This document shows positions 1 through 64,000 of a stretch of DNA of 64,000 nt, one piece after another. The stretch's first letter is position 1. Every line of letters begins with the position of its first letter. Source of the DNA: Limnohabitans sp. Rim28 (GTDB lineage: Bacteria; Pseudomonadota; Gammaproteobacteria; Burkholderiales; Burkholderiaceae_C); contig NZ_ALKN02000001.1 of the NCBI RefSeq assembly GCF_000293865.2, forward strand, positions 434,001-498,000, given 5' to 3'. The position numbers and the translations under genes were made by a program. The notes beneath the pieces are model-generated. The model was not told where the DNA came from. It did not search any database and was given only the letters and a program-made list of their open reading frames with translations.

Positions 1-114
1 CGCCTGGTCAGCATCAGCGCACAGACGACAGCAGGTCAAGTTTGGTTGGATGCATGGCTGAATTCCAACCCATCGCCCAAGCCACCAGCGACTGGAGCCC
101 TCCATGCGTCATGA
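1..114 (+). CDS. tsaE: C-terminal end of a probable tRNA threonylcarbamoyladenosine biosynthesis protein TsaE (partial)
   Basis: An open frame enters from the left edge and stops at TGA 112-114, giving the last 37 residues of a protein. The residues (SISAQTTAGQVWLDAWL) resemble the tail of TsaE, the ATPase used in t6A37 tRNA modification. The frame overlaps the start of amiC by 11 bp, and tsaE directly before an AmiB/AmiC-type amidase gene is a widespread arrangement in Proteobacteria. The identification rests mainly on that context, because no P-loop or other domain is inside the window. Confidence 0.45.
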   Translation, partial: RLVSISAQTTAGQVWLDAWLNSNPSPKPPATGALHAS

Positions 115-1516
115 CCGGCGCCGCCTGATCAAGGCTGGTTTTTTGGTGCTCAGCCTGGGTGCGGCACAACTGGCCCGGGGGGCCAACATGTTGGCGGTAC
201 GCATCTGGCCTGCCCCCGACTACAGCCGGGTCACGCTCGAGTCTGACGCTCCGATCAAAACCACGCAAACCTTTGTGGCATCGCCCCCGCGTTTGGCCGT
301 TGACATCGAAGGCATGCAGCTGAACCCTGCCTTGCGTGAATTGGTGGGCAAAGTTCAGGCCTCAGACCCCAACATTGCCGGTATTCGGGTGGCCCAGTAC
401 AGCGCCAACGTGGTGCGCATGGTGATCGACCTGAAGCACCCCATCACACCGCAGGTTTTCAGCCTCACGCCCGTGGCGCCCTATGCCCACCGCCTGGTGT
501 TAGACCTTTACCCTGTGCAAGCGATCGATCCGCTGGAGCAATTGATCCAGCAGCGCATGGCGCCCTCCGTGCCCGCAACTGCCCTGGGACTGCCTTCTGG
601 CCCCGCTTCGGTCAACGACCCCTTGGGGGAGTTGATCGCCCGCCAAAGCCAGTCATCGTCCAGTGCAGCCCTACCCGCGCCGATGCCACCGGCGCCCAGT
701 GTCACCACACGTCGCCAAGACGTGCTGTCCAAACCCGAGACCTTCATGGACAGCCCTGGCCGAGCGCCGCCATCCGCTGCGCAAGACCGCACCGACCGGC
801 TGATCGTGATCGCGCTCGACCCGGGCCACGGCGGTGAAGACCCGGGCGCGATTGGCCCCGGCGGCACCCGAGAAAAAGACGTGGTGCTCAACATCGCCAA
901 GATGCTGCGCGACCGCATCAATGCCAGCAGCGTGAATGGCAACCCCATGCGCGCTTACCTGACCCGAGACGCGGACTTTTTCATCCCGCTGCATGTGCGG
1001 GTACAAAAAGCCAGGCGTGTGCAAGCGGACTTGTTTGTCAGCATCCATGCTGACGCTTTTTTCACACCGCAGGCGCGGGGAGCGAGCGTGTTTGCGCTCA
1101 GCCAAGGCGCAGCCAGCAGCGCGGCAGCGCGTTGGATGGCGCAAAAAGAAAACCAAGCCGATCTGATTGGCGGCATGAACCTCGGCGGTCAAGACAACCA
1201 AGTGCAGCGCGCCCTGCTGGACATGAGCACGGCCGCGCAAATCAAAGACAGTTTGCAATTGGGAAACCAGCTGCTGCGAGAAATCGGCAGCGTGGGCCGA
1301 CTGCACAAGCCGCGCGTGGAGCAGGCGGGTTTTGCCGTGCTCAAAGCCCCTGACATTCCCAGCGTTCTGGTGGAGACGGCCTTCATCAGCAATCCGGAGG
1401 AAGAGGAAAAACTGCGCAGCGAGGCTTATCAAAAGCAACTGACAGAGGCCTTGATGCGGGGCATCCAGCAGTATTTTTCACGCAACCCGCCGTTGGCGCG
1501 AAACCGGGGCCTTTGA
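104..1516 (+). CDS. amiC: N-acetylmuramoyl-L-alanine amidase (AmiC type)
   Basis: A periplasmic zinc amidase that cleaves the amide bond between N-acetylmuramic acid and the stem peptide during daughter-cell separation. The first 27 residues form an export signal with a twin-arginine-like start (RRRLIKAGF), as in AmiC proteins exported by Tat. An AMIN domain (about residues 30-135) should target the protein to the septum. A Pro/Ser/Ala-rich linker (about 140-230) leads to the Amidase_3 domain (232-455). That domain shows zinc ligands His242 (DPGHGG), Glu257 and His315 (SIHAD), and catalytic Glu424 (VETAF). The 470-residue length fits the family. The start overlaps the upstream frame by 11 bp, suggesting translational coupling. 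Confidence 0.95.
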   Translation: MRHDRRRLIKAGFLVLSLGAAQLARGANMLAVRIWPAPDYSRVTLESDAPIKTTQTFVASPPRLAVDIEGMQLNPALRELVGKVQASDPNIAGIRVAQYSANVVRMVIDLKHPITPQVFSLTPVAPYAHRLVLDLYPVQAIDPLEQLIQQRMAPSVPATALGLPSGPASVNDPLGELIARQSQSSSSAALPAPMPPAPSVTTRRQDVLSKPETFMDSPGRAPPSAAQDRTDRLIVIALDPGHGGEDPGAIGPGGTREKDVVLNIAKMLRDRINASSVNGNPMRAYLTRDADFFIPLHVRVQKARRVQADLFVSIHADAFFTPQARGASVFALSQGAASSAAARWMAQKENQADLIGGMNLGGQDNQVQRALLDMSTAAQIKDSLQLGNQLLREIGSVGRLHKPRVEQAGFAVLKAPDIPSVLVETAFISNPEEEEKLRSEAYQKQLTEALMRGIQQYFSRNPPLARNRGL

Positions 1517-1523
1517 ACCCCAA

Positions 1524-1544
1524 AGTCCGCCACTCATGCGGACT
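1524..1544. terminator. small hairpin between convergent amiC and dedA
   Basis: A perfect 7-bp inverted repeat (AGTCCGC / GCGGACT) with a 7-nt loop lies at the junction of the convergent amiC and DedA genes and includes the DedA stop codon. Such a position suits a bidirectional terminator, but neither side carries a clear U-tract, so termination is only inferred. Confidence 0.3.
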
Positions 1545-2172
1545 GACGCGCTTTCCAGGCTCCGAACACGGCCATCAGGCCAGGCACGATGATCAGCGCC
1601 CAAATGATTTTGGAGAGATGCTCTTGCACGATGGGCAGGTTGCCAAACCAATAGCCCGCCAACAACAAACCCACCACCCAAATCAGCGCCCCCACCACGT
1701 TGAAAAAGGTGAATTTGCTGCGGGTCATCTCGGCCACACCCGCCACAAAGGGCACAAAAGTGCGGACAAAAGGCATGAAGCGGGCCAAGATGATGGTGAT
1801 GCCGCCATGTTTTTCGTAAAAGGCATGGGCTTGGTCAAAACCCCTGCGGCTGAAAAATCGGGACTCTTCCCATTGAAAAACCCGAGGCCCAAAATATCGG
1901 CCAATGGTGTAATTCATCTGGTCACCCAAAATGGCCGCGGCCAACAGCAAGCCCATGACCAGGGGCAAATTCATCAGCCCCGCGCCGCACATGGCCCCCA
2001 CGATGAAAAGCAAGGAGTCACCGGGCAAAAACGGCATGACCACCACGCCAGTTTCTACAAAAATGATGATGAAAAGCAAAGCGTACACCCAAGCCCCGTG
2101 TTGGGCCACAAAGGCCTCCAGGTAACGGTCGACGTGGAGAATGAAATCAACGAGTTGCAAAAGGATGTCCAT
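1534..2172 (-). CDS. DedA family membrane protein (SNARE-associated/VTT domain)
   Basis: A 212-residue inner-membrane protein with about five hydrophobic segments. It contains the DedA signatures ETGVVVMPFLPGDSLL near residue 40-56, IGRYFGPRVF, and the conserved stretch RFMPFVRTFVPFVAG near 130-145, whose arginine and prolines are typical of this family. Relatives in E. coli (YqjA, YghB) maintain membrane proton-motive force and envelope integrity, and recent work links the fold to undecaprenyl-phosphate and lipid flipping. Which substrate this one moves cannot be told from sequence. The gene is convergent with amiC and divergent from mutL, with only 37 bp to the mutL start. Confidence 0.9.
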   Translation of the reverse strand: MDILLQLVDFILHVDRYLEAFVAQHGAWVYALLFIIIFVETGVVVMPFLPGDSLLFIVGAMCGAGLMNLPLVMGLLLAAAILGDQMNYTIGRYFGPRVFQWEESRFFSRRGFDQAHAFYEKHGGITIILARFMPFVRTFVPFVAGVAEMTRSKFTFFNVVGALIWVVGLLLAGYWFGNLPIVQEHLSKIIWALIIVPGLMAVFGAWKARQSA

Positions 2173-2209
2173 GTCAGGATTATCCCCTGCAAGGCCCTAA
2201 AATCAGCCA

Positions 2210-4195
2210 GTGACCTCCCAACAGACCCCGGCTCCCGCGCGCCGCCCCATCCGCGAACTCCCCGATGAACTGATCAGCCAAATCGCCGCTGGCGAAGTGG
2301 TTGAACGCCCCGCATCGGTGGTTCGCGAGCTGGTCGACAACGCCATGGACGCGGGCGCTCGCAGCATCACGCTGCGCTTGATGGGTGGCGGCACGCGCCT
2401 GATTTCGGTCGAAGACGACGGCGGCGGCATCGCGCCAGACGAGCTGGCCACGGCCTTGAAACGCCACGCCACCAGCAAAATCGGCAACCTCGATGAGCTC
2501 GAATCGGTGATGACCATGGGTTTCAGGGGGGAGGCTCTGGCGGCCATCAACTCGGTGTCAGAGCTGACCCTGCACTCTCGGATGGATGGCCAAGCCACCG
2601 CCTTTGCCTTGGATGGCCGCACCGGTGAGATCCGCCCCACCGCCCGGGCCGTGGGCACCACGGTGGAGGTGAAAGAGCTGTTTTTCTCAACCCCTGCCCG
2701 CCGCAAATTTTTGAAAAGCGACAGCACCGAGTTGGCGCACTGTATTGAGGCGGTCCGCCGCCACGCATTGGCCCGCCCCGACGTCGGCTTCGCCATTTGG
2801 CATGAAGGCAAACTGGTCGAGCAGTGGCGCGTGCACCCCGGCGCTTCGGGCCTGGAACAACGCTTGGCCGATGTATTGGGCGAAGACTTCGTGGCGCAAT
2901 CCATCCCCGTGGCCTACAACGCGGGTCCGCTCAAAGTGATCGGCCGTGCTGGTTTGCCAGACGCTGCCCGCTCACGACCCGACCACCAGTTTGCTTATGT
3001 GAATGGGCGTTTTGTGCGCGACAAGGTGGTCATGCACGGTGCGCGAAGCGCCTACGAAGACGTCCTTCACGGTCAGAAACAACCGGCCTACGCGCTGTTC
3101 ATGCAGATCGACCCCAGCTTGGTCGATGTGAATGTGCACCCGACCAAAATCGAAGTGCGTTTCAGAGACAGCCGTGCCGTGCACCAAGCCGTGCGGCATG
3201 CCCTTGAGAACGCGCTGGCCGCGCCGCGCGCCCACCTGCTGGCCGATGCACCCAACGACGCCGACAGCGCTTTTGACCTGAAAGCCTCTGCGCCCAAAGC
3301 CCTGCCCGAATCGGCCAGCTGGCAGCAAGGCGGCATGGCTTTCGAGCGCTCTGGCCCTTCGACTTTTTCGGCACCCAGCTACAAACCCGCCGACTTTGTG
3401 CGCCCCCGCGTGGACGGCGAGCAGGCCATGGCTGACCTGAAGGCGCTTTGGAACCCGCCTGTGCGCGGCGAAGACCTGAGCGCTCAAGAAGCCCGGCCCG
3501 CCGATTGGCCAGCACCTTTCGCGGTCGGAGACCCTTCGCTGGCAGGGGCAAGCTCCGACAAGGGTATGGAAACGCCATCCCCCCTGCCCGAAGGCGACTG
3601 GCCCCTGGGCCGCGCCATCGCCCAACTGCACGGCGTCTACATCCTGGCCGAAAACAAACAAGGCTTGGTGGTGGTGGACATGCACGCCGCGCACGAGCGC
3701 ATCGTGTACGAGCGCCTGAAAAACCAACTCAACGCGCAAGGCAGCGAAGGCCCGCGCATCGCCAGCCAACCGCTTTTGATCCCGGCCACCTTTGCCGCCA
3801 ACCCGACCGAAGTGGCCACCGCCGAAGCCTGCTTGGAGGTGCTGGCGCAACTGGGCCTCGAAATCTCTCCCCTCTCGGCCAAAACCTTGGCCGTGCGCGC
3901 CGTGCCCACCAGCCTGGCGCAAGGCGATGCGGTCGAGTTGGCCCGCAGTGTGCTGGCCGAGTTGGCCCAGCACGATGCCAGCACGGTGGTTCAACGCGCC
4001 CAAAATGAAATTTTGGCGACCATGGCTTGCCACGGTGCTGTCCGCGCCAATCGCCGTCTGACGCTGGATGAAATGAACGGCTTGTTGCGCCAAATGGAAG
4101 ACACCGAACGCTCTGACCAATGCAACCATGGCCGCCCCACCTGGCGGCAGATGAGCATGCGTGATCTCGACGCGCTGTTTCTGCGAGGTCGTTGA
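2210..4195 (+). CDS. mutL: DNA mismatch repair protein MutL (endonuclease type)
   Basis: A GHKL ATPase that couples MutS mismatch recognition to strand cleavage. The N-terminal ATPase domain has QIAAGEVVERPASVV with catalytic Glu40 and the metal-binding Asn44 in the following DNAMDAGA motif, plus GFRGEAL. After a variable linker (about 340-460), the C-terminal domain carries the metal-dependent nuclease motif DMHAAHERIVYE (from residue 490), ACHGAVRAN, and CNHGRP near 638. This marks the nicking type found in bacteria without MutH. The start is GTG at 2210. A TAAAAT hexamer at 2198-2203 lies only 6 bp upstream, so the transcript may be leaderless. Length 661 residues. Confidence 0.96.
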   Translation: MTSQQTPAPARRPIRELPDELISQIAAGEVVERPASVVRELVDNAMDAGARSITLRLMGGGTRLISVEDDGGGIAPDELATALKRHATSKIGNLDELESVMTMGFRGEALAAINSVSELTLHSRMDGQATAFALDGRTGEIRPTARAVGTTVEVKELFFSTPARRKFLKSDSTELAHCIEAVRRHALARPDVGFAIWHEGKLVEQWRVHPGASGLEQRLADVLGEDFVAQSIPVAYNAGPLKVIGRAGLPDAARSRPDHQFAYVNGRFVRDKVVMHGARSAYEDVLHGQKQPAYALFMQIDPSLVDVNVHPTKIEVRFRDSRAVHQAVRHALENALAAPRAHLLADAPNDADSAFDLKASAPKALPESASWQQGGMAFERSGPSTFSAPSYKPADFVRPRVDGEQAMADLKALWNPPVRGEDLSAQEARPADWPAPFAVGDPSLAGASSDKGMETPSPLPEGDWPLGRAIAQLHGVYILAENKQGLVVVDMHAAHERIVYERLKNQLNAQGSEGPRIASQPLLIPATFAANPTEVATAEACLEVLAQLGLEISPLSAKTLAVRAVPTSLAQGDAVELARSVLAELAQHDASTVVQRAQNEILATMACHGAVRANRRLTLDEMNGLLRQMEDTERSDQCNHGRPTWRQMSMRDLDALFLRGR

Positions 4196-5418
4196 TGCGC
4201 CCCCAACTCATTGTCCTGTTGCTGGCCCTGCTGCTCGGCCTGCAACCGGTGACCACGGACCTTTATTTACCCGCCTTGCCCGCCATCACCGAAGGTTTTG
4301 GGGCCAACATGGGCCAAGCTCAGCTCACCCTGACTGCTTTGCTGCTGGCCTTTGGCCTGTCGCAGTTGGTGTGGGGCCCCATGTCCGACCGCTTTGGTCG
4401 CCGACCCATCCTGCTGTGGGGCATGGCCGCTTACGTGCTCGCTTCGATTGCCTGCGCTTTCGCCCCCAACATGGCCTGGTTGATCGCAGGCCGCGCCCTG
4501 CAAGGCGTGGCCATGGGTGCAGGAGTCATGGCCGCGCGGGCGGTGGTTCGTGACCTTTACGCCCCGGCACAAGGCGCCACCGTCATGTCGCAAGCCTTGA
4601 CGGGTTTGGGCATCATCGCCTGCACTTGCGCGCCCATTGGCGGCATCTTGACGGATGCGCTGGGCTGGCGCGTGGCCCTTTTGACGCTGGCTGTTTTTGG
4701 AGCCATCACCTTGGGTTTGCTGCTTTGGTGCTTTGAGGAAACCTTGGCCCAGCCGAACCCCAAGGCCCTGCAACTGCGCCAACTTTTACGGGCCAATTGG
4801 GAAATTGCGCAGCACCCCACCTTCCGTGCTTGGAGTGCCTTGTCCACCGGCGCTTACATGGGTTTGTTCACATTTCTGGCCTGCTCCTCTTTTGTCTTCA
4901 CGCGCAGCATGGGTTACAGCAAAACGGCCTATGGGTTTTTCATGCTCAGCATGTCGCTGTCCTACATCGTGGGCACTTTTTGGTGCCGCTGGATGCTCCG
5001 GCGCACCAGCGTGCACCGCACCGTGGGGATTGCCGCCTTTTTGACCTTGTCCGGCGGCGTCAGCATGGCCGCTTTGGCCTACGCAGGCCAAGGCCAGGAC
5101 TGGTATGGCGCTGCCAGTGTGATGGGCCCGATTTACCTGTTCATGTTGGGACACGGCGTGCACCAGTCTTGCGGTCAAAGCGGTGCGGTCAGTCCGTTCC
5201 CCGAGCGGGCTGGGACAGCCTCGGCCTTGAACGGCTTTTTGATGATGGCGGGTGCTTTTTTCATGGGCAGCTGGCTGGGTACGCAGATGCATGAGCCCGT
5301 CTTTGCCTTGGCCCACGGCCTGCTGCTGTGGAGCGTGTTCATCGCCTTGGTGTCTTGGACTTTGGTGCAGCGCCATGGGCGCTCGATCGCCCTGCACACC
5401 CAAGCCGCAAGCGCCTGA
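4195..5418 (+). CDS. MFS drug-resistance transporter, Bcr/CflA family
   Basis: A 407-residue inner-membrane protein with about 12 hydrophobic segments. Segment 1 runs into the TTDLYLPALPAI motif that is diagnostic of Bcr/CflA pumps, and the MFS loop motif GPMSDRFGRRP follows segment 2. Family members export bicyclomycin, chloramphenicol, sulfonamides or cysteine by proton antiport; the substrate here is unknown. The ATG at 4195 overlaps the mutL stop in TGATG, so the two genes are probably translationally coupled. A TTG one codon upstream (4192) is also in frame but less likely. Confidence 0.9.
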   Translation: MRPQLIVLLLALLLGLQPVTTDLYLPALPAITEGFGANMGQAQLTLTALLLAFGLSQLVWGPMSDRFGRRPILLWGMAAYVLASIACAFAPNMAWLIAGRALQGVAMGAGVMAARAVVRDLYAPAQGATVMSQALTGLGIIACTCAPIGGILTDALGWRVALLTLAVFGAITLGLLLWCFEETLAQPNPKALQLRQLLRANWEIAQHPTFRAWSALSTGAYMGLFTFLACSSFVFTRSMGYSKTAYGFFMLSMSLSYIVGTFWCRWMLRRTSVHRTVGIAAFLTLSGGVSMAALAYAGQGQDWYGAASVMGPIYLFMLGHGVHQSCGQSGAVSPFPERAGTASALNGFLMMAGAFFMGSWLGTQMHEPVFALAHGLLLWSVFIALVSWTLVQRHGRSIALHTQAASA

Positions 5419-5454
5419 GCACCCAGCCTTCACCCAGTCCATGGTCTGCATCAC

Positions 5455-6441
5455 ATGATCTCCAGCCAGCCCACGCCCAATGGCTTGCATCGAACCGACC
5501 GGTCGGTGGATGCCATCGCGATCGTCGGCCCCACCGCCAGCGGCAAAACAGCGGCAGCCTTGGCATTGGCCGAAAGCTTGGTGCCCCAAGGCGGCGCAGA
5601 AATCATCAGCATCGATTCAGCCTTGGTTTACCGTGGCATGGACATTGGCACGGCCAAGCCCAGTCGCCAAGAGTTGGCAGCCGTGCCCCACCACCTGATC
5701 GACACCCTGGACCCGCTGCAAAGCTACAGCGCTGCCGAGTTCGCCAAAGACGCCTCTCGGCTGATTCAGGACATCCGAGCCCGCGGCAAAACGCCGCTTT
5801 TGGTGGGCGGCACGATGCTGTACCTGAAAGCCCTGCTCGAAGGCTTGAACGACATCCCCTCAGCCGACCCCGAGATCCGCGCCCAAATTCATCATGAAGC
5901 CGAACACATCGGCTGGCCGGCCCTGCACGCCAAGCTGGCCCAAGTGGACCCCCAGACCGCCGCACGCTTGGCCCCCGGTGACAGCCAGCGCATTGGCCGG
6001 GCGTTGGAAGTCTGGACCGCCACCGGCCAAACCCTCACCTCTTTTCATCAACGCGCCAAAGCCCACGCGCCCGATTGGCACATTCCGGTCATCAGCCTGG
6101 AACCGCAAGACCGCACTTGGTTGCACCAACGCATCGCACTGCGCTTTGAGCAGATGATGGCGGCAGGCTTCATGGACGAAGTCAAAGCCCTGCGCGCACG
6201 CGGCGACTTGCACCCTGACTTGCCTTCGATGCGCTGCGTGGGTTACCGACAAGCGTGGGAAGGCCTGGACGCAAACTGGCGCGAAGCCGATATCTTGGCG
6301 CGCGGCATCTTCGCCACGCGCCAACTGGCCAAGCGGCAAATCACTTGGCTGCGCAGCATGCCCGATCGCCTGCTTGTCTTGGCCGATGCACCGGATGCGC
6401 TGAATGTCGTCTTGCGCACAGCCAAACCACTGGGCTGCTAA
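5455..6441 (+). CDS. miaA: tRNA dimethylallyltransferase MiaA
   Basis: Transfers a dimethylallyl group to N6 of A37 in tRNAs that read UNN codons, the first step of ms2i6A formation. The P-loop GPTASGKT is at residues 25-32, followed by the conserved [18 protein letters not shown] segment that contacts tRNA and substrate, and [12 protein letters not shown]. The C-terminal part has SMRCVGYRQ and [12 protein letters not shown]. At 328 residues it is a little longer than E. coli MiaA because of an N-terminal extension of about 20 residues before the first beta strand. It lies 36 bp behind the MFS gene, and its 3' end overlaps convergent arfB by 4 bp. mutL and miaA being close is common in Proteobacteria. 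Confidence 0.95.
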
Positions 6442-6845
6442 TCGCCCGCCTCTTTGCGACGACCACTTTTGATCTTGGCCTGAATCGACTTGCCCTCCAG
6501 CCGCCTTTGCACCGAGCCATAAGTGGGCTTGGTGGCCTTGCGGGGTTTGGGCGGCTTGGCGTACAAATCCAGTGTTTCATAGAGCCGTGCCCAAGCATCG
6601 ACCCGATTGGCCTCTTGGGTGCGGTGGCGCTGGGCCTTCAGGATGAATTCCCCGTCCAAGGTCAAGCGGCTGTCACCCGACTGGAGCCAGCGCTGCTTGA
6701 CATCGTCGGGCAAGCCCGAATGGGCGACGTCAAAACGCAGTTGGATGGCGCTGGAGACTTTGTTGACGTTCTGCCCACCTGGCCCTTGCGCACGGATGGC
6801 AGAGAGTTCAACTTCAGCGTCGTCAATGTGCAGGGTGTGCTTCAT
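6438..6845 (-). CDS. arfB: alternative ribosome-rescue factor ArfB (YaeJ), peptidyl-tRNA hydrolase
   Basis: A 135-residue class I release-factor-like protein without a codon-recognition domain. The catalytic GGQ lies within [20 protein letters not shown] (about residues 19-38) and the C-terminal 35 residues are strongly basic, as needed to sit in the empty mRNA channel of a stalled ribosome. It hydrolyses peptidyl-tRNA on non-stop ribosomes. It is the last gene of the minus-strand run behind the nuo operon, 18 bp after the DUF1178 gene, and overlaps the 3' end of miaA by 4 bp. Confidence 0.93.
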
Positions 6846-6863
6846 GCGCCGCAGCAGCTGCCA

Positions 6864-7403
6864 TTACTGCAGCGGCCCCTTGAGGTTGTCCGGCACGGGC
6901 AAAGCCATCACCTCGATGCCTTCATCGATCAGTGCTTCGGTCTCTTCACGCGTGGCCTGCCCGCGTATGTTGCGCTCTTCGCTTTCGCCGTAATGGATCT
7001 TTCGAGCCTCTTCGGCAAATTGCGAACCCACATCTTCGGTATTGGCCATGACGTGCCGGACCATGTTCACCATGGCTGCCTGAATTTGTTGCAAACTGGG
7101 CTGCGCAAGTTCGGTCTGAGCCTCAGGAACTGCAGGCGCTGCAACTTCAGAACGCGTTGCGGAGACGTTGGCAGAAGTTCCAGCACCGGCCGCAGGCCCA
7201 CCGCCCTGCCCTGGCGGAAAAGCCGGGGCTGTGCCATGGCCCAGATTCAGGCGCGGCGCTGACAGCATTTTGGTGATTTCGCTGTCGCTGCAAACGGGGC
7301 ACGTGACCAAACCCCGCTCACGCTGTGCATCGTAGTCGGCCTGAGAGCCAAACCAGCCTTCAAAGCTGTGGCCAAAGCGGCATTGCAAGTCGAGGACTTT
7401 CAT
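6864..7403 (-). CDS. DUF1178 family protein
   Basis: A 179-residue conserved proteobacterial protein of unknown function. The start MKVLDLQC was chosen because the family begins this way, although the frame stays open upstream. It has an N-terminal zinc-ribbon-like part with Cys in DLQCRFGHSFEGWF and TCPVCSDS, then a low-complexity Pro/Gly/Ala segment, then a conserved C-terminal helix region (AMVNMVRHVMANTEDVG, FAEEARKIHYGE). The Cys-X-His and CPVC pairs suggest a bound metal. It sits between the NUDIX gene and arfB in the same orientation. Confidence 0.85.
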   Translation of the reverse strand: MKVLDLQCRFGHSFEGWFGSQADYDAQRERGLVTCPVCSDSEITKMLSAPRLNLGHGTAPAFPPGQGGGPAAGAGTSANVSATRSEVAAPAVPEAQTELAQPSLQQIQAAMVNMVRHVMANTEDVGSQFAEEARKIHYGESEERNIRGQATREETEALIDEGIEVMALPVPDNLKGPLQ

Positions 7404-7443
7404 GGGCTTGTCTTCAGGGTGGTGAGGGCTTTGCGGCAAACCA

Positions 7444-8028
7444 TCAGGCTGGGGTTTGCCACTGCAGGGGCCACAGGCCCGATTGGACATTTTGCAACCA
7501 GAGCAGACCCGTCAAAGTCTTGGCATCGGTCAAGAGGCCTTGCTGGCAAGCAGCCATCAATTCAGCCGGGGTGGCGGTGAACACATCCAAAAACTCATCG
7601 GTGTCCAATTGACGTTCGCCCAAAGTCAGCTCTTTGGCAAACCAAATCTCGATGACCTCGGTCGAATACCCGATGACCGGGTGCAAGACCCCAGCCCGCG
7701 CCCATTGGCGGGCGGTGTAACCGGTCTCTTCCAGCAGTTCGCGTTGGGCGCACAGCCAGGGGTCCTCGCCGGGGTCGAGCTTGCCGGCCGGAAACTCGGT
7801 CATGACCTGTCCGACAGGGTAGCGAAACTGCCGCTCCATCACCAAGCGCAGGCCATCGGGTGTGTCGAGCATGGGAATGACCATCACCGCACCAGGGTGC
7901 ACCACGTATTCACGGGTGGCCAGGTTTTGGTTGGGCAGTTGAACGGTGTCGCGCAGCACATGCAAAAAATGCCCGCGCAAGAGTTCTTCGCGCTGAACCC
8001 GGTGTTCGATCAGATGGTCGTCAGACAT
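7444..8028 (-). CDS. NUDIX hydrolase, ADP-ribose pyrophosphatase type
   Basis: A 194-residue NUDIX protein. The NUDIX box reads GKLDPGEDPWLCAQRELLEE with the REXXEE-type metal-binding helix, and it is preceded by the QFRYPVGQVMTEFPAG segment typical of ADP-ribose pyrophosphatases (NudF/YffH group). It probably hydrolyses ADP-ribose or a related nucleoside diphosphate sugar to AMP and a sugar phosphate. It follows DUF2818 at 28 bp and is probably co-transcribed with the end of the nuo operon, a conserved neighbourhood in Burkholderiales. Confidence 0.88.
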   Translation of the reverse strand: MSDDHLIEHRVQREELLRGHFLHVLRDTVQLPNQNLATREYVVHPGAVMVIPMLDTPDGLRLVMERQFRYPVGQVMTEFPAGKLDPGEDPWLCAQRELLEETGYTARQWARAGVLHPVIGYSTEVIEIWFAKELTLGERQLDTDEFLDVFTATPAELMAACQQGLLTDAKTLTGLLWLQNVQSGLWPLQWQTPA

Positions 8029-8056
8029 GCCAACAAGGTTGAGGGCTGTGCTGCGC

Positions 8057-8359
8057 TCAGTGTTTGCGGTGCATCAGGTAGCGGTAAACAAAACCCGGAA
8101 AAGCCAAGGTGACGAACATGGTGCCGGTCACCGCATAAAACTCCCAGCCTTGAGGCGCGATTTGGCCAGCATGGTTTTCCAAGGCCAAGCCCACACCGCC
8201 CACCACAAAGTACAACATCACCAACTCGCCTAAACGCCAAACCAAAGGCTTTGTAAGCCGCTGTGGTCCCAACAACAAAATGCGTTGGTTGATGAAGGGC
8301 ACATTGGCCGCCACCAAAGCCAAAAGGATCAAACCGACGATTTGAGTGGAGGTGTTCAT
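8057..8359 (-). CDS. DUF2818 family membrane protein
   Basis: A 100-residue protein with three predicted membrane segments (about residues 6-24, 45-65 and 73-93) and a basic C-terminus (YRYLMHRKH). It matches the DUF2818 family by length, the opening with NVPFINQR and its position directly behind nuoN, where the family is normally found in Burkholderiales. A role linked to complex I has been guessed from this location only; nothing in the sequence shows a catalytic site. The start is 18 bp after the nuoN stop. Confidence 0.82.
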   Translation of the reverse strand: MNTSTQIVGLILLALVAANVPFINQRILLLGPQRLTKPLVWRLGELVMLYFVVGGVGLALENHAGQIAPQGWEFYAVTGTMFVTLAFPGFVYRYLMHRKH

Positions 8360-8377
8360 GCTGCTGTGTTGGGGCGC

Positions 8378-9865
8378 TCAGACCGCCAGCATACGCACGA
8401 TCGAATCTGCGCACAAAGCCATGAGAGCGCCGGGGAAAATGCCCAACAACAAAACCAGCAAACCGTTGGTGGACAAGACCAAGCGCACATCCAGCGAAGC
8501 CGACACGGTGGTGGCGGTGACGGGCTCGTCAAAATACATGACCTTGACCACACGCAGGTAGTAGAAAGCACCGATGAGCGACATGATGACGGCAAAGATG
8601 GCCAAGCCGATGTAGAAAGCCTGACCGGAGGCCACCAACGACTGCAGCACCGACAACTTGGCGTAAAAACCGACCATGGGCGGGATGCCCGCCATGGAGA
8701 ACAGGCAGATCGCCATCACACCCGCATACAAGGGGCTGCGCTGGTTCAGACCCGCCAGGTCGGTGATCTCTTCGCTTTCAAAACCTTGACGGGCCAGCAG
8801 CATGATGATGCCGAAGGCCGCCAGCGTGGTCAGCACATAGGACACCATGTAGAACATGGCCGAGCTGTAGGCGTTGGCGGCCAAGGTGGTTTCGCCATTG
8901 ATGACGCCCGCCACAAAGCCCAACAGCACAAAACCCATTTGAGAGATGGTCGAATAGGCCAACATGCGCTTGAGGTTGGTCTGGGCGATGGCCGCCAAGT
9001 TACCAATCAGCAAAGAGCCAATCGCCAGCAGGGCCAACATTTGTTGCCAGTCAAAGGCCAAGGGCAGCATGCCCTCCACCAACAATCGCACCAAAATGGC
9101 AAACGCGGCCAACTTGGGCGCGCCACCGATCATCAAGGTGGCTGCGGTGGGGGCACCTTGGTACACGTCAGGAATCCACATGTGGAAGGGCACGGCACCG
9201 ATCTTGAAGGCCAAGCCAGCCACGATGAAGACCAAACCGAACACCAGCACCTGATGGTTGACTTGACCTGAAGCAATGGCTTTGAGAACCGCCGAAAGCT
9301 CGAGGCTGCCAGTCGCACCGTACATCATCGACATGCCGTACAGCAAGAAGCCAGACGCCATCGCACCCAACACAAAGTACTTCATGGCCGCTTCGGTGGC
9401 TTGGGTATGGTCGCGGCGCAGCGCCACCAGGGCGTAGCTCGACAGGGTCAACAGTTCCAGACCCAAGTAAATCACAATGAAGTTCTGGCCCGAAATCATC
9501 ATGCTCATGCCGAGCAAGGCGAACAAACTCAGGCTGAAAATTTCACCGCCGCGCATCATGTCACGGTCAGCAGCATAGGGGCGCGAATACACCAAGGTGA
9601 CCATCACAGCGATGGTGGCAAAGCACTTGAGCCAATGGCCCATCGGGTCGCTGACCACCATGCGGCCAAAGCCATACAAAGTTTGACCCGCATCGGCATA
9701 AAAAGCGTGCAGCAAAGCGACGCCACCCAAAGAGGCAAGCGTCAACACGTAAGTACCGGTGCGCTTGGGGCTTTTCACGAAGAGGTCGGCCAGTGTCACC
9801 ACGCAGGCCATGACCAGCAACACGATCTCCGGATACATCGTCATCCAGCTGGAGTTGTCCATCAT
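8378..9865 (-). CDS. nuoN: NADH-quinone oxidoreductase subunit N
   Basis: A 495-residue antiporter-like membrane subunit of complex I with about 14 transmembrane helices. It is one of the three Mrp-related proton channels (NuoL, M, N) in the membrane arm. It shows the conserved half-channel sequences ([15 protein letters not shown] with a helix-breaking Pro, and a Lys in the [16 protein letters not shown] segment) seen in all NuoN proteins. It is the last nuo gene, 51 bp after nuoM. Confidence 0.96.
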
Positions 9866-9916
9866 CTGTGTTCTCTCAATTGTTCAATTCAGGCGAAACG
9901 CTCAGGGTCCTGCTGC

Positions 9917-11392
9917 TCAAGGCAGTTTGGACACAGCCACGTGCTTGAGCAAGTCCAGCACAGAGGCATCCATCACATCGGTGAACGGTTTGGGGTAGAT
10001 GCCCATGTAGAGCACGGCCACGGCCAGCAAAGACAGCATCAGGAATTCTCGGGCGTTGATGTCGGTCAAGTCTTTGACATCGTCATTGGTCACGGGACCC
10101 AAATAAACGCGCTTGAACATCCACAAGGTGTAAGCCGCACCAAAGATCAGCGCTGAAGCGGCCAGCAAGCCGACCCAGAAGTTGAATTTCACGGCGCCCA
10201 AAATCACCATCCACTCGCCCACAAAGCCAGCAGTGCCGGGCAAGCCGGCGTTGGCCATGGCGAACAACAAGGCAAAAGCGGCGAACTTGGGCATGGTGTT
10301 GACCACGCCGCCGTAGCTGGCAATCTCACGCGAGTGCACCCGGTCGTACAAGACACCAATGCACAAGAACATGGCCGCAGAAACAAAACCGTGCGCGATC
10401 ATCTGCACAATGCCGCCAGACACACCCAGCGGGTTGAAGATGAAAAAGCCCAAAGTGACAAAACCCATGTGCGCCACAGAGGAATAAGCCACCAACTTTT
10501 TCATGTCCTGCTGCACCATGGCGACCAAGCCCACATAGACCACAGCCACCAAGGACAAGACCACGATCAGCATGCCCCACTCACGGGCCGCATCTGGGGC
10601 AATGGGCATCGAAAACCTGAGGAAGCCATAGGCGCCCAGCTTCAGCATGATGGCGGCCAGCACGGCAGAGCCACCGGTCGGGGCTTCGACGTGCACATCG
10701 GGCAACCAGGTGTGGACCGGCCACATCGGCACCTTGACGGCAAAGGCCGCAAAGAAGGCAAAGAAGAGCAAGGTCTGTACGCCCCCTGCCAATGGCAACT
10801 TGTGCCAGGTCAGGATGTCAAAGCTGCCGCCGGATGTCACGTACAGATAGATCAAGGCGATCAGCATCAAGAGCGAGCCGAGCAAGGTGTACAAGAAAAA
10901 CTTGAATGCCGCGTAAATTTTGTTGGGGCCGCCCCAAATGCCGATGATCAGGTACATCGGGATCAGGGTGGCTTCAAAGAACACATAGAACAAGATGCCG
11001 TCCAATGCACTGAACACGCCAATCATCAAGCCCGACAGGATCAGGAAAGCGGCCATGTACTGGTTGACTTTGCGGGTAATGACTTCCCAGCCCGCAATGA
11101 CCACTACCACATTGATGAAGGCGGTCAAGGGGATCAGCCACAAAGAAATGCCGTCCACACCCAGGTGGTAGTGCACGTTGAAGCGCTCAATCCAAGAAAA
11201 TTTCTCGACAAACTGCATCTCGGAGGTTCCGAGCTGAAAGCCCGAAATCAGAGGCAGTGTGACCAACAAACTGGCGATCGCGCCGACCAAGGCCAGCCAG
11301 CGCACTGCGCCGGCTTGGCTGTCGCGACCGAAGGCCAGCAAGATGACACCGAAAGCGATCGGCATCCAGATGGCAAGGCTTAACAATCCCAT
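9917..11392 (-). CDS. nuoM: NADH-quinone oxidoreductase subunit M
   Basis: A 491-residue proton-translocating antiporter-like subunit with about 14 membrane helices. Visible family features are HYHLGVDGISLWLIPLT, the Glu-containing FYVFFEATLIPMY helix (the conserved channel glutamate), PMWPVHTWLPDVHVEAPTG, and MKKLVAYSSVAHMG. It lies 22 bp after nuoL, in the expected order L-M-N. Confidence 0.97.
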   Translation of the reverse strand: MGLLSLAIWMPIAFGVILLAFGRDSQAGAVRWLALVGAIASLLVTLPLISGFQLGTSEMQFVEKFSWIERFNVHYHLGVDGISLWLIPLTAFINVVVVIAGWEVITRKVNQYMAAFLILSGLMIGVFSALDGILFYVFFEATLIPMYLIIGIWGGPNKIYAAFKFFLYTLLGSLLMLIALIYLYVTSGGSFDILTWHKLPLAGGVQTLLFFAFFAAFAVKVPMWPVHTWLPDVHVEAPTGGSAVLAAIMLKLGAYGFLRFSMPIAPDAAREWGMLIVVLSLVAVVYVGLVAMVQQDMKKLVAYSSVAHMGFVTLGFFIFNPLGVSGGIVQMIAHGFVSAAMFLCIGVLYDRVHSREIASYGGVVNTMPKFAAFALLFAMANAGLPGTAGFVGEWMVILGAVKFNFWVGLLAASALIFGAAYTLWMFKRVYLGPVTNDDVKDLTDINAREFLMLSLLAVAVLYMGIYPKPFTDVMDASVLDLLKHVAVSKLP

Positions 11393-11414
11393 TTTTATTT
11401 TGTCCTCAAAATCG

Positions 11415-13448
11415 TTAAGCGAGCCAGACGAAATACGTCATCAGCACGAACACACCCAAAATCATGACCAGGGCGTAGTGGTACAGGAAACCCGACTGGA
11501 ACCAGCGCACCACGCCGGACACCCAACCCACCAACTTCCAGGAACCGTTGACGAAGAAGCCGTCAATGATGGTGCGGTCGCCCACCTTCCAAAAACCCAG
11601 ACCCAGTCCGCGCGCGCCCTTGGCCAGGACGTTTTCGTTGAACCAGTCCATGAAGTACTTGTTCTCGAGCACCACAATCAGCGGACGCAAAGCACGGGCG
11701 AAGAAAGCTGGCACTTTGGGGTTGATCAGGTACATGTACCAAGCGGTCACCACACCGGCCAAAGCCAACCAGAAAGGCGCCATGGTCATGCCGTGCAAAG
11801 CCATGGCCACAGGGCCATGGAACAACTCACCGAGTTGCTGCATCGCAGGGTGTTTGGCGGCATCAATGAAGATGACGTCTTTGAAGAATTCGCCATACAA
11901 CATGGGCTGGATGGTCATGAATCCGATCAACACCGAAGGAATGGCCAGCAACACCAAGGGCACCGTCACCACCCAAGGTGACTCATGCGGCTTGTCATGA
12001 CCGTGGTCATCATGGCCATGGTGGTCATCGTGGCCGTGGTGGGCATCAGGGTTTTGATCGTAGCGCTCCTTGCCGTGGAAGACCAGGAAATACATGCGGA
12101 ACGAATAAAAGGCCGTGACGAACACACCAGCCAGCACCGCGAAGTTGGCAAAGCCAGCGGCGGGCAAGTGGCTCAAGTGCACCGCCTCAATGATGCTGTC
12201 CTTGGAGTAAAACCCCGAGAACAAAGGCGTACCGATCAGGGCGAGCGAGCCGAGCAAGGACGTGATCCAGGTGATGGGCATGTATTTGCGCAAGCCACCC
12301 ATGTAGCGGATGTCCTGGTTGTGGTGCATGCCCATGATGACGGAGCCTGCACCCAAGAACAGCAGCGCTTTGAAGAACGCATGGGTCATCAGGTGGAACA
12401 CCGCCACCGAGTAAGCCGATGCGCCCAGCGCCACCGTCATGTAACCCAGCTGCGACAAAGTGGAATAAGCCACCACGCGCTTGATGTCGTTTTGGATGAT
12501 GCCCAAAAAGCCCATGAACAAGGCCGTGATCGAACCGATCACCATCATGAAGTTCAAGGCCGATTCGGACAACTCGAACAAGGGAGACATGCGTGCCACC
12601 ATGAAGATGCCTGCCGTCACCATGGTGGCAGCGTGGATCAGGGCGGAGATGGGCGTGGGGCCTTCCATCGAATCAGGCAGCCACACATGCAAGGGAAACT
12701 GAGCCGACTTGCCCATGGCACCGATGAACAGGCAGATGCAGATCACGGTGATCAGCATGGCATCCATGCCAAAGATATACCAAGGAAAATCGATGGCAGC
12801 CAATTCATTGGCTTTGGCAAACAGCTCGGTGTAATTGAGCGTGCCGGTGTAAGCCGCGATCAGGCCAATGCCGATGATGAAGCCAAAGTCACCCACACGG
12901 TTGACCAAAAAGGCCTTCATGTTGGCAAAGATGGCCGTCGGCTTGTTGTACCAAAAACCGATCAGCAAGTACGACACCAGACCGACAGCTTCCCAACCGA
13001 AGAACAGTTGCAGCAAGTTGTTGCTCATGACGAGCATCAGCATGGAAAAGGTGAACAAGGAGATGTAGGCAAAAAAGCGGTTATAGCCTTCGTCCTCGTC
13101 CATGTAGCCAATGGTGTAGATGTGCACCATGAGCGAGACAAAGGTGACGACGCACATCATCATGGCCGTGAGGCTGTCGACCATGAAGCCGATTTCCATC
13201 TTCAAGTCACCCACCACCATCCAGGTGTAGAGGCTTTCGTTGAAGCGGGCCCCGTTGATGACTTGGCTGAGCGTCATCACCGACAAGATGAAGGCCACCA
13301 ACACCCCCAAAATGGTGAAGGTGTGCGACAAGCGGCGACCGATCCAATTACCGCCAAATTGGGTGCCCAAGACACCGGCCAACAAAGAGCCCACCAATGG
13401 AGCCAATGGAACTGCCAACAGCGTGCTGGCGTTGAGGGTTTGACTCAT
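11415..13448 (-). CDS. nuoL: NADH-quinone oxidoreductase subunit L
   Basis: The largest membrane subunit of complex I (677 residues), distal in the membrane arm and carrying the long lateral helix. The conserved core includes FFGWEAVGLVSYLLIGFW, FPLHVWLPDSMEGPTPISA, IHAATMVTAGIFM and DIKRVVAYSTLSQLGYM. Between helices in the C-terminal third (about residues 458-482) there is a loop of alternating His, Asp and Gly (HHGHDDHHGHDDHGHD), a low-complexity insertion also known in other betaproteobacterial NuoL proteins. It starts 6 bp after the nuoK stop. Confidence 0.97.
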   Translation of the reverse strand: MSQTLNASTLLAVPLAPLVGSLLAGVLGTQFGGNWIGRRLSHTFTILGVLVAFILSVMTLSQVINGARFNESLYTWMVVGDLKMEIGFMVDSLTAMMMCVVTFVSLMVHIYTIGYMDEDEGYNRFFAYISLFTFSMLMLVMSNNLLQLFFGWEAVGLVSYLLIGFWYNKPTAIFANMKAFLVNRVGDFGFIIGIGLIAAYTGTLNYTELFAKANELAAIDFPWYIFGMDAMLITVICICLFIGAMGKSAQFPLHVWLPDSMEGPTPISALIHAATMVTAGIFMVARMSPLFELSESALNFMMVIGSITALFMGFLGIIQNDIKRVVAYSTLSQLGYMTVALGASAYSVAVFHLMTHAFFKALLFLGAGSVIMGMHHNQDIRYMGGLRKYMPITWITSLLGSLALIGTPLFSGFYSKDSIIEAVHLSHLPAAGFANFAVLAGVFVTAFYSFRMYFLVFHGKERYDQNPDAHHGHDDHHGHDDHGHDKPHESPWVVTVPLVLLAIPSVLIGFMTIQPMLYGEFFKDVIFIDAAKHPAMQQLGELFHGPVAMALHGMTMAPFWLALAGVVTAWYMYLINPKVPAFFARALRPLIVVLENKYFMDWFNENVLAKGARGLGLGFWKVGDRTIIDGFFVNGSWKLVGWVSGVVRWFQSGFLYHYALVMILGVFVLMTYFVWLA

Positions 13449-13454
13449 GTTGTT

Positions 13455-13763
13455 TTAACCCTTGAGCGAATTGAGTTCGTCCACATTGATGTTGTTCTTG
13501 TTGCGGAACAGCAGCACCAAAATGGCCAGGCCAATGGCCGACTCAGCAGCCGCCACGGTCAAGATGAAAAACACGAAGACCTGACCGTGCATGTCACCCA
13601 GGTAGTGGGAGAAAGCCACAAAGTTCATGTTCACGGCCAGCAGCATCAGCTCGATGGCCATGAGCAAAACAATCAGGTTCTTGCGGTTCAAAAAGATGCC
13701 GATCACGGACAACGCAAACAGCATGGCACCGAGGGACAAGAAGTGCCCCAGAGTCAATGTCAT
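13455..13763 (-). CDS. nuoK: NADH-quinone oxidoreductase subunit K
   Basis: A 102-residue membrane subunit with three helices. It carries the two conserved membrane glutamates of the E-channel (in [12 protein letters not shown] and [12 protein letters not shown]). The start [12 protein letters not shown] matches the family; an additional ATG one codon upstream (13766) is in frame. The start overlaps the nuoJ stop, so the two are translationally coupled. Confidence 0.95.
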
Positions 13764-14413
13764 CATTTTTTCACCTCAGCTTCTGGCGTATCGGTCGGAG
13801 CAAGAGGTGCCGGGGCCGCTTGGGTCGGCGCCATCTTGACCAGTTGCATGCGATCTGCCGCGCGCACTTTGACTTGGATGGAAGGATCGATCGCCTTGCT
13901 GTCCTTGCGGTTGCGCAGGGTCAAGGCGATGGCCGCAATCATGGCCACCAAAAGAATGGCAGCCGCAATCTGGATGGGCATCAGGTATTCGGTGTAAAGC
14001 AAGATGCCCAAGGCTTTGCCGTTGTCCACCGGCACAGCGCCAGGGGCCATGGCAGGCGCTTCAGACAAACGAAAGCCTGAGAGCAGCACAGCAGCCATCT
14101 CCAAAGCCACGATGGCACCCAAGGTTGCGGCCAGGGGGAAGTTTTTCCAGAAGCCTTGGCGCACAGCGTCGATGCTGACGTCCAACATCATCACCACAAA
14201 AAGGAACAGCACCATCACCGCACCCAAGTACACCAAGACCAGCACAAAGGCCAAAAACTCGGCATTCAAGAGCAGCCAGACTGCAGAAGCTTGCGAAAAA
14301 GCCAACATGAGGTACAGCACAGCGTGCACAGGATTGCGCGCGGTCACCACCCGGAAAGCGGCAAACAGCAGCACCACCGAGAAGAGATAAAAGAAACCGG
14401 TCTTGACGTCCAT
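13763..14413 (-). CDS. nuoJ: NADH-quinone oxidoreductase subunit J
   Basis: A 216-residue membrane subunit with five hydrophobic helices. The conserved early segment is [15 protein letters not shown], and the third helix [20 protein letters not shown] contains the pi-bulge region that rotates during coupling. The C-terminal roughly 30 residues are Pro/Ala-rich and probably unstructured. It sits between nuoI (37 bp gap) and nuoK (overlap). Confidence 0.95.
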
Positions 14414-14450
14414 AGCTTGGTCTTTTTAAATGTTCAGGACTGGCCCGTGC

Positions 14451-14960
14451 TCAACGGTAAGGAGCATCCGCAGCCTTGGCGGCAGCGATCTCTTTTTCGT
14501 AGCGGTCGCCCACGGCCAACAACATGTCTTTGGTGAAGTACAGGTCTCCGCGTTTTTCACCGTGGTATTCCAGAATGTGGGTCTCAACGATCGAGTCGAC
14601 TGGACAGCTTTCTTCGCAAAAACCACAAAAAATGCACTTGGTCAAATCGATGTCGTAGCGGGTGGTACGGCGTGAACCGTCTTCGCGTTGACCGGCTTCG
14701 ATGGTGATGGCCATCGCGGGGCAAACGGCCTCACACAACTTGCAGGCGATGCACCGCTCTTCGCCGTTGTCATAACGGCGCAGGGCGTGCAGACCACGGA
14801 AACGCGGGGACAGCGGCGTTTTTTCCTCGGGAAATTGCACCGTGACCTTGCGCGCAAACGCATAACGCCCCGTCAGGGCCATGCCCTTGAGCAACTCCAC
14901 AAGCATGAAGCTCTTGAGGAAGTCCTTGATCGAAAAAGAGGAAGCAGTCATTGTTGTCAT
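14451..14960 (-). CDS. nuoI: NADH-quinone oxidoreductase subunit I (two [4Fe-4S] clusters)
   Basis: A ferredoxin-like subunit of the peripheral arm carrying clusters N6a and N6b. Two motifs are seen: [16 protein letters not shown] and [19 protein letters not shown] chose ATG 14960 (169 residues, MTTMTASSF) because a GAGCGG ribosome-binding-like sequence stands about 9 nt upstream. ATG 14951 is a possible alternative, and the frame also extends to 15011, overlapping nuoH. It is 13 bp after the nuoH stop. Confidence 0.94.
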
Positions 14961-14973
14961 GTTCGTGAACCGC

Positions 14974-16056
14974 TCAAAGCCAGATGTTCCAAGGCGAGTG
15001 CAACCATGCACCCACGATCAGGAGCCACACCAAGGTGACGGGAATGAAGATCTTCCAACCCAAGCGCATGATCTGGTCATAGCGAAAACGTGGGAAAGTG
15101 GCACGGATCCAGATGAACATCGAGACCACCAAGAAGGTCTTCAGGCCCAGCCAAATCCAGCCCGGAATCCAGTTGAACAAGGCGTGGTCAATGGGCGACA
15201 ACCAGCCGCCCAAGAACATGATCACGGCCAGAATGGACACGAGCCACATGCTGGCGTATTCGGCCAAGAAGAAAATGGCAAAGCCCATGCCCGAGTACTC
15301 GACCATGTGACCGGCCACGATTTCGGCTTCGCCCTCGACCACGTCAAAGGGGTGACGGTTGGTTTCGGCGACACCCGAAATCAAATACACGATGAAGATG
15401 GGCAGCAAAGGCAACCAGTTCCAAGAGAACACACCCAGGCCCATGTCTGCCGCAGCGCCTTTGCCTTGCGCCATGACGATCTCGGTCAGGTTCATGCTGC
15501 CGGACACCATCAAGACCACCAAGAAGCAAAAGCCCATGGCGATTTCGTAACTGACCATTTGGGCTGAAGCACGCAGCGCACCCAAGAAGGCGTATTTCGA
15601 GTTGGAAGCCCATCCCGCGATGATCACGCCATACACCTCAATCGAGGTGATCGCCATGACCAGCAACAAACCGGCGTTGACGTTGGCCAGGGCTTGGTCG
15701 GGGCCAAACGGAATCACCACCCAAGCGGCCAAGGCCGGCATGATGGCCATGATGGGGCCTAAGCGGAAAAGACCCATGCTGGCCGCAGTCGGGTTGATCA
15801 ATTCTTTGGTCAACAACTTGATCGCGTCAGCAATCGGTTGCAGCAAACCCATGGGGCCCACCCGGTTGGGGCCATGGCGGACTTGCATGAAACCCAAGAG
15901 CTTGCGCTCCCAAAGCGTCAGGTAAGCCACAGCACCCATCAGCGGGGCGAGGATGGCCACAATCTTGATCAAGATCCACAGCACTGGCCAGACCATGGTG
16001 GCCCACCAGTTGGCAGCCACCAGGTTCAGGCCGCCGTTGTACAGAGCGTCAATCAT
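14974..16056 (-). CDS. nuoH: NADH-quinone oxidoreductase subunit H
   Basis: A 360-residue membrane subunit at the junction of the two arms that forms part of the quinone chamber. It has about eight helices and the invariant sequences [36 protein letters not shown], and the cytoplasmic acidic loop [17 protein letters not shown] that links quinone reduction to proton pumping. It overlaps the nuoG stop by 4 bp. Confidence 0.97.
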
Positions 16057-18161
16057 GCGGTCACCTCCTGACGAGCGTCTGCCGTCAATTGCAAAGACGG
16101 CGCACGGCGAACAATGCCATCGAGTTGGTAAATCGATGCGCTCACAGGAGACGCGACCGTTGCGGTCAAGGTGATCGCAGCGCGCGTGGCATTGGATGCA
16201 GTCATCGGATGGGCCGTGGCGCGGGCCAACACGTCTTGTGAGGTTTCAAAAGCCACACCCGGGATCTCCAGCAAATTGGCCAACACGCGCAACACTTTCC
16301 ATGCAGGACGGGTTTCAGCCAAAGGCTTGACCACGGCATGGAAACTTTGCAGGCGACCTTCGGCGTTGACAAAGCTGCCCGAGGTCTCGGTGAACGGAGC
16401 AATCGGCAACAACACATCGCTGAAAGCCATGTTGGCTTTGAACGGGCTGAGTGTGACGACCATTTCGGCTTGGCCCAGACTTGGCGCAGCGGCGGCACCG
16501 GCCGCGCTGTCGAACTCGGGTTCGGTGTTGAGCAAGATCGCAGCCTTGAGCCCGCCAGCCAACATCTGGCCAGCGTGCTTGCCACCGGTCTGAGGCTGGG
16601 CACCGACCCACTGCGCACCCACGGTGTTGGCCGCTTCGGTCAGGTAACCGACGGTCGCACCGGTTTGATCGGCGATCCAGTTGGCCAGCGCCAACAGGCT
16701 TGAGGCATTGGCTGCGTGCGCGGCAGCATTGCCCAACAACACGGCTTTGCGCTCACCGCCGAGCAGGGACTTGGCGATGGCTTGTGCTTGTGCAGAGGCC
16801 GTGCCTGCGCAAGGCGCTGCGACGCCCTTCTCTGTGGCAATGGCTGCGGCCACATTGGCCAGGGCCTGGGCCCAGCCCGAAGCTTCGGACAACACGGCCT
16901 GCGCCACGGGCATGGCCCAAGCGTCGGCGTGGCTGAAAGCCGCAGGTGCAGTGATGACATTCAGCTGCGCGCCATGGCGCACAGCGTGACGCACGCGCAG
17001 GGCAAACAAAGGATGGTCTTTGCGCAGGTTGGAACCCACGACCAAGACGCGCTGCAAAGTGGACAAGGCTGCGATCGGCATGCCCAAAGTGCGCACGCCC
17101 TCGCTGGCTGCAAATTCAGCGTGGCGCAGGCGGTGATCAATGTTGTCAGAACCCAAACCGCGCATCAAAGCGCCAGCCAGGTACAACTCTTCCACGGTGC
17201 TGTGCGGACTGACCAAAGCGCCGATGCTGCCCGCACCGTGGTCGCGCTGGATGTTGCGCAAGCCATTGGCCACGTATTCCAGGGCAGTTTGCCAGTCGAC
17301 TTCTTTCCATTCACCGCCCTGCTTGAGCATGGGGCGGGTCAGACGGTCTGGGCCATTGAGGGCTTCGTAAGAAAAACGCTCGCGGTCGGCGATCCAGCAC
17401 TCGTTGACGTCTTCGTTTTCCAGGGGCACGACACGCATGACCTGGTTGTTCTTGACCTGCACGATCAGGTTGGCACCCGAAGAGTCGTGCGCGGCCACCG
17501 ACTTGCGGCGTGACAACTCCCAAGTCCGGGCGTGGTAGCGGAAAGGCTTGCTGGTCAACGCGCCCACGGGGCAGATGTCGATCATGTTGCCCGACAACTC
17601 GGAATCGATCGTCTGGCCCAGGAAGGTTTCGATCTCGGCGTGCTCGCCGCGGTGCGACATGCCCAGTTCCATGGCACCGGCCACTTCCTGGCCAAAGCGC
17701 ACGCAGCGAGTGCAATGGATACAGCGGCTCATCTCTTCCATCGAGATCAGCGGACCCACTTCTTTGTGGAAAACCACGCGCTTTTCTTCTTCGTAGCGGG
17801 AGCTGCTGCCACCGTAACCCACGGCCAAGTCTTGCAACTGGCACTCACCGCCTTGGTCACAAATGGGGCAATCGAGTGGGTGGTTGATGAGCAAGAACTC
17901 CATGACCGACTTTTGGGCGGCAATGGCCCGGTCGCTCTTGGTGCGCACGATCATGCCTTGCGTCACAGGCGTGGCGCAGGCGGGCATGGGCTTGGGGGCC
18001 TTTTCGACCTCGACCAGGCACATGCGGCAGTTGGCTGCGATGGAGAGTTTCTTGTGGTAACAGAAATGGGGGATGTAGGTGCCCGCTTTTTCAGCGGCAT
18101 GCATGACCATGCTGCCTTCGGCAACTTCCACTTTCTGACCGTCGAGTTCTATTTCAACCAT
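16053..18161 (-). CDS. nuoG: NADH-quinone oxidoreductase subunit G
   Basis: The largest hydrophilic subunit (702 residues) of the NADH arm. The N-terminal part carries iron-sulfur ligands for N1b ([16 protein letters not shown]), N5 (His plus [18 protein letters not shown]) and N4 ([10 protein letters not shown]). The remainder is a molybdopterin-oxidoreductase-like fold without the cofactor, and has diverged in its C-terminal half. There is no N7 cluster motif of the CXXCXXXC type in the middle region that I can recognise. It overlaps nuoF by 8 bp. Confidence 0.96.
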
Positions 18162-19554
18162 GGGTCTTCACCGCTGTTGCATCGGCGTTGACCATAGAGG
18201 TCTTGTGCTCGATGAGGTGTACAAATTCGTGACGGAAATGCTTGAGCATGCCGCGCACCGGCATGGCCGCAGCGTCACCCAAGGCGCAAATCGTGCGGCC
18301 CATGATGTTGCCGGCCACACTGTCGAGCATGTCGATGTCGCTGGCACGGCCTTGGCCGTGTTCAATGCGGTCCACCATGCGCCAGAGCCAGCCGGTGCCT
18401 TCACGGCAAGGGGTGCACTGGCCGCATGACTCGTGCGAATAAAAATAAGACAAACGCGCCAAAGCCTTGACCATGCAACGTGTCTCGTCCATGACGATCA
18501 CCGCGCCAGAACCCAACATCGAGCCGCCTTCTTTGGCGATGCTGTCGTAGTCCATGGTGAGCATCATCATCAACTCGGCCGGAATGACCGGGGAGGACGA
18601 GCCGCCAGGGATCACCGCCTTGAGTTGACGGCCACCGCGCACACCACCGGCGAGTTCGAGCAGCTTGGCAAACGGCGTGCCCATGGGCACTTCGTAATTA
18701 CCGGGGCGCTCGACGTCACCGCTGACCGAGAAGATCTTGGTGCCTCCGTTGTTGGGCTTGCCGCATTCCAGATACGCCTGACCACCGTTGCGGATGATCC
18801 AAGGCACCGCCGCGAAGGTTTCGGTGTTGTTGATGGTGGTGGGCTTGCCATACAGACCAAAGCTGGCGGGGAATGGCGGCTTGAATCGGGGCTGGCCTTT
18901 TTTGCCTTCCAGCGATTCGAGCAGAGCGGTTTCTTCGCCGCAGATGTACGCACCAAAACCATGCGATGCGTGCAACTGGAAGCTGAAGGTGCTGCCCAAA
19001 ATGTTGTTGCCCAAATAGCCTGCGGCACGGGCTTCTTCGAGGGCCGCTTCAAAGCGCTCGTAGGTGTGGAAAATTTCACCGTGGATGTAGTTGTAACCCA
19101 CGCTGATGCCCATGGCATAAGCCGCGATGATCATGCCTTCGATCACCGTGTGCGGGTTGTACTCCATGATGTCACGGTCTTTGCAGGTGCCCGGCTCGCC
19201 CTCATCCGAGTTGCACACCAAATACTTTTGACCGGGGAACTGGCGGGGCATGAAGCTCCACTTCAGACCCGTCGGGAAGCCCGCACCGCCGCGACCACGC
19301 AAGCCCGACTCTTTGACCGTGGCAATCACCTGGTCTTGGGTCATACCCGCAACGCCGGTCTCAGGATTGGGCTCGGCACCGTCTTTGCCCAAAATTTTGC
19401 GCAAGGCCGCATAGCCACCACGCGCTTCGTAATCTTGGATGCCCCAGTTGCGGCCATTCAGACCGGCATAAATTTGCGGATGGATGTGGCGGTCGTGGAA
19501 GCAGCTTTCCACGCCTGTGGCTTGGAATTGGCTCAGGATTTGTTCGACTTTCAT
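18154..19554 (-). CDS. nuoF: NADH-quinone oxidoreductase subunit F (NADH/FMN site)
   Basis: The catalytic entry subunit (466 residues) that oxidises NADH through FMN and cluster N3. The glycine-rich FMN/NADH-binding segment is [16 protein letters not shown], followed by [10 protein letters not shown] and [17 protein letters not shown]. The N3 cluster motif is [14 protein letters not shown] plus a later Cys. Its start shares one base with the nuoE stop region (coordinates 19554 abut), and the order E-F-G is standard. Confidence 0.97.
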
Positions 19555-20042
19555 CAGGCGGCCTCGGCTTTCTTCAGGCTGTCAACGAGTTGGTCGAGTT
19601 TTTCATGGCTCATGAAGCTGCACATGTGGCGGTCATTGACCAAGAGCACGGGCGCATCGGCGCAAGCGCCCTGGCACTCGCTGGGCTGCAAGGTGAACAG
19701 GCCGTCGGCTGTGGTCTGACCGACTTGCACACCCAGTTTGTGCTCCAGGTGTTCGAGTGCGTTTTGACCACCACGCAACTGGCAAGGCAGGTTGGTGCAA
19801 ACGTTCAACTTGAACTTGCCCACCGGCTTTTGGTTGTACATGTTGTAGAAGGTGGTGACTTCGTGCACCGCCATCACCGGCATGCCCAAGACCTCGGCCA
19901 CGACTTGCTCACTGTCTGGGCTCACCCAGCCTTGTTCTTGCTGCACGATAGCCAGACAAGCCATGACGGCCGACTGCTTTTGGTCTGTAGGGAACTTGGC
20001 AACTTCACGCGCAAAGCGTGCTCTGGTTGAATCAGAGATCAT
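19554..20042 (-). CDS. nuoE: NADH-quinone oxidoreductase subunit E ([2Fe-2S] N1a)
   Basis: A 162-residue thioredoxin-fold subunit binding the N1a [2Fe-2S] cluster. The four ligand cysteines are in CTNLPC and [10 protein letters not shown]. The N-terminal helical part has the usual length. It overlaps the nuoD stop by 4 bp and abuts nuoF. Confidence 0.96.
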
Positions 20043-21292
20043 CGGTCAATCTCTCCAAAAACGATGTCCATGGTCCCGATGATCGCGACCGCATCGGCCA
20101 GCATGTGGCCACGGGCCATTTCATCGAGGGTGGCCAAATGGGCAAAGCCCGGGGCGCGAATTTTGAGGCGGTACGGTTTGTTGGCACCGTCACTCACCAT
20201 GTAAATGCCGAACTCACCTTTGGGGTGTTCGACAGCGGCATAGGCCTCGCCTTCGGGCACATGAAAACCTTCGGTGAAGAGCTTGAAATGGTGGATCAAG
20301 TCTTCCATGTTGGACTTCATGCCTTCGCGCGAAGGCGGCGCGATCTTGTGGTTGTCGGTGATCACTGGGCCGGGGTTGGCACGCAGCCACTTCACGCACT
20401 GCGCGATGATGCGGTTGGACTCGCGCATCTCGGCCATGCGCACCAAGTAGCGGTCGTAGCTGTCACCGGTCTTGCCCACGGGCACATCGAATTCAACCTG
20501 GTCGTAGGCGTCATACGGTTGCTTTTTGCGCAAATCCCAGGCCACGCCGGAACCACGCAACATGGGGCCAGTCATGCCCAAATTGAGGGCACGCTCTGGC
20601 GACACCACGCCCACACCCACGGTGCGTTGCTTCCAGATGCGGTTGTCTGTGAGCAAGGTTTCGTATTCGTCGATGCACTTGGGAAAGCGCTGTGTGAAGT
20701 CGTCGATGAAATCCAACATGGAACCTTGGCGGTTCTTGTTGAGTTGTTCGATCGCCTTGGCATTTTTGATCTTGCTGACCTTGTACTGCGGCATGCTGTC
20801 GGGCAAGTCGCGATAAACGCCACCGGGACGGAAATAGGCCGCATGCATGCGGGCGCCCGAGACGGCCTCGTACAGATCGAACAGGTCTTCACGTTCGCGG
20901 AAGGTGTAAATCAAGACCGTGGAACTGCCGCAATCGTTGCCGTGCGAGCCGAGCCACATCAGGTGATTGAGCACACGGGTGATTTCCGAGAACATCACGC
21001 GGATGTACTGCGCGCGCTTGGGCACTTCAAGGCCCAGCATCTTTTCGATGGCCAAGCAGTAAGCGTGCTCGTTGCACATCATGGACACGTAGTCCAAACG
21101 GTCCATGTAGGGCAGTGACTGGATATAGGTTTTGCTCTCGGCCAACTTTTCAGTGGCACGGTGCAACAGACCGATGTGCGGGTCTGCGCGTTGCACGACC
21201 TCGCCATCCAACTCCAACACCAGTCGCAGCACACCGTGCGCGGCCGGGTGCTGGGGACCGAAGTTCAGGGTGTAATTCTTGATTTCGGCCAT
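20039..21292 (-). CDS. nuoD: NADH-quinone oxidoreductase subunit D
   Basis: The 49-kDa-type subunit (417 residues) that forms the quinone-binding pocket with NuoB. It starts directly with [20 protein letters not shown], whose His residues face quinone, and contains [15 protein letters not shown] and the C-terminal [14 protein letters not shown]. It is a separate NuoD rather than a NuoCD fusion, as normal for betaproteobacteria. The nuoC stop lies one base upstream. Confidence 0.97.
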
Positions 21293-21293
21293 G

Positions 21294-21908
21294 TCAGTTC
21301 AGGCCTCCGTAGTTGTCTTCGCGAATGATGCGCGGCGTGATTTCACGCGGCTCAATGCTCACGGGTTCGTAAATCACGCGCTGGCGTTCGGCGTCATAAC
21401 GCATCTCGACGTGGCCTGACAGCGGGAAGTCTTTGCGGAACGGATGGCCAATGAAGCCGTAGTCGGTCAAGATGCGTCTGAGGTCGTTGTGACCCTCGAA
21501 CACGATGCCATACAGGTCAAACGCTTCGCGCTCGTACCAATTGGCCGAATTCCACAGGGCATTGACCGAATCGACCAAAGGCAAATCGTCATCGGGGCAC
21601 AGCACCTTGACACGCACGCGCTGGTTGAGGCTGACCGACAACAGGTGGACTGTGACACCAAAGCGGGGACCATCGGTGCCCACTTCGCGATACGCCGAGT
21701 AATCAACACCGGCCAAATCAATGAGTTGCTCAAACTGGCAACCCGGCGCATCACGCAAGCAAGTCATCACATCCAGATACTGGGCCGGACCCACATGCAC
21801 CGTCACCTCACCCAAAGCCACGCTGATGGTGTGGGCCCGATCGCCCAAAAGGGTGGTCAGAGTGTCGTGCAAGTCTTCGGGGCGAATGGCGAAAGAAGTC
21901 ATCGTCAT
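21294..21908 (-). CDS. nuoC: NADH-quinone oxidoreductase subunit C
   Basis: The 30-kDa-type subunit, 204 residues from ATG 21908 ([13 protein letters not shown]). The frame extends upstream to 22001, but that would overlap nuoB; 21902 is a second possible ATG. The signature is [21 protein letters not shown], followed by [19 protein letters not shown]. It connects the NADH module to NuoD. It starts 5 bp after nuoB and ends one base before nuoD. Confidence 0.95.
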
Positions 21909-21913
21909 TCCCC

Positions 21914-22393
21914 TCAGGCGCGCGCAATGGTGTGCGTGCGCCGAATTTTTTGTTGCAACTGCATGATGCCGTAGATCAAGGCTTCGGCGGTCGGCGGGCA
22001 ACCCGGCACATAAACATCGACCGGCACAATTCGGTCACAGCCTCGTACCACCGAGTAGCTGTAGTGGTAATAGCCACCACCGTTCGCACAAGAACCCATG
22101 GAGATGACCCAACGCGGCTCGGACATCTGGTCATAGACCTTGCGCAAAGCGGGGGCCATTTTGTTGCACAGCGTACCGGCCACGATCATCAAGTCGGCCT
22201 GACGGGGGCTGGCGCGGAAAACCTCGGCACCAAAACGACCCAAGTCATAACGGGCGGCGGCCGCATGCATCATCTCCACCGCGCAGCAGGCCAAACCAAA
22301 GGTCATGGGCCAAAGCGAACCGGTTTTGGCCCAGTTCACCACCGAGTCGTAACTCGTGGTGACAAAGCCTTCCTTCATCACGCCTTCAATCAT
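21914..22393 (-). CDS. nuoB: NADH-quinone oxidoreductase subunit B (cluster N2)
   Basis: A 159-residue subunit carrying the terminal [4Fe-4S] cluster N2. The ligands are the tandem cysteines in [10 protein letters not shown], the Cys in [16 protein letters not shown] and the Cys in [13 protein letters not shown]. It hands electrons to quinone at the NuoD interface. It is 42 bp after nuoA. Confidence 0.97.
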
Positions 22394-22435
22394 TTTGAAT
22401 CCTCAAACAGGCTGTTTGCTGTGCACTAACAACGG

Positions 22436-22795
22436 TCATTCCCAATCGAGGGCGCCTTTTTTCCACTCGTAGACAAAACCTACAACCAGAATGTTTAAAA
22501 AGACAACCGCCCCAATGAAACCCGCCATACCCACCTCTTTGAGCGCCAAAGCCCAAGGAAAAAGGAAAGCGATTTCGAGATCGAACAAGATGAAAAGAAT
22601 GGCGACGAGGTAATAGCGGACGTCGAATTTCATTCGAGCGTCTTCAAAAGCCTCGAATCCGCACTCATAAGGGGAATTTTTTTCCGCGTCAGGCCGGTTG
22701 GGGCCAAGAATGTAGCCCAAAACCTGGGGAATGATGCCGACAGCGATGCCGACCAAAATGAACAAGAGAATCGGAAGGTACTGTTCGAGGTTCAT
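22436..22795 (-). CDS. nuoA: NADH-quinone oxidoreductase subunit A
   Basis: The first gene of the nuo operon: a 119-residue, three-helix membrane subunit. The conserved loop after helix 1 contains [20 protein letters not shown], whose Cys reports on active/deactive states in other organisms, followed by [20 protein letters not shown]. Upstream are only 66 bp to a tRNA-Leu gene, including a small GTGAC/GTCAC hairpin (22813-22829), so the operon may be read partly through from secG and the tRNA. Confidence 0.96.
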
Positions 22796-22861
22796 TTCGA
22801 GACTGCCGGTTAGTGACCGAATGAGTCACCCAGGCCTTGAGCCCGAGCGCTTCTGTTTGTC

Positions 22862-22946
22862 TGGTGCCGTCGGCGAGACTCGAACTCGCACAGCTTTCGC
22901 CACTACCCCCTCAAGATAGCGTGTCTACCAATTTCACCACGACGGC
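22862..22946 (-). tRNA. tRNA-Leu (anticodon GAG)
   Basis: An 85-nt tRNA with encoded CCA. The acceptor stem is GCCGUCG paired with CGACGGC. The anticodon arm is CUAUC-UUGAGGG-GGUAG, giving anticodon GAG, which reads CUC/CUU leucine codons. A long variable arm follows and the T arm has GUUCGAGUC. The long variable arm and the D-arm GGUAGACAC are typical of tRNA-Leu. It lies between secG and nuoA in the same orientation. Confidence 0.96.
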
Positions 22947-23101
22947 TGGATACACAAGATCGGTTTGCATGAGGTGCACCTGGAGTGCGTGTTGCTCACC
23001 GAACAGACTCTGATTTTACTCTGAAATTCCGCTCATTTCCTTCGATAGTCCTGCAAAAATGTGCATAGCCGCCAAGCTGAATGGCAACTGACAAATTTGG
23101 A

Positions 23102-23488
23102 TTACTTCACCGGAATGGCAGGCGGTACGCTTTTGTCAACAGCGGGCACAGGCGTGTTGCCAGGGATCTGCGCAGCAGGGCTGGCGTCAACCGGCGCAGC
23201 AGGCGAGTTGACTGTGGCACCTTCCAAGACGCTGCCCGATGAGGAAGGCGTCAAATTGCCAAAATAGGCCAAGGACAAAGTGCAGGCAAAAAATACAAAA
23301 GCCAAAACTGCCGTGGTCCGGGACATGAAGTTGGCACCGCCCGTCGCACCAAACAAACTGCCTGAACCGCTGCTGCCAAAAGCAGCACCCATGTCAGCAC
23401 CTTTGCCATGCTGGATCAGGATCAGACCAATCATGGCCAGAGCCGACAACATCTGAACCACCAAAATCAAAGTCAACATCACGCTCAT
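23102..23488 (-). CDS. secG: preprotein translocase subunit SecG
   Basis: A 128-residue small membrane subunit of the SecYEG channel. It has two hydrophobic helices (about residues 3-23 and 55-73) separated by the conserved loop IQHGKGADMGAAFGSSGSGS followed by LFGATGGANFMSRTTA, which is highly characteristic. The C-terminal 50 residues are Ala/Pro/Val-rich and periplasmic. It follows tpiA by 39 bp; tpiA-secG-tRNA-Leu-nuo is a common order in Proteobacteria. Confidence 0.94.
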   Translation of the reverse strand: MSVMLTLILVVQMLSALAMIGLILIQHGKGADMGAAFGSSGSGSLFGATGGANFMSRTTAVLAFVFFACTLSLAYFGNLTPSSSGSVLEGATVNSPAAPVDASPAAQIPGNTPVPAVDKSVPPAIPVK

Positions 23489-23527
23489 CAGAGTTCTCCG
23501 AAAAATCTAGAAACAGGGTGTGAAAGC

Positions 23528-24280
23528 TCAGCGCGAGGCGGCCTTCAGCAGGGATAAAAAATCTTGGGCCTTGAGCGAAGCACCGCCAATCAGGCCACCA
23601 TCGACATCAGGCTGGGCCAACAATTCGGCCGCATTATGGGCTGTCATGCTGCCACCATACAAAACAGAGACGCGGTCTGCGTGCGAAGAGGCGGCCTTCA
23701 ATTGAGACCGCAAAACCGCGTGGACCTCTTGGGCCTGCTCCGGTGAAGCTGTGAGGCCCGTACCAATCGCCCAAACAGGTTCATAAGCCACCACAATTTC
23801 ACTGATGCAGTGGCCGTTGGCTTGGATCACTGCCGCCAGTTGACGCTTGACCACCGCCTCGGTCTGACCGGCTTCGCGTTCGGCCAAACTCTCGCCGACA
23901 CACACAATGGGGGTGATGCCCACAGCCAATGCACGTTGGGCTTTGACGGCCACTGTGGCATCTGATTCGGCGTGAAAGAGACGGCGCTCAGAATGACCCA
24001 CAATGCAGTAACGCACCGAAAAGTCTCGCAGCATCTGGGCAGAGACCTCACCCGTGTAGGCGCCTGCCTCGTGTGCCGAAAGATCTTGGGCACCCAAATC
24101 GATGCGAGAACCAGACAACAAAACTTGCATTTGAGCCAGGTAAACAGCCGGTACACACAAGGCCGCGCGGCATGCAAGACCAGACACCTCAGCCGTCAGC
24201 TCAGCGACAAAAGCTGCATTGGCCGACAAATCGCCATGCATCTTCCAGTTGCCGACCAACAATTGGGGAGGCTTGCTCAT
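23528..24280 (-). CDS. tpiA: triosephosphate isomerase
   Basis: Interconverts dihydroxyacetone phosphate and glyceraldehyde 3-phosphate. The 250-residue TIM barrel shows the N-terminal LLVGNWKMHG with catalytic Lys, the electrophile His in IVGHSERR, the catalytic Glu in VAYEPVWAIGTG (loop 6), and the phosphate-binding YGGSM. ATG 24280 was preferred to the GTG one codon upstream; it overlaps the stop of the quinone oxidoreductase gene in TGATG. Confidence 0.97.
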   Translation of the reverse strand: MSKPPQLLVGNWKMHGDLSANAAFVAELTAEVSGLACRAALCVPAVYLAQMQVLLSGSRIDLGAQDLSAHEAGAYTGEVSAQMLRDFSVRYCIVGHSERRLFHAESDATVAVKAQRALAVGITPIVCVGESLAEREAGQTEAVVKRQLAAVIQANGHCISEIVVAYEPVWAIGTGLTASPEQAQEVHAVLRSQLKAASSHADRVSVLYGGSMTAHNAAELLAQPDVDGGLIGGASLKAQDFLSLLKAASR

Positions 24281-25290
24281 CACCAGGTCACCACCAATTT
24301 ACCGACGTGCTGGTTGCTCTCCATCAGGGCGTGGGCTTGAGCTGCGCCCGATGGCAGATCGCCCGCCGCATCCATGGCGCCAAACACGCTGTGAATGACC
24401 GGTTTGATCCGGCCAGACTCGATCCAAGGCCAAACCGTTTTGCGCAAGGACTGGGCAATGTCTGCCTTGAACGCCACGGGACGCGGCCGCAAAGTAGAGC
24501 CCGTGATGGTCAGGCGGCGACGCAGCACCATGCCGGCATTGAAGTCGGCTTTGACGCCGCCTTGCACCGCAATGATGACCAAGCGGCCATCCTCTGCCAA
24601 AGCCTCGACTTCTCGGGCCACATAGTCGCCCGCAACCATGTCGAGAATCACGTTCACACCAGCGCCGCCGGTCAGGCGCTTGGCCTCGGCTACAAAGTCG
24701 GTGGTTTTGTAGTTGATGGCGTGGTCTGCACCCAAGGCCAAGCAGGCTTGGCATTTGGCGTCTGAGCCCGCCGTCACGATCACCACCGCACCGGCTGCCT
24801 TGGCCATTTGGATGGCCGTGACGCCAATCCCGCTGGTGCCGCCCTGAATCAACAGGGTTTCACCCGCTTGCAATCGACCGCGGTCAAACACATTGCTCCA
24901 CACGGTGAAGAAAGTCTCGGGCAGCGATGCGGCTTCGGTGTCGGTCAGGCCCTTGGGCACGGGCAAACACTGGGCCACCGGGGCCACGCACAGCTGCGCA
25001 TAACCACCACCCGCCACCAGGGCGCACACGCGGTCACCCACCGAAAAACCTGCAGAGGCCATGGCTGCTGCATCACCCGACACCACCACACCCGCGACTT
25101 CCAGGCCCGGAATGTCCGAAGCACCCGGTGGCACCGGGTAGTTGCCGGTGCGTTGCAGCACATCGGGGCGGTTGATGCCACTGGCCGAGACGCGAATGAG
25201 CAGCTCCCCTGCCCCGGCCACAGGATCTGGCCGGGAGCCGGGCACCAGCACCGCTGGGGCGCCGAAGCTTTGGATTTCAATGACGTTCAT
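24280..25290 (-). CDS. NAD(P)H-quinone oxidoreductase, zinc-free MDR (PIG3/TP53I3-like)
   Basis: A 336-residue medium-chain dehydrogenase/reductase without zinc-ligand cysteines. The N-terminal GroES-like domain has RVSASGINRPDVLQRTGNYP followed by PGASDIPGLEVAG, the hallmark of the PIG3-type quinone reductase group. The Rossmann part has the NADPH-binding segment IQGGTSGIGVTAIQMAKA. It probably reduces quinones or alpha,beta-unsaturated carbonyls. It is translationally coupled to tpiA and about 54 bp after pnp. Confidence 0.9.
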   Translation of the reverse strand: MNVIEIQSFGAPAVLVPGSRPDPVAGAGELLIRVSASGINRPDVLQRTGNYPVPPGASDIPGLEVAGVVVSGDAAAMASAGFSVGDRVCALVAGGGYAQLCVAPVAQCLPVPKGLTDTEAASLPETFFTVWSNVFDRGRLQAGETLLIQGGTSGIGVTAIQMAKAAGAVVIVTAGSDAKCQACLALGADHAINYKTTDFVAEAKRLTGGAGVNVILDMVAGDYVAREVEALAEDGRLVIIAVQGGVKADFNAGMVLRRRLTITGSTLRPRPVAFKADIAQSLRKTVWPWIESGRIKPVIHSVFGAMDAAGDLPSGAAQAHALMESNQHVGKLVVTW

Positions 25291-25344
25291 GGTGAATCAA
25301 CGCGGTTTCGGGCAGCCATCGACCGCCCGAAAACCAAGCGTCAT

Positions 25345-27450
25345 TTAAGCCTGAGCAGGACGGTCCAACAAAGCCTTCATCGACAACTTGATGCGGCCTT
25401 TTTCGTCGGTTTCCATGACCTTGACCTTGACGATCTGGCCTTCGCTCAGGTAGTCGGTCACTTTTTCGACGCGCTCGTGAGCGATCTGGCTGATGTGCAA
25501 CAAACCGTCTTTGCCGGGCAGCAAGTTGATCAAAGCACCGAAGTCCAAGATTTTGGTCACGGGGCCTTCGTAGACCTTGCCGATTTCGACTTCGGCGGTG
25601 ATCTGCTCGATGCGCTTTTTGGCGATCTCTGCCTTCTCGCCATCGGTGGCAGCGATCGTGATCGTGCCGTCTTCGGAGATGTTGATCTGGCAACCGGTCT
25701 CTTCGGTCAACGCGCGGATGGTGGCGCCGCCTTTGCCGATCACGTCACGGATTTTCTCGGGGTTGATCTTCATGGTGAAGAGCTTGGGTGCGAAATCCGA
25801 CACTTCGGTGTTGGCTTCGCTCATCGCCTCTTGCATCTTGCCCAAGATGTGCATGCGGGCTTCTTTGGCTTGGGCCAAAGCGACTTGCATGATTTCTTTG
25901 GTGATGCCCTGGATCTTGATGTCCATCTGCAAGGCGGTGATACCGTGGGTGGTACCGGCCACTTTGAAGTCCATGTCGCCCAGGTGGTCTTCGTCACCCA
26001 AGATGTCGGTCAACACCGCAAAGCGGTTGTCTTCCTTGATCAGGCCCATGGCGATGCCGGCCACATGGGCTTTCATCGGCACACCCGCATCCATCATCGA
26101 CAAGCAGCCGCCGCAGACCGAAGCCATGGACGAAGAGCCGTTCGACTCGGTGATCTCGGACACCACACGCACGGTGTAGGGGAACTCTTCTTTGCTCGGC
26201 AACACAGCGGCCAAAGCACGCTTGGCCAAACGGCCGTGGCCGATTTCGCGGCGCTTGGTGCTGCCCATGCGGCCCACTTCGCCGGTGGCAAAGGGAGGCA
26301 TGTTGTAGTGGAACATGAAGCGGTCTTCGAACTCGCCAGCCAATGCGTCGATGCGCTGAGCGTCACGCTCGGTGCCCAAAGTGGTGATCACCAAAGCTTG
26401 GGTTTCGCCACGTGTGAACAGGGCCGAACCGTGTGTGCGGGGCAGCACGCTGTTGCGAATTTCGATGGGGCGCACCGTGCGTGTGTCGCGACCGTCGATA
26501 CGGGGCTCACCCGCCAAAATCTGGCTGCGCACGATGCGCGCTTCGATTTCGAACATCAGGCCATCGAGCTTGACGCCATCAAAGGCCACACCCTCTTCGG
26601 CCAAAGCCACTTTGACCGAAGCGTAGGCTTCGCGGCAAGCGTGCGTGCGGGCTTGCTTGTTGCGGATTTGGTAAGCAGCGCGCAGCTTGTCTTCAGCGAG
26701 TGAAGCCAGCTTGGTTTCGAAAGCCGTATCGCGGGCAGGCGCTTGCCAGTCCCACACCGGCTTGCCGGCTTCGCGCACCAACTCGTGGATGGCGTTGATG
26801 GCAATGGCCGATTGCTCGTGGCCATACACCACGCCACCCAACATGATTTCTTCGGACAGTTGCAGGGCTTCAGATTCGACCATCAGCACAGCCGCTTCGG
26901 TACCGGCCACCACCAAATCCATCACGCTGTCTTTGCGCTGGGTTTGACCGGGGTTCAGGACGTATTCGCCGTTGATGTAACCCACGCGTGCAGCACCGAT
27001 GGGGCCGTTGAAAGGGATGCCCGAAATGGACAAGGCGGCAGACACGGCGATCATCGCCGCGATGTCGGCATCGACTTCAGGGTTCAAAGACACGGTGTGG
27101 ATGACCACGTGCACGTCGTTGTAGAAACCTTCAGGGAACAAAGGACGGATCGGACGGTCGATCAAACGGCTGGTCAGGGTTTCGTGCTCGCTGGGCTTGG
27201 CTTCACGCTTGAAAAAACTGCCGGGGATCTTGCCTGCAGCATAAGTTTTCTCGATGTAATCGACCGTCAACGGGAAGAAATCTTGACCCGCTTTGGCGAT
27301 TTTGGAACCCACGACGGTGGCAAGCACCACCGTGCCCTCCATGTCGAGCAGCACGGCACCGCCGGCTTGGCGGGCGACTTCGCCGGTTTCCATCTTGACC
27401 GTGTGCTGGCCCCACTGGAAAGACTTGGTGACTTTGTTAAAAATAGACAT
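25345..27450 (-). CDS. pnp: polyribonucleotide nucleotidyltransferase (PNPase)
   Basis: A 3'-5' phosphorolytic exoribonuclease of the degradosome. From ATG 27450 ([13 protein letters not shown]) it is 701 residues, the usual length; the frame continues upstream to 27534 but those residues are not PNPase-like. Domain order: RNase PH 1 (about 10-145), helical linker, RNase PH 2 (about 310-540, with [17 protein letters not shown]), KH (about 555-615, [15 protein letters not shown]) and S1 (about 620-690). The leader contains a 10-bp inverted repeat that may serve autoregulation. rpsO lies upstream, as in most bacteria. Confidence 0.97.
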
Positions 27451-27524
27451 GTTCAGAACTCCTGAATACAAAAGCGCATGAGGCTGCGCCGTGGGCCCGA
27501 AAGTTGACGCTCTGAACTCGATGC

Positions 27525-27571
27525 CATTCCACAAAACCTTGCCAACATTTGCATGAAAGCCTTGTGGAATG
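27525..27571 (-). promoter_or_regulatory. pnp leader hairpin (candidate RNase III / PNPase autoregulation element)
   Basis: CATTCCACAA (27525-27534) and TTGTGGAATG (27562-27571) form a perfect 10-bp inverted repeat with a 27-nt loop, 75-121 bp upstream of the pnp start. In E. coli the pnp mRNA leader forms a duplex that RNase III cuts and PNPase then removes to control its own expression. The position here fits that scheme. The function is inferred; the repeat is seen directly. Confidence 0.45.
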
Positions 27572-27620
27572 ACACAGCGCGGGTTCTTTGAGACAAATTC
27601 CGACAGAAAAAAAGAATAAA

Positions 27621-27650
27621 GCGCCTGAGCTAGTGAACTAACTCAGGCGC
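27621..27650 (-). terminator. intrinsic terminator downstream of rpsO
   Basis: GCGCCTGAG and CTCAGGCGC form a 9-bp perfect stem that can extend with four further pairs (one of them G-U) around a TTCA loop. On the minus strand it is followed by a T-rich stretch. It lies 20 bp after the rpsO stop and separates rpsO from pnp, so pnp is likely to have either its own promoter in 27451-27620 or partial read-through. On the + strand it is followed by only TTTT. Confidence 0.8.
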
Positions 27651-27669
27651 TTTTCATCTGGACAGACGA

Positions 27670-27936
27670 TTACTTGCGCAGGCCAAGTTTGGCAATCAGC
27701 GCAACGTAACGGTCAGCATCACGGGACTTGAGGTAGTCGAGCAGTTTGCGGCGACGGCTCACCATGCGCAGCAAGCCGCGGCGACCGTGATGGTCTTTGG
27801 CGTGTGTTTTGAAGTGGGGCGTCAGCTCATTGATGCGGGCTGTCAGCAAAGCCACCTGGACTTCTGGGGACCCAGTGTCATTGGCAGCGCGTGCGTTGGC
27901 CTTGACGACCTCGGCCTTGATTGAAGATGCAATCAT
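27670..27936 (-). CDS. rpsO: 30S ribosomal protein S15
   Basis: An 88-residue primary 16S rRNA-binding protein of the small subunit. It contains the characteristic [40 protein letters not shown] and [19 protein letters not shown] 27936 is preceded by an AAGGAAA-type ribosome-binding site; the frame is open further upstream, but the S15 family begins here. The leader contains short complementary stretches (CTGG/CCAG) near the start, which may allow the S15 autoregulation known from E. coli. Confidence 0.97.
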
Positions 27937-28317
27937 GGTGTTTCCTTGTTGTTTCGCTGGCATCCAGTGAAGGATTGGAGCGGGTAAATGACTTGCGCCA
28001 ACTGCCGGAAAAGCGGATAGCGTGCGTTCTGCAAGTCGCAAAACAGGTCGAGTATAGCCCGAAACCACCCATCTTGCGAGCACCGTCAGCCCTCTCCAAG
28101 GCGGAGACAGCCCCAAATCATGCCCTGAGCCCAGGCGTCGGAAGCGCGTCAACGACCCTTATTCAACAAAAGAATATATGCAAAACTAAAAAGTCGTTTG
28201 TTTTGGCATAAGCGAAGCCTACATTCAACAGTGCTCATCGTTAAGAGAACAGCATGAAAGCCTTGGCTTGACCCGCTGACACAGCTTGTCCCAACCGATC
28301 CTCCAAAACAACGACCC
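27937..28317. other. 381-bp divergent intergenic region between rpsO and cysI
   Basis: No gene is visible here. On the minus side TATACT (28056-28051) is the best -10 candidate for rpsO, with a poor -35, giving a leader of about 108 nt. On the plus side an A/T-rich tract (28161-28203) ends in a promoter-like sequence for cysI. The middle (28080-28140) is G+C-rich with no recognisable element. The A/T-rich tract would suit binding of a LysR-type activator such as CysB, but I cannot assign a site with confidence. Confidence 0.5.
28198..28225 (+). promoter_or_regulatory. candidate sigma-70 promoter of the cys operon
   Basis: TTGTTT (28198-28203) and TACATT (28220-28225) are spaced by 16 bp, predicting transcription from about 28232 and a leader of about 86 nt before cysI. 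The upstream 35 bp are A/T-rich, in line with activator-dependent cys promoters. It is assigned by pattern only. Confidence 0.35.
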
Positions 28318-30123
28318 ATGTACCAGTACACCGAATTTGACAAACAGTTCGTGCGCGCCCGGGCGGCGCAGCACCGCGATCAGCTCGAACGCTTTCAAGC
28401 AGGACAACTGAGTGCCGATGAATTCAAACCCCTGCGCCTGCAAAACGGTTGGTACGTGCAACGTTATGCCCCCATGCTGCGCGTGGCAGTGCCTTACGGC
28501 GAGATCTCGGGCCCACAACTCAAAGTGCTGGCACAAATCGCCCGCGAGTACGACACGCCCGATCCCGCCCTGTTGTCTCTGGCCCAGGCCACGCAAGACA
28601 ACATTGCGGGACCCGCCCCAAAACTGACCACCAACTGCGGCCACTTCACCACCCGCCAGAACGTGCAGTTCAACTGGATTCCGCTGGACAAATCAGCCGA
28701 TGTGATGGACCTTTTGGCCACGGTGAACCTGCACGGCATCCAGACCAGCGGCAATTGCATCCGCAACACCACCACCGACGAGCTGGCCGGTGTGGCGGTG
28801 GACGAAGTGGTCGATCCGCGCCCCTACGCAGAGCTGATCCGCCAGTGGAGCACGCTGCACCCCGAGTTCGCTTTTTTGCCCCGCAAATTCAAAATTGCCA
28901 TCACGGGTGCTGCGGAAGACCGCGCGGCCATTGGCTGGCACGACGTGGGCCTGCAAATGGTCAAAAACGCAGCGGGCGAAGTGGGTTTCAAGGTGCAAGT
29001 GGGCGGTGGCATGGGCCGCACCCCCATGGTGGGCTCGGTCATTCGCACGTTCCTGCCCTGGAACCAGATCATGAATTACCTAGAGGCGGTTATCCGCGTC
29101 TACAACCGCTGGGGCCGCCGCGACAACATTTACAAAGCACGCATCAAAATTTTGGTCAAAGCCGAAGGCCAGCGTTACTTTGACGAAGTCGAGGCTGAAT
29201 ACCAGGACATTCTGGTGAAAGACGGCGGCCTGCACACCATCCCGCAAGCCGAGTTCGATCGTGTAGCCGCCTGCTTTGCCCCGCCTGACTTGACCCTGTC
29301 ATCCAGAAACGCCGAATGGGCCACCAAGTCCGAGGCCGATGTCGCCATCGAAGCCGCCAAGACGCCAGCCTTTGCCCGCTGGATGGCGCAAAACGTCAAA
29401 CCACACCAAAACCCCGCTTTGCGTGCCGTGACCCTGTCTTTCAAACGTCCAGGCCAAGCGCCGGGCGACGCCACCGCCGATCAGCTGGATGCTGCAGCCG
29501 CCTTGGTGTCCAAGTTTTCTGCAGGCGAAGCCCGCGTGACGCACGGTCAAAACCTGGTCCTGCCTTGGGTACGCCTAGACCAGCTGCACGCGCTCTGGCT
29601 CGAAGCCAAGGCCCTGGGTCTGGCCCAGCCCAACATTGGCCTTTTAACCGACATGATTGCCTGCCCTGGTGGCGACTACTGCGCCTTGGCCAATGCCCGT
29701 TCACTGCCCTTGGCAGCGGCCATCACCGAGCGGTACCAAGACTTGGACGAGCTGAACGACCTGGGCCCCATCGACTTTCACATCAGCGGCTGCATCAACT
29801 CGTGTGGCCACCACCACTCGGGCCACATCGGCATTTTGGGCGTCGACAAAGACGGCAAAGAGTGGTACCAGGTCACGCTGGGCGGTTCGGACGGCAAAGC
29901 GCTGTCGGGGCCGACGGGTCCTGGCAAAGTGGTCGGCCCCGCGTTTTCGTCGGTGGAGGTGCCCGACGCGATCGAAGCGGTGTTGGACACCTACAAAGCG
30001 CTTCGGCAGCCAACGCAAGACCGCCACGAGTACTTCATCGAAACCCTGCGCCGCGTGGGCCAAGACCCATTCAAGGCGGCGGCCAATTCGGCACGCCACC
30101 CTGCCGCGCAAACCACTGTCTGA
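28318..30123 (+). CDS. cysI: sulfite reductase hemoprotein (CysI-type nitrite/sulfite reductase)
   Basis: Reduces sulfite to sulfide with six electrons at a siroheme-[4Fe-4S] centre. The 601-residue protein has two ferredoxin-like/siroheme repeats. The first has TTNCGHFTTRQNVQFN, with substrate and siroheme arginines. The second has the cluster ligands C-X5-C in MIACPGGDYCALA and C-X3-C in ISGCINSCGHHH. No flavoprotein partner CysJ is encoded nearby, so the electron donor is probably a ferredoxin; a ferredoxin gene and its reductase lie downstream. It is the first gene of the cysI-DUF934-cysH-cysD-cysN operon. Confidence 0.93.
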   Translation: MYQYTEFDKQFVRARAAQHRDQLERFQAGQLSADEFKPLRLQNGWYVQRYAPMLRVAVPYGEISGPQLKVLAQIAREYDTPDPALLSLAQATQDNIAGPAPKLTTNCGHFTTRQNVQFNWIPLDKSADVMDLLATVNLHGIQTSGNCIRNTTTDELAGVAVDEVVDPRPYAELIRQWSTLHPEFAFLPRKFKIAITGAAEDRAAIGWHDVGLQMVKNAAGEVGFKVQVGGGMGRTPMVGSVIRTFLPWNQIMNYLEAVIRVYNRWGRRDNIYKARIKILVKAEGQRYFDEVEAEYQDILVKDGGLHTIPQAEFDRVAACFAPPDLTLSSRNAEWATKSEADVAIEAAKTPAFARWMAQNVKPHQNPALRAVTLSFKRPGQAPGDATADQLDAAAALVSKFSAGEARVTHGQNLVLPWVRLDQLHALWLEAKALGLAQPNIGLLTDMIACPGGDYCALANARSLPLAAAITERYQDLDELNDLGPIDFHISGCINSCGHHHSGHIGILGVDKDGKEWYQVTLGGSDGKALSGPTGPGKVVGPAFSSVEVPDAIEAVLDTYKALRQPTQDRHEYFIETLRRVGQDPFKAAANSARHPAAQTTV

Positions 30124-30131
30124 AGCCCACC

Positions 30132-30192
30132 TGTAGGCGCCCACCCGGTGGGCGATTTAGTGAAAACATCGCCCACAGGGTGGGTTCCTACA
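30132..30192. repeat. REP-like palindromic intergenic element
   Basis: Two 25-bp arms, 30132-30156 (TGTAGGCGCCCACC...) and 30168-30192 (...GGTGGGTTCCTACA), are inverted copies of each other with only three mismatches, separated by 11 bp. Each arm also contains its own small palindrome (CCCACC-GTGGG). It lies between cysI and the DUF934 gene and ends 16 bp before the latter's start. In RNA it would form a long hairpin that could protect the cysI message or tune downstream translation. Confidence 0.7.
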
Positions 30193-30208
30193 AAACAAAA
30201 GACCGACC

Positions 30209-30586
30209 ATGAACATCATTTCTGCCCAAGAACACCAAGCCGTTGAATCCCCCACGGTCATCACGCTGGCCAACGACGTGGATCCCCACACCCTCAACTT
30301 GGTTGGCGTGACGCGCATCGACCTGCAGTTCCCCAAGTTCACCGACGGACGCGCCTACAGCCAAGCCTTTTTGCTGCGCCGGCGTTTGGGCTTTGCAGGC
30401 GAACTGCGCGCGACAGGCGACGTGCTGATCGACCAATTGGTGCAAATGCAGCGCACCGGTTTTGATGTGGCCGTGCTGCGCGAAGGCGTCGATGCCTCGG
30501 CGGCGCAACGCCAGTTCGAACGCTTTGCTGGTTTTTACCAAGGCTCTGCTGTCAGCACCCAACCCCAGTTTGCGAAAGTTGCCTGA
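30209..30586 (+). CDS. DUF934 family protein, sulfite reductase-associated
   Basis: A 125-residue soluble protein matching DUF934 in length, in its IDLQFPKFTDGRAYSQAFLLR motif (about residues 41-60) and in its position between cysI and cysH, where the family is almost always found in Proteobacteria. Its biochemical role is not established; it is assumed to assist sulfite reductase. No cysteine or recognisable cofactor motif is present. A REP-like palindrome lies just upstream. Confidence 0.88.
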   Translation: MNIISAQEHQAVESPTVITLANDVDPHTLNLVGVTRIDLQFPKFTDGRAYSQAFLLRRRLGFAGELRATGDVLIDQLVQMQRTGFDVAVLREGVDASAAQRQFERFAGFYQGSAVSTQPQFAKVA

Positions 30587-30593
30587 AGCTTCT

Positions 30594-30614
30594 CACACGG
30601 GGTGGACCCCTACA
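30594..30614. repeat. half-copy of the REP-like element before cysH
   Basis: This 21-bp stretch matches the right arm of the element at 30132-30192 at 16 of 21 positions, including GGGGTGG and CCTACA, in the same orientation. It lies 8 bp before the cysH ATG. Both copies end in CCTACA followed by an A-rich run and then the start codon, so the repeat unit may supply the translation-initiation context. Confidence 0.5.
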
Positions 30615-30622
30615 AAAAAACC

Positions 30623-31408
30623 ATGACCTCCAGCCATTTCTCCCCTCGCAACCCAGCGGCCAATGCCACGGACTTGCATGCCAAAGCCAGCCCGGACTTT
30701 GCCGCCAAGCTGACTGAGACCGAAAACCTGCTCCGCCGCGCCGCCACAGCGTTCGCCCCGGTCAGCCAAGCCTCCAGCCTGGGCGCCGAAGATGTGGTGA
30801 TCACCCACCTCATCAACCGCCTGCAATTGGACATTCCGGTGTTTGTGCTGGAAACCGGCGCACTGCACACCGAAACCCTGGCGCTGCTAGAACGCACACA
30901 GGCCCATTCGCAAACGCCCATCCAGGTTTTCAGACCCGCGCACGCTTCGGTCATGCAGTTCGTGCGCGACAAAGGGCAAGACGCCATGTACCACAGCATT
31001 GAGCTGCGCAAAGCGTGCTGCAGCGTTCGCAAGATGGAACCGCTGACCCGTGCATTGGCGGGCCATCGCGCCTGGATTACCGGTCTGCGCCAGGAGCAAT
31101 CGAATGCCCGCGCCGAGGTGCCCATGCAAGACGACAGCGAAGTCACCGACAGCGCCGCCAACGGCAAGGCATCTGCTTCGGTGGGGTTGACCAAGTTCAA
31201 CCCGCTGGCCCGATGGACTTGGGGCGATGTGTGGCACTACATCGCCGAAAACCAAGTGGACTACAACCCCCTGCACGACCAGTTCTTTCCCAGCATCGGC
31301 TGCGCACCCTGCACCCGCGCCATCAGCTTGGGTGAGGAATTTCGTGCAGGCCGCTGGTGGTGGGAGAGCGATGCGGCCAAGGAGTGCGGCTTGCACGCCA
31401 AGTCCTGA
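30623..31408 (+). CDS. cysH: adenylylsulfate reductase, assimilatory [4Fe-4S] CysH type
   Basis: Reduces activated sulfate to sulfite using thioredoxin. It is 261 residues from ATG 30623; a GTG at 30602 lies inside a repeat and is less likely. It has the PP-loop-like core (AFAPVSQASSLGAEDVV), the catalytic C-terminal ECGLH, and a four-cysteine set: CC in RKACCSVRKMEPL and CXXC in IGCAPCTRA. These cysteines bind a [4Fe-4S] cluster and mark enzymes that use APS rather than PAPS. The absence of an APS kinase (cysC) in this operon agrees with direct APS use. Confidence 0.93.
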   Translation: MTSSHFSPRNPAANATDLHAKASPDFAAKLTETENLLRRAATAFAPVSQASSLGAEDVVITHLINRLQLDIPVFVLETGALHTETLALLERTQAHSQTPIQVFRPAHASVMQFVRDKGQDAMYHSIELRKACCSVRKMEPLTRALAGHRAWITGLRQEQSNARAEVPMQDDSEVTDSAANGKASASVGLTKFNPLARWTWGDVWHYIAENQVDYNPLHDQFFPSIGCAPCTRAISLGEEFRAGRWWWESDAAKECGLHAKS

Positions 31409-31428
31409 TTGAGACAAGAGAGAAACAC

Positions 31429-32358
31429 ATGAACGCCATGACACAAACCGAGTTGCGCACCCTGAGCAACAGCCACCTCGATGCGCTGGAAGAAGAAACC
31501 ATCTTCATCCTGCGTGAAGTCGCTGCCGCCTTTGAGCGCCCCACCTTGTTGTTTTCCGGTGGCAAGGATTCGCTGGTCATGCTCAGGTGCGCCGAAAAAG
31601 CTTTTGGCGCTGGGCGCATTCCCTACCCGCTGCTGATGATCGACACCGGGCACAACTTCCAGGAAGTGACCGATTTCCGTGACGCACGCGCCAAAGAACT
31701 GGGTGCAGAGCTCATCGTGCGCAGCGTCGAAGACTCGATGAAGCGGGGTACCGTCCGCCTGGCCCACCCCGGTGAGAGCCGCAACGTGCACCAATCGGTC
31801 ACGCTGCTCGAAGCGATTGAGGAGTTCGGCTTTGACGCCCTCATTGGCGGTGCCCGCCGTGACGAAGAAAAGGCACGGGCGAAAGAGCGCATCTTTTCGC
31901 ACCGCGACAGTTTTGGTCAGTGGCAACCCAAGGCCCAGCGTCCTGAGTTGTGGACCCTGTTCAACCACAGGCTGCAGCCGGGCGAGCACTTCCGCGTTTT
32001 CCCGATCAGCAACTGGACCGAGTTGGACGTGTGGCAGTACATCGCCCGCGAGAAAATCGCCCTCCCCGCGATTTACTACACCCACAAGCGCGAAGTGGTG
32101 GACCGTCGGGGCCTGTGGGTACCCGTGACCGCGCTGACCCCGCCCAAAGACGGCGAGACCGTCGAAATCCGCGACGTGCGCTTTCGCACCGTGGGAGACA
32201 TCACCTGCACCTGCCCGGTGGAAAGCACGGCCTCGACGCCCGAGCAGATCGTGGTCGAGACGCTGGCCGCCGATGTGAGCGAACGCGGCGCCACACGCAT
32301 GGACGACAAGACGTCCGAGGCCTCCATGGAAAAACGCAAGAAAGACGGGTACTTTTAA
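31429..32358 (+). CDS. cysD: sulfate adenylyltransferase subunit 2
   Basis: The catalytic subunit of ATP sulfurylase, which forms APS from ATP and sulfate. From ATG 31429 it is 309 residues; the frame is open to 31357 but would overlap cysH. The ATP-binding PP-loop SGGKDSLVM lies near residues 44-52, with LIGGARRDEEKARAKER and the basic C-terminus MEKRKKDGYF that contacts CysN. A purine-rich ribosome-binding region (GAGACAAGAGAG) precedes the start. Its stop overlaps the cysN start in TAATG. Confidence 0.95.
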   Translation: MNAMTQTELRTLSNSHLDALEEETIFILREVAAAFERPTLLFSGGKDSLVMLRCAEKAFGAGRIPYPLLMIDTGHNFQEVTDFRDARAKELGAELIVRSVEDSMKRGTVRLAHPGESRNVHQSVTLLEAIEEFGFDALIGGARRDEEKARAKERIFSHRDSFGQWQPKAQRPELWTLFNHRLQPGEHFRVFPISNWTELDVWQYIAREKIALPAIYYTHKREVVDRRGLWVPVTALTPPKDGETVEIRDVRFRTVGDITCTCPVESTASTPEQIVVETLAADVSERGATRMDDKTSEASMEKRKKDGYF

Positions 32359-33620
32359 TGAACGCACTGAAATTCATCACCTGCGGTTCCGTCGACGATG
32401 GCAAGAGCACGCTGATTGGCCGCCTGCTGGTCGACACCAAAGCCGTGCTGCAAGACCACTTGGCCGGGGTGCAGCGTTCTGGCGAAACAGACTTGGCCCT
32501 GCTGACCGATGGCCTGAGCGCCGAGCGCGAGCAAGGCATCACCATCGATGTGGCCTACCGCTACTTCAACACCGAAGCACGCAAATTCATCATCGGTGAC
32601 GCGCCAGGCCACGAGCAATACACACGCAACATGGTCACCGCCGCTTCAAACGCCGACGCCGCCGTGGTGCTGGTGGACGCCATCAAACTCGACTGGGCCA
32701 AGCCCAACTTGCAACTGCTGCCGCAAACGCGCCGCCACTCACTGCTGGTGAACCTGCTGCGCGTGCCGTCCATCGTGTTCGCCATCAACAAACTCGACGC
32801 CGTGGCCGACCCCGTCTTGGCCTACAACAACATCTCGAATGCCTTGAACCTCTTTGCCAAAGCAGCAGGCATCACGGTCACCGCCATGGTCCCCGTGTCG
32901 GCCCTCAAAGGCTGGAACGTGGTGACCACGGAAAACAATGACCAAACCGACTGGTGCGGCTACTCCGGCCCCAGCCTGCTCAGCATCCTCGAAGACCTGC
33001 CGGTCACACCTGCCGAGACCGATGTGGCCTTCAGCTTTCCGGTGCAGTTGGTGGAGAAATTTCACGATTCCGGGGACACCACCCAAGGTCGCCGTGTGTT
33101 CTGGGGACGCGTGGCCACGGGCAGCATCGGACCGGGCCAAACCGTCCGGGTGTTCCCCAGCGGCCAAACGGCCACGGTTTCACAGGTGCTGTCTGCCACC
33201 CGCCAGCCCCAAAGCCAAGCCGCTGGCAGCAGCGCCGGCATCGTGCTGGACAGGGAGGTGGATGTCTCGCGGGGTGACTGGCTCATGGCCGCCGAAGGTG
33301 TCACCGAAAGCCAGCGCCAGCTCAGCACCACGGTGGCATGGATGGACGATGAGCCCTTGGTGGCTGGCCGCGTTTACTGGGCACTCCATGGTCACCGATG
33401 GGTCAAGGCCCGGGTGCAGCGCGTGGAGCACCGCCTAAACGTGAACACGCTGGCCGAGGAAGAAGCCACCGAGTTAGCCCCCAACGCCATCGGCCACGTC
33501 ACCTTGGCCCTGCAGGAACCTCTGGCCACCGTGCCTTTTGCCCGCTCGCGCACCCTGGGGGCGCTGGTGTTGGTGGACACCGCCACGCACAAGACCTCGG
33601 GGGCAGCGCTGGTGCGCTGA
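32358..33620 (+). CDS. cysN: sulfate adenylyltransferase subunit 1 (GTPase)
   Basis: An EF-Tu-like GTPase that drives APS formation by CysD. It is 420 residues, with G1 [15 protein letters not shown] at the N-terminus, [12 protein letters not shown] (G3) and NKLD (G4), followed by two beta-barrel domains. It is a stand-alone CysN without the C-terminal APS kinase domain found in CysNC fusions. It starts on the last base of cysD and is probably the last gene of the cys operon proper, 62 bp before fdxA. Confidence 0.95.
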
Positions 33621-33682
33621 TCTCCTTTAAAATGTTCTCCATGGCGCCGCACGGGCAGCGCCAAATCACTGCTGAGCCCACC

Positions 33683-34012
33683 ATGACCCACGTTGTTTCC
33701 GAATCCTGTATCCAGTGCAAGTACACCGACTGTGTGGACGTTTGCCCTGTGGATTGCTTTCGCGAAGGCCCCAACTTCTTGACCATCGACCCCGATGAGT
33801 GCATCGATTGCGCCGTGTGCATCCCAGAATGCCCGGTCAACGCCATTTTTGCCGAAGAAGACCTGCCCGCCGACCAACAGCACATGACCCAGCTCAACGC
33901 CGAGTTGGCCTTGTTGCCGGGCTGGAAGAGCATCACCAAGCGCAAAACCCCGATGCCCAACGCCGACGACTGGAAAGACAAGACCGGCAAGCTGTCCGAG
34001 TTGATCCGCTGA
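33683..34012 (+). CDS. fdxA: 7Fe ferredoxin FdxA ([3Fe-4S]/[4Fe-4S])
   Basis: A 109-residue ferredoxin. Cysteines at 9, 12, 17, 21 and 25 ([18 protein letters not shown]) and at 40, 43, 46 and 50 ([13 protein letters not shown]) give the pattern of FdxA proteins, which hold one 3Fe and one 4Fe cluster. The C-terminal 50 residues form the usual extension ([11 protein letters not shown]). A TAAAAT hexamer lies at 33628-33633, about 50 bp upstream. Placed between the sulfate reduction genes and a ferredoxin reductase, it is a good candidate electron carrier to sulfite reductase. Confidence 0.94.
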
Positions 34013-34020
34013 CCCGGCCC

Positions 34021-35058
34021 ATGCGTTCGCCGATCGAAACACAGGCCCTGGTGATCGGCGCGGGCCCGGTGGGCCTTTTCCAGGTCTTCCAACTGGGCCT
34101 TCAAGGCATCCACTGTCACGTGGTCGACGCTCTGCCCCATGTGGGCGGGCAATGCGCCGAGCTTTATGCCAACAAACCCATTTACGACATCCCGGGCATT
34201 CCCCTGTGCACCGGCCAAGAATTGGTCGATCGCTTGCAACAACAGGTCTCGCCCTTCAAGCCCACGCTGCACTTGGGCGAACACATCACCCTCATTGAAC
34301 GCCAAGCCGACCAGCGCTTGGCCGTGATGACCGATGCGGGACAACGCTTCCTGACCCATACCTTGTTCATTGCAGCTGGCGTGGGCGCTTTTTTACCGCG
34401 CCGCATGGCCCTCGAAGATCTGGTCCCTTTCGAAGGCACGCAAGTCTTTGCTGAACACCCTGTGCCCAAGCATTGGGCCGGCCAACACCTGGTGGTGGCC
34501 GGCGATGGCGATGCCGCCTTGCAGACTTGCTTGGACGCCAGCACAGGCCCGCAAGCCGCCGCCAGCGTCACCCTGCTGCACCGCCGTGACCAATTCAGTG
34601 CTGAACCCGATTTGATCAACCGCATGCGCCTGGCCTGCCGAGAGGGCCGCATGCGCTTCGTGGCGGGTCAGCCCACCGGCCTTCGGGCCGAGGCGGGCCG
34701 ACTCCATGCCCTGGAGTTGCTCAACCCGCAAGGCGAATCCGAATGGTTGACCCTGGACGTGCTGCAAACCTGCCTGGGCCTTTCGCCCAAATTAGGTCCC
34801 GTTGCGCAATGGGGCCTTGCCATGGAACGTAAGCAATTGCTGGTCAACACCGAAAACTTTGGGACGTCTGAGCCCGGTATTTTTGCGGTCGGCGACATCA
34901 ACACCTACCCCGGCAAAAAGAAGCTCATCCTGTGCGGTTTTCACGAAGCCACCTTGGCAGCGTTCGGCGCGGTCTCGTTGTTGCGGCCCCAAGAAAAGAC
35001 CTTGCTGCACTACACCACCACATCCACTTTGCTGCACCAACGCTTGGGCCTGACTTAA
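34021..35058 (+). CDS. ferredoxin-NADP+ reductase, thioredoxin-reductase-like type
   Basis: A 345-residue FAD/NADPH flavoprotein of the thioredoxin reductase-like FNR group. FAD binding is by VIGAGPVGLFQVFQLGLQG near the N-terminus and the C-terminal GIFAVGDINTYPGKKKLI. The NADPH domain has the sequence VVAGDGDAALQ. The redox CXXC of thioredoxin reductase is absent, as expected for this type. It starts 8 bp after fdxA, so the two probably form a working pair moving electrons from NADPH to the ferredoxin. Confidence 0.92.
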   Translation: MRSPIETQALVIGAGPVGLFQVFQLGLQGIHCHVVDALPHVGGQCAELYANKPIYDIPGIPLCTGQELVDRLQQQVSPFKPTLHLGEHITLIERQADQRLAVMTDAGQRFLTHTLFIAAGVGAFLPRRMALEDLVPFEGTQVFAEHPVPKHWAGQHLVVAGDGDAALQTCLDASTGPQAAASVTLLHRRDQFSAEPDLINRMRLACREGRMRFVAGQPTGLRAEAGRLHALELLNPQGESEWLTLDVLQTCLGLSPKLGPVAQWGLAMERKQLLVNTENFGTSEPGIFAVGDINTYPGKKKLILCGFHEATLAAFGAVSLLRPQEKTLLHYTTTSTLLHQRLGLT

Positions 35059-35061
35059 AAT
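35056..35061 (+). promoter_or_regulatory. candidate -10 element for the TPP riboswitch transcript
   Basis: TAAAAT overlaps the stop codon of the ferredoxin reductase gene and lies about 25-30 bp before the riboswitch aptamer, the right distance for a dedicated promoter. No good -35 hexamer is seen at the expected spacing, so the call is weak. Confidence 0.35.
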
Positions 35062-35084
35062 TGGTTTTCTTTGCAAACGCAAAG

Positions 35085-35172
35085 ACCGCTGGGGGTGTTG
35101 GAGGCTTCAAAGCCTTCGACTGAGAAAGTCCCTTTGAACCTGATTGAGGTAATCCTCGCGCAGGGAAGCCCG
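35085..35172 (+). promoter_or_regulatory. TPP (thiamine pyrophosphate) riboswitch, THI element
   Basis: The aptamer core is well conserved. GCTGGGGGTG (P2 side) is followed by an optional P3a hairpin (AGGCTT/AAGCCT) and CTGAGA, then CCCTTTGAACCTGAT, a P4 stem GAGG-TAAT-CCTC, and GCGCAGGGAAGC closing P5 (CCCT/AGGG). These are the THI-box residues that contact thiamine pyrophosphate. It lies on the + strand, but the next gene, thiD, is on the opposite strand and convergent. The first sense thiamine gene, thiO, starts about 1.04 kb downstream. Confidence 0.93.
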
Positions 35173-35229
35173 CTCCAAAGGACTGGTCTTGGCACATGGA
35201 CCCAAGCCTCTGACACAGCGGTTTTCTTG

Positions 35230-35264
35230 CGCCAAACTTGGCACCCGACTTTGGCGAACGTTTT
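35230..35264 (+). terminator. candidate terminator in the riboswitch expression platform
   Basis: CGCCAAA (35230-35236) and TTTGGCG (35250-35256) form a 7-bp stem followed by AACGTTTT. It lies 58 bp after the aptamer, between the riboswitch and the 3' end of thiD. A second pairing, CCGCT (near 35170) with AGCGG (35217-35221), is followed by TTTTCTT. Either could be the ligand-controlled stop; which one is used cannot be told by eye. Confidence 0.4.
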
Positions 35265-35310
35265 GATTCCCCGTGATGAGCCCACTTCGGTCCCACCGAA
35301 ACGGATGGCT

Positions 35311-36177
35311 TTATGCCAAGCGCTTGGTTTGCGCCGATCCCGCAGCAAGCAAACGGTGCAGTGGCAAGGGCGCAAAGCCGTGGTTCAATGGCCCATGCCC
35401 TTGACCCGTGCCGACCTCTGCGCCTTGGGCAATGGCATTCAAAATGAAGTCACGCGCCAAAGTCACCGACGCTTCCAAATTTTGGCCCAGCGCCAAATGG
35501 GCCGCGATGGCCGACGACAGTGTGCAGCCGGTGCCATGCACATTGCGGCTGGGGATGCGGGACGACGCCAAGCGGCGTGTGGCCCCCTCGTTCTGCACCA
35601 ACAGATCCACCACCTCATCGCCCACCAAATGCCCCCCCTTGAGCAGCACCGCTTTGGCGCCCAGAGCCAAGAGGCCTTGCGCTGCTGCGCTCAGGGCCTG
35701 GGCATCTGCAATGGGGTGCCCAAGCAGCAGCTGTGCCTCGTCCAAATTTGGGGTGACCACCGTGACGCGCGGAAACAATTCACGCACCAAAACTTGCACC
35801 GTTTCTTGGGCGATCAATCGGTCACCACTGGTGGCCACCATCACCGGGTCCAGCACAACATGGCGAATGTTGTAGTGGTCAATGGCCCAAGCCACCACCG
35901 ACACAATGGCCGGCTCATGCAACATGCCAATCTTCAGGGCATCCACGCCCATGTCGTCCATCACCGACTGGATTTGTGCCTTCAAAAAAGACGCGGGCAC
36001 CGCATGGATGCCCTGCACGCCCACCGTGTTTTGCGCCGTGAGTGCGGTGATCGCGCTCATGCCGTAGCAGCCCAAAGCGGCAAATGTTTTCAAGTCGGCC
36101 TGAATGCCTGCCCCCCCGCCGCTGTCCGATCCAGCAATGGTGAGCACGCGTGCGTAGCGGTATGGGTGATCGTTCAT
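35311..36177 (-). CDS. thiD: hydroxymethylpyrimidine kinase / phosphomethylpyrimidine kinase
   Basis: Phosphorylates HMP and HMP-phosphate to HMP-PP for thiamine synthesis. From ATG 36177 (MNDHPYRYARVLTIAGSDSG) it is 288 residues; the frame is open further to 36351, across thiO. It has the ribokinase-family start AGSDSGGGAGIQADLKT, the DPVMVATSGDRL segment and the anion-hole motif NVHGTGCTLSSAIAAHLA. It is divergent from thiO with only 38 bp between the starts, and its 3' end faces the TPP riboswitch on the other strand. Confidence 0.95.
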   Translation of the reverse strand: MNDHPYRYARVLTIAGSDSGGGAGIQADLKTFAALGCYGMSAITALTAQNTVGVQGIHAVPASFLKAQIQSVMDDMGVDALKIGMLHEPAIVSVVAWAIDHYNIRHVVLDPVMVATSGDRLIAQETVQVLVRELFPRVTVVTPNLDEAQLLLGHPIADAQALSAAAQGLLALGAKAVLLKGGHLVGDEVVDLLVQNEGATRRLASSRIPSRNVHGTGCTLSSAIAAHLALGQNLEASVTLARDFILNAIAQGAEVGTGQGHGPLNHGFAPLPLHRLLAAGSAQTKRLA

Positions 36178-36215
36178 ACCGCAAATTATCGGCGATCCAA
36201 ACTGGATACCTTGAC

Positions 36216-37301
36216 ATGAACAAGCCCCTTTCCAGTGTGGTTTTGGGCGCAGGCCTGATGGGCCGCATGTTGGCCCACGCCTTGGCCCAAATCGGTCACC
36301 GCGTGCAAGTGCACGAAGCGCAAGGCGAAGACGGCCAAGGCTCGGCCGCACGCGTGGCCGCCGCCATGCTGGCGCCTTTGGCCGAATCGGCCATCACCGA
36401 ATTGCCAGTGGTGCGCATGGGTCACCACGGCCTGACGCGTTGGCCTGAGTTGATCGCAGCCCTACCTGAGCCCGTTTTCTTTCAGCAAAACGGCACTTTG
36501 GTGCTGTGGCACCGACAAGATGCGGCCGAGGCCAAACGCTTTGAAGGCCTGTTGCTGCGCACCCAAGACGAATGCCCCGAATTGCCCACCACCCAAAGGC
36601 TGGATGCACAGGCCTTGAAAAGCTTGGAACCCGGTATGGAGCAACGCTTCAACCAAGCTTTGTATTTGCCCGGTGAAGGCCAACTCGACAACCGCGAGTT
36701 GCTGGCGTCTTTGCTCAAAGGCATGGCGAAACTGGGTGTGGAGGTGCGGTGGAACAGCCCGGCATCGCCCGACGATTTTCAACCCGGCCAAAGCGGCCAA
36801 CCCGACTGGGTCTTTGACTGCCGAGGTCTGGGCGCACGCCAAAACTGGACACAACTGCGTGGCGTCAGGGGCGAGGTGCTGCGGCTTTATGCACCCGATG
36901 TGGACCTGCAGCGACCTACGCGGCTGATCCATCCCCGTTACCCCATCTACATCGCACCGAAAGAAAACCACGTGTTTGTGATCGGTGCGACCGAAATCGA
37001 GACGGAAGACCTGTCTGCCGTGAGTGTCCGCTCCACCTTGGAGCTGCTGAGCGCCGCCTACACGGTGCACAGCGGATTTGCCGAGGCGCGCATTTTGGAG
37101 GCCAGCACCCAAGCCCGCCCCACTCTGATCGACAATCTGCCCGCCATCCGTTGCTTGGGCGAACGGGCCTTGCAGATCAACGGCCTGTACCGCCATGGTT
37201 TTTTGATCTCCCCCGCCCTGCTGGATGTGGTGATGGAATGGGTACAACACCAATCCACGAATCTGGCCACACAGTTCAACTTGAAATTCCAACATGCCTG
37301 A
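36216..37301 (+). CDS. thiO: glycine oxidase ThiO
   Basis: An FAD enzyme that oxidises glycine to iminoglycine, the glycine-derived part of the thiazole. It is 361 residues from ATG 36216. The N-terminal dinucleotide fold VVLGAGLMGRMLAHALA, the RVAAAMLAPLAE segment typical of ThiO, a central D-amino-acid-oxidase-like domain and the C-terminal GLYRHGFLISPALLD are visible. It overlaps thiS by 8 bp. Only 38 bp separate it from divergent thiD, which leaves little room for its own promoter and suggests it depends on the riboswitch transcript from upstream. Confidence 0.92.
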   Translation: MNKPLSSVVLGAGLMGRMLAHALAQIGHRVQVHEAQGEDGQGSAARVAAAMLAPLAESAITELPVVRMGHHGLTRWPELIAALPEPVFFQQNGTLVLWHRQDAAEAKRFEGLLLRTQDECPELPTTQRLDAQALKSLEPGMEQRFNQALYLPGEGQLDNRELLASLLKGMAKLGVEVRWNSPASPDDFQPGQSGQPDWVFDCRGLGARQNWTQLRGVRGEVLRLYAPDVDLQRPTRLIHPRYPIYIAPKENHVFVIGATEIETEDLSAVSVRSTLELLSAAYTVHSGFAEARILEASTQARPTLIDNLPAIRCLGERALQINGLYRHGFLISPALLDVVMEWVQHQSTNLATQFNLKFQHA

Positions 37302-37506
37302 ACCCACCATCCAAGTGCGCATCAACCATGCCATTTATGAGCTGTCGCAAGGGGCCAGCTTGGCAGACGCCATTGCGCAGGTTGAAATTTCTCCACCCTT
37401 TGCCGCTGCGGTCAATTTGCAATTCGTCCCTCGGGCCCAATACCCTGTGCACCTGCTGCAAAATGGCGACCACATTGAACTGATCTCGCCCATCACTGGC
37501 GGCTAA
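37294..37506 (+). CDS. thiS: sulfur carrier protein ThiS
   Basis: A 70-residue ubiquitin-like protein that carries sulfur as a C-terminal thiocarboxylate to the thiazole synthase. It ends in the obligatory Gly-Gly (SPITGG). It overlaps thiO by 8 bp and precedes thiG by 19 bp, matching the conserved ThiO-ThiS-ThiG order. Confidence 0.94.
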   Translation: MPEPTIQVRINHAIYELSQGASLADAIAQVEISPPFAAAVNLQFVPRAQYPVHLLQNGDHIELISPITGG

Positions 37507-37525
37507 GACCCCCACGAACTTCCCC

Positions 37526-38332
37526 ATGAACACCCCTTCGCTGACCCCAGACCCCCTCGTGCTTTACGGCGAACGCTTTGACAGCCGCCTGATGCTGGGG
37601 ACCTCACGCTACCCCTCGCCCAGCGTTTTGATCGAAGCCATTGAGCGCTCTGCCCCAGCCATGTTGACCGCTTCCTTGCGTCGGCAAACGGGCAGTGGTG
37701 GCGAGGCCTCGCAAAGTTTTTGGAACCTGTTGCGCCAAGCCAAGGTGCCCGTCTTGCCCAACACTGCCGGTTGCCACAGCGTGCAAGAGGCCATCACCAC
37801 GGCGGAGATGGCCCGCGAAGTCTTTGAGACCGACTGGATCAAACTCGAATTGATTGGAGACGACTACACCCTGCAGCCCGACACCCTGAACTTGCCCGCT
37901 GCAGCTGCGGCGCTCATCCAGTCCGGTTTCAAGGTCCTGCCTTACACCACCGACGACCTGGTCTTGTGCCAACGCTTGGTCGACGTGGGCTGCCAAGCCG
38001 TGATGCCTTGGGCGGCCCCCATCGGCACCGGCAAAGGCCCCATCAACCCGCACGCGCTGCGCACCCTGCGCGAACGCCTCAATGTGCCCATGATCGTGGA
38101 CGCGGGCTTGGGTTTGCCCTCGCACGCCTGCCAAGTCATGGAGTGGGGGTACGACGGGGTGCTGCTCAACACGGCCGTGGCCTTGGCGCAAGACCCGGTG
38201 CGCATGGCGCAGGCCTTTGCCCATGCGGTAGCGGCGGGCCGCTCCGCGTTTTTGGCGGGTGCCATGCAAGCGCAAGACAATGCCCAACCCAGCACACCGG
38301 TGCTGGGCACCCCTTTTTGGCACCAAACATGA
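37526..38332 (+). CDS. thiG: thiazole synthase ThiG
   Basis: Forms the thiazole phosphate ring from deoxyxylulose phosphate, ThiS-thiocarboxylate and iminoglycine. The 268-residue TIM barrel shows the family start ERFDSRLMLGTSRYPS, the Schiff-base lysine in DWIKLELIGDD (about residue 112), VMPWAAPIGTGKG and DAGLGLPSHA with the following WGYDGVLLNTAVA. It is followed by thiE with an ATGA overlap. Confidence 0.95.
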   Translation: MNTPSLTPDPLVLYGERFDSRLMLGTSRYPSPSVLIEAIERSAPAMLTASLRRQTGSGGEASQSFWNLLRQAKVPVLPNTAGCHSVQEAITTAEMAREVFETDWIKLELIGDDYTLQPDTLNLPAAAAALIQSGFKVLPYTTDDLVLCQRLVDVGCQAVMPWAAPIGTGKGPINPHALRTLRERLNVPMIVDAGLGLPSHACQVMEWGYDGVLLNTAVALAQDPVRMAQAFAHAVAAGRSAFLAGAMQAQDNAQPSTPVLGTPFWHQT

Positions 38333-39279
38333 ACACCGCCAACGACATTGCACTGACCTTGGCCCAAACTCACGCGGGCATGCTGGCGGGCGAGCCCCGC
38401 AGCGACGACCTGAGCACCCAAGACCAAGAGGCCGGCTGGGATGTGGAGCACGCGGGCGTCTTGCAAGGGTGCCGACAACTCGGCTTTTTAGAACATGACG
38501 CCCAGTGTGTGGCGCAGGCATGGCGCAGGCAAACCCAGCGAAACGGCCATTTTTCTGCCGCCGATTGGCCAAGCGATCCTCAAGACTTTGGCCTGAGCAC
38601 CCGCCCCAGAGACCAGACCTTTGCGCCTTGCCCGCGCAGTTTGGGCTTGTACGCGGTTTTGCCAGATGCACAGTGGGTGGGCCGCATGGCCCAAGCCGGG
38701 GTTCAGACGCTGCAGTTGCGCTTCAAATCCGAAGACCCTGATGCCATTCGCCAACAAGTGAGGCTCGCGGTTCAAGCCGTGCGCGGCACCAACAGCTTGC
38801 TGTTCATCAACGACCACTGGCAAATCGCCATCGAGGAAGGTGCTTACGGCGTACATTTGGGCCAAGAGGACATGGACGAAGCCCCCTTAGAGCAAATTCG
38901 CTTGGCTGGTTTGCGACTGGGCCTGAGTACACACGGTTACGCAGAAATGCTGCGTGCCGATGCCGCTTGCCCCAGTTACATGGCGCTGGGTGCTATTTTT
39001 CCGACCACGCTCAAGCGCATGCAAACTGCACCCCAAGGTCTGTCACGCTTGAACGCCTATGCACAGCTGATGCAGCACCACCCTCTGGTGGCGATTGGCG
39101 GCATCGACGAAGCGCGCATGCCCGCCGTGATGCAAAGCGGTGTGGGCTCTATTGCCGTGGTTCGTGCCATCACCGGCGCCAGCCAGCCCGAACAAGCTGC
39201 CAAAGCCTTGCAACACCTGATTGAAAATTTGCAAAAAACTCCGCACCCCTCTCAAAACAGGCCAAAAACAACCTTATAA
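38329..39279 (+). CDS. thiE: thiamine phosphate synthase with N-terminal extension
   Basis: Couples HMP-PP and thiazole phosphate to thiamine phosphate. The C-terminal part (about residues 105-305) is a ThiE TIM barrel with LGLYAVLPD, LLFINDHWQIAIEEGAYGVH, GQEDM, GLSTHGYAE, ALGAIFPTTLKR and VAIGGIDEA. The protein is 316 residues, about 100 longer than E. coli ThiE. The extra N-terminal domain is helical in character, includes the sequence FSAADWPSDPQDFGLS, and matches nothing I recognise. The start overlaps the thiG stop in ATGA. The -10 element of the following tRNA gene overlaps the thiE stop codon. Confidence 0.9.
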   Translation: MNTANDIALTLAQTHAGMLAGEPRSDDLSTQDQEAGWDVEHAGVLQGCRQLGFLEHDAQCVAQAWRRQTQRNGHFSAADWPSDPQDFGLSTRPRDQTFAPCPRSLGLYAVLPDAQWVGRMAQAGVQTLQLRFKSEDPDAIRQQVRLAVQAVRGTNSLLFINDHWQIAIEEGAYGVHLGQEDMDEAPLEQIRLAGLRLGLSTHGYAEMLRADAACPSYMALGAIFPTTLKRMQTAPQGLSRLNAYAQLMQHHPLVAIGGIDEARMPAVMQSGVGSIAVVRAITGASQPEQAAKALQHLIENLQKTPHPSQNRPKTTL

Positions 39280-39280
39280 T
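39275..39280 (+). promoter_or_regulatory. -10 element of the tRNA-Asn gene
   Basis: A perfect TATAAT lies 10 bp before the first base of the tRNA and overlaps the stop codon of thiE. No clear -35 is seen 17 bp upstream. The spacing is ideal for initiation a few bases before the mature 5' end. Confidence 0.6.
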
Positions 39281-39290
39281 CGAAAGCTGT

Positions 39291-39366
39291 TCCTCAATAG
39301 CTCAGTCGGTAGAGCGCCGGACTGTTAATCCGTAGGTCCCTGGTTCGAGCCCAGGTTGAGGAGCCA
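39291..39366 (+). tRNA. tRNA-Asn (anticodon GTT)
   Basis: A 76-nt tRNA with encoded CCA. The acceptor stem is TCCTCAA/TTGAGGA, the D arm AGCTCAGTCGGTAGAGC, and the anticodon arm CCGGACTGTTAATCCG has GTT at 39324-39326. The T arm contains GGTTCGAGCC. The sequence is typical of bacterial tRNA-Asn. It is followed by a strong terminator. Confidence 0.97.
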
Positions 39367-39382
39367 GAAAACAAACGAAATC

Positions 39383-39413
39383 AAAGGGCTGTGTGCAAAC
39401 ACAGCCCTTTTTT
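39383..39413 (+). terminator. intrinsic terminator after tRNA-Asn
   Basis: AAAGGGCTGTGT and ACACAGCCCTTT form a perfect 12-bp stem around a GCAA tetraloop, and the following T run gives six T residues in total. It is 17 bp after the tRNA 3' end. A classic rho-independent terminator. Confidence 0.93.
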
Positions 39414-39618
39414 CTTGGCAGCCTGTGACCTGCTTTGGCTTGAATGAGGCCGTACCCTTTGGCGTGACCCAACACGCCTCTTCCTGACCTGACCCCTTTC
39501 AAACAACACCATTGCTGTCACCTCTGCATCAGGGTGCCAAGCACGGGTGCTGCTTCAATAGACCTGTGGCTTTCTGGGCTGATCCAGAGCCAAGGCTTCA
39601 ATTTTTGCAGGACAGCAG
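39414..39618. other. non-coding gap between tRNA-Asn terminator and the SDR gene
   Basis: About 200 bp without a credible gene, repeat or RNA. I see no direct repeat of the tRNA 3' end that would mark an integrated element, and no clear promoter hexamers. Confidence 0.4.
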
Positions 39619-40386
39619 ATGACAACTTCACTCAAAGGCCAAGTGGCCTGGATCACTGGCGGCGGCAGCGGCATCGGACTGGCTGGGGCGATTGAGCTGG
39701 TCAAGGCGGGGGCTCATGTGGTGATTTCGGGGCGCACCGCGGCCACCAACGCCATGGCACTGGCCCAACTTCAAAACCTGGGCAGCGCAGAGGCGGTGCT
39801 GCTGGATGTGGCCGACAAACACGCTGTGAAAGCCACCGCCCAAGACATCGTGGCAAGACACGGCCGCATCGACATGCTGATCACCAGTGCGGGCACCAAC
39901 GCCACACAGCGCAACTTCGATGTGGTCACCCCCGAAGCATGGGACGACGTGGTGGCCATCAACCTGTCGGGGCTTTTCTATTGCGTGCACGCGGTCTTGC
40001 CCACCATGCGGCAGCAGCAAGGTGGCTTGATCATCAACGTGTCATCCTGGGCTGGTTTGTATGCCTCCAAACTCACAGGCCCCGCTTACAACGCCACCAA
40101 ACGCGCGGTGTTGGCACTGACCGAGTCCATCAACATGGAAGAGTGCCTCTACGGTATCCGCGCCACCTCACTCTTGCCGGGCGAAGTGGCCACGCCGATT
40201 CTGGACAAAAGACCCGTGCCACCATCGGCCCAGCAGCGCGAGCGCATGGTGCAAGCCGAAGACATGGGCCAAGCCATCTTGTTTTTGGCCCAAATGCCGG
40301 CTCGCACCTGCATCAATGAGTTGATCATCTCGCCCACCTTCAACCGCTTCTACACCGGTGGCCTGGAAACCCCAGCCCAACCATGA
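39619..40386 (+). CDS. SDR family NAD(P)-dependent oxidoreductase
   Basis: A 255-residue classical short-chain dehydrogenase. The cofactor motif is ITGGGSGIG near residues 13-21, and the catalytic residues are Ser in INVSSWAG and YNATK (YXXXK). The adenine-contact motif ITSAGTNAT replaces the usual NNAG. SGRTAAT after the second strand suggests NADP(H) preference. The substrate is unknown. It is followed 40 bp later by a DMT permease gene, and the two may be co-transcribed. Confidence 0.88.
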   Translation: MTTSLKGQVAWITGGGSGIGLAGAIELVKAGAHVVISGRTAATNAMALAQLQNLGSAEAVLLDVADKHAVKATAQDIVARHGRIDMLITSAGTNATQRNFDVVTPEAWDDVVAINLSGLFYCVHAVLPTMRQQQGGLIINVSSWAGLYASKLTGPAYNATKRAVLALTESINMEECLYGIRATSLLPGEVATPILDKRPVPPSAQQRERMVQAEDMGQAILFLAQMPARTCINELIISPTFNRFYTGGLETPAQP

Positions 40387-40426
40387 GCTGGGTCACTCGC
40401 ACCGAGACCCACCTCTTCATGGCCCC

Positions 40427-41329
40427 ATGAGCCAACTGTTCAGCGACAGCGCCCGCAACCGTCGCATCGGCATTGCGCTGGTCACCGTGACCACGCTGAT
40501 GTTTGCGGTGCTGGACGCGTCTGCCAAATGGGCAGTGATGACACTGCCCGTGATGCAGGTGGTGTGGATGCGATTCTTGACGCACGCACTGGTCTCCATC
40601 GCGGTCTTTGCGCCCTCCCTCAAGGGCGATTTGTGGCGCTGGCGCCACCCCCGCCTGCAATTGCTGCGGGGCCTGATGCTGGCGAGCATGACAGGCCTCA
40701 ACTTTTGGGCCTTGCAGTATTTGCAATTGGCAGAAACCGGGGCCATGCAGTTTTCAGTGCCTATCTTGATTGCGCTGCTCTCGGCCTGGTGGCTGGGCGA
40801 GCGGCTGGATGCCAAGCGCTGGCTGGCGATTGCGATGGGTTTTGTCGGCGTGTTGGTCATCATTCGCCCGGGCAGCAGCGGCTTTCACCCGGCCATTTTG
40901 CTGTCGGCACTCAATGCCGTCTTGTACGCGCTGTTCAACATGATGACCCGCTACCTGGCCAGCAGCGAAAACCCAGCCACAACCCAGTTGACTTCGGCAG
41001 TGGTGGCCACCTTGGTGATGACGCCGATCGCCTTGTGGCAGTGGCAAAACCCAGCCACCCTGCTGGAACGGTGCGTGATGGCTCTGGCCGGTTTGTGTGG
41101 CGGCATTGGCCACTATTTTGTGGCGGTGGCCCACCGCTATGCCTCGGCGGCAGTGCTGGGGCCGTTTTTATACCAGCAGATCATTTACATGAGCGTGCTG
41201 GGGTGGCTGGTCTTTGGCCAGGTGCCTGATTTAGCCGTGGTGCTGGGCACTTTGGTGGTGGTGGCCAGCGGTTTGTATTTGCTGTGGCGCGAGTTTCAAA
41301 GACCCGCGCCCCTCCCTTTAACCGACTGA
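40427..41329 (+). CDS. DMT family transporter (EamA domains)
   Basis: A 300-residue membrane protein with about ten hydrophobic helices arranged as two EamA repeats, typical of drug/metabolite exporters of the RhaT/YdcZ/SAM-carrier class. The first repeat includes FAVLDASAKWAV and WMRFLTHAL; the second begins near HPAILLSALNAVLYALFNMMTR. ATG 40427 is preferred because the family starts close to the first helix, although the frame continues upstream into the SDR gene. Substrate unknown. Confidence 0.88.
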   Translation: MSQLFSDSARNRRIGIALVTVTTLMFAVLDASAKWAVMTLPVMQVVWMRFLTHALVSIAVFAPSLKGDLWRWRHPRLQLLRGLMLASMTGLNFWALQYLQLAETGAMQFSVPILIALLSAWWLGERLDAKRWLAIAMGFVGVLVIIRPGSSGFHPAILLSALNAVLYALFNMMTRYLASSENPATTQLTSAVVATLVMTPIALWQWQNPATLLERCVMALAGLCGGIGHYFVAVAHRYASAAVLGPFLYQQIIYMSVLGWLVFGQVPDLAVVLGTLVVVASGLYLLWREFQRPAPLPLTD

Positions 41330-41363
41330 CCCATCCAGGGTTTCAGCACATCAGGAGTCACTC

Positions 41364-42425
41364 ATGTCTTCATCCCCACGCTGGAAACAACGCCCTCCGG
41401 GCTCGAATTGGGGCGACTTCGGCCCGGACGACCAATGCGGCCGCATGAACCTGTTGACGCCCGATAAAGTGCTGCAAGGCATGCGCGAGGTGCACACAGG
41501 GCAGACCTTCAACCTCAGCCTGCCGCTGGATTTTCCGGGAGGCAATGTGCTCAACCCCAGGCGCCAACCGCCTGTGCTGCGCCCCACCCTGCGCGAGGGC
41601 AAGCCCAACATGAATTACCAACTCTGGTGCGATGACCCCAGCTGCACCGACGTGATTTGTGACGATCTGGTGATCATGCACTTGCAGTACAGCACCCAAT
41701 GGGACAGCTTGGCGCATGTGGGCTCCATGTTCGATGCCAATGGCGACGGCGTGCCCGAGGCGGTCTACTACAACGGCTTTCGGGCCGGGACTGACGTGAT
41801 GGGCCCCAGCGGCGGCGACGGCGCCGGCATTTTTGGTTTTCCCGAAATCGCCCGCGAATCCACGTCCTCGGCCAAAGCGCTGGGCATCGAAAAAATGTCC
41901 GAACGCTGCGTGCAGGGCCGCGCCGTGATGATCGACCTGCACGCGCACTTCGGGCGCCAAAGGGTGCGGGTGGGCTACGACATGCTGATGGACATCATGC
42001 GCAAAGATGGGGTCGTGGTCGAGTCGGGTGACATGGTGTGCCTGCACACGGGTTTTGCGCAAATGCTGCTGGAGATGAACAAGCAGCCCGATCCGCACCA
42101 GGTCGAAAACGCCTGCGCGGTGCTGGAGGGCCGCGATGAACGCTTGCTCCAGTGGATCACCGACTCGGGTCTGGTGGCGCTGATCGCCGACAACTACGCC
42201 GTCGAGGGCTTACCCGCCTCACCCCGTCCGGGCAGTTGCGCCGCGCTGCCCTTGCACGAACATTGCCTGTTCAAGCTGGGTGTGCACTTGGGCGAGATCT
42301 GGCACCTGACCCCGCTGGCCGAGTGGTTGCGCAGCCAAAAACGCTCTCGTTTTTTGCTCACCGCCCCGCCCCTGCGCTTGCCTGGAGCGATCGGCTCGCC
42401 AGCCACACCGATTGCCACGGTCTGA
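41364..42425 (+). CDS. cyclase family protein (kynurenine formamidase-like fold)
   Basis: A 353-residue member of the putative cyclase family (PF04199), which holds kynurenine formamidase and related metal-dependent hydrolases. The region that normally reads H-T-G-T-H-X-D-X-P-X-H appears here as QYSTQWDSLAHVG (about residues 110-122), so the Asp and last His are kept but two His are replaced by Gln. Later conserved parts are YYNGFRAGTDV, RAVMIDL, GDMVCLHTGF and ALIADNYAVE. The real reaction is unknown. It stands directly before a Bug-type binding protein gene in the same orientation. Confidence 0.82.
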   Translation: MSSSPRWKQRPPGSNWGDFGPDDQCGRMNLLTPDKVLQGMREVHTGQTFNLSLPLDFPGGNVLNPRRQPPVLRPTLREGKPNMNYQLWCDDPSCTDVICDDLVIMHLQYSTQWDSLAHVGSMFDANGDGVPEAVYYNGFRAGTDVMGPSGGDGAGIFGFPEIARESTSSAKALGIEKMSERCVQGRAVMIDLHAHFGRQRVRVGYDMLMDIMRKDGVVVESGDMVCLHTGFAQMLLEMNKQPDPHQVENACAVLEGRDERLLQWITDSGLVALIADNYAVEGLPASPRPGSCAALPLHEHCLFKLGVHLGEIWHLTPLAEWLRSQKRSRFLLTAPPLRLPGAIGSPATPIATV

Positions 42426-42532
42426 GCCGCTCAGCAGTGTCTGGCCAGGCGTTCGTTCAGGGTTTGCGCTAGAACCATGATCGCTTGGATGAGGCCATAC
42501 TCGTATTTTTGTTATCTCTAAGAGCTCAAACC

Positions 42533-43501
42533 ATGAAATCCTGGATGACCCGTGCAGCTTGTGCTGCTTTGGTGACTTGCATGCCGCTGATGTCCTGGGC
42601 GCAAGCCTGGCCCACCAAACAACCGATCAAATTGGTCGCTGTTTTCCCGCCAGGCGGCTCGGTCGACCAAGTGGCGCGCATTTTGTCCGGCCCCTTGTCG
42701 CAGCAACTGGGGCAAAGTGTGGTGGTCGAGAACAGGGGCGGCGCTTCGGGCGTGATTGGCACCGCGGGCGTGCTCAGCGCACCCGCTGATGGCTACACCT
42801 TTGCGGTGGTTTTTGACACCCATGGCGTGAACCAAAGTTTGATGCCCAACATGCCCTACGACAGCAAGCGGGACTTGGTCCCCTTGGTGCTGGTGGGTAC
42901 ATCGGCCATGATGGTCACGACCCATGCGGCCAGCGAATACAAAAGCTTTGCCGATGTGATTTCAGCCTCTAAGGCCAAAAAGAACGTGGCTTACGGCTCG
43001 ATTGGCAACGGCAGCCTGGGCCATTTGGCCATGACCTTGATGACCAAAAACGGTGGCCTGGAATTCAACCACGTGCCTTTCAAAGGCGGCGGTCCTTTGA
43101 TGAACGACGCCATTGCCGGTCACATTCCACTGACCATCGGCACCGTGTTTTTGAACAAGCCACACATCGACAGCAAACGCCTGCGCCCCCTGGCGGTGAC
43201 CTCGTCCAAACGTGTCGCGGAATTCCCCGATGTGCCCACCATTGCCGAAGCGGGCTTTCCGGGTTTTGAAGCACCGGCCTGGTGGGCCATGTTGGCCTCG
43301 GCCAAAACACCACCCGACATCATCAAGCGCATGAACGAAGAATTGAACAAGACACTGAGCAACCCTGAGGTTTCCAAGCGCCTGGAGGCACAAGGCATCA
43401 GCATTGCAGGGGGCAGTGTGGAACGCGCCAAGACCTTCATCGATGGCCAAATCGACACTTGGGCCAAAGTTGTGCGTGAAAACGGCATCAAGCCAGACTG
43501 A
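42533..43501 (+). CDS. Bug/TctC family tripartite tricarboxylate transporter substrate-binding protein
   Basis: A 322-residue periplasmic binding protein. The first 25 residues are a Sec signal peptide ending in SWAQA. The mature protein starts with the family signature WPTKQPIKLVAVFPPGGSVD, then VVENRGGASGVIGT and the loop ADGYTF. ATG 42533 was chosen for the signal peptide. Bug proteins bind carboxylates, aromatic acids or amino acids. No TctA/TctB membrane genes are nearby, as usual for the many orphan Bug proteins of Burkholderiales. Confidence 0.92.
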   Translation: MKSWMTRAACAALVTCMPLMSWAQAWPTKQPIKLVAVFPPGGSVDQVARILSGPLSQQLGQSVVVENRGGASGVIGTAGVLSAPADGYTFAVVFDTHGVNQSLMPNMPYDSKRDLVPLVLVGTSAMMVTTHAASEYKSFADVISASKAKKNVAYGSIGNGSLGHLAMTLMTKNGGLEFNHVPFKGGGPLMNDAIAGHIPLTIGTVFLNKPHIDSKRLRPLAVTSSKRVAEFPDVPTIAEAGFPGFEAPAWWAMLASAKTPPDIIKRMNEELNKTLSNPEVSKRLEAQGISIAGGSVERAKTFIDGQIDTWAKVVRENGIKPD

Positions 43502-43518
43502 CCGCCATCAAGCCAGCA

Positions 43519-43941
43519 TCAAGCATCCAGCAGTGGCGCATCGACCACCCGTTCGGGCTTCAACGCACGAACGCGGTGGTCAACGTAATAGCCGCCAAAC
43601 TCGGTGTACTGGAGCAGCACCCGGTCGCACTGGCCACACGCAAAAACATCACAACGGTTGTATGGAAAAAACAGGGGTGCAATCGGCGCCTCGGGTGACT
43701 CGTAGCGCGTGCCAGTGGGGTGAAATTCTGCAAAACTGGGTTCGGGCAAGGGGGCGCCATCGGCGTCCAATGTCGCGCGCAAACTGCCCAACTTTTGCAC
43801 AGCGCCTTCTGGCCAGCGGTCCCCGCTCACGCTTTCCCAGCCCTCACACGCCCCCAGCGAACATTGGCAAGCTTTGGGGCTGCGCCGCTGAGCCAATTCG
43901 CGCAAGGCTTGGGCGTCCAGCACCTGGTTTTCAGTGGTCAT
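43519..43941 (-). CDS. conserved hypothetical cysteine-rich protein
   Basis: A 140-residue protein I do not recognise. It has two cysteine groups, C25-X-C27-X4-C32 (CQCSLGAC) and C97-X4-C102-X2-C105 (CDVFACGQC), with a Tyr-rich stretch (QYTEFGGYYVDHR) after the second. The pattern suggests a bound zinc or a small iron-sulfur cluster. There is no signal peptide or membrane segment. It is 12 bp after the Mrr-like gene on the same strand and may be co-transcribed with it. Confidence 0.7.
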   Translation of the reverse strand: MTTENQVLDAQALRELAQRRSPKACQCSLGACEGWESVSGDRWPEGAVQKLGSLRATLDADGAPLPEPSFAEFHPTGTRYESPEAPIAPLFFPYNRCDVFACGQCDRVLLQYTEFGGYYVDHRVRALKPERVVDAPLLDA

Positions 43942-43953
43942 GGTGCCAAAGCC

Positions 43954-44532
43954 TCACAAAATTTTGATGGTTTCAGCTGTCAGCATGACCAAGTCTGCAT
44001 CCGAAATGAGCGTGATGCGATTCTGTTCGGCATATTCGTTGGCTTTGGCACTGACTTGCCCCAAGGTGATGCACACACAGTTTCTGGCTTCAAGTGCGTC
44101 TCGGGCGGCCACCAATTCACGCAATGACTCCACCCCCAAAGCGGCTGCCTTCCAGCGTTTGGCGCTGACCACCGTGAGAACACCTTTTTTCTCCAATTGC
44201 ATGTCGGCAGCGCCATTCAGATGCTTGACGGTGTAGCCCTGGCGGGTGAACGCGGTCTCGAGCAAGGCAGAAAAGTCACGCCAACCCATGCTCGAGAGCA
44301 TGCTCAAGCCTTTTTCAAGTTCTGCGGCACTGGGCAAGTTGCGCTGTCGCCACATGGCCATGCAGCCAATCACGAAGAATGGAAAACCGCCCAGCATGCC
44401 CACGCCGGCATATTCTTTGGGCAACAAGGCCCCTGCCGCCAAAGCAATCACCGCCACCAACACAAAGCTGATCCACCACGGTGAGCGCAACAACACCGCG
44501 AACAGGGACTTCTCTGACATTTTGAATTTCAC
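43954..44532 (-). CDS. membrane-anchored restriction-endonuclease-like (Mrr) domain protein
   Basis: A 192-residue protein with two N-terminal hydrophobic segments (about residues 17-38 and 44-60) and a cytoplasmic domain (80-190) resembling the Mrr/PF04471 nuclease fold: GWRDFSALLETAFTRQGYTV, GAADMQLEKKGVLTVVSAKRWK and ALGVESLRELVAARDALEA. In active enzymes the second motif reads like D...(Q/E)XK; here the QCK position is SAK, so catalysis is doubtful. ATG 44532 or 44520 could be the start. The role is unknown; there is no methyltransferase partner, so it is not a classical restriction system. Confidence 0.75.
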   Translation of the reverse strand: MKFKMSEKSLFAVLLRSPWWISFVLVAVIALAAGALLPKEYAGVGMLGGFPFFVIGCMAMWRQRNLPSAAELEKGLSMLSSMGWRDFSALLETAFTRQGYTVKHLNGAADMQLEKKGVLTVVSAKRWKAAALGVESLRELVAARDALEARNCVCITLGQVSAKANEYAEQNRITLISDADLVMLTAETIKIL

Positions 44533-44572
44533 ACCGACTCCTGAACCTGAAAAAAGCAGGCGCTATTTTCGC

Positions 44573-45397
44573 TCAGCAAGGCGTGTCACCCGCCAGTGTG
44601 ATGCGGTGCATGACCCGCCGAAAACCATGGTAATCGTTGACGGGGTTGTGCTGCGTGCAGCGGTTGTCCCACACCGCCAGCGAATGGGGCTGCCAGACGA
44701 ATCGGCAGGTGAACTCGGGCTTGACCTGGTGCTGAAACAAAAAGTTCAGCAAAGGCGCGCTCTCAGCGTCGGTCATGCCCACGATGCCTGCGGTGTGCGC
44801 CACATTGACATACAGCGCCTTGCGGCCGGTTTCGGGGTGCGTGCGCACCAGCGGGTGGTGCGCCAAATGCGCTTGGGGGGCACTGTCTTTGCCATCCGAT
44901 TTGATGCGGTCCTCGCGGGTTTTGGAGACGTCGGCTTTGGCAGAGCTGCTGATGCCCACCAACCCATCGAGCAGCCTTTGCATCGTGTCAGAAAGGGCCT
45001 CCCAGGCCAAATACTGGTTGGCAAACAAGGTGTCTCCGCCGTACGGTGGAACCTCTTTGGCCAAGAGCATCGAGCCCATGGGGGGTTGCGGCAAATAAGT
45101 GGTGTCGGAGTGCCAGATGCCCCCAAAGTTCACTTTTTCGTGTTCGAGTTTTTTGACCTCGATGACACAAGGAAAGCCCTCCAAACCTTTGACAAAGGGG
45201 TATTCGATCGGTTGCCCCAGCGTTTGCGCGAACGCCATGAATTGTTGGGGGGAAAGGTCCTGGTCGCGGAAAAAAATGACCTGGTTTTGCAACAAGGCAT
45301 CGCGAATCTCGCGTTGCTGCTCACCCCTCAAAGTTTGGGTCAAATCGACCCCGTGCAGCTCGGCGCCCAGGGCACCTGCAATTCGGCGAATCATCAT
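44573..45397 (-). CDS. TauD/TfdA family alpha-ketoglutarate-dependent dioxygenase
   Basis: A 274-residue Fe(II)/2-oxoglutarate dioxygenase. It shows the family start IRRIAGALGAELHGVDLTQ, the HXD iron motif in GIWHSDTTYL, and the distal His and 2-oxoglutarate Arg in the C-terminal GFRRVMHRITL. The frame is open far upstream across the divergent binding-protein gene. I chose ATG 45397 because the family starts right at this motif; ATG 45481 would add 28 residues. The substrate (a sulfonate, an aryloxyalkanoate or another acid) cannot be inferred. Confidence 0.85.
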   Translation of the reverse strand: MMIRRIAGALGAELHGVDLTQTLRGEQQREIRDALLQNQVIFFRDQDLSPQQFMAFAQTLGQPIEYPFVKGLEGFPCVIEVKKLEHEKVNFGGIWHSDTTYLPQPPMGSMLLAKEVPPYGGDTLFANQYLAWEALSDTMQRLLDGLVGISSSAKADVSKTREDRIKSDGKDSAPQAHLAHHPLVRTHPETGRKALYVNVAHTAGIVGMTDAESAPLLNFLFQHQVKPEFTCRFVWQPHSLAVWDNRCTQHNPVNDYHGFRRVMHRITLAGDTPC

Positions 45398-45509
45398 GTT
45401 TTCATTGTGGCACAGCACCTGGGCTGGCCAGCCCTGCAACTTGTCCGCCTTGAGACAAGCCGGGCCCGTGCCTTGTGTCATTCTGAGGTACTTTTTCATT
45501 GGAGCGGAA

Positions 45510-46478
45510 ATGATCACACGTGGTTTAAAAATTTGGGCCCTGTCTTTGGGTCTTTGTCTGACGCAGGGCGCTGTTCTGGCCCAAGAATTCTTGTCACGCC
45601 CTGTGCGCATCGTGGTGCCGCAAACGCCGGGCGGCGCATCCGATGCGCTGGCGCGCATCATGGCGCAAAGACTCAGCGAAAAGTGGGGCCAGTCGGTGGT
45701 GGTCGAAAACCGTGCGGGTGCAGGTGGCAACGTGGGCATGGAGCATGTGGCCTTGGCCGCTGCAGACGGCCACACCTTGTTGATGAGCTATGCGGGCTCG
45801 CACGCCATCAACGCCGCCTTGTACAAAAAATTGCCCTTTGACCCTGAGAAAGATTTCGAGCCGGTGGCCACTTTGGCCACCTTGCCTTTTGTCTTGGTGG
45901 TCCGGCCCGACTCGCCGGTCAAAAGCATCAAGGACTTGGTCGAGCAAGGCACCCGCGCGCCTTTGACCTTTGGCTCGGCGGGCAACGGTTCGGTCAACCA
46001 CTTGCTGGGGGTCATGTTCAATGCAGCCGCCAAAACCAAACTCGAGCACATCCCCTATCGGGGCGCAGCCCCCGCCATGCAAGACCTGATGGGCGGTCAA
46101 ATCAACATGGTCTTCACCAGCCTGCCCTCGGTCTCGGGCGCCATCAAGGCCGGCACACTGCGCCCGGTGGCCGTGACCAGCGCGGTGCGTTCGGGCAACT
46201 TCCCCCAAATTCCCAGCATCGCTGAATCGGGCTACAAAGAGTTTGATGTATCGCCGTGGTTCGGGCTGTTTGCCCCCGCCAAAACCCCTGCTGCGGTGGT
46301 GCGGCGCATCAACCAAGATGTGCAAGAGATCCTGAAAAACAAAGACGTGATCGAGCGCTTCAACGCGCAAGGGGCCGATGTGTTGATCACCCAACCCGCT
46401 GAGTTTGCCAACATGCTCAAGCGTGACCTGGCCAAATGGGCCGTGGTGGTGAAAGAGTCCGGCGCCCAGATTGACTGA
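45510..46478 (+). CDS. Bug/TctC family substrate-binding protein
   Basis: A 322-residue periplasmic binding protein with a signal peptide (about 1-24, ending VLAQ). It has the family signatures RPVRIVVPQTPGGASDALAR, VVENRAGAGGNVGMEHVA and ADGHTLLMS. A GGAGCGG ribosome-binding site stands 2-8 nt before ATG 45510. It is the first gene of a + strand run of seven genes ending at 52285 (two binding proteins, rraA, leuC, leuD, ocd, dao), so its ligand is probably the substrate of that pathway. Confidence 0.93.
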   Translation: MITRGLKIWALSLGLCLTQGAVLAQEFLSRPVRIVVPQTPGGASDALARIMAQRLSEKWGQSVVVENRAGAGGNVGMEHVALAAADGHTLLMSYAGSHAINAALYKKLPFDPEKDFEPVATLATLPFVLVVRPDSPVKSIKDLVEQGTRAPLTFGSAGNGSVNHLLGVMFNAAAKTKLEHIPYRGAAPAMQDLMGGQINMVFTSLPSVSGAIKAGTLRPVAVTSAVRSGNFPQIPSIAESGYKEFDVSPWFGLFAPAKTPAAVVRRINQDVQEILKNKDVIERFNAQGADVLITQPAEFANMLKRDLAKWAVVVKESGAQID

Positions 46479-46498
46479 CACCCCACAAGGACCACACC

Positions 46499-47479
46499 AT
46501 GACACACGCATCTTTTTCTCGCCGCACCGCATTGGCGCTGGCGCTTGGCCTCTCACTCAGCGCCGGCGCCATGGCGCAAACCTGGCCTGATAAACCCATC
46601 CGCATCGTGGTGGGTTTTGCGCCCGGTGGTTTCACCGACGTGCTGGCCCGCACCATTGGCCAAAAGCTGCAAGACCGCTTGGGTCAGCCCGTGGTGGTGG
46701 ACAACAAAGCCGGTGCGGCCGGCACCGTAGGGGCCGACATCGTGGCCAAAGCCCGGCCCGATGGCTACACCTTGTTGCTGGGCCACAGCAACTCCAATTC
46801 GGTGGCGCCTGCGCTTTACCCCAAGCTGCCTTATGACGTGGTGAAAGACTTCACCCCCATCATCCGCGTCGCCTCCACCCCTTTGCTGCTCACGGTGAAC
46901 CCCGGTGTGCCCGCCAACGACGTCAAAGGCTTCATCGCCTTGGCCAAACAAAAGCCCATGGGCCTGAGTTTTGCCTCATCGGGCAGCGGCAGTGCGCAGC
47001 ACCTGGCAGCAGCCCGCTTCATGTTGGCCACCCAGACGCAGATGAACCACATCCCCTACAAAGGCAGCGGGCAAGCCATCGTCGATTTGCTGTCGGGCCA
47101 AGTCAACCTGAACTTTGAAAGCCCGCCCAACGTGATGCCGCACTACCAAGCGGGCAAGCTGCGGGTCTTGGCCATCACCAGTGAAAAACGCTCGCCCCTG
47201 ATGCCCAACGTGCCCACCATGGCCGAAGCGGGCGTGGCCAACGCTGAGATGCTGCAATGGTTTGCGGTGTTGGGCCCGGCCAAACTGCCTGCCGACATCA
47301 CCCGCCGCCTGAACACGGAAATTGCCGCCATCTTGCGACTGCCGGATGTGGCCGAAAAAATCGCCTCTCAGGGCGGCGAAATCATCGGCGGCACACCCGA
47401 ATCGTTCGCGGCTTTCATCCCCGAGGACAGCGCCTCTTGGGCCAAGTTGGTGCGCGAAGCCAACGTGCGCATGGACTGA
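46499..47479 (+). CDS. Bug/TctC family substrate-binding protein
   Basis: A 326-residue protein with a signal peptide (SRRTALALALGLSLSAGAMA) whose twin arginine may allow Tat export. It carries WPDKPIRIVVGFAPGGFTD, VVDNKAGAAGTVGADIVA and PDGYTLLLGHS. It is 20 bp after another Bug gene but not a simple tandem duplicate, because the two differ clearly in sequence. It is directly followed by an rraA-type gene 3 bp later, which indicates tight co-expression. Confidence 0.93.
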   Translation: MTHASFSRRTALALALGLSLSAGAMAQTWPDKPIRIVVGFAPGGFTDVLARTIGQKLQDRLGQPVVVDNKAGAAGTVGADIVAKARPDGYTLLLGHSNSNSVAPALYPKLPYDVVKDFTPIIRVASTPLLLTVNPGVPANDVKGFIALAKQKPMGLSFASSGSGSAQHLAAARFMLATQTQMNHIPYKGSGQAIVDLLSGQVNLNFESPPNVMPHYQAGKLRVLAITSEKRSPLMPNVPTMAEAGVANAEMLQWFAVLGPAKLPADITRRLNTEIAAILRLPDVAEKIASQGGEIIGGTPESFAAFIPEDSASWAKLVREANVRMD

Positions 47480-47482
47480 GCC

Positions 47483-48076
47483 ATGTCAGCCACCCCGAAA
47501 ACCACCGACCTGTGCGACGCCCGCGAGGACGTGCAGGCCTGTGCCGTGCTGTTCCAAAGTTACGGTTTGCGCCGCGCCTTTACCGGACCGATGCGCACCT
47601 TGCGATGCTTTGAAGACATTGGTCTGATGCGCGACACCGTGAGCCAACCCGGACACGGTCAAGTGCTGGTGATCGACGGCGGAGGCTCCATCTCGCGCGC
47701 CTTGTTTGGCGACGTGATGGCCGAGCTCGCCTCACGCAACGGTTGGGCGGGCTTGGTCATCCACGGTGTGGTGCGCGATGCCAACGAGCTGAACGCCATC
47801 GCCATCGGTGTGAAAGCCCTGGGCACGGTGCCCAAGCGAGGCAGCCGCACGGGTGCAGGTGAGCGCGATGTGCCCTTGCATTTCGGTGGCGTGACTTTCA
47901 CTGTGGGCGACCACCTGGTGGCCGATGCGGATGGCGTGGTCGTGTTGCCGACCGGCTTGACGGCCGCAGACATCGAGGTTGCTGACGTGGTGGCCGCCAC
48001 GGCCGCTTACGCAGCGGGGACACCCGCACCCACACCAGCTTCTGTCAACAAATCGCCACCGACATCGCCGGCATGA
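47483..48076 (+). CDS. rraA: RraA-like protein / probable 4-hydroxy-4-methyl-2-oxoglutarate-type aldolase
   Basis: A 197-residue RraA-fold protein: TTDLCDAREDVQACAVLF, VIDGGGSISRALFGDVMAE, NGWAGLVIHGVVRDANEL, IGVKALGTVPKR and FGGVTFTVGDHLVADADGV. The Asp in VRDANEL corresponds to the metal-binding Asp of the HMG/CHA aldolases. E. coli RraA, a pure RNase E regulator, has a Gln there. The sequence is therefore compatible with a working class II pyruvate aldolase. Its position between binding proteins and dehydratase genes also argues for a catabolic aldolase rather than RNA regulation. It overlaps leuC by 4 bp. Confidence 0.85.
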   Translation: MSATPKTTDLCDAREDVQACAVLFQSYGLRRAFTGPMRTLRCFEDIGLMRDTVSQPGHGQVLVIDGGGSISRALFGDVMAELASRNGWAGLVIHGVVRDANELNAIAIGVKALGTVPKRGSRTGAGERDVPLHFGGVTFTVGDHLVADADGVVVLPTGLTAADIEVADVVAATAAYAAGTPAPTPASVNKSPPTSPA

Positions 48077-49497
48077 CAGGACGCACCCTGTACCAGCGCA
48101 TCGTCGATGCGCACACGGTGCGGCCACTGGGTGACACTGGGCAAATCCTGCTTTATGTCGACAGGCAGGTGCTCAACGAATACACCAGCCCACAAGCTTT
48201 TGCAGCACTGCATGCGCAAGGTCGCCCGGTGTGGCGGCCCGGCTGCACCCTGGCTGTGGTCGACCACGTCAACGCCACAACGCCTGTGCGTAACGCACGC
48301 ACCATGGTCTTGCACGATGCCGACCGCGCCCGGCAAGTGCACACCTTGGCCGACAACTGTGCACGCCACGGCATGGAGTTGTTTGACATGCTGGACACGC
48401 GCCAAGGCATCGAGCATGTGGTGGCCAGCGAACAAGGCTGGGTTTTGCCCGGCATGGTCATGGCCGCAGGCGACAGCCACACCACCACCCACGGGGCCAT
48501 GGGGGCTTTGGGCTTTGGCATTGGCAGCAGCGAGATCGAACACCTGCTGGCCACCCAGACTTTGGTGTACCGACCCCAGAAAAACCTGCGCGTCACGGTG
48601 CACGGCACGATGCCGTCGGGCATCTCGGCCAAGGACGTGGTGCTGAGCCTGATCGCGCAGATCGGCGCCGATGGTGCTGCGGGCCACGTCATCGAGTACA
48701 CCGGTGAAGCAATCCGGGCCATGGGTGTGGAGGGCCGGTTGACGCTGTGCAACATGAGCGTGGAGGCCGCAGCGCGTGGGGCCATCGTGGCACCAGACGA
48801 CACCCTTTTTGACTACCTGCACGGCCGCCCGCGTGTGCCACAAGATGCCCTGTGGGATGCCGCCGTGGCGCAATGGCGAAATCTCAAGAGCGACGATGCG
48901 GCCGTGTTTGACCGCGAAGTCAGCTTGGACGCCCGCCTCATCGCGCCGCGCGTGACCTGGGGCACCAGCCCGGACCAAGGCGTGCCCATTGACGGAGTGG
49001 TGCCTGACCCGGCCAATGAAAGCGATGCGCAAAAGCGCCAAGGCATGCAGCGCGCTTTGGCCTACATGGATTTGAAACCTGGCCAAGCACTGCAGGGTTT
49101 GCCCATCAGCCATGCCTTCATTGGCTCGTGCACCAACAGCCGCATCGACGATTTGCGCGATGCCGCTCGCTATGTGAAAGGCCGCCGCGTGGCACCCGGC
49201 GTGCGCGCCATGGTGGTGCCGGGCTCATCCCAGGTGCGTGCCCAGGCCGAGGCCGAGGGCCTGGCCCATATCTTTCAAGAAGCCGGTTTTGAATGGCGAC
49301 AGTCGGGCTGCTCGATGTGCGTGGCCATGAACGAAGACCACCTGAACCCGGGCGACCGATGTGCCTCCAGCACCAACCGCAATTTTGAAGGCCGGCAAGG
49401 CGCGGGGGCACGCACCCATTTGATGAGCCCCGCGATGGTGGCCGCCGCCGCCGTGAACGGTGTGCTGAGCGACTTGCGCACCCTGCCTTGCCACTGA
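48073..49497 (+). CDS. leuC: 3-isopropylmalate dehydratase-family large subunit (LeuC-like)
   Basis: A 474-residue aconitase-family protein with the three [4Fe-4S] ligands in IGSCTNSRIDDL and SGCSMCVAMNEDHL, and the active-site segments AGDSHTTTHGA and FGIGSSEIEH. By length and motif it belongs to the bacterial LeuC group, but the operon has no leuB or leuA and instead has rraA, ocd and an FAD oxidase. It may therefore act on another 2-hydroxy di- or tricarboxylate, as dimethylmalate and citramalate dehydratases do. It overlaps rraA by 4 bp and precedes its small subunit by 10 bp. Confidence 0.88.
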   Translation: MTGRTLYQRIVDAHTVRPLGDTGQILLYVDRQVLNEYTSPQAFAALHAQGRPVWRPGCTLAVVDHVNATTPVRNARTMVLHDADRARQVHTLADNCARHGMELFDMLDTRQGIEHVVASEQGWVLPGMVMAAGDSHTTTHGAMGALGFGIGSSEIEHLLATQTLVYRPQKNLRVTVHGTMPSGISAKDVVLSLIAQIGADGAAGHVIEYTGEAIRAMGVEGRLTLCNMSVEAAARGAIVAPDDTLFDYLHGRPRVPQDALWDAAVAQWRNLKSDDAAVFDREVSLDARLIAPRVTWGTSPDQGVPIDGVVPDPANESDAQKRQGMQRALAYMDLKPGQALQGLPISHAFIGSCTNSRIDDLRDAARYVKGRRVAPGVRAMVVPGSSQVRAQAEAEGLAHIFQEAGFEWRQSGCSMCVAMNEDHLNPGDRCASSTNRNFEGRQGAGARTHLMSPAMVAAAAVNGVLSDLRTLPCH

Positions 49498-49507
49498 AGC
49501 ACCACGC

Positions 49508-50173
49508 ATGACTTCTCACCTGCCTGCCTCCAGCGCCCTGAGCCCCCTCACCACACTGTCTGGTCCTGCGGCCGCCCTCAGCTTGCCGCATGTCGACACC
49601 GACCAAATCATGCCCAAGCAATTTCTCAAGGGCATTGACCGGAAAGGTCTGTCCCAGGGTTTTTTGCACGACATGCGTTTCAACGCAGCGGGCCAAATAC
49701 GCGCCGAATTTGTGCTGAACCAAACACCTTGGACGGAGGCCCAATTTTTGATCACCGGGCCCAATTTTGGCTGCGGCTCCAGCCGCGAACATGCGGTATG
49801 GGGCATGCAACAGTTGGGCATTCGCTGCGTGATCGGGGCCAGCTTTGGCGGCATTTTCAGCGACAACTGCCTGCGCAACGGTGTGCTGGCCCTGGTCCTG
49901 CCCGAAGCCGATGTGGCGCGTTTGATGCGCCTGGCCCAAGACCCCCTGCTTTGCCACATGCAACTGGACTTGCCGACACAATGCTTGTACACCTCAGGGG
50001 ACGGACAGCGTTTGCGTTTTGAACTCGACCCTCTGCACAAAGAGATGCTCTTGCATGGCTTGGACGCCGTGGGCATGAGCCTGACCCATGCCCAAGACAT
50101 CCGAGAATTTGAAACTCGGTACCACGCGGCTTACCCATGGGCTGCGCCACGGCAAAATCACACCACCCGCTGA
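49508..50173 (+). CDS. leuD: 3-isopropylmalate dehydratase-family small subunit (LeuD-like)
   Basis: A 221-residue swivelling-domain subunit. The family sequences LPHVDTDQIMPKQFLKGI, GPNFGCGSSREHAVWGMQQ and IGASFGGIFSDNCLRNGVL are clear. It forms the active site with the large subunit encoded just upstream. The pair could be the leucine enzyme or a specialised paralogue; the context favours the latter. It is followed 22 bp later by an ornithine cyclodeaminase-family gene. Confidence 0.9.
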   Translation: MTSHLPASSALSPLTTLSGPAAALSLPHVDTDQIMPKQFLKGIDRKGLSQGFLHDMRFNAAGQIRAEFVLNQTPWTEAQFLITGPNFGCGSSREHAVWGMQQLGIRCVIGASFGGIFSDNCLRNGVLALVLPEADVARLMRLAQDPLLCHMQLDLPTQCLYTSGDGQRLRFELDPLHKEMLLHGLDAVGMSLTHAQDIREFETRYHAAYPWAAPRQNHTTR

Positions 50174-50195
50174 AAGCGCCTCTTGGAGATGCCCC

Positions 50196-51119
50196 ATGGT
50201 CCATTACTTTGACGAAACACGCGTACAAGAACTGCTGAGCGTTCCGGATTTGCTCCAGGGTGTGCGCGAAGCCTTGGTGGCTTTGACGCTGGGGCAGGTG
50301 GTGCAACCACTGCGCATGGTCATGCCCATGGGTGATGCCTCGGCCGAAGGCTTGCTGTTTCTCAAACCCGCACAACTGGGCGATGCCCTGAGCACCAAGC
50401 TCATCACCTTGGTGCCGGGCAACGCGCAAAAGGGTTTGCCCACCTTGCTCAGCACCATCGTGTTGATGGATCCGGCCACGGGCCAGACACTGGCCGTGAT
50501 GGAAGGCAACACCATCACCGCGATGCGCACGGCGGCTGCATCTGCTGTCGCGGTTGACGCGCTGGTGCCACACACCCCGCAGGTGGTGGCCATGCTGGGC
50601 AGCGGCGTGCTGGCCCGCAGCCATGCACAAATGTTGCGCGCCGTCCGCGAGGTGTCCGAGATTCGGGTGTGGAGCCCCAACGCGGCCAACGCCCAGTTGT
50701 GCGCACGCGACATCGATGGTGTGGCTTACGCCAGTGCAGAACAAGCGGTGCGTGGGGCCGACATCGTGTGCACCGTGACCAATGCCAGCGAGCCGGTGCT
50801 GCAAGGCGCTTGGCTCAAGCCCGGGGCCTTTGTGGCCGCCGTGGGTGCACCCCGCCCCACTTGGCGCGAGCTGGACGATGCGGCCATGGCCAACTGGGTG
50901 GTGGCCGATCAACGTGAAGCCGCTGAAAAAGAATCGGGGGATGTGATGCTCTCAGGCGCAAAGGTGGCCGCTGAGATCGGCGAGATTTTGTGCGGCCGCG
51001 TTGCACCGCCTCCCGCAGGCACCACCATGATTTTCAAGTCACTGGGCCAAGCGGTTGAAGACACCGTGGCGGCACGGCTGGTGTACCGTGCGGCTTTGGC
51101 CGAAGGCTTCCAACCATGA
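50196..51119 (+). CDS. ornithine cyclodeaminase / mu-crystallin family protein
   Basis: A 307-residue NAD(P)-dependent protein. From ATG 50196 (preceded by TTGGAGA) it begins MVHYFDETRVQELL. It has EGNTITAMRTAAASAVA with the substrate-binding Arg and the Rossmann motif MLGSGVLARSHAQML. Members deaminate ornithine or lysine cyclically, dehydrogenate amino acids, or reduce cyclic ketimines such as pyrroline-2-carboxylate. Its 4-bp overlap with an FAD oxidase gene suggests that both work on the same amine or imine. Confidence 0.87.
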   Translation: MVHYFDETRVQELLSVPDLLQGVREALVALTLGQVVQPLRMVMPMGDASAEGLLFLKPAQLGDALSTKLITLVPGNAQKGLPTLLSTIVLMDPATGQTLAVMEGNTITAMRTAAASAVAVDALVPHTPQVVAMLGSGVLARSHAQMLRAVREVSEIRVWSPNAANAQLCARDIDGVAYASAEQAVRGADIVCTVTNASEPVLQGAWLKPGAFVAAVGAPRPTWRELDDAAMANWVVADQREAAEKESGDVMLSGAKVAAEIGEILCGRVAPPPAGTTMIFKSLGQAVEDTVAARLVYRAALAEGFQP

Positions 51120-52285
51120 GACGCGCCGATGTGGTGATCGTGGGCAGCGGCGTGATGGGTGCGGCCACGGCCTATTGGTTGACGCACTTGCAGCCCGATC
51201 TGCGCGTCACGCTGGTCGAGTCGGACACGCGCTACGAAAAAGCTTCTTCATCGTTGTCGGCCAGCTCGATTCGCCAACAGTTCACCTGCCCGGTCAACAT
51301 CCACCTGAGCCAATACGGCATCGGTTTTTTACGCGAGGCCGATCAGCACCTGAGCCTGCCCGACCACCCCGTGGCGCTGGGCTTGCAAGAGCCCGGTTAT
51401 TTGTATTTGGCCCAAGCCGAGCAAGTGGCCGACATGCAAACCGCCCACCACATTCACCAGCAAGCCGGGGCCGATGTCGCGCTGCTCGGGCCAGAAGCCC
51501 TGCGCCAGCGCTTTCCTTGGCTGAACGTCGACGATGTCGCTCTGGGCAGTCTGGGCCTGAGCGGCGAAGGCTGGTTCGATGGCCCCGCCCTGCACCAGGC
51601 GTTCTTGAAAAAAGCCATGGCGCAAGGCGTGCAACGCGTGCACGATCAGGTGGTGGGCTTGGACCACACCGACACGCAAGTGAGCGCAGTGCAGCTGGCC
51701 AGCGGCGAGCGCTTGCACTGCGGCCAAGTGGTCAATGCGGCGGGCCCCTGGGCCGGTGAGGTCGCGGCCATGGCCGGGGTGCACCTGCCTGTGGAAGCGG
51801 CGCGGCGCACCGTGTTTGTGCTGTCCTGCCCCGAGCCACTGCCGCAATGCCCTTTACTGATCGACCCAAGCGGCTGGTGGCTGCGGCCTGAGGGCCGTTT
51901 TTTGATCACCGGTGCAGAGCCTTTACACACCGAACCCAAGCTGCCGCTGGAGCCCAACTGGGCCGAATGGAGCGATGAACAATGGGCGTCGCTGGCACAC
52001 CGCATCCCGGCGCTGGCGGCTTTGCGCGTCGAGCGGGCTTGGGCGGGTTATTACGAGATGAACACCTTCGATCACAACGCCGTGATCGGCCCGCACCCAG
52101 ACTTGCGCAACCTGTATTTCATCAACGGGTTTTCAGGCCACGGCATGCAGCATGCAGCGGGGGCCGGTTTGGCGCTGGCCGAGTGGATGCTGCATGGAAA
52201 ATCCAAGACGATTGATGTGCAAGCCTTGGGCTTTGAGCGCTTGGTGCAGAACAAGCCGCTGCTTGAACTGCAAGTCATTGGCTAA
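51116..52285 (+). CDS. FAD-dependent oxidoreductase, DAO family (sarcosine oxidase/FOXRED1-like)
   Basis: A 389-residue flavoprotein. The N-terminal FAD motif is DVVIVGSGVMGAATAYWL, with SASSIRQQF next to the isoalloxazine and the central ATG-like VVNAAGPWAG. The C-terminal family sequence is YYEMNTFDHNAVIGPHPDLR with INGFSGHGMQHA. It probably oxidises a secondary amine or amino acid to an imine. It is the last gene of the seven-gene run, and its stop overlaps a convergent unknown gene by 4 bp. Confidence 0.88.
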   Translation: MRRADVVIVGSGVMGAATAYWLTHLQPDLRVTLVESDTRYEKASSSLSASSIRQQFTCPVNIHLSQYGIGFLREADQHLSLPDHPVALGLQEPGYLYLAQAEQVADMQTAHHIHQQAGADVALLGPEALRQRFPWLNVDDVALGSLGLSGEGWFDGPALHQAFLKKAMAQGVQRVHDQVVGLDHTDTQVSAVQLASGERLHCGQVVNAAGPWAGEVAAMAGVHLPVEAARRTVFVLSCPEPLPQCPLLIDPSGWWLRPEGRFLITGAEPLHTEPKLPLEPNWAEWSDEQWASLAHRIPALAALRVERAWAGYYEMNTFDHNAVIGPHPDLRNLYFINGFSGHGMQHAAGAGLALAEWMLHGKSKTIDVQALGFERLVQNKPLLELQVIG

Positions 52286-52641
52286 CCCTGAAAGTCTTCG
52301 CGGGCTTCTATCTGCAAACGCTGTACCACCGAACCCCGGGTGCCCGCCACAGCGCGGATGCGCAGGGCCGGACCGGCTTCGAGCACCAAGCGGCAGTGGT
52401 AATCGAGTCCATCGGTCTGGCCGGGGCAGCTGCTGGCGATGCGGCGCCGCCATCGCTGCTTGCCGTCGATCTCCAGCGTCAATTCGTGCCAAGCCTCGGC
52501 GTTGTCTTCTGGCACCCGCACCCACAGGCTCACATCGATGTCAAACATGCGCACGCGTTGGAGTGCGCCGGGCACCGTGAGCACAGCCACCGCATCGCCC
52601 ACCTCGGTGCGCCACAACTCGGGTTTTGCCAGCGCGGCCAT
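52282..52641 (-). CDS. conserved hypothetical protein
   Basis: A 119-residue protein I cannot place in a family. The sequence is predicted mostly beta, with alternating hydrophobic residues (VAVLTVPG, VRMFDIDVSLWVRVP, LEIDGKQRWRRRI, LVLEAGPALRIRAVAG), and could be a small beta-sandwich. It has no signal peptide or membrane segment. It is 5 bp after the glutaredoxin-like gene on the same strand, so the two are probably co-expressed. Confidence 0.65.
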   Translation of the reverse strand: MAALAKPELWRTEVGDAVAVLTVPGALQRVRMFDIDVSLWVRVPEDNAEAWHELTLEIDGKQRWRRRIASSCPGQTDGLDYHCRLVLEAGPALRIRAVAGTRGSVVQRLQIEAREDFQG

Positions 52642-52646
52642 GTCGC

Positions 52647-53015
52647 TCAGGCTTTGAGCAAGGTCTGGAGTTCGCCGCTGTCGATCAGGCGACGCAGGTC
52701 ATCGGCCCCACCGACCAAAGTGCCGCGCACAAAGACCATGGGGAACGTGGGCCAACCGGTCCACATCTTCAGGGCATTGCGCAAGCGCCATTGCGAGAAA
52801 TAGCTGCCAAATTCAATGTACTCGTGCGCCACGTCAGCCGCGGCCAGTGCCTTGCGGGCCTTGCCCACAAAAGGGTTACCCGACAAACCGACCACCACCA
52901 CGGCGTGCTGGGTCATGGCGGATTGCACCTGCTGGATCACGGCCAAGTGGTGTTCGGCAATGCGTTGACGAATGGCCGGGTGGATGGCCGAATCGGCGAG
53001 AAGGGGTCGTGTCAT
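52647..53015 (-). CDS. glutaredoxin-fold protein lacking the catalytic cysteine
   Basis: A 122-residue protein from ATG 53015, preceded by GAGGA. The C-terminal 85 residues align with monothiol glutaredoxins: VVVVGLSGNPFVGKARKAL, YIEFGSYFSQWRLRNALKMWTGWPTFPMVFV and GTLVGGADDLRRL keep the cis-Pro (TFP) and GG glutathione-binding parts. The place of the CGFS/CPYC active site reads SGNPFVGK, and the whole protein has no cysteine. It cannot do thiol chemistry but might still bind glutathione or a partner. Confidence 0.82.
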   Translation of the reverse strand: MTRPLLADSAIHPAIRQRIAEHHLAVIQQVQSAMTQHAVVVVGLSGNPFVGKARKALAAADVAHEYIEFGSYFSQWRLRNALKMWTGWPTFPMVFVRGTLVGGADDLRRLIDSGELQTLLKA

Positions 53016-53104
53016 GGAAGTCCTCAAGAGGACGCGATCATAGTCTGCATGGGTTGTCCGGTGCATGACTGCCATGGCCGCCCATCGCCGATTACAGTCA
53101 AGGC

Positions 53105-53740
53105 ATGCAGCACTTTTACGAACCCCACGCAGGCCATGGCCTCAAACACGACCCCTTCAACGCCATCGTGGGCCCACGGCCCATTGGCTGGGTATCCAGC
53201 CGCAGCACCGCCGGTGTTTTGAACTTGGCGCCCTACAGTTTTTTCAACGCCTTCAACTACGTGCCGCCGGTGATTGGTTTTTCTAGCATCGGGCGTAAAG
53301 ACTCACTGAACAACATCGAAGCCACGGGCGAATTTGTCTGGAATCTGGTCACCCGCGAATTGGCTGAGGTGATGAACCAAACCTGCGAAGCCGTGCCCCC
53401 TGAGGTGAGCGAGTTCGATCTGGCGGGTTTGACGCCAGAGCCCTCGCGCATCGTGGGCGTGCCACGCGTGGCGCAAAGCCCGGTCAGTTTTGAATGCCGG
53501 TGTACACAAATCTTGCAACTGAAAGACCTGCAAGGCCAAAACATCGACACCTGGATGGTGTTCGGCGAAGTGGTGGGTGTTCACATCGCACAGCGTTTGC
53601 TCAAGGACGGCGTTTATGACACGGCCAACGCGGGGCACATCCTGCGCGGCGGTGGTCCGGCCGATTATTTCAGCGTCGGTCCAGAGCAACTGTTCAAGAT
53701 GTACCGACCCGCCAGCGGTGCGCGCGATTTGCCCAAATAA
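53105..53740 (+). CDS. flavin reductase family protein (FMN-binding split barrel)
   Basis: A 211-residue protein of the flavin reductase-like/DIM6-NTAB family. Visible parts are the start NAIVGPRPIGWVSSRS, LNLAPYSFFNAFNYVPPVIGFSS and the DSLNNIEATGEFVWNLVT segment that contacts FMN, with RGGGPADYF near the end. It probably binds FMN and may reduce flavin for an oxygenase or act as an oxidoreductase itself. No partner monooxygenase is next to it. Confidence 0.88.
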   Translation: MQHFYEPHAGHGLKHDPFNAIVGPRPIGWVSSRSTAGVLNLAPYSFFNAFNYVPPVIGFSSIGRKDSLNNIEATGEFVWNLVTRELAEVMNQTCEAVPPEVSEFDLAGLTPEPSRIVGVPRVAQSPVSFECRCTQILQLKDLQGQNIDTWMVFGEVVGVHIAQRLLKDGVYDTANAGHILRGGGPADYFSVGPEQLFKMYRPASGARDLPK

Positions 53741-53866
53741 GCAGTAGGCTCCCCGGGCATGGGGTTAAGTCGCCTCGGAACACAATTCATTGTGGCCAAC
53801 ATCGGTGTGCCACCACCGACAGCCGCTGTCTGTGACTCTTGTTGACCGTTTTGACGGGGAATGACC

Positions 53867-54865
53867 ATGAACCACCCACTGCTGATGGTGTTGTGTGCAG
53901 GCTTGTTGGCTTGGCCTTTGGCTTGGGCGCAGCCTGAACAGACCCTGAATGAATCTGCCGTCCAACGCATCATGCAATCGGTCGTGGGCGTGCAAACCCG
54001 CAGTGACGAACAAGCCAACACGACACGCACCTTGGGTCAACAACGACAAGGGTCGGGCGTGGTCATCGCCCCGGACACGGTATTGACCATCGGCTACCTG
54101 CTGCTGGAAGCCGAAAGCGTGGACCTGATCGACCACCAAGGCCGCAGGATTCCCGGGCAAGTGCGCGCGGTAGACAACGCCAGCGGTTTGGGGCTGATTC
54201 GGGCCTTGGTGCCACTGCGACTCGAGGCGGTCCCTTTGGGCGACTCGGACACCTTGCCCACCCCCGGAAAACTTTGGACACTCGGCCAAAGAGAGTCGGA
54301 GCTGACGGCGCTGGAGCTGGTCTCGCGCCAACCCTATGCGGCTTCTTGGGAATACCTGCTGGAAGCCCCCTTGATGACCTTGCCCGCCGTGAACAATTGG
54401 AGTGGCGCCGGGCTGTTTGACCAGCGCGGGCAACTGATCGGCATCGGCTCTTTGCTGGTGCAAGACGTCTTCGGCGATCAGCTGCCCCTGCCAGGCAACC
54501 TGTATGTGCCGGTGAACCTGCTCAAAGACCCCCTGCCCGACCTGCTGCGCACCGGCAAGCGTCCAGGCCCTGCGCCCTCGTGGCTGGGCATCAGCAGCCA
54601 AGCCTTGCCCAGCGGCGGCTTGGGCGTGCTGCGTGTCTCGCCCGACAGCCCGGCGGCCCAAAGCGGCGTCATGGTTGGCGACACCTTGCTGGCCCTGCAA
54701 GGCCAAAGCTTGGTCAGCTTGGCCGACTTTTACCGCCGTTTGTCGGCCCTAGGGCCTGCAGGCAGCCCCCTGACACTGAGCATCCGCCGTCAAGGCCAGA
54801 TTCGACAAATTGAAATCGTCACCGGCGACCGCAACCGCTCCTTCAGGCGCCCCAGTGGCATTTGA
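53867..54865 (+). CDS. HtrA/S1C-like pseudoprotease with PDZ domain
   Basis: A 332-residue secreted or periplasmic protein: signal peptide (about 1-22, ending AWAQP), a trypsin-like domain (about 28-210) and a PDZ domain (about 225-320, PSWLGISSQALPSGG, GDTLLALQG). In active HtrA proteases the catalytic His is in LTNxHVV; here the place reads LTIGYLL. The Asp of the D-X-A-L-L motif is replaced (ASGLGLIRA), and only Ser remains in NWSGAGLF. It is therefore unlikely to cut peptides. ATG 53867 is preferred to 53861 because GGGGA then stands 7 nt upstream. Confidence 0.82.
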   Translation: MNHPLLMVLCAGLLAWPLAWAQPEQTLNESAVQRIMQSVVGVQTRSDEQANTTRTLGQQRQGSGVVIAPDTVLTIGYLLLEAESVDLIDHQGRRIPGQVRAVDNASGLGLIRALVPLRLEAVPLGDSDTLPTPGKLWTLGQRESELTALELVSRQPYAASWEYLLEAPLMTLPAVNNWSGAGLFDQRGQLIGIGSLLVQDVFGDQLPLPGNLYVPVNLLKDPLPDLLRTGKRPGPAPSWLGISSQALPSGGLGVLRVSPDSPAAQSGVMVGDTLLALQGQSLVSLADFYRRLSALGPAGSPLTLSIRRQGQIRQIEIVTGDRNRSFRRPSGI

Positions 54866-54889
54866 AGCCCCTCTGAACGCCCCTGCGCC

Positions 54890-55225
54890 ATGAAAACCGC
54901 CCCCAACGCCCTGCCCGAGGGGCTCGACGCTGCCGACACCTCACAGATCGTGGCCATGGCTTGGGACGACAGCACCTCGTTTGAAGCGATTGCGCTGAAC
55001 TATGGTTTGGGCGAAGCGCAAGTGATCGCCCTGATGCGGCAAAACCTGAAAGCGCGTTCGTTCCAAGTGTGGCGCCAACGGGTGCGCGGCAGAAGCAGCA
55101 AACACGCTGTCAAGCAAGCACAACAAACTGCGCGCACGCAAACAGCACCATCACCGGCCTTGGCAGACAACACCGACGAATTTCCGCTGCGTGAGAGCCC
55201 TGCAACGCGGCTCAGTCTCAAATAA
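54890..55225 (+). CDS. TIGR03643/DUF2805 family protein
   Basis: A 111-residue small protein. Residues 16-70 match the TIGR03643 family: DTSQIVAMAWDDSTSFEAIA, YGLGEAQVIALMRQNLK and SFQVWRQRVRGRSSKH, a helix-turn-helix-like segment with basic residues that might bind nucleic acid. The C-terminal 40 residues are Gln/Thr/Pro-rich and look unstructured. The function is unknown. It lies 24 bp after the pseudoprotease gene. Confidence 0.8.
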   Translation: MKTAPNALPEGLDAADTSQIVAMAWDDSTSFEAIALNYGLGEAQVIALMRQNLKARSFQVWRQRVRGRSSKHAVKQAQQTARTQTAPSPALADNTDEFPLRESPATRLSLK

Positions 55226-55237
55226 AATCAAGTCTGC

Positions 55238-55255
55238 TGTACACCTTGATTTACA
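55238..55255. promoter_or_regulatory. PpsR/CrtJ-type operator site 1 (TGT-N12-ACA)
   Basis: TGT (55238-55240), 12 bases, ACA (55253-55255). The dyad extends to TGTA-N10-TACA. This is the published recognition pattern of the PpsR/CrtJ photosynthesis repressors. It lies about 90 bp upstream of an AerR/PpaA-like gene and 18 bp from a second near-perfect site, the tandem arrangement such repressors use. Binding is inferred. Confidence 0.55.
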
Positions 55256-55273
55256 GGTGATAACCCCTAGAAA

Positions 55274-55291
55274 TGTCAGGTCATTTTGACT
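55274..55291. promoter_or_regulatory. PpsR/CrtJ-type operator site 2 (near match)
   Basis: TGTCA-N8-TGACT matches TGT-N12-ACA at every specified base except the last, and its inner dyad TGTCA/TGAC is strong. The right half overlaps TTGACT (55286-55291), a good -35-like hexamer, so an occupied site would block the promoter of the downstream regulator gene. Confidence 0.5.
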
Positions 55292-55343
55292 TGCACAGGG
55301 GGATTGAAACCGTTAAGGTCAAAACTTACTTTTGGACACCTTG

Positions 55344-56264
55344 ATGTACCTCAATCTACCGGGCCTTTCTTTCAACCCGTTGAAGGCACATGCAAGCGCC
55401 TTGCTGACCCTCATGTCGTCCCTTGGACAAAGTTTGACTCCTCGCGCCATGCAACAGCACAACGCAGACTCATCCCATGGTCAAGACGAATGCAAACGTT
55501 CTTTGACCGAAGTCATCGAGACGCAAATCATCCCGCGCCTGGTGCAGGCGCACCGGGTCGCCCTGCCCGATGCCAACGCACCCTCCACAGGCCCGGGCAT
55601 ATCGCCCAAACAACTGGCCACCTTTGTCGCATTGAGCAAATCGAGCTCCGCCAGCGAGACCACCCAATTCATCGACGAACTGCTGCACCAGGGCGTGACC
55701 ACCGACCGGATTTTTCTGGAACTGATTGCCCCCGCCGCCCGTCAACTGGGTTGGATGTGGGAGCAAGACCTGTGCGATTTCACCGAGGTCACCTGCGGCT
55801 TGGTGCGCATGCACGAGATCACGCACCGCTTGGGTTTTGAATACCAAAACGGCCCGCAACTGGGTGGCGATGTGCAGCGCATCATGCTGGCCTCGGCTCC
55901 GGGCTCACAGCATTTTCTGGGCATGACCATCGTGTCCGATTTTTTCCGCAAAGCGGGCTGGGACGTGGTCATCGAGATCTCGCTGAGCGAAAAAGAACTG
56001 GTGCACGCGGTCAACAACGAGTGGTTTGATGTGATCGGCATTTCTTGCGCCACCGAGGCGCAGCTCAAAACCCTGCCCGGCCTGATCCGTGCGCTCAAGG
56101 CGTCTTCTGGCAACCCCGAACCGGGTGTCTTGCTGGGTGGCCCCATCTTCACGGTGCAACAGCACGATGCCCGCAGCCTGGGCGCGGATGGCATTTGCAT
56201 CGATGTGAAAGAGGCCGTGGCGCTGGCCGCGTCCTTCCGCTCAAGCCCTTCGGCGAGCGCCTGA
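55344..56264 (+). CDS. AerR/PpaA-like cobalamin-binding-domain regulator
   Basis: A 306-residue protein from ATG 55344; in-frame TTG 55332 and ATG 55413 are alternatives. Residues 125-165 form the helical cap (LGWMWEQDLCDFTEVTCGLVR) and 176-300 a B12-binding Rossmann domain with ASAPGSQHFLGMTIVSDFFR, where His190 takes the place of the cobalamin-ligand His of DXHXXG. The cap sequence W..D...F..VT.G..R and the motif PG.QH.LG...V.DFFR are those of AerR/PpaA, light-sensing antirepressors of the photosynthesis repressor PpsR/CrtJ. Its own promoter region holds tandem PpsR-type sites. No photosynthesis genes are in the window. Confidence 0.8.
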   Translation: MYLNLPGLSFNPLKAHASALLTLMSSLGQSLTPRAMQQHNADSSHGQDECKRSLTEVIETQIIPRLVQAHRVALPDANAPSTGPGISPKQLATFVALSKSSSASETTQFIDELLHQGVTTDRIFLELIAPAARQLGWMWEQDLCDFTEVTCGLVRMHEITHRLGFEYQNGPQLGGDVQRIMLASAPGSQHFLGMTIVSDFFRKAGWDVVIEISLSEKELVHAVNNEWFDVIGISCATEAQLKTLPGLIRALKASSGNPEPGVLLGGPIFTVQQHDARSLGADGICIDVKEAVALAASFRSSPSASA

Positions 56265-57470
56265 CACCGGACTTTGGTGCGCCGCAGGCGCTTGCGCACC
56301 TTGTTGAATTTCGGCGGCAGCCGCTTCTGCCACTCCGGTGCTCATGGCACCGTCATGCTGGGCTGCTTGTTCAAAGGCCGAGGCCTTTGGCAACATGGCT
56401 TGCAACACCGATTGCACATGGCGCAAACGCGGGTCGTCGTGTTGCGCATCGTCGGTGGTGTCGTTGATGCAAAAGAAATCCAAGGCACCAAATTCAGCCG
56501 CCAAGGCCTGCAACTGGGCTTCTTGGTCGGCATCGCCTGTGGACACATGGCCATGCCGGTAAGTGCGCAGCCGGGCCAAGCCATGGGCCAGCGCCCAGCG
56601 CAGCACAAAGTCCGAGACGATGGTGGGTTTGTCCCAACTGCGAAACACCGTGGAGCGCACACCCGCAAACAATTCAGGCGCAACGTCTTCCAGCTCACGC
56701 AAGATGGACCGGCGCATCGGCCTGGGCGAATGGGCAAAGGTGCGGAAGGTGCTTTGGTACAGCGGGTCTTGCGTGCGGTTGAGGGGATCGGCGACCTGTC
56801 CGGCCAAAGCCAACCGGGCCTGCGCCGTGAGCCATTCGATCGACAAACGGCAAGCGTTTTCAAGCGAGGTGGCGTCCGTGCGCATGGCCTCGTCCGTGAC
56901 CTCGGGCTCGTCTGACCAGGTCACATAAAACCCATCGGCGGTGAACCAATCGTTGGGGTTCAGGGGCGCGCCCAAAAACACATCGTCATTGAAATAAAAG
57001 TAGCGCTCCGACAAACCCGGGATGTGGTGAATCCACGACTCGATGTGGCCCGAATCGAAGGTGGGCAGTGAGGCCTCGGGCATCAGCTCACGGTGGTCCA
57101 CCAGTGTCAAACGGTCCGAGGGGCGCAGCCAATCAGGCGCTTGGGCATCGGTGACGATGTAAACATGGCCGTGCTGGGGGAAAAACTTCTCCAGGGCGCG
57201 CAAGCTGTAGCGCAGCTCGTGGTTGTCACGATAACGCCCTTCCACGTTGCTGTAACGCGCCATGGCCGCACCCGTGTCTTGGGGCAATTGCGCCAAAGCC
57301 GCTTCGCGCTTGGCCCGCCAAATGGCGTCATTGCCATCCACCCACAGGTACACCACGTCGATGGGCGCATCAGCGCTGTGGGCTGGCGGATGTGCAGCGG
57401 TCTTGGGAGTCAGAGGCAAAACAAAGGAAGCAGAATTTTTTTGAGCCCTGAGTCTACCAGTGGGGTCCAT
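56241..57470 (-). CDS. Stealth family sugar-phosphate transferase (capsule/exopolysaccharide type)
   Basis: A 409-residue protein of the Stealth family, whose members transfer hexose-1-phosphates to make phosphodiester-linked capsules. Conserved region 1 is IDVVYLWVDGND (about residues 37-48). Region 2 spans YRDNHELRYSLRALEKFFP, VYIVTDAQAPDWL, HIESWIHHIPGLSERYFYF and NDDVFLG. Later parts contain STFRTFAHSPRPM and SDFVLRWALAHG. The C-terminal 60 residues are Ala/Gln-rich. It starts 7 bp after the umuC stop, which suggests co-transcription, and its 3' end overlaps the AerR-like gene by 24 bp. No other capsule genes are nearby. Confidence 0.85.
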   Translation of the reverse strand: MDPTGRLRAQKNSASFVLPLTPKTAAHPPAHSADAPIDVVYLWVDGNDAIWRAKREAALAQLPQDTGAAMARYSNVEGRYRDNHELRYSLRALEKFFPQHGHVYIVTDAQAPDWLRPSDRLTLVDHRELMPEASLPTFDSGHIESWIHHIPGLSERYFYFNDDVFLGAPLNPNDWFTADGFYVTWSDEPEVTDEAMRTDATSLENACRLSIEWLTAQARLALAGQVADPLNRTQDPLYQSTFRTFAHSPRPMRRSILRELEDVAPELFAGVRSTVFRSWDKPTIVSDFVLRWALAHGLARLRTYRHGHVSTGDADQEAQLQALAAEFGALDFFCINDTTDDAQHDDPRLRHVQSVLQAMLPKASAFEQAAQHDGAMSTGVAEAAAAEIQQGAQAPAAHQSPVSGARRRA

Positions 57471-57477
57471 CGGCTTT

Positions 57478-58851
57478 TCAATACCCGCCGGGGGCTGAGG
57501 GCCACTGATCGACCGCTCGCACTGCGTCGTTTTGCACCGTCAACAAGCCCCGCCAGTCGGTCGTGTAGGCCGGGGTTTTGAAGTCTTGCTTCATGTGCCA
57601 AATTTGCGCCGCCTGCCCTGTGCCCGCGCTGCCCAGCTTCAGGCTGCCCCGGCCGTGGCGCTGGTTGATCAGGTCGATGGCCTGCATCAAGCGTGTGCGG
57701 TTGGCAGGCTGGGCATCACCTGCGTGGCGCGACAAATCGAGCGTCATCTGTTGGCGCGTGGCCGGTTGCAAACCCATCAGCATCACGCCCGCCTTGGCAT
57801 ACAAAAACCCCGGCTGGTAAATGCTGCCCAGCAAAGCCACTGCCGCCTGCGTGATGTGCGCGCTGTCGCTGGTGGGCACGGGCAGCGGCAGGCAAGCGCT
57901 GCGGCTGTACTGCGCGTCTTGCTTTTTGAACGGGCTGGTGCGGATGTAGACCATCACCTGCGCCGCATGGCCCTTTTGCTTGCGCAGTTTTTCAGCAGCG
58001 CGGCAGGCGAATTCGGTCACGGCCTGCTGCAAATCGGCCAGCTCGGTCACCGAGCGGCCAAAGCTGCGGGTGCAGGCAATCTGTTGCTTGGCTGGGGGCT
58101 CGTCTTCAAATTCGATGCAAGGCGTGCCACCCAGTTCGCGCACGGTTTTTTCGAGCACGACCGACCAGCCGGCTTTGGCGGCGGCCGGGTCCATGCGTTG
58201 CAGGTCGAGCGCGGTGTGGATGCCTTGGGCGCGCAGTTGTGCGCCGATGCGGGGGCCCACGCCCCACACCTCGCCCACTTCGGTGGCTTGGAGCAGGGCT
58301 TGGAGTTCTTGCGCGTTGCACGCCCCCAGGTGGCAGATCTGCGCGTGGTGAGCCGGGTAGCTGCCGGGCTTGCGCTCGGCGCTTTTGGCGATGGCATTGG
58401 CCAGTTTTGCAAGCGTCTTGGTGGGGCCGATGCCGATGCAGGTCGGAATGCCGATCCATTGGTGAATGCGCCTGCGGATGGTGCGGGCGCGGCGCACCAA
58501 GTCGCCGGGGATGCCGCTCAGGTCCACAAAGCTTTCATCGATGGAATAGACCTCTTGCGTGTGGCCCAGGCCTGCGGCCAGGCTCATCATGCGGTCGCTC
58601 ATGTCGCCGTACAGTGCAAAGTTGGCCGACAGGGCGATCAGTCCGGCGTCGCGCTCGAGCTCGCGCAGCTGAAAGTACGGCGCGCCCATCTTGATGCCCA
58701 GGGCTTTGGCTTCGTCACTGCGGGCGATGGCGCAGCCGTCGTTGTTGGACAGCACGACCACCGGCCGGCCTTGCAGCCAGGGCTGGAAGACGCGTTCGCA
58801 AGACACGTAAAAGTTGTTGCCGTCGATGAGGGCGAGCATGGGGAGGGGCAT
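57478..58851 (-). CDS. umuC: DNA polymerase V catalytic subunit UmuC (Y-family)
   Basis: A translesion polymerase of 457 residues from ATG 58851; ATG 58839 is an alternative. The Y-family catalytic acids are in [20 protein letters not shown] and [12 protein letters not shown]. Other family parts are [48 protein letters not shown] and the little-finger domain, followed by the UmuC C-terminal extension ([12 protein letters not shown]). A perfect LexA box ends 7 bp before the start, so expression is SOS-controlled. Unlike most bacteria, umuD is not adjacent but about 2.7 kb away. Confidence 0.94.
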
Positions 58852-58858
58852 GGCCAAA

Positions 58859-58878
58859 TACTGTACAAATGCACAGTA
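58859..58878. promoter_or_regulatory. LexA (SOS) box of umuC
   Basis: TACTGT-N8-ACAGTA: all 12 outer bases match the E. coli-type LexA consensus. It lies 7 bp upstream of the umuC ATG, leaving almost no untranslated leader, and 143 bp upstream of the divergent SOUL gene. Confidence 0.93.
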
Positions 58879-59021
58879 TACGGAGGTCAAAGAAGCCAGG
58901 GGCCAAGGGGGTGGTGCTCGCGATGTGCCCCCCAGATCGCGCAAGCGTGCGCCAGCGGACCGCTGGCCTGCCACCCATTTGCTTTAATGTCTGACCAGAC
59001 CCCTTTTGCAAGCGAGCTTTT

Positions 59022-59594
59022 ATGCCTTGGTTTTTTTCTGTTTTGTTTCTTTTTTGTGGAGCCGCCATGGCCGTTGAAGAACCGCGTTACACCGTGCTGG
59101 TCTCTGAGCCCCCTTTTGAGGTGCGCCGCTACGCGGCCTTCACCGTGGCGCAAACCCAAATCAGTGGCGACTTTGACGCCGCAAGTCGCAACGGCTTTCG
59201 GCGCATTGCGTCTTATATTTTTGGTGACAACGTCCAGGCCGAGGTGGGCGCTCAGCGCAAGATCTCGATGACGGCGCCCGTCACCGTCGCCCCCGATTCC
59301 GAAGGCTGGCGGGTGCACTTTGTGATGCCGTCTGCCGAGAGCCTGCAGACCCTGCCCAAGCCCCTGAACCCCCAGGTTCAGCTGCGCACCGTGGTCGAGC
59401 ATGAGGTGGCGTCGGTGCGTTTTAACGGTTTCACGACGCAGGCCAGCGTTGCAGAGCAAACCGAGCGGCTGAAGGCTTGGGCCAAAACCAAAAATCTCAA
59501 GCTCAACCCCACGGCCCAAGTGGCCCGCTACGACGATCCGTTCACCTTGCCGTGGAACCGGCGCAACGAAATCTTGATCGATCTGCTGCCCTGA
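59022..59594 (+). CDS. SOUL heme-binding family protein
   Basis: A 190-residue protein of the SOUL/HBP family. It has a short hydrophobic signal peptide (about 1-17, FFSVLFLFCGAAMA), after which YTVLVSEPPFEVRRYAAFTVAQT gives the usual start of the mature domain. RRIASYIFGDN, KISMTAPVTV and RYDDPFTLPWNRRNEILIDL are family landmarks. Members bind heme or porphyrins weakly; the physiological role in bacteria is unknown. It is divergent from umuC. Confidence 0.9.
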   Translation: MPWFFSVLFLFCGAAMAVEEPRYTVLVSEPPFEVRRYAAFTVAQTQISGDFDAASRNGFRRIASYIFGDNVQAEVGAQRKISMTAPVTVAPDSEGWRVHFVMPSAESLQTLPKPLNPQVQLRTVVEHEVASVRFNGFTTQASVAEQTERLKAWAKTKNLKLNPTAQVARYDDPFTLPWNRRNEILIDLLP

Positions 59595-59689
59595 TGTCCT
59601 GAAAGGCGCTGGGCTCAATCGCCCGGTGCGGCCTGCGCCGAGGGTGGTCTGTTGTAGCCTTGGGCGATGGTCAACACAGTCTTGCAGCC

Positions 59690-60046
59690 GTGACAGGGCG
59701 CATCCGCAAAAAACTGATTCAAGCCCAGCTTGAAGCCCTGCCCGCACCGCGCGCTGACGACGTGCTGTGCCCACTGTGCAACCGCGCCATTCCGCCCAGC
59801 CAACAAGATGCGCACCACCTGGTGCCCAAGTCGCACGGCGGTGCGCACACCGTGGTGCTGCACCGCATTTGCCACCGCCAGATCCATGCGCTGTTCACCG
59901 AGACCGAATTGGCCCGCACCTACGCCACGGTCGAAGCCTTGAAGCAGCCCGAAGAGATGGCCCGCTTTATCCAGTGGGTGCAAACCAAACCGGACGCATT
60001 TTTTGAAAAAAGCCGCAAGAGTCAGCGGCTCAAAAGCAGGCGCTGA
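59690..60046 (+). CDS. small HNH endonuclease-domain protein
   Basis: A 118-residue protein from GTG 59690; an in-frame TTG at 59660 would give 128 residues and there is no in-frame ATG. It has an HNH zinc-finger fold: CPLCNRAI (CXXC), DAHHLVPKSHGG with the HH pair, and VVLHRICHRQIHALF. The C-terminus is basic (KSRKSQRLKSRR). Similar small HNH proteins are widespread in Proteobacteria with unknown targets. It stands alone between the SOUL gene and the convergent PNPOx-like gene, close to a set of SOS repair genes. Confidence 0.8.
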   Translation: MTGRIRKKLIQAQLEALPAPRADDVLCPLCNRAIPPSQQDAHHLVPKSHGGAHTVVLHRICHRQIHALFTETELARTYATVEALKQPEEMARFIQWVQTKPDAFFEKSRKSQRLKSRR

Positions 60047-60052
60047 AAGCAT

Positions 60053-60628
60053 TCAGGGCGTGAGCCACTCCCAGGTGTTGGCACTCAGCTGCGCCCGGCG
60101 GTGCCCGGCGCGCGACAACTCCAACCAGTCCATCTGAAGCACTTGCGCACGCAGCAAGGCAAAACTGTGCGCGGGCCTAGGGGCATCGGTCGTTTCTGCG
60201 CTGGCGGTCGTACTGTCTTGCGCCAACACAGCACCCGGCGGCCGTGGCGACACATAATCACCCGCAGCCGCCGACTGCTTGACCCCTTGCCAAAGCGCCT
60301 CGACCTCTGGGCCAGAGGTGATGGCCGTGCAGGCCACACGCACCCGCAATTGCCAACTCAAACGCGCACTCCAAAACACCAGCATCGCTGCACCTTGAGC
60401 CTGCAGCTGCGCCACTTTGGGGCTGCGGCTGTCGGTGTAAAAAGTCAGTTGCCCGGCCACTGCGTCCACCTGCCGCAGCACCACGGTGCGGGCATCGGGC
60501 AAGCCGCCTGCGTCGGTAGAAGCCAGCACCGGCGTGCGCCATTCGTGGTGCCGATCCAGACTTGCCCGGCCCAGCTCCTTCCAGATTTGCGGGCGTATGT
60601 CCTCAGGCGTTTGCAGGTGGATTTTCAT
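60053..60628 (-). CDS. pyridoxamine 5'-phosphate oxidase-related FMN-binding protein
   Basis: A 191-residue flavin-binding split-barrel protein of the Pyridox_oxase_2/Alr4036 type. From ATG 60628 it shows WKELGRASLDRHHEWRTPVLAS, DARTVVLRQVD, LTFYTDSRSPKVAQL and AMLVFWSARLSWQLRV, and the end MDWLELSRAGHRRAQ resembles the PNPOx C-terminus. It may oxidise pyridoxamine phosphate or bind another flavin substrate. It follows cho by 32 bp and may be part of the umuD-cho transcript. Confidence 0.85.
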   Translation of the reverse strand: MKIHLQTPEDIRPQIWKELGRASLDRHHEWRTPVLASTDAGGLPDARTVVLRQVDAVAGQLTFYTDSRSPKVAQLQAQGAAMLVFWSARLSWQLRVRVACTAITSGPEVEALWQGVKQSAAAGDYVSPRPPGAVLAQDSTTASAETTDAPRPAHSFALLRAQVLQMDWLELSRAGHRRAQLSANTWEWLTP

Positions 60629-60660
60629 GATGATGGGCTTGGGGTGCGTTGGGTGAGGGC

Positions 60661-61536
60661 TCACAACAACACAATGTCCACACTTTGCGTGAGCACCGGG
60701 CGGCACAAAATTTTGTAGCCGTCGGCGTCAAAGTGGGCAGCCACTTGGCTGGCCGACTGGCTCAGTTGGCGGGCGGCCTCGGGGGTGGGGGCGCTGCCCA
60801 AATAGCACCAGTGCTTCACGACGTGGATTTGCGTGAGTTCGGCATCGCGCTCGACCAATCCCACCGCGCCCGGGTAAGGCCAGCATTCCACGCGCAGCGC
60901 CAGCAGGCTGCTGAACAAGCGCTCGCGGTGCACCTCAGGCGTTTCGTCACCCCGGCACACACCCGCGCACTGGCGGATGGCAGCCCTGAAGCAGGCTTTG
61001 CCAGGGGGCCCTTTTTCCAGGCCCAGCGGCCCGTAGCAAAGTTTGTGTTGGTCGGCCACGGCCCGCAGCGCATTCAGCGCCGCATGGCGGCTGGCGTACA
61101 GGCCATACAGCTCGGGCTGGCTGGCAAAGTCGATGTCGCGGGCATACACGACTTGCGGCACTTCGCCCGTCAGTTGCAAGCTGCACAATTGTTGGTTGCG
61201 GCGCAGTTTTTGGTTGAACAAGGGGTGCTGCGCCTTGATCATTTGGGCTTCCAGCAGCAGCGCGCCAATCTCGCCCGCCGTGCGGATGTGGCTGATGCGT
61301 TGGGTTTGGCGCAGCATGCGGGCCTCGTCGGGCGTGCGCAGGTGCGACAACAATCGGGCACGGATGTTGATGCTTTTGCCGATGTAAAGCGGCAAGTCAC
61401 CTTCTTGGCCGTGGAAGATGTAAACACCCGCCCCGGTGGGCGCGTCTTCAATGGCTTCGCGCAGGTGCTGGGGGTATTCGTAGACGCGCTCGGCCTCAAA
61501 GTCGTCGCGGCGGTGGCGTGGGGAGATGGTGGCCAT
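60661..61536 (-). CDS. cho: excinuclease Cho (UvrC-like endonuclease)
   Basis: A 291-residue homologue of the N-terminal half of UvrC that makes the 3' incision during nucleotide excision repair at bulky lesions. The GIY-YIG domain is clear: GAGVYIFHG, PLYIGKSINIRARLLSH, and the catalytic Glu in TAGEIGALLLEAQMIK. The C-terminal part has ADQHKLCYGPLGLE, RQCAGVC and DADGYKILC, as in E. coli Cho (about 295 residues). Cho is SOS-induced in E. coli. Here it lies 21 bp behind umuD, itself under a LexA box, so the two form an SOS operon. Confidence 0.92.
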   Translation of the reverse strand: MATISPRHRRDDFEAERVYEYPQHLREAIEDAPTGAGVYIFHGQEGDLPLYIGKSINIRARLLSHLRTPDEARMLRQTQRISHIRTAGEIGALLLEAQMIKAQHPLFNQKLRRNQQLCSLQLTGEVPQVVYARDIDFASQPELYGLYASRHAALNALRAVADQHKLCYGPLGLEKGPPGKACFRAAIRQCAGVCRGDETPEVHRERLFSSLLALRVECWPYPGAVGLVERDAELTQIHVVKHWCYLGSAPTPEAARQLSQSASQVAAHFDADGYKILCRPVLTQSVDIVLL

Positions 61537-61557
61537 GTCAAAGGTGTTGGAGGCGAG

Positions 61558-61989
61558 TCAGGTTTGGTGCTGGTGAATGGTCGCGACCACCACGCCCCAG
61601 ACGTCCACGCTTTGGCCGTCTTTGGGCACGATATCCGGGTAATCGGGGTGGGCCGCTTGCAATCGGATGCCCTCCCCTTGCAAACGCAGGATTTTGCAGG
61701 TGAAGTCGCCGTCGATCACCGCCAACACAATTTGCCCATCGGCCGGGGTGATGGCGCGGTCCACCAACACCACCGAACCGTCCAGGATGCCCGCGTCGCG
61801 CATGCTTTCCCCGCGCACGCGGATGTAAAACGTGGCCTGCGGGTGCTTGACCAGCTGCTGCATCAGGTCGATGCGCTCGACCTGGTGGTCTTCGGCGGGC
61901 GAGGGAAAGCCTGCCGCAATGCTGGCGGGCAAGGCCTGCAGCCACCAGTTTCCGGGGGGCAGGGCTTGGGGGGTGTCAGGGGCGTGCAT
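61558..61989 (-). CDS. umuD: UmuD-type DNA polymerase V subunit / LexA-family autoprotease
   Basis: A 143-residue S24 peptidase-fold protein. The self-cleavage site is Ala-Gly in IAAGFPSPAEDHQ (E. coli UmuD has Cys-Gly). The catalytic dyad is Ser in VRGESMRDAGI and Lys in DFTCKILRL. After RecA-stimulated cleavage UmuD' joins UmuC to form Pol V. There is no DNA-binding domain, which rules out LexA itself. A perfect LexA box lies 41-61 bp upstream. It is separated from umuC by cho, a PNPOx-like gene, an HNH gene and the SOUL gene. Confidence 0.94.
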   Translation of the reverse strand: MHAPDTPQALPPGNWWLQALPASIAAGFPSPAEDHQVERIDLMQQLVKHPQATFYIRVRGESMRDAGILDGSVVLVDRAITPADGQIVLAVIDGDFTCKILRLQGEGIRLQAAHPDYPDIVPKDGQSVDVWGVVVATIHQHQT

Positions 61990-62030
61990 GGCCAGGGTGG
62001 GTCTGTGGTTTCGGCATTTTCAACTCAAAA

Positions 62031-62050
62031 TACTGTTTATATTTACAGTA
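62031..62050. promoter_or_regulatory. LexA (SOS) box of umuD-cho
   Basis: TACTGT-N8-ACAGTA with an A/T-only core (TTATATTT), close to an ideal LexA operator. It controls umuD on the minus strand. A TATACT hexamer overlaps its right edge on the + strand (62049-62054), so a divergent transcript could be controlled as well. Confidence 0.95.
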
Positions 62051-62100
62051 TACTGAGCTTGTCATGCTTCCTGCAGTTGCCTGACAATTTTGTTGATTCA

Positions 62101-62127
62101 AGCCCCGGGTTTTGCAGCCCGGGGCTT
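62101..62127 (+). terminator. strong intrinsic terminator on the + strand
   Basis: AGCCCCGGG and CCCGGGGCT form a perfect 9-bp G+C stem with an 8-nt loop, followed by seven T on the + strand. No + strand gene lies upstream of it; the nearest genes on both sides are on the minus strand. On the minus strand the hairpin has no U-tract, so it would serve the hydratase gene poorly. It may end a short + transcript starting near the LexA box. Confidence 0.75.
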
Positions 62128-62153
62128 TTTTTCGGCCTGCCATGTGCCCGAAA

Positions 62154-62969
62154 TCAGCACATGTGGGCGCTCAGACTGCCCAAGGGTGCAGAAAACTCGG
62201 CGCGCCAGCGCTCGCCCGCTTGCAGCGGCCAGGCGTCCGTCCAGGTGCCGGTGGTGATCACGTCGCCCGCTTGCAGATCGACCGCGCCGGGGCATTGGCG
62301 CAGTTCTTTCAAAAAGTGGTGCAAGGCGTTGAGCGGGCTGTCGAGCACGTTGGTGCCGGCGCCCTGCTCCACCGCCTGGCCGTTTTTGAACAGCGTCACT
62401 TGGGCCTGTGCCAGCAGGGTGTGCAGGGCCTGCGCATCGGCCGCCAGTTGCTGGATGGGCAGGCGTTGGCCCACCAACAGGCGGGCGTGCAAGCCGCTGT
62501 CGGCCATGGTGTCGGTGGCGGTGAATTTCCAGTCCAGGCAGTGCGACTGCACGACTTCAAAACCCGGCGCGATCCAGTCGATGGCTTCAAACAGCTGCTG
62601 CATGCTGGCGTTGGCTGGGGGTGTGGCCTTCATGCCGAAGACGATTTCGGGCTCCAGTCGGGGCTGGCAGGTCCGGGTCAAGTCGATGCGGCCTTCGGCA
62701 GCCTCCGATGCAGCGGGCTCGGCAAAGCTGAGGCCTGTGTTCCACACCGTGCCCCACATGGGGCCAAACACCTCATAGCGTTGCCACAGCGTGCGGTTGG
62801 TGAAGCCAATCTTGTAGCCCTTGGGCACTTCGCCGCGCTGCTGGCGCAACTGGCGCACGGCCAAGGCTTTTTGGTAGGCGGCGGCCGTGTCGGGGCCACC
62901 CACCACGCCAGGGGGCTGGCCCCACAAACGGGCTTGGTCGTGGTGCTGCAAGAGTTGTTCGGGGGTCAT
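62154..62969 (-). CDS. 2-keto-4-pentenoate hydratase / fumarylacetoacetate hydrolase-related protein
   Basis: A 271-residue protein of the MhpD/hydratase-decarboxylase group. From ATG 62969, preceded by AGGAGA, it shows GEVPKGYKIGFTN, FGPMWGTVWN, RLEPEIVFGM with the metal-binding Glu pair, and GDVITTGTWTDAWPLQAGE near the end. Members hydrate 2-hydroxypenta-2,4-dienoate-type acids in meta-cleavage pathways or decarboxylate 2-oxo acids. No dioxygenase or aldolase of such a pathway is adjacent, so the substrate is open. It is 20 bp after the MBL-fold gene. Confidence 0.85.
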   Translation of the reverse strand: MTPEQLLQHHDQARLWGQPPGVVGGPDTAAAYQKALAVRQLRQQRGEVPKGYKIGFTNRTLWQRYEVFGPMWGTVWNTGLSFAEPAASEAAEGRIDLTRTCQPRLEPEIVFGMKATPPANASMQQLFEAIDWIAPGFEVVQSHCLDWKFTATDTMADSGLHARLLVGQRLPIQQLAADAQALHTLLAQAQVTLFKNGQAVEQGAGTNVLDSPLNALHHFLKELRQCPGAVDLQAGDVITTGTWTDAWPLQAGERWRAEFSAPLGSLSAHMC

Positions 62970-62989
62970 GTGCGGTCTCCTGTTAAAAA

Positions 62990-63883
62990 TCAAACCGCCC
63001 AAAAGCGGCCATCGTCCAGCGCCTGGATTTGCCCTTGTGACTGCAGCTCGGCCAGGTGCATGCCAATGGTGTAGCGCTCGGCGCAAGGCACAAAGGGCAC
63101 GTCATAGCCTTGCGGGTACAGCAGGCGGCGGTCCACCAGCTCGTCCAGGCTGTGCGGGGTCTGCAAATAAGCCAGCAGTTGCGCGCTGCGCTCGTCGATC
63201 TTGCCGGCAAAGCGCGCCAAATCGGTCAAAAACTGCGCCCGATCGGTGATCACCGCTTTGTGGTGCGAGGTGGCCCAGATGCGGACGTCCAACTCGGCGA
63301 CTTTTTTCAGGGTGCGCCGAAAGTCGCTCAGGTTGGAGGTGGCGTCGCCGTAGTACGGGCCAAAGCCGCTCAGGTCGATGTCGCCAATGAAGGCCAGCCC
63401 TTCGCTTTCAACCACCAGGGCGCAGTGCCCCGCCGTGTGGCCCGGCAAGTGGTGCGCCCGTACCCGCACGCCGCCGCCCAGGTCCCACAGCGCGCCATCG
63501 CTGTAGCCGGTGGCATCGGGCCGGGGCTGGTAATGGAAATCCTTTTGCACGATGGCGTGCATGGCCTCCAGCACGTCGGTGGGGTAACCGTAGTGCTGGC
63601 ACAGGCCGTCCCACGATTGGGCGGCGGCCAAATCGGCCTCATGCACCTGCACAGGGGCGTGCGGCAGGCGGTGCAGCCCCGCCATGTGGTCTTCATGCAC
63701 ATGGCCCAGGATGACCAAGTCCACCGTGTCCAACTCGGGGCCGATGCGGTTGGCCACCTCGGGCGTGTCAAAGGCCACGCGCATGTCAGCCCCCTGCACG
63801 ATCAACTGGTTCCCGTCGGGGTATTTGCCGGACTTCTCGCCCAGGTGCACCCGCACCGCACCGAAATTCAAAACCGAGGCCAT
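62990..63883 (-). CDS. metallo-beta-lactamase-fold hydrolase
   Basis: A 297-residue MBL protein from ATG 63883, preceded by AAGGAGA. Metal ligands are visible: HVHEDH (HXHXDH), His in HLPGHTAGH, Asp in FIGDIDLSG and His in ATSHHK. The C-terminal 60 residues resemble the winged-helix-like tail of glyoxalase II/LACTB2-type proteins (SLDELVDRRLLYPQG). The substrate is unknown; a thioester or lactone is plausible. It probably forms a two-gene unit with the hydratase gene. Confidence 0.87.
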   Translation of the reverse strand: MASVLNFGAVRVHLGEKSGKYPDGNQLIVQGADMRVAFDTPEVANRIGPELDTVDLVILGHVHEDHMAGLHRLPHAPVQVHEADLAAAQSWDGLCQHYGYPTDVLEAMHAIVQKDFHYQPRPDATGYSDGALWDLGGGVRVRAHHLPGHTAGHCALVVESEGLAFIGDIDLSGFGPYYGDATSNLSDFRRTLKKVAELDVRIWATSHHKAVITDRAQFLTDLARFAGKIDERSAQLLAYLQTPHSLDELVDRRLLYPQGYDVPFVPCAERYTIGMHLAELQSQGQIQALDDGRFWAV

Positions 63884-63966
63884 GCCCGTGTCTCCTTGTG
63901 TTGCCCTGCAAGGCACTATAGCCAGCGTGACAGCCATGTGCTGCCGCGCGCGCTACAGTGAACAGC

Positions 63967-64000
63967 ATGCCCGACCTGCCCTCCCCTGCCACGCTGGCCG
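63967..64000 (+). CDS. possible start of a further gene (cut by the window edge)
   Basis: An ATG at 63967 opens a frame (MPDLPSPATLA...) that runs off the right edge. It is divergent from the MBL gene. Only 11 codons are visible and no ribosome-binding site is obvious, so this is a weak call based on layout. Confidence 0.3.
   Translation, partial: MPDLPSPATLA

What the first reader, a model, noticed from the sequence alone, without database searches (positions are those of the whole stretch)
55238..56264. AerR/PpaA-like B12-domain regulator with its own tandem PpsR/CrtJ operator pair
The protein has the AerR/PpaA cap and PG-X-QH-X-LG motif. Its upstream region holds TGT-N12-ACA (55238-55255) and a second near-perfect site (55274-55291) overlapping a -35-like TTGACT. 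PpsR/CrtJ and AerR/PpaA form a repressor/antirepressor pair for photosynthesis genes, so this looks like a feedback loop placed away from any visible photosynthesis cluster. It also suggests the organism is an aerobic anoxygenic phototroph or a recent descendant of one.
Basis: partly seen in the sequence, partly recalled or inferred. Interest (0 to 1): 0.7.

Follow-up and report, generated by a model that had tools for sequence, protein, structure and literature searches.

The report
Second B12 photosynthesis regulator outside cluster
A freshwater Limnohabitans-type bacterium that can harvest light carries, far from its photosynthesis gene cluster, a second vitamin-B12-domain protein of the AerR/PpaA type with one credible binding site for the cluster's own repressor in its promoter, so the light-control circuit appears to reach outside the cluster.

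Summary
The window gene (ATG 55344-56264, 306 aa) is an AerR/PpaA-type B12-domain protein: its best solved-structure match is R. capsulatus AerR, and the cobalt-ligand His and Trp/Phe cap are kept. The organism is a Limnohabitans relative with a photosynthesis gene cluster (PGC) on another contig, including one PpsR and a second, shorter AerR paralogue beside it, so the phototroph inference holds. Of the 'tandem operator pair', site 1 (55238-55255) holds up: with a PpsR matrix trained on PGC operators it is the best of 63,983 window positions, and none of 100 simulated sequences reaches it; it recurs in 8 of 23 orthologous promoters. Site 2 fails. The conserved promoter differs from the one proposed: TTGC at 55291, TANNGT at 55314, plus an invariant upstream block of unknown function. 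Relatives carry either this gene outside the PGC (type A, 16 of 60 genus genomes) or a ~50% identical homologue, usually inside it (type B, 25 of 60); one MAG has both. All 16 type-A genomes have PpsR. Best reading: a second AerR-like PpsR co-regulator, under PpsR feedback in this species. Binding and function are inferred, not shown.

The parts
55344..56264 (+). AerR/PpaA-type B12-domain protein (306 aa), called AerR2 type A here
   Evidence: PF02310 66.2 bits over cut-off 32.1; AerR 7te2 best in PDB by profile; H190, W139, F146, G266 aligned to AerR H145, W94, F101, G220; ATG in 24 of 24 sequences compared
55238..55255 (.). PpsR/CrtJ-type operator TGTACACCTTGATTTACA (site 1)
   Evidence: PWM score 20.1, rank 1 of 63,983; not reached in 100 simulations; score >=15 at -106 to -108 from the ATG in 8 of 23 type-A promoters
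   Evidence: PWM score 5.9, rank 9 in the window; not conserved
55257..55270 (+). conserved promoter block GTGATAACCCCTAG, probable activator site, factor unknown
   Evidence: 10 of its 14 columns invariant in 21 promoters; one exact match of GGTGATWACCCCTA in the genome
55291..55296 (+). -35 element TTGCAC
   Evidence: TTGC invariant in 21 of 21 promoters, fixed spacing
55314..55319 (+). -10 element TAAGGT
   Evidence: TA..GT invariant in 21 of 21, 17-bp spacer
54890..55225 (+). upstream neighbour, DUF2805 / TIGR03643 protein; not part of the circuit
   Evidence: upstream neighbours differ between orthologues
56241..57470 (-). convergent downstream neighbour, Stealth-type protein; not part of the circuit
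   Evidence: Stealth CR1, CR2, CR4 over their Pfam cut-offs, CR3 just below

Best explanation
The window gene is a second AerR/PpaA-type co-regulator (AerR2) of the photosynthesis repressor PpsR in a phototrophic Limnohabitans relative, encoded outside the photosynthesis gene cluster. The protein has an N-terminal extension, a helical cap and a cobalamin Rossmann domain; it most likely binds cobalamin through His190 and reports its light or redox state to the PGC-encoded PpsR through the cap, changing how PpsR binds photosynthesis promoters. Its own promoter is a sigma-70-type promoter with an invariant activator-like block; in this species and some relatives PpsR has an operator just upstream of that block, closing a feedback loop. 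Shown here: sequence family, fold prediction, ligand residues, presence of PGC, PpsR and a second paralogue, co-occurrence with PpsR, promoter conservation, statistical quality of one operator. Inferred: cobalamin binding, PpsR contact, direction of regulation.
For: AerR 7te2 is the best PDB match of the family profile (1.5e-18) and first in Foldseek (3.4e-11). AerR H145, W94, F101 and G220 are kept in 109 of 109 aligned rows and T105 in 104 of 109. Own genome: one PpsR over the curated cut-off (414.9 against 275.4 bits), pufM, bchC, bchY, bchZ, bchH, bchB, bchN, bchG, bchP, acsF, and a short AerR-type gene beside ppsR. In 60 genus genomes a PpsR match (E up to 1e-50) is present in 16 of 16 type-A genomes, 23 of 25 type-B, 6 of 20 with neither (Fisher p 2e-7 for A or B). 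Of 47 type-B loci 39 hold a core PGC gene within the DNA fetched. Operator statistics for site 1; another match of the same motif outside the PGC lies 19 bases from hemA. Literature: PpsR/CrtJ found at the ppaA promoter in Rhodobacter (passage in PMC5362033).
Against: 15 of 23 type-A promoters lack the operator, so PpsR control is not a fixed property of the gene. CrtJ/PpsR usually uses two sites (8-9 bp apart, or far apart; PMC9144470, PMC4452267 passages); only one is credible here. The site lies upstream of the predicted promoter, not over -35/-10 as in bchC (PMC5362033 passage), so repression by occlusion is not obvious. Two of three residues proposed to touch CrtJ differ (S109 is V154, Q112 is H157). 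The gene is not next to ppsR. Type A is missing from G010, whose PpsR is 97% identical (75% complete), and G060 has pufM and a PpsR but no AerR2 (90% complete). The PWM is trained on operators inferred from position, and TGT/ACA was required in training. The fold alone does not separate AerR from photocobilins or CarH.
Confidence: 0.7

Rival explanations
1. The protein is AerR-derived and B12-binding, but no longer works on PpsR or photosynthesis: it now regulates something else, for example a stress or B12-responsive gene.
For: Location away from the PGC next to unrelated genes (0 of 24 type-A loci hold a core PGC gene); operator absent in 15 of 23 promoters; two proposed CrtJ-contact positions changed.
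Against: 16 of 16 type-A genomes have PpsR, and the 14 of 60 genomes without type A, type B and PpsR include three of 99-100% completeness. Types A and B exclude each other in 39 of 40 carriers, as expected if they do the same job.
Confidence: 0.17
2. Site 1 is a chance look-alike: the promoter is driven only by the unknown factor at GTGATAACCCCTAG and the sigma-70 promoter, and PpsR does not bind there. (This can be true together with the best explanation of the protein.)
For: The block is invariant in 21 promoters while site 1 is kept in 8 of 23; the second site fails; the bare core motif is at chance frequency.
Against: Score rank 1 of 63,983 and not reached in 100 simulations; in L083, L085, L087 the half-sites are kept while the spacer differs; the Rhodoferax antarcticus homologue also has a site (19.4).
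Confidence: 0.27
3. A B12-dependent light-sensing regulator of the CarH/LitR or photocobilin kind, unrelated to PpsR.
For: Photocobilins and CarH score as high or nearly as high in structure comparison (Z 21.3 and 19.0, AerR 19.3).
Against: Only PF02310 is found, no MerR helix-turn-helix; the sequence profile gives AerR 70 bits against 40 for photocobilins; tied to phototrophs.
Confidence: 0.06

Closest known systems
AerR of Rhodobacter capsulatus (LAerR/SAerR)
   Same: B12 domain with helical cap, lower-ligand His, Trp/Phe cap; the long form has an N-terminal extension; works on CrtJ = PpsR (passages of eLife PMC6199135 and Microorganisms PMC9144470)
   Different: One gene next to crtJ gives two isoforms there; here there are two separate genes, a short one beside ppsR and this long one outside the PGC. 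No conserved equivalent of LAerR His10 was found.
PpaA and AppA of Rhodobacter (Cereibacter) sphaeroides
   Same: Two related proteins acting on one PpsR; PpsR found at the ppaA promoter (passage of PMC5362033)
   Different: AppA uses flavin and a heme-binding SCHIC domain (passages of PMC6199135, PMC10734443); the Limnohabitans second copy is a plain B12-domain protein with the cobalt-ligand His kept.
HP1 (Rru_A0625) of Rhodospirillum rubrum
   Same: PpaA/AerR-type protein with effects beyond photosynthesis (PMC10734443, abstract and passages)
   Different: HP1 lacks the cobalamin motif and lies beside ppsR.
CarH/LitR
   Same: B12 photoreceptor fold
   Different: CarH has a MerR-type DNA-binding domain (recalled; linked DNA-binding domain in PMC9144470 passage); none found here.

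Membership tests
AerR/PpaA co-regulators of PpsR/CrtJ | Cobalamin-binding Rossmann domain with a helical cap | tested here: met
   PF02310 66.2 bits; predicted helices 88-165 then Rossmann 179-297; AerR first in Foldseek
AerR/PpaA co-regulators of PpsR/CrtJ | Lower cobalt ligand His (AerR His145) and W94/F101 cap | tested here: met
   H190, W139, F146
AerR/PpaA co-regulators of PpsR/CrtJ | Sequence closer to AerR than to other B12 families of known structure | tested here: met
   7te2 70 bits against 40 for photocobilins and 31 for B12 mutase
AerR/PpaA co-regulators of PpsR/CrtJ | A PpsR/CrtJ partner in the genome | tested here: met
   own genome 414.9 bits; 16 of 16 type-A genomes
AerR/PpaA co-regulators of PpsR/CrtJ | Binds cobalamin and PpsR, changes PpsR activity | not testable with these tools
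   needs biochemistry
AerR/PpaA co-regulators of PpsR/CrtJ | Upper-ligand His in the N-terminal extension (LAerR only; not shared by SAerR) | tested here: inconclusive
   H16 is present in many but not all type-A proteins (absent in L074, L081, L083, L139)
AerR/PpaA co-regulators of PpsR/CrtJ | Common but not defining: gene next to ppsR | tested here: not met
   ppsR is on contig C3, this gene on C1
CarH/LitR | N-terminal MerR helix-turn-helix | tested here: not met
   only PF02310 found in the protein at E up to 0.001
Corrinoid methyltransferase proteins (MtbC, MtgC) | Curated family cut-off | tested here: not met
   22.3 bits against 350 and 20.7 against 370
Photocobilins | Bilin-binding site beside B12 | not tested
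   fold similar; bilin pocket not examined
Tandem PpsR/CrtJ operator | Two TGT-N12-ACA palindromes, typically 8-9 bp apart | tested here: not met
   one credible site only; the second scores 5.9 and the gap between the two is 18 bp (coordinates)

The most novel reading that the evidence does not exclude
Phototrophic Comamonadaceae of this group split the job that R. capsulatus does with two AerR isoforms between two genes: a short PpaA next to ppsR and a long AerR2. In one Limnohabitans group AerR2 became a chromosomal, host-owned gene that stays in place while PGCs with quite different PpsR proteins (90-97% or 72% identical to this genome's) are exchanged around it, and it replaces the PGC-borne version. 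Light/B12 control of photosynthesis would then be partly owned by the host and not by the mobile cluster.
Probability: 0.25. Interest if true: 0.65.

Novelty: new variant of a known kind. Interest (0 to 1): 0.42.

Why it matters
In the papers whose passages I read, AerR-type light control is described as one gene beside ppsR/crtJ. Here a second, long AerR-type protein sits outside the cluster in one lineage and usually inside it in relatives, nearly always one or the other. That gives a natural test of what the long and short forms each do, of whether one AerR2 can serve PpsR proteins that differ by 28%, and of how a horizontally moving photosynthesis cluster is wired into a host. Limnohabitans is prominent in freshwater plankton (abstract of PMC3591437 in the listing), and some type-A records are named strains and not MAGs.

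Tried and rejected
Riboswitch or other known RNA in the upstream region: no Rfam match up to E 1 in 54900-56400.

RpoH-type promoter: CCCCTA with CTTGAT upstream looks RpoH-like in this species, but the -35-like part is not conserved. Consensus recalled; rejected.

LAerR His10 equivalent: H16 looked promising in the first ten sequences (9 of 10) but is absent in L074, L081, L083, L139. Rejected as a family feature.

Simple recent transposition of the PGC gene: type A is its own clade (100/100) and is not nested with the type-B copies of genomes that share nearly the same PGC. An old split with differential loss, or transfer, fits better; not decided. An AU test meant to hold A, B and seven single-copy genes together was not finished.

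leuC as a host marker: it proved to be an accessory second copy, so I used mutL.

Other copies of the promoter block as a regulon: none at exact level; 26 two-mismatch hits against 12 for the reversed control pattern, not followed further.

C23:998 as a PpsR target: the site (17.4) lies inside or at the start of a priA-like ORF, so it may be chance.

Rows dropped: L132 and L134 second hits (branch length 7.8); L034, L037, L137 only; L069 (156 bases upstream) and L088 (no start) from the operator count of 23; L069, L084, L129 of the 24 promoters were not in the 21.

Full report
What is there. The ORF runs from ATG 55344 to the stop at 56264 (306 aa). A possible earlier TTG (55332) is not kept in all orthologues, while an ATG stands at the 55344 position in 24 of 24 type-A sequences, this genome included. 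Pfam finds only the B12-binding domain (66.2 bits); NCBIfam finds only mutase and corrinoid-protein matches below their cut-offs. A profile of 22 relatives hits R. capsulatus AerR (7te2) first in the PDB, E 1.5e-18, then photocobilins at 2.6e-9. The AlphaFold model (mean pLDDT 73; residues 1-45 below 50) has a helical cap and a Rossmann domain; Foldseek ranks AerR first, while in the second aligner photocobilins (Z 21.3), AerR (19.3) and CarH (19.0) are close, so the fold alone does not decide. The AerR residues around cobalamin named in PMC9144470 (passages) map to H190, W139, F146, R133 and G266; H, W, F and G are invariant in 109 aligned rows. E155 is F200 and T189 is S234. Of three residues proposed there to touch CrtJ, T105 is kept (T150) while S109 and Q112 are V154 and H157.

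The organism. The window is contig C1:434001-498000 of a 3.4-Mb genome. Named relatives are Limnohabitans. Contig C3 carries pufM and a PufL-like gene, bchC, bchY, bchZ, crtD, a crtI-type gene, acsF, bchH, bchB, bchN, bchG, bchP, a 267-aa AerR-type protein and, beside it, the only PpsR that the family search found (414.9 bits against a cut-off of 275.4). The window protein and the PGC paralogue are 29% identical.

The operators. The bare core TGT-N12-ACA is at chance level in the window (11 against 14.7 expected). I built a symmetric matrix from 6 PGC operators of this genome and all 49 TGT-N12-ACA matches (27 distinct) within 500 bases upstream of the ppaA match in 25 relatives; the window site was not in training. 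This genome's own operators, which were in training, score 15.5-20.2. Site 1 (55238-55255) scores 20.1 and is first of 63,983 positions; the next is 12.1. Among perfect TGT-N12-ACA sites in 100 first-order Markov simulations of 64 kb the highest score was 17.3; a random 12-base spacer does as well as site 1 with frequency 0.0002 in 20,000 draws. Site 2 scores 5.9 (rank 9). A site scoring 15 or more stands at -106 to -108 from the ATG in 8 of 23 type-A promoters: this genome and three close relatives, and L083, L084, L085, L087, where the half-sites are kept while the spacer differs. It is absent in 15 of 23. Among 46 type-B genes only Rhodoferax antarcticus (L119) reaches 15 (19.4) within 400 bases upstream of the matched stretch. 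A genome-wide search with a pattern made wide enough to include site 1 gave 14 places (19 strand hits, against 5 for the reversed control). The best outside the C3 region are site 1 (20.1), C23:998 (17.4, inside or at the start of a priA-like ORF) and C8:118065 (16.1, 19 bases from hemA). Caveats: TGT and ACA were required in training, and the training operators are inferred from position.

The promoter. In 21 aligned promoters the invariant columns include ten of the fourteen of GTGATAACCCCTAG (55257-55270), CTTGC (55290-55294) and TA..GT (55314-55319), at fixed spacing. TTGCAC, 17 bp, TAAGGT fits a sigma-70 promoter; a start near 55326 would place the block near -62, a usual activator position (inference). 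Upstream genes differ between orthologues, so the block belongs to this gene. GGTGATWACCCCTA occurs once exactly in the genome. Its factor is unknown. One base separates site 1 from this block, so PpsR there would sit beside the activator and not over the promoter.

Relatives. Among the 80 loci from named genomes, 0 of 24 type-A loci (76% identity or more) match any of 18 core PGC-region proteins at 1e-20 within the DNA held. Of 47 type-B loci (41-55%) 39 do; L112 also has a bchP fragment at its edge. The other seven (L100, L126, L127, L132, L133, L134, L136) show none, so a few type-B genes may also lie outside. The usual type-B order is bchN, short ppaA, ppsR, bchG, bchP, tspO, type B; in Rhodoferax antarcticus it stands beside a prenyl-synthase gene and bchC-bchY-bchZ-puf. 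In all nine more distant loci (L137, L138, L140-L146) a ppsR homologue is within the locus, and the single AerR-type gene is directly before it. In the tree of 106 rows type A is one clade (100/100), A+B one clade (100/99.7) and the short PGC paralogues another (94/98).

Co-occurrence. In the same 60 genus genomes: type A 16, type B 25 (G032 only a 110-residue fragment), both 1 (G070, 560 contigs), neither 20. PpsR (E up to 1e-50; in some genomes only 40% identical): 16 of 16, 23 of 25, 6 of 20. pufM: 14 of 16, 24 of 25, 4 of 20; the two type-A genomes without pufM (G064, G065) are 70-74% complete and have PpsR. Fisher tests: p 2e-7 for PpsR, 2e-8 for pufM, 1.4e-6 for mutual exclusion among 46 genomes with PpsR or pufM; related genomes are not independent, so these p-values are too small. 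G007, G023, G027 and G029 have type A at 86-89% but PpsR at 72%, while type-B genomes G011, G073 and G083 have PpsR at 92-93%; MutL is 87-90% and 87-91% in these two sets. So AerR2 type does not follow PGC type. I read this as PGC exchange around a resident gene, on identities alone. Against a fixed link: G010 (PpsR 97%, 75% complete) shows no AerR2, and G060 and the complete G001 have pufM without type A or B. Across the order, 43 of 399 genomes have an AerR-type match at 1e-20 and 5 have two; at most six candidates a genome were scored, so two-copy genomes may be undercounted.

Mechanism. Most likely the protein is a cobalamin-dependent co-regulator of the PGC's PpsR, working like AerR. It has the N-terminal IIPRL..AHR stretch also seen in some single-copy homologues (L140, and in part L142), which the short paralogue lacks. 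R. capsulatus makes long and short AerR isoforms from one gene with opposite effects, and the authors suggested that R. sphaeroides may have replaced one isoform by a duplicated gene (PMC6199135, passages). Two genes in Limnohabitans could be the same split; this is a hypothesis. PpsR at an aerR-type promoter is known in Rhodobacter (PMC5362033 passage), so the loop itself would not be new; its placement outside the PGC is what differs.

Novelty. Five full-text searches, judged from their listings and from passages of seven papers, showed no paper on an AerR/PpaA gene outside the PGC in Limnohabitans. Kasalicky et al. 2018 on Limnohabitans phototrophy is not held, nor is Vermeulen and Bauer 2015, so part of this may be in print. 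I file it as a new variant of a known kind.

Noticed in passing
L143 (Solirubrobacterales) and L134 (Chitinophagaceae) may also be mislabelled or mis-binned.
   Followed up: partly
window 55257-55270: Near-invariant promoter block GTGATAACCCCTAG with no known factor; one exact match of GGTGATWACCCCTA in the genome.
   Followed up: partly
L020-L031, about 60-200 nt upstream of type-B genes: Type-B genes have a different conserved promoter (CTAGGGTTT, CTTGTTG, TATAAA) and a long conserved untranslated leader.
   Followed up: no
G000:C8:118065 (L190): PpsR-type site (score 16.1) 19 bases from hemA, outside the PGC.
   Followed up: partly
G018:C9:404688-406083: ppsR of this type-A genome is split over two frames, a possible frameshift or sequencing error.
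   Followed up: no
window 48073-50173: leuC/leuD-like genes here (names recalled) look like an accessory second set; a relative of the leuC-like protein (52% identical) is at C9:31525.
   Followed up: partly
L087 and L092 (KT_bin-2687, probably G070): The only assembly seen with both type A and type B; fragmented MAG, may be a mixture.
   Followed up: no
window 57478-61989: A umuC-family polymerase gene (PF00817) and an S24 peptidase gene (PF00717, umuD-like) flank a SOUL heme-protein gene and a pyridoxamine-oxidase-like gene.
   Followed up: no
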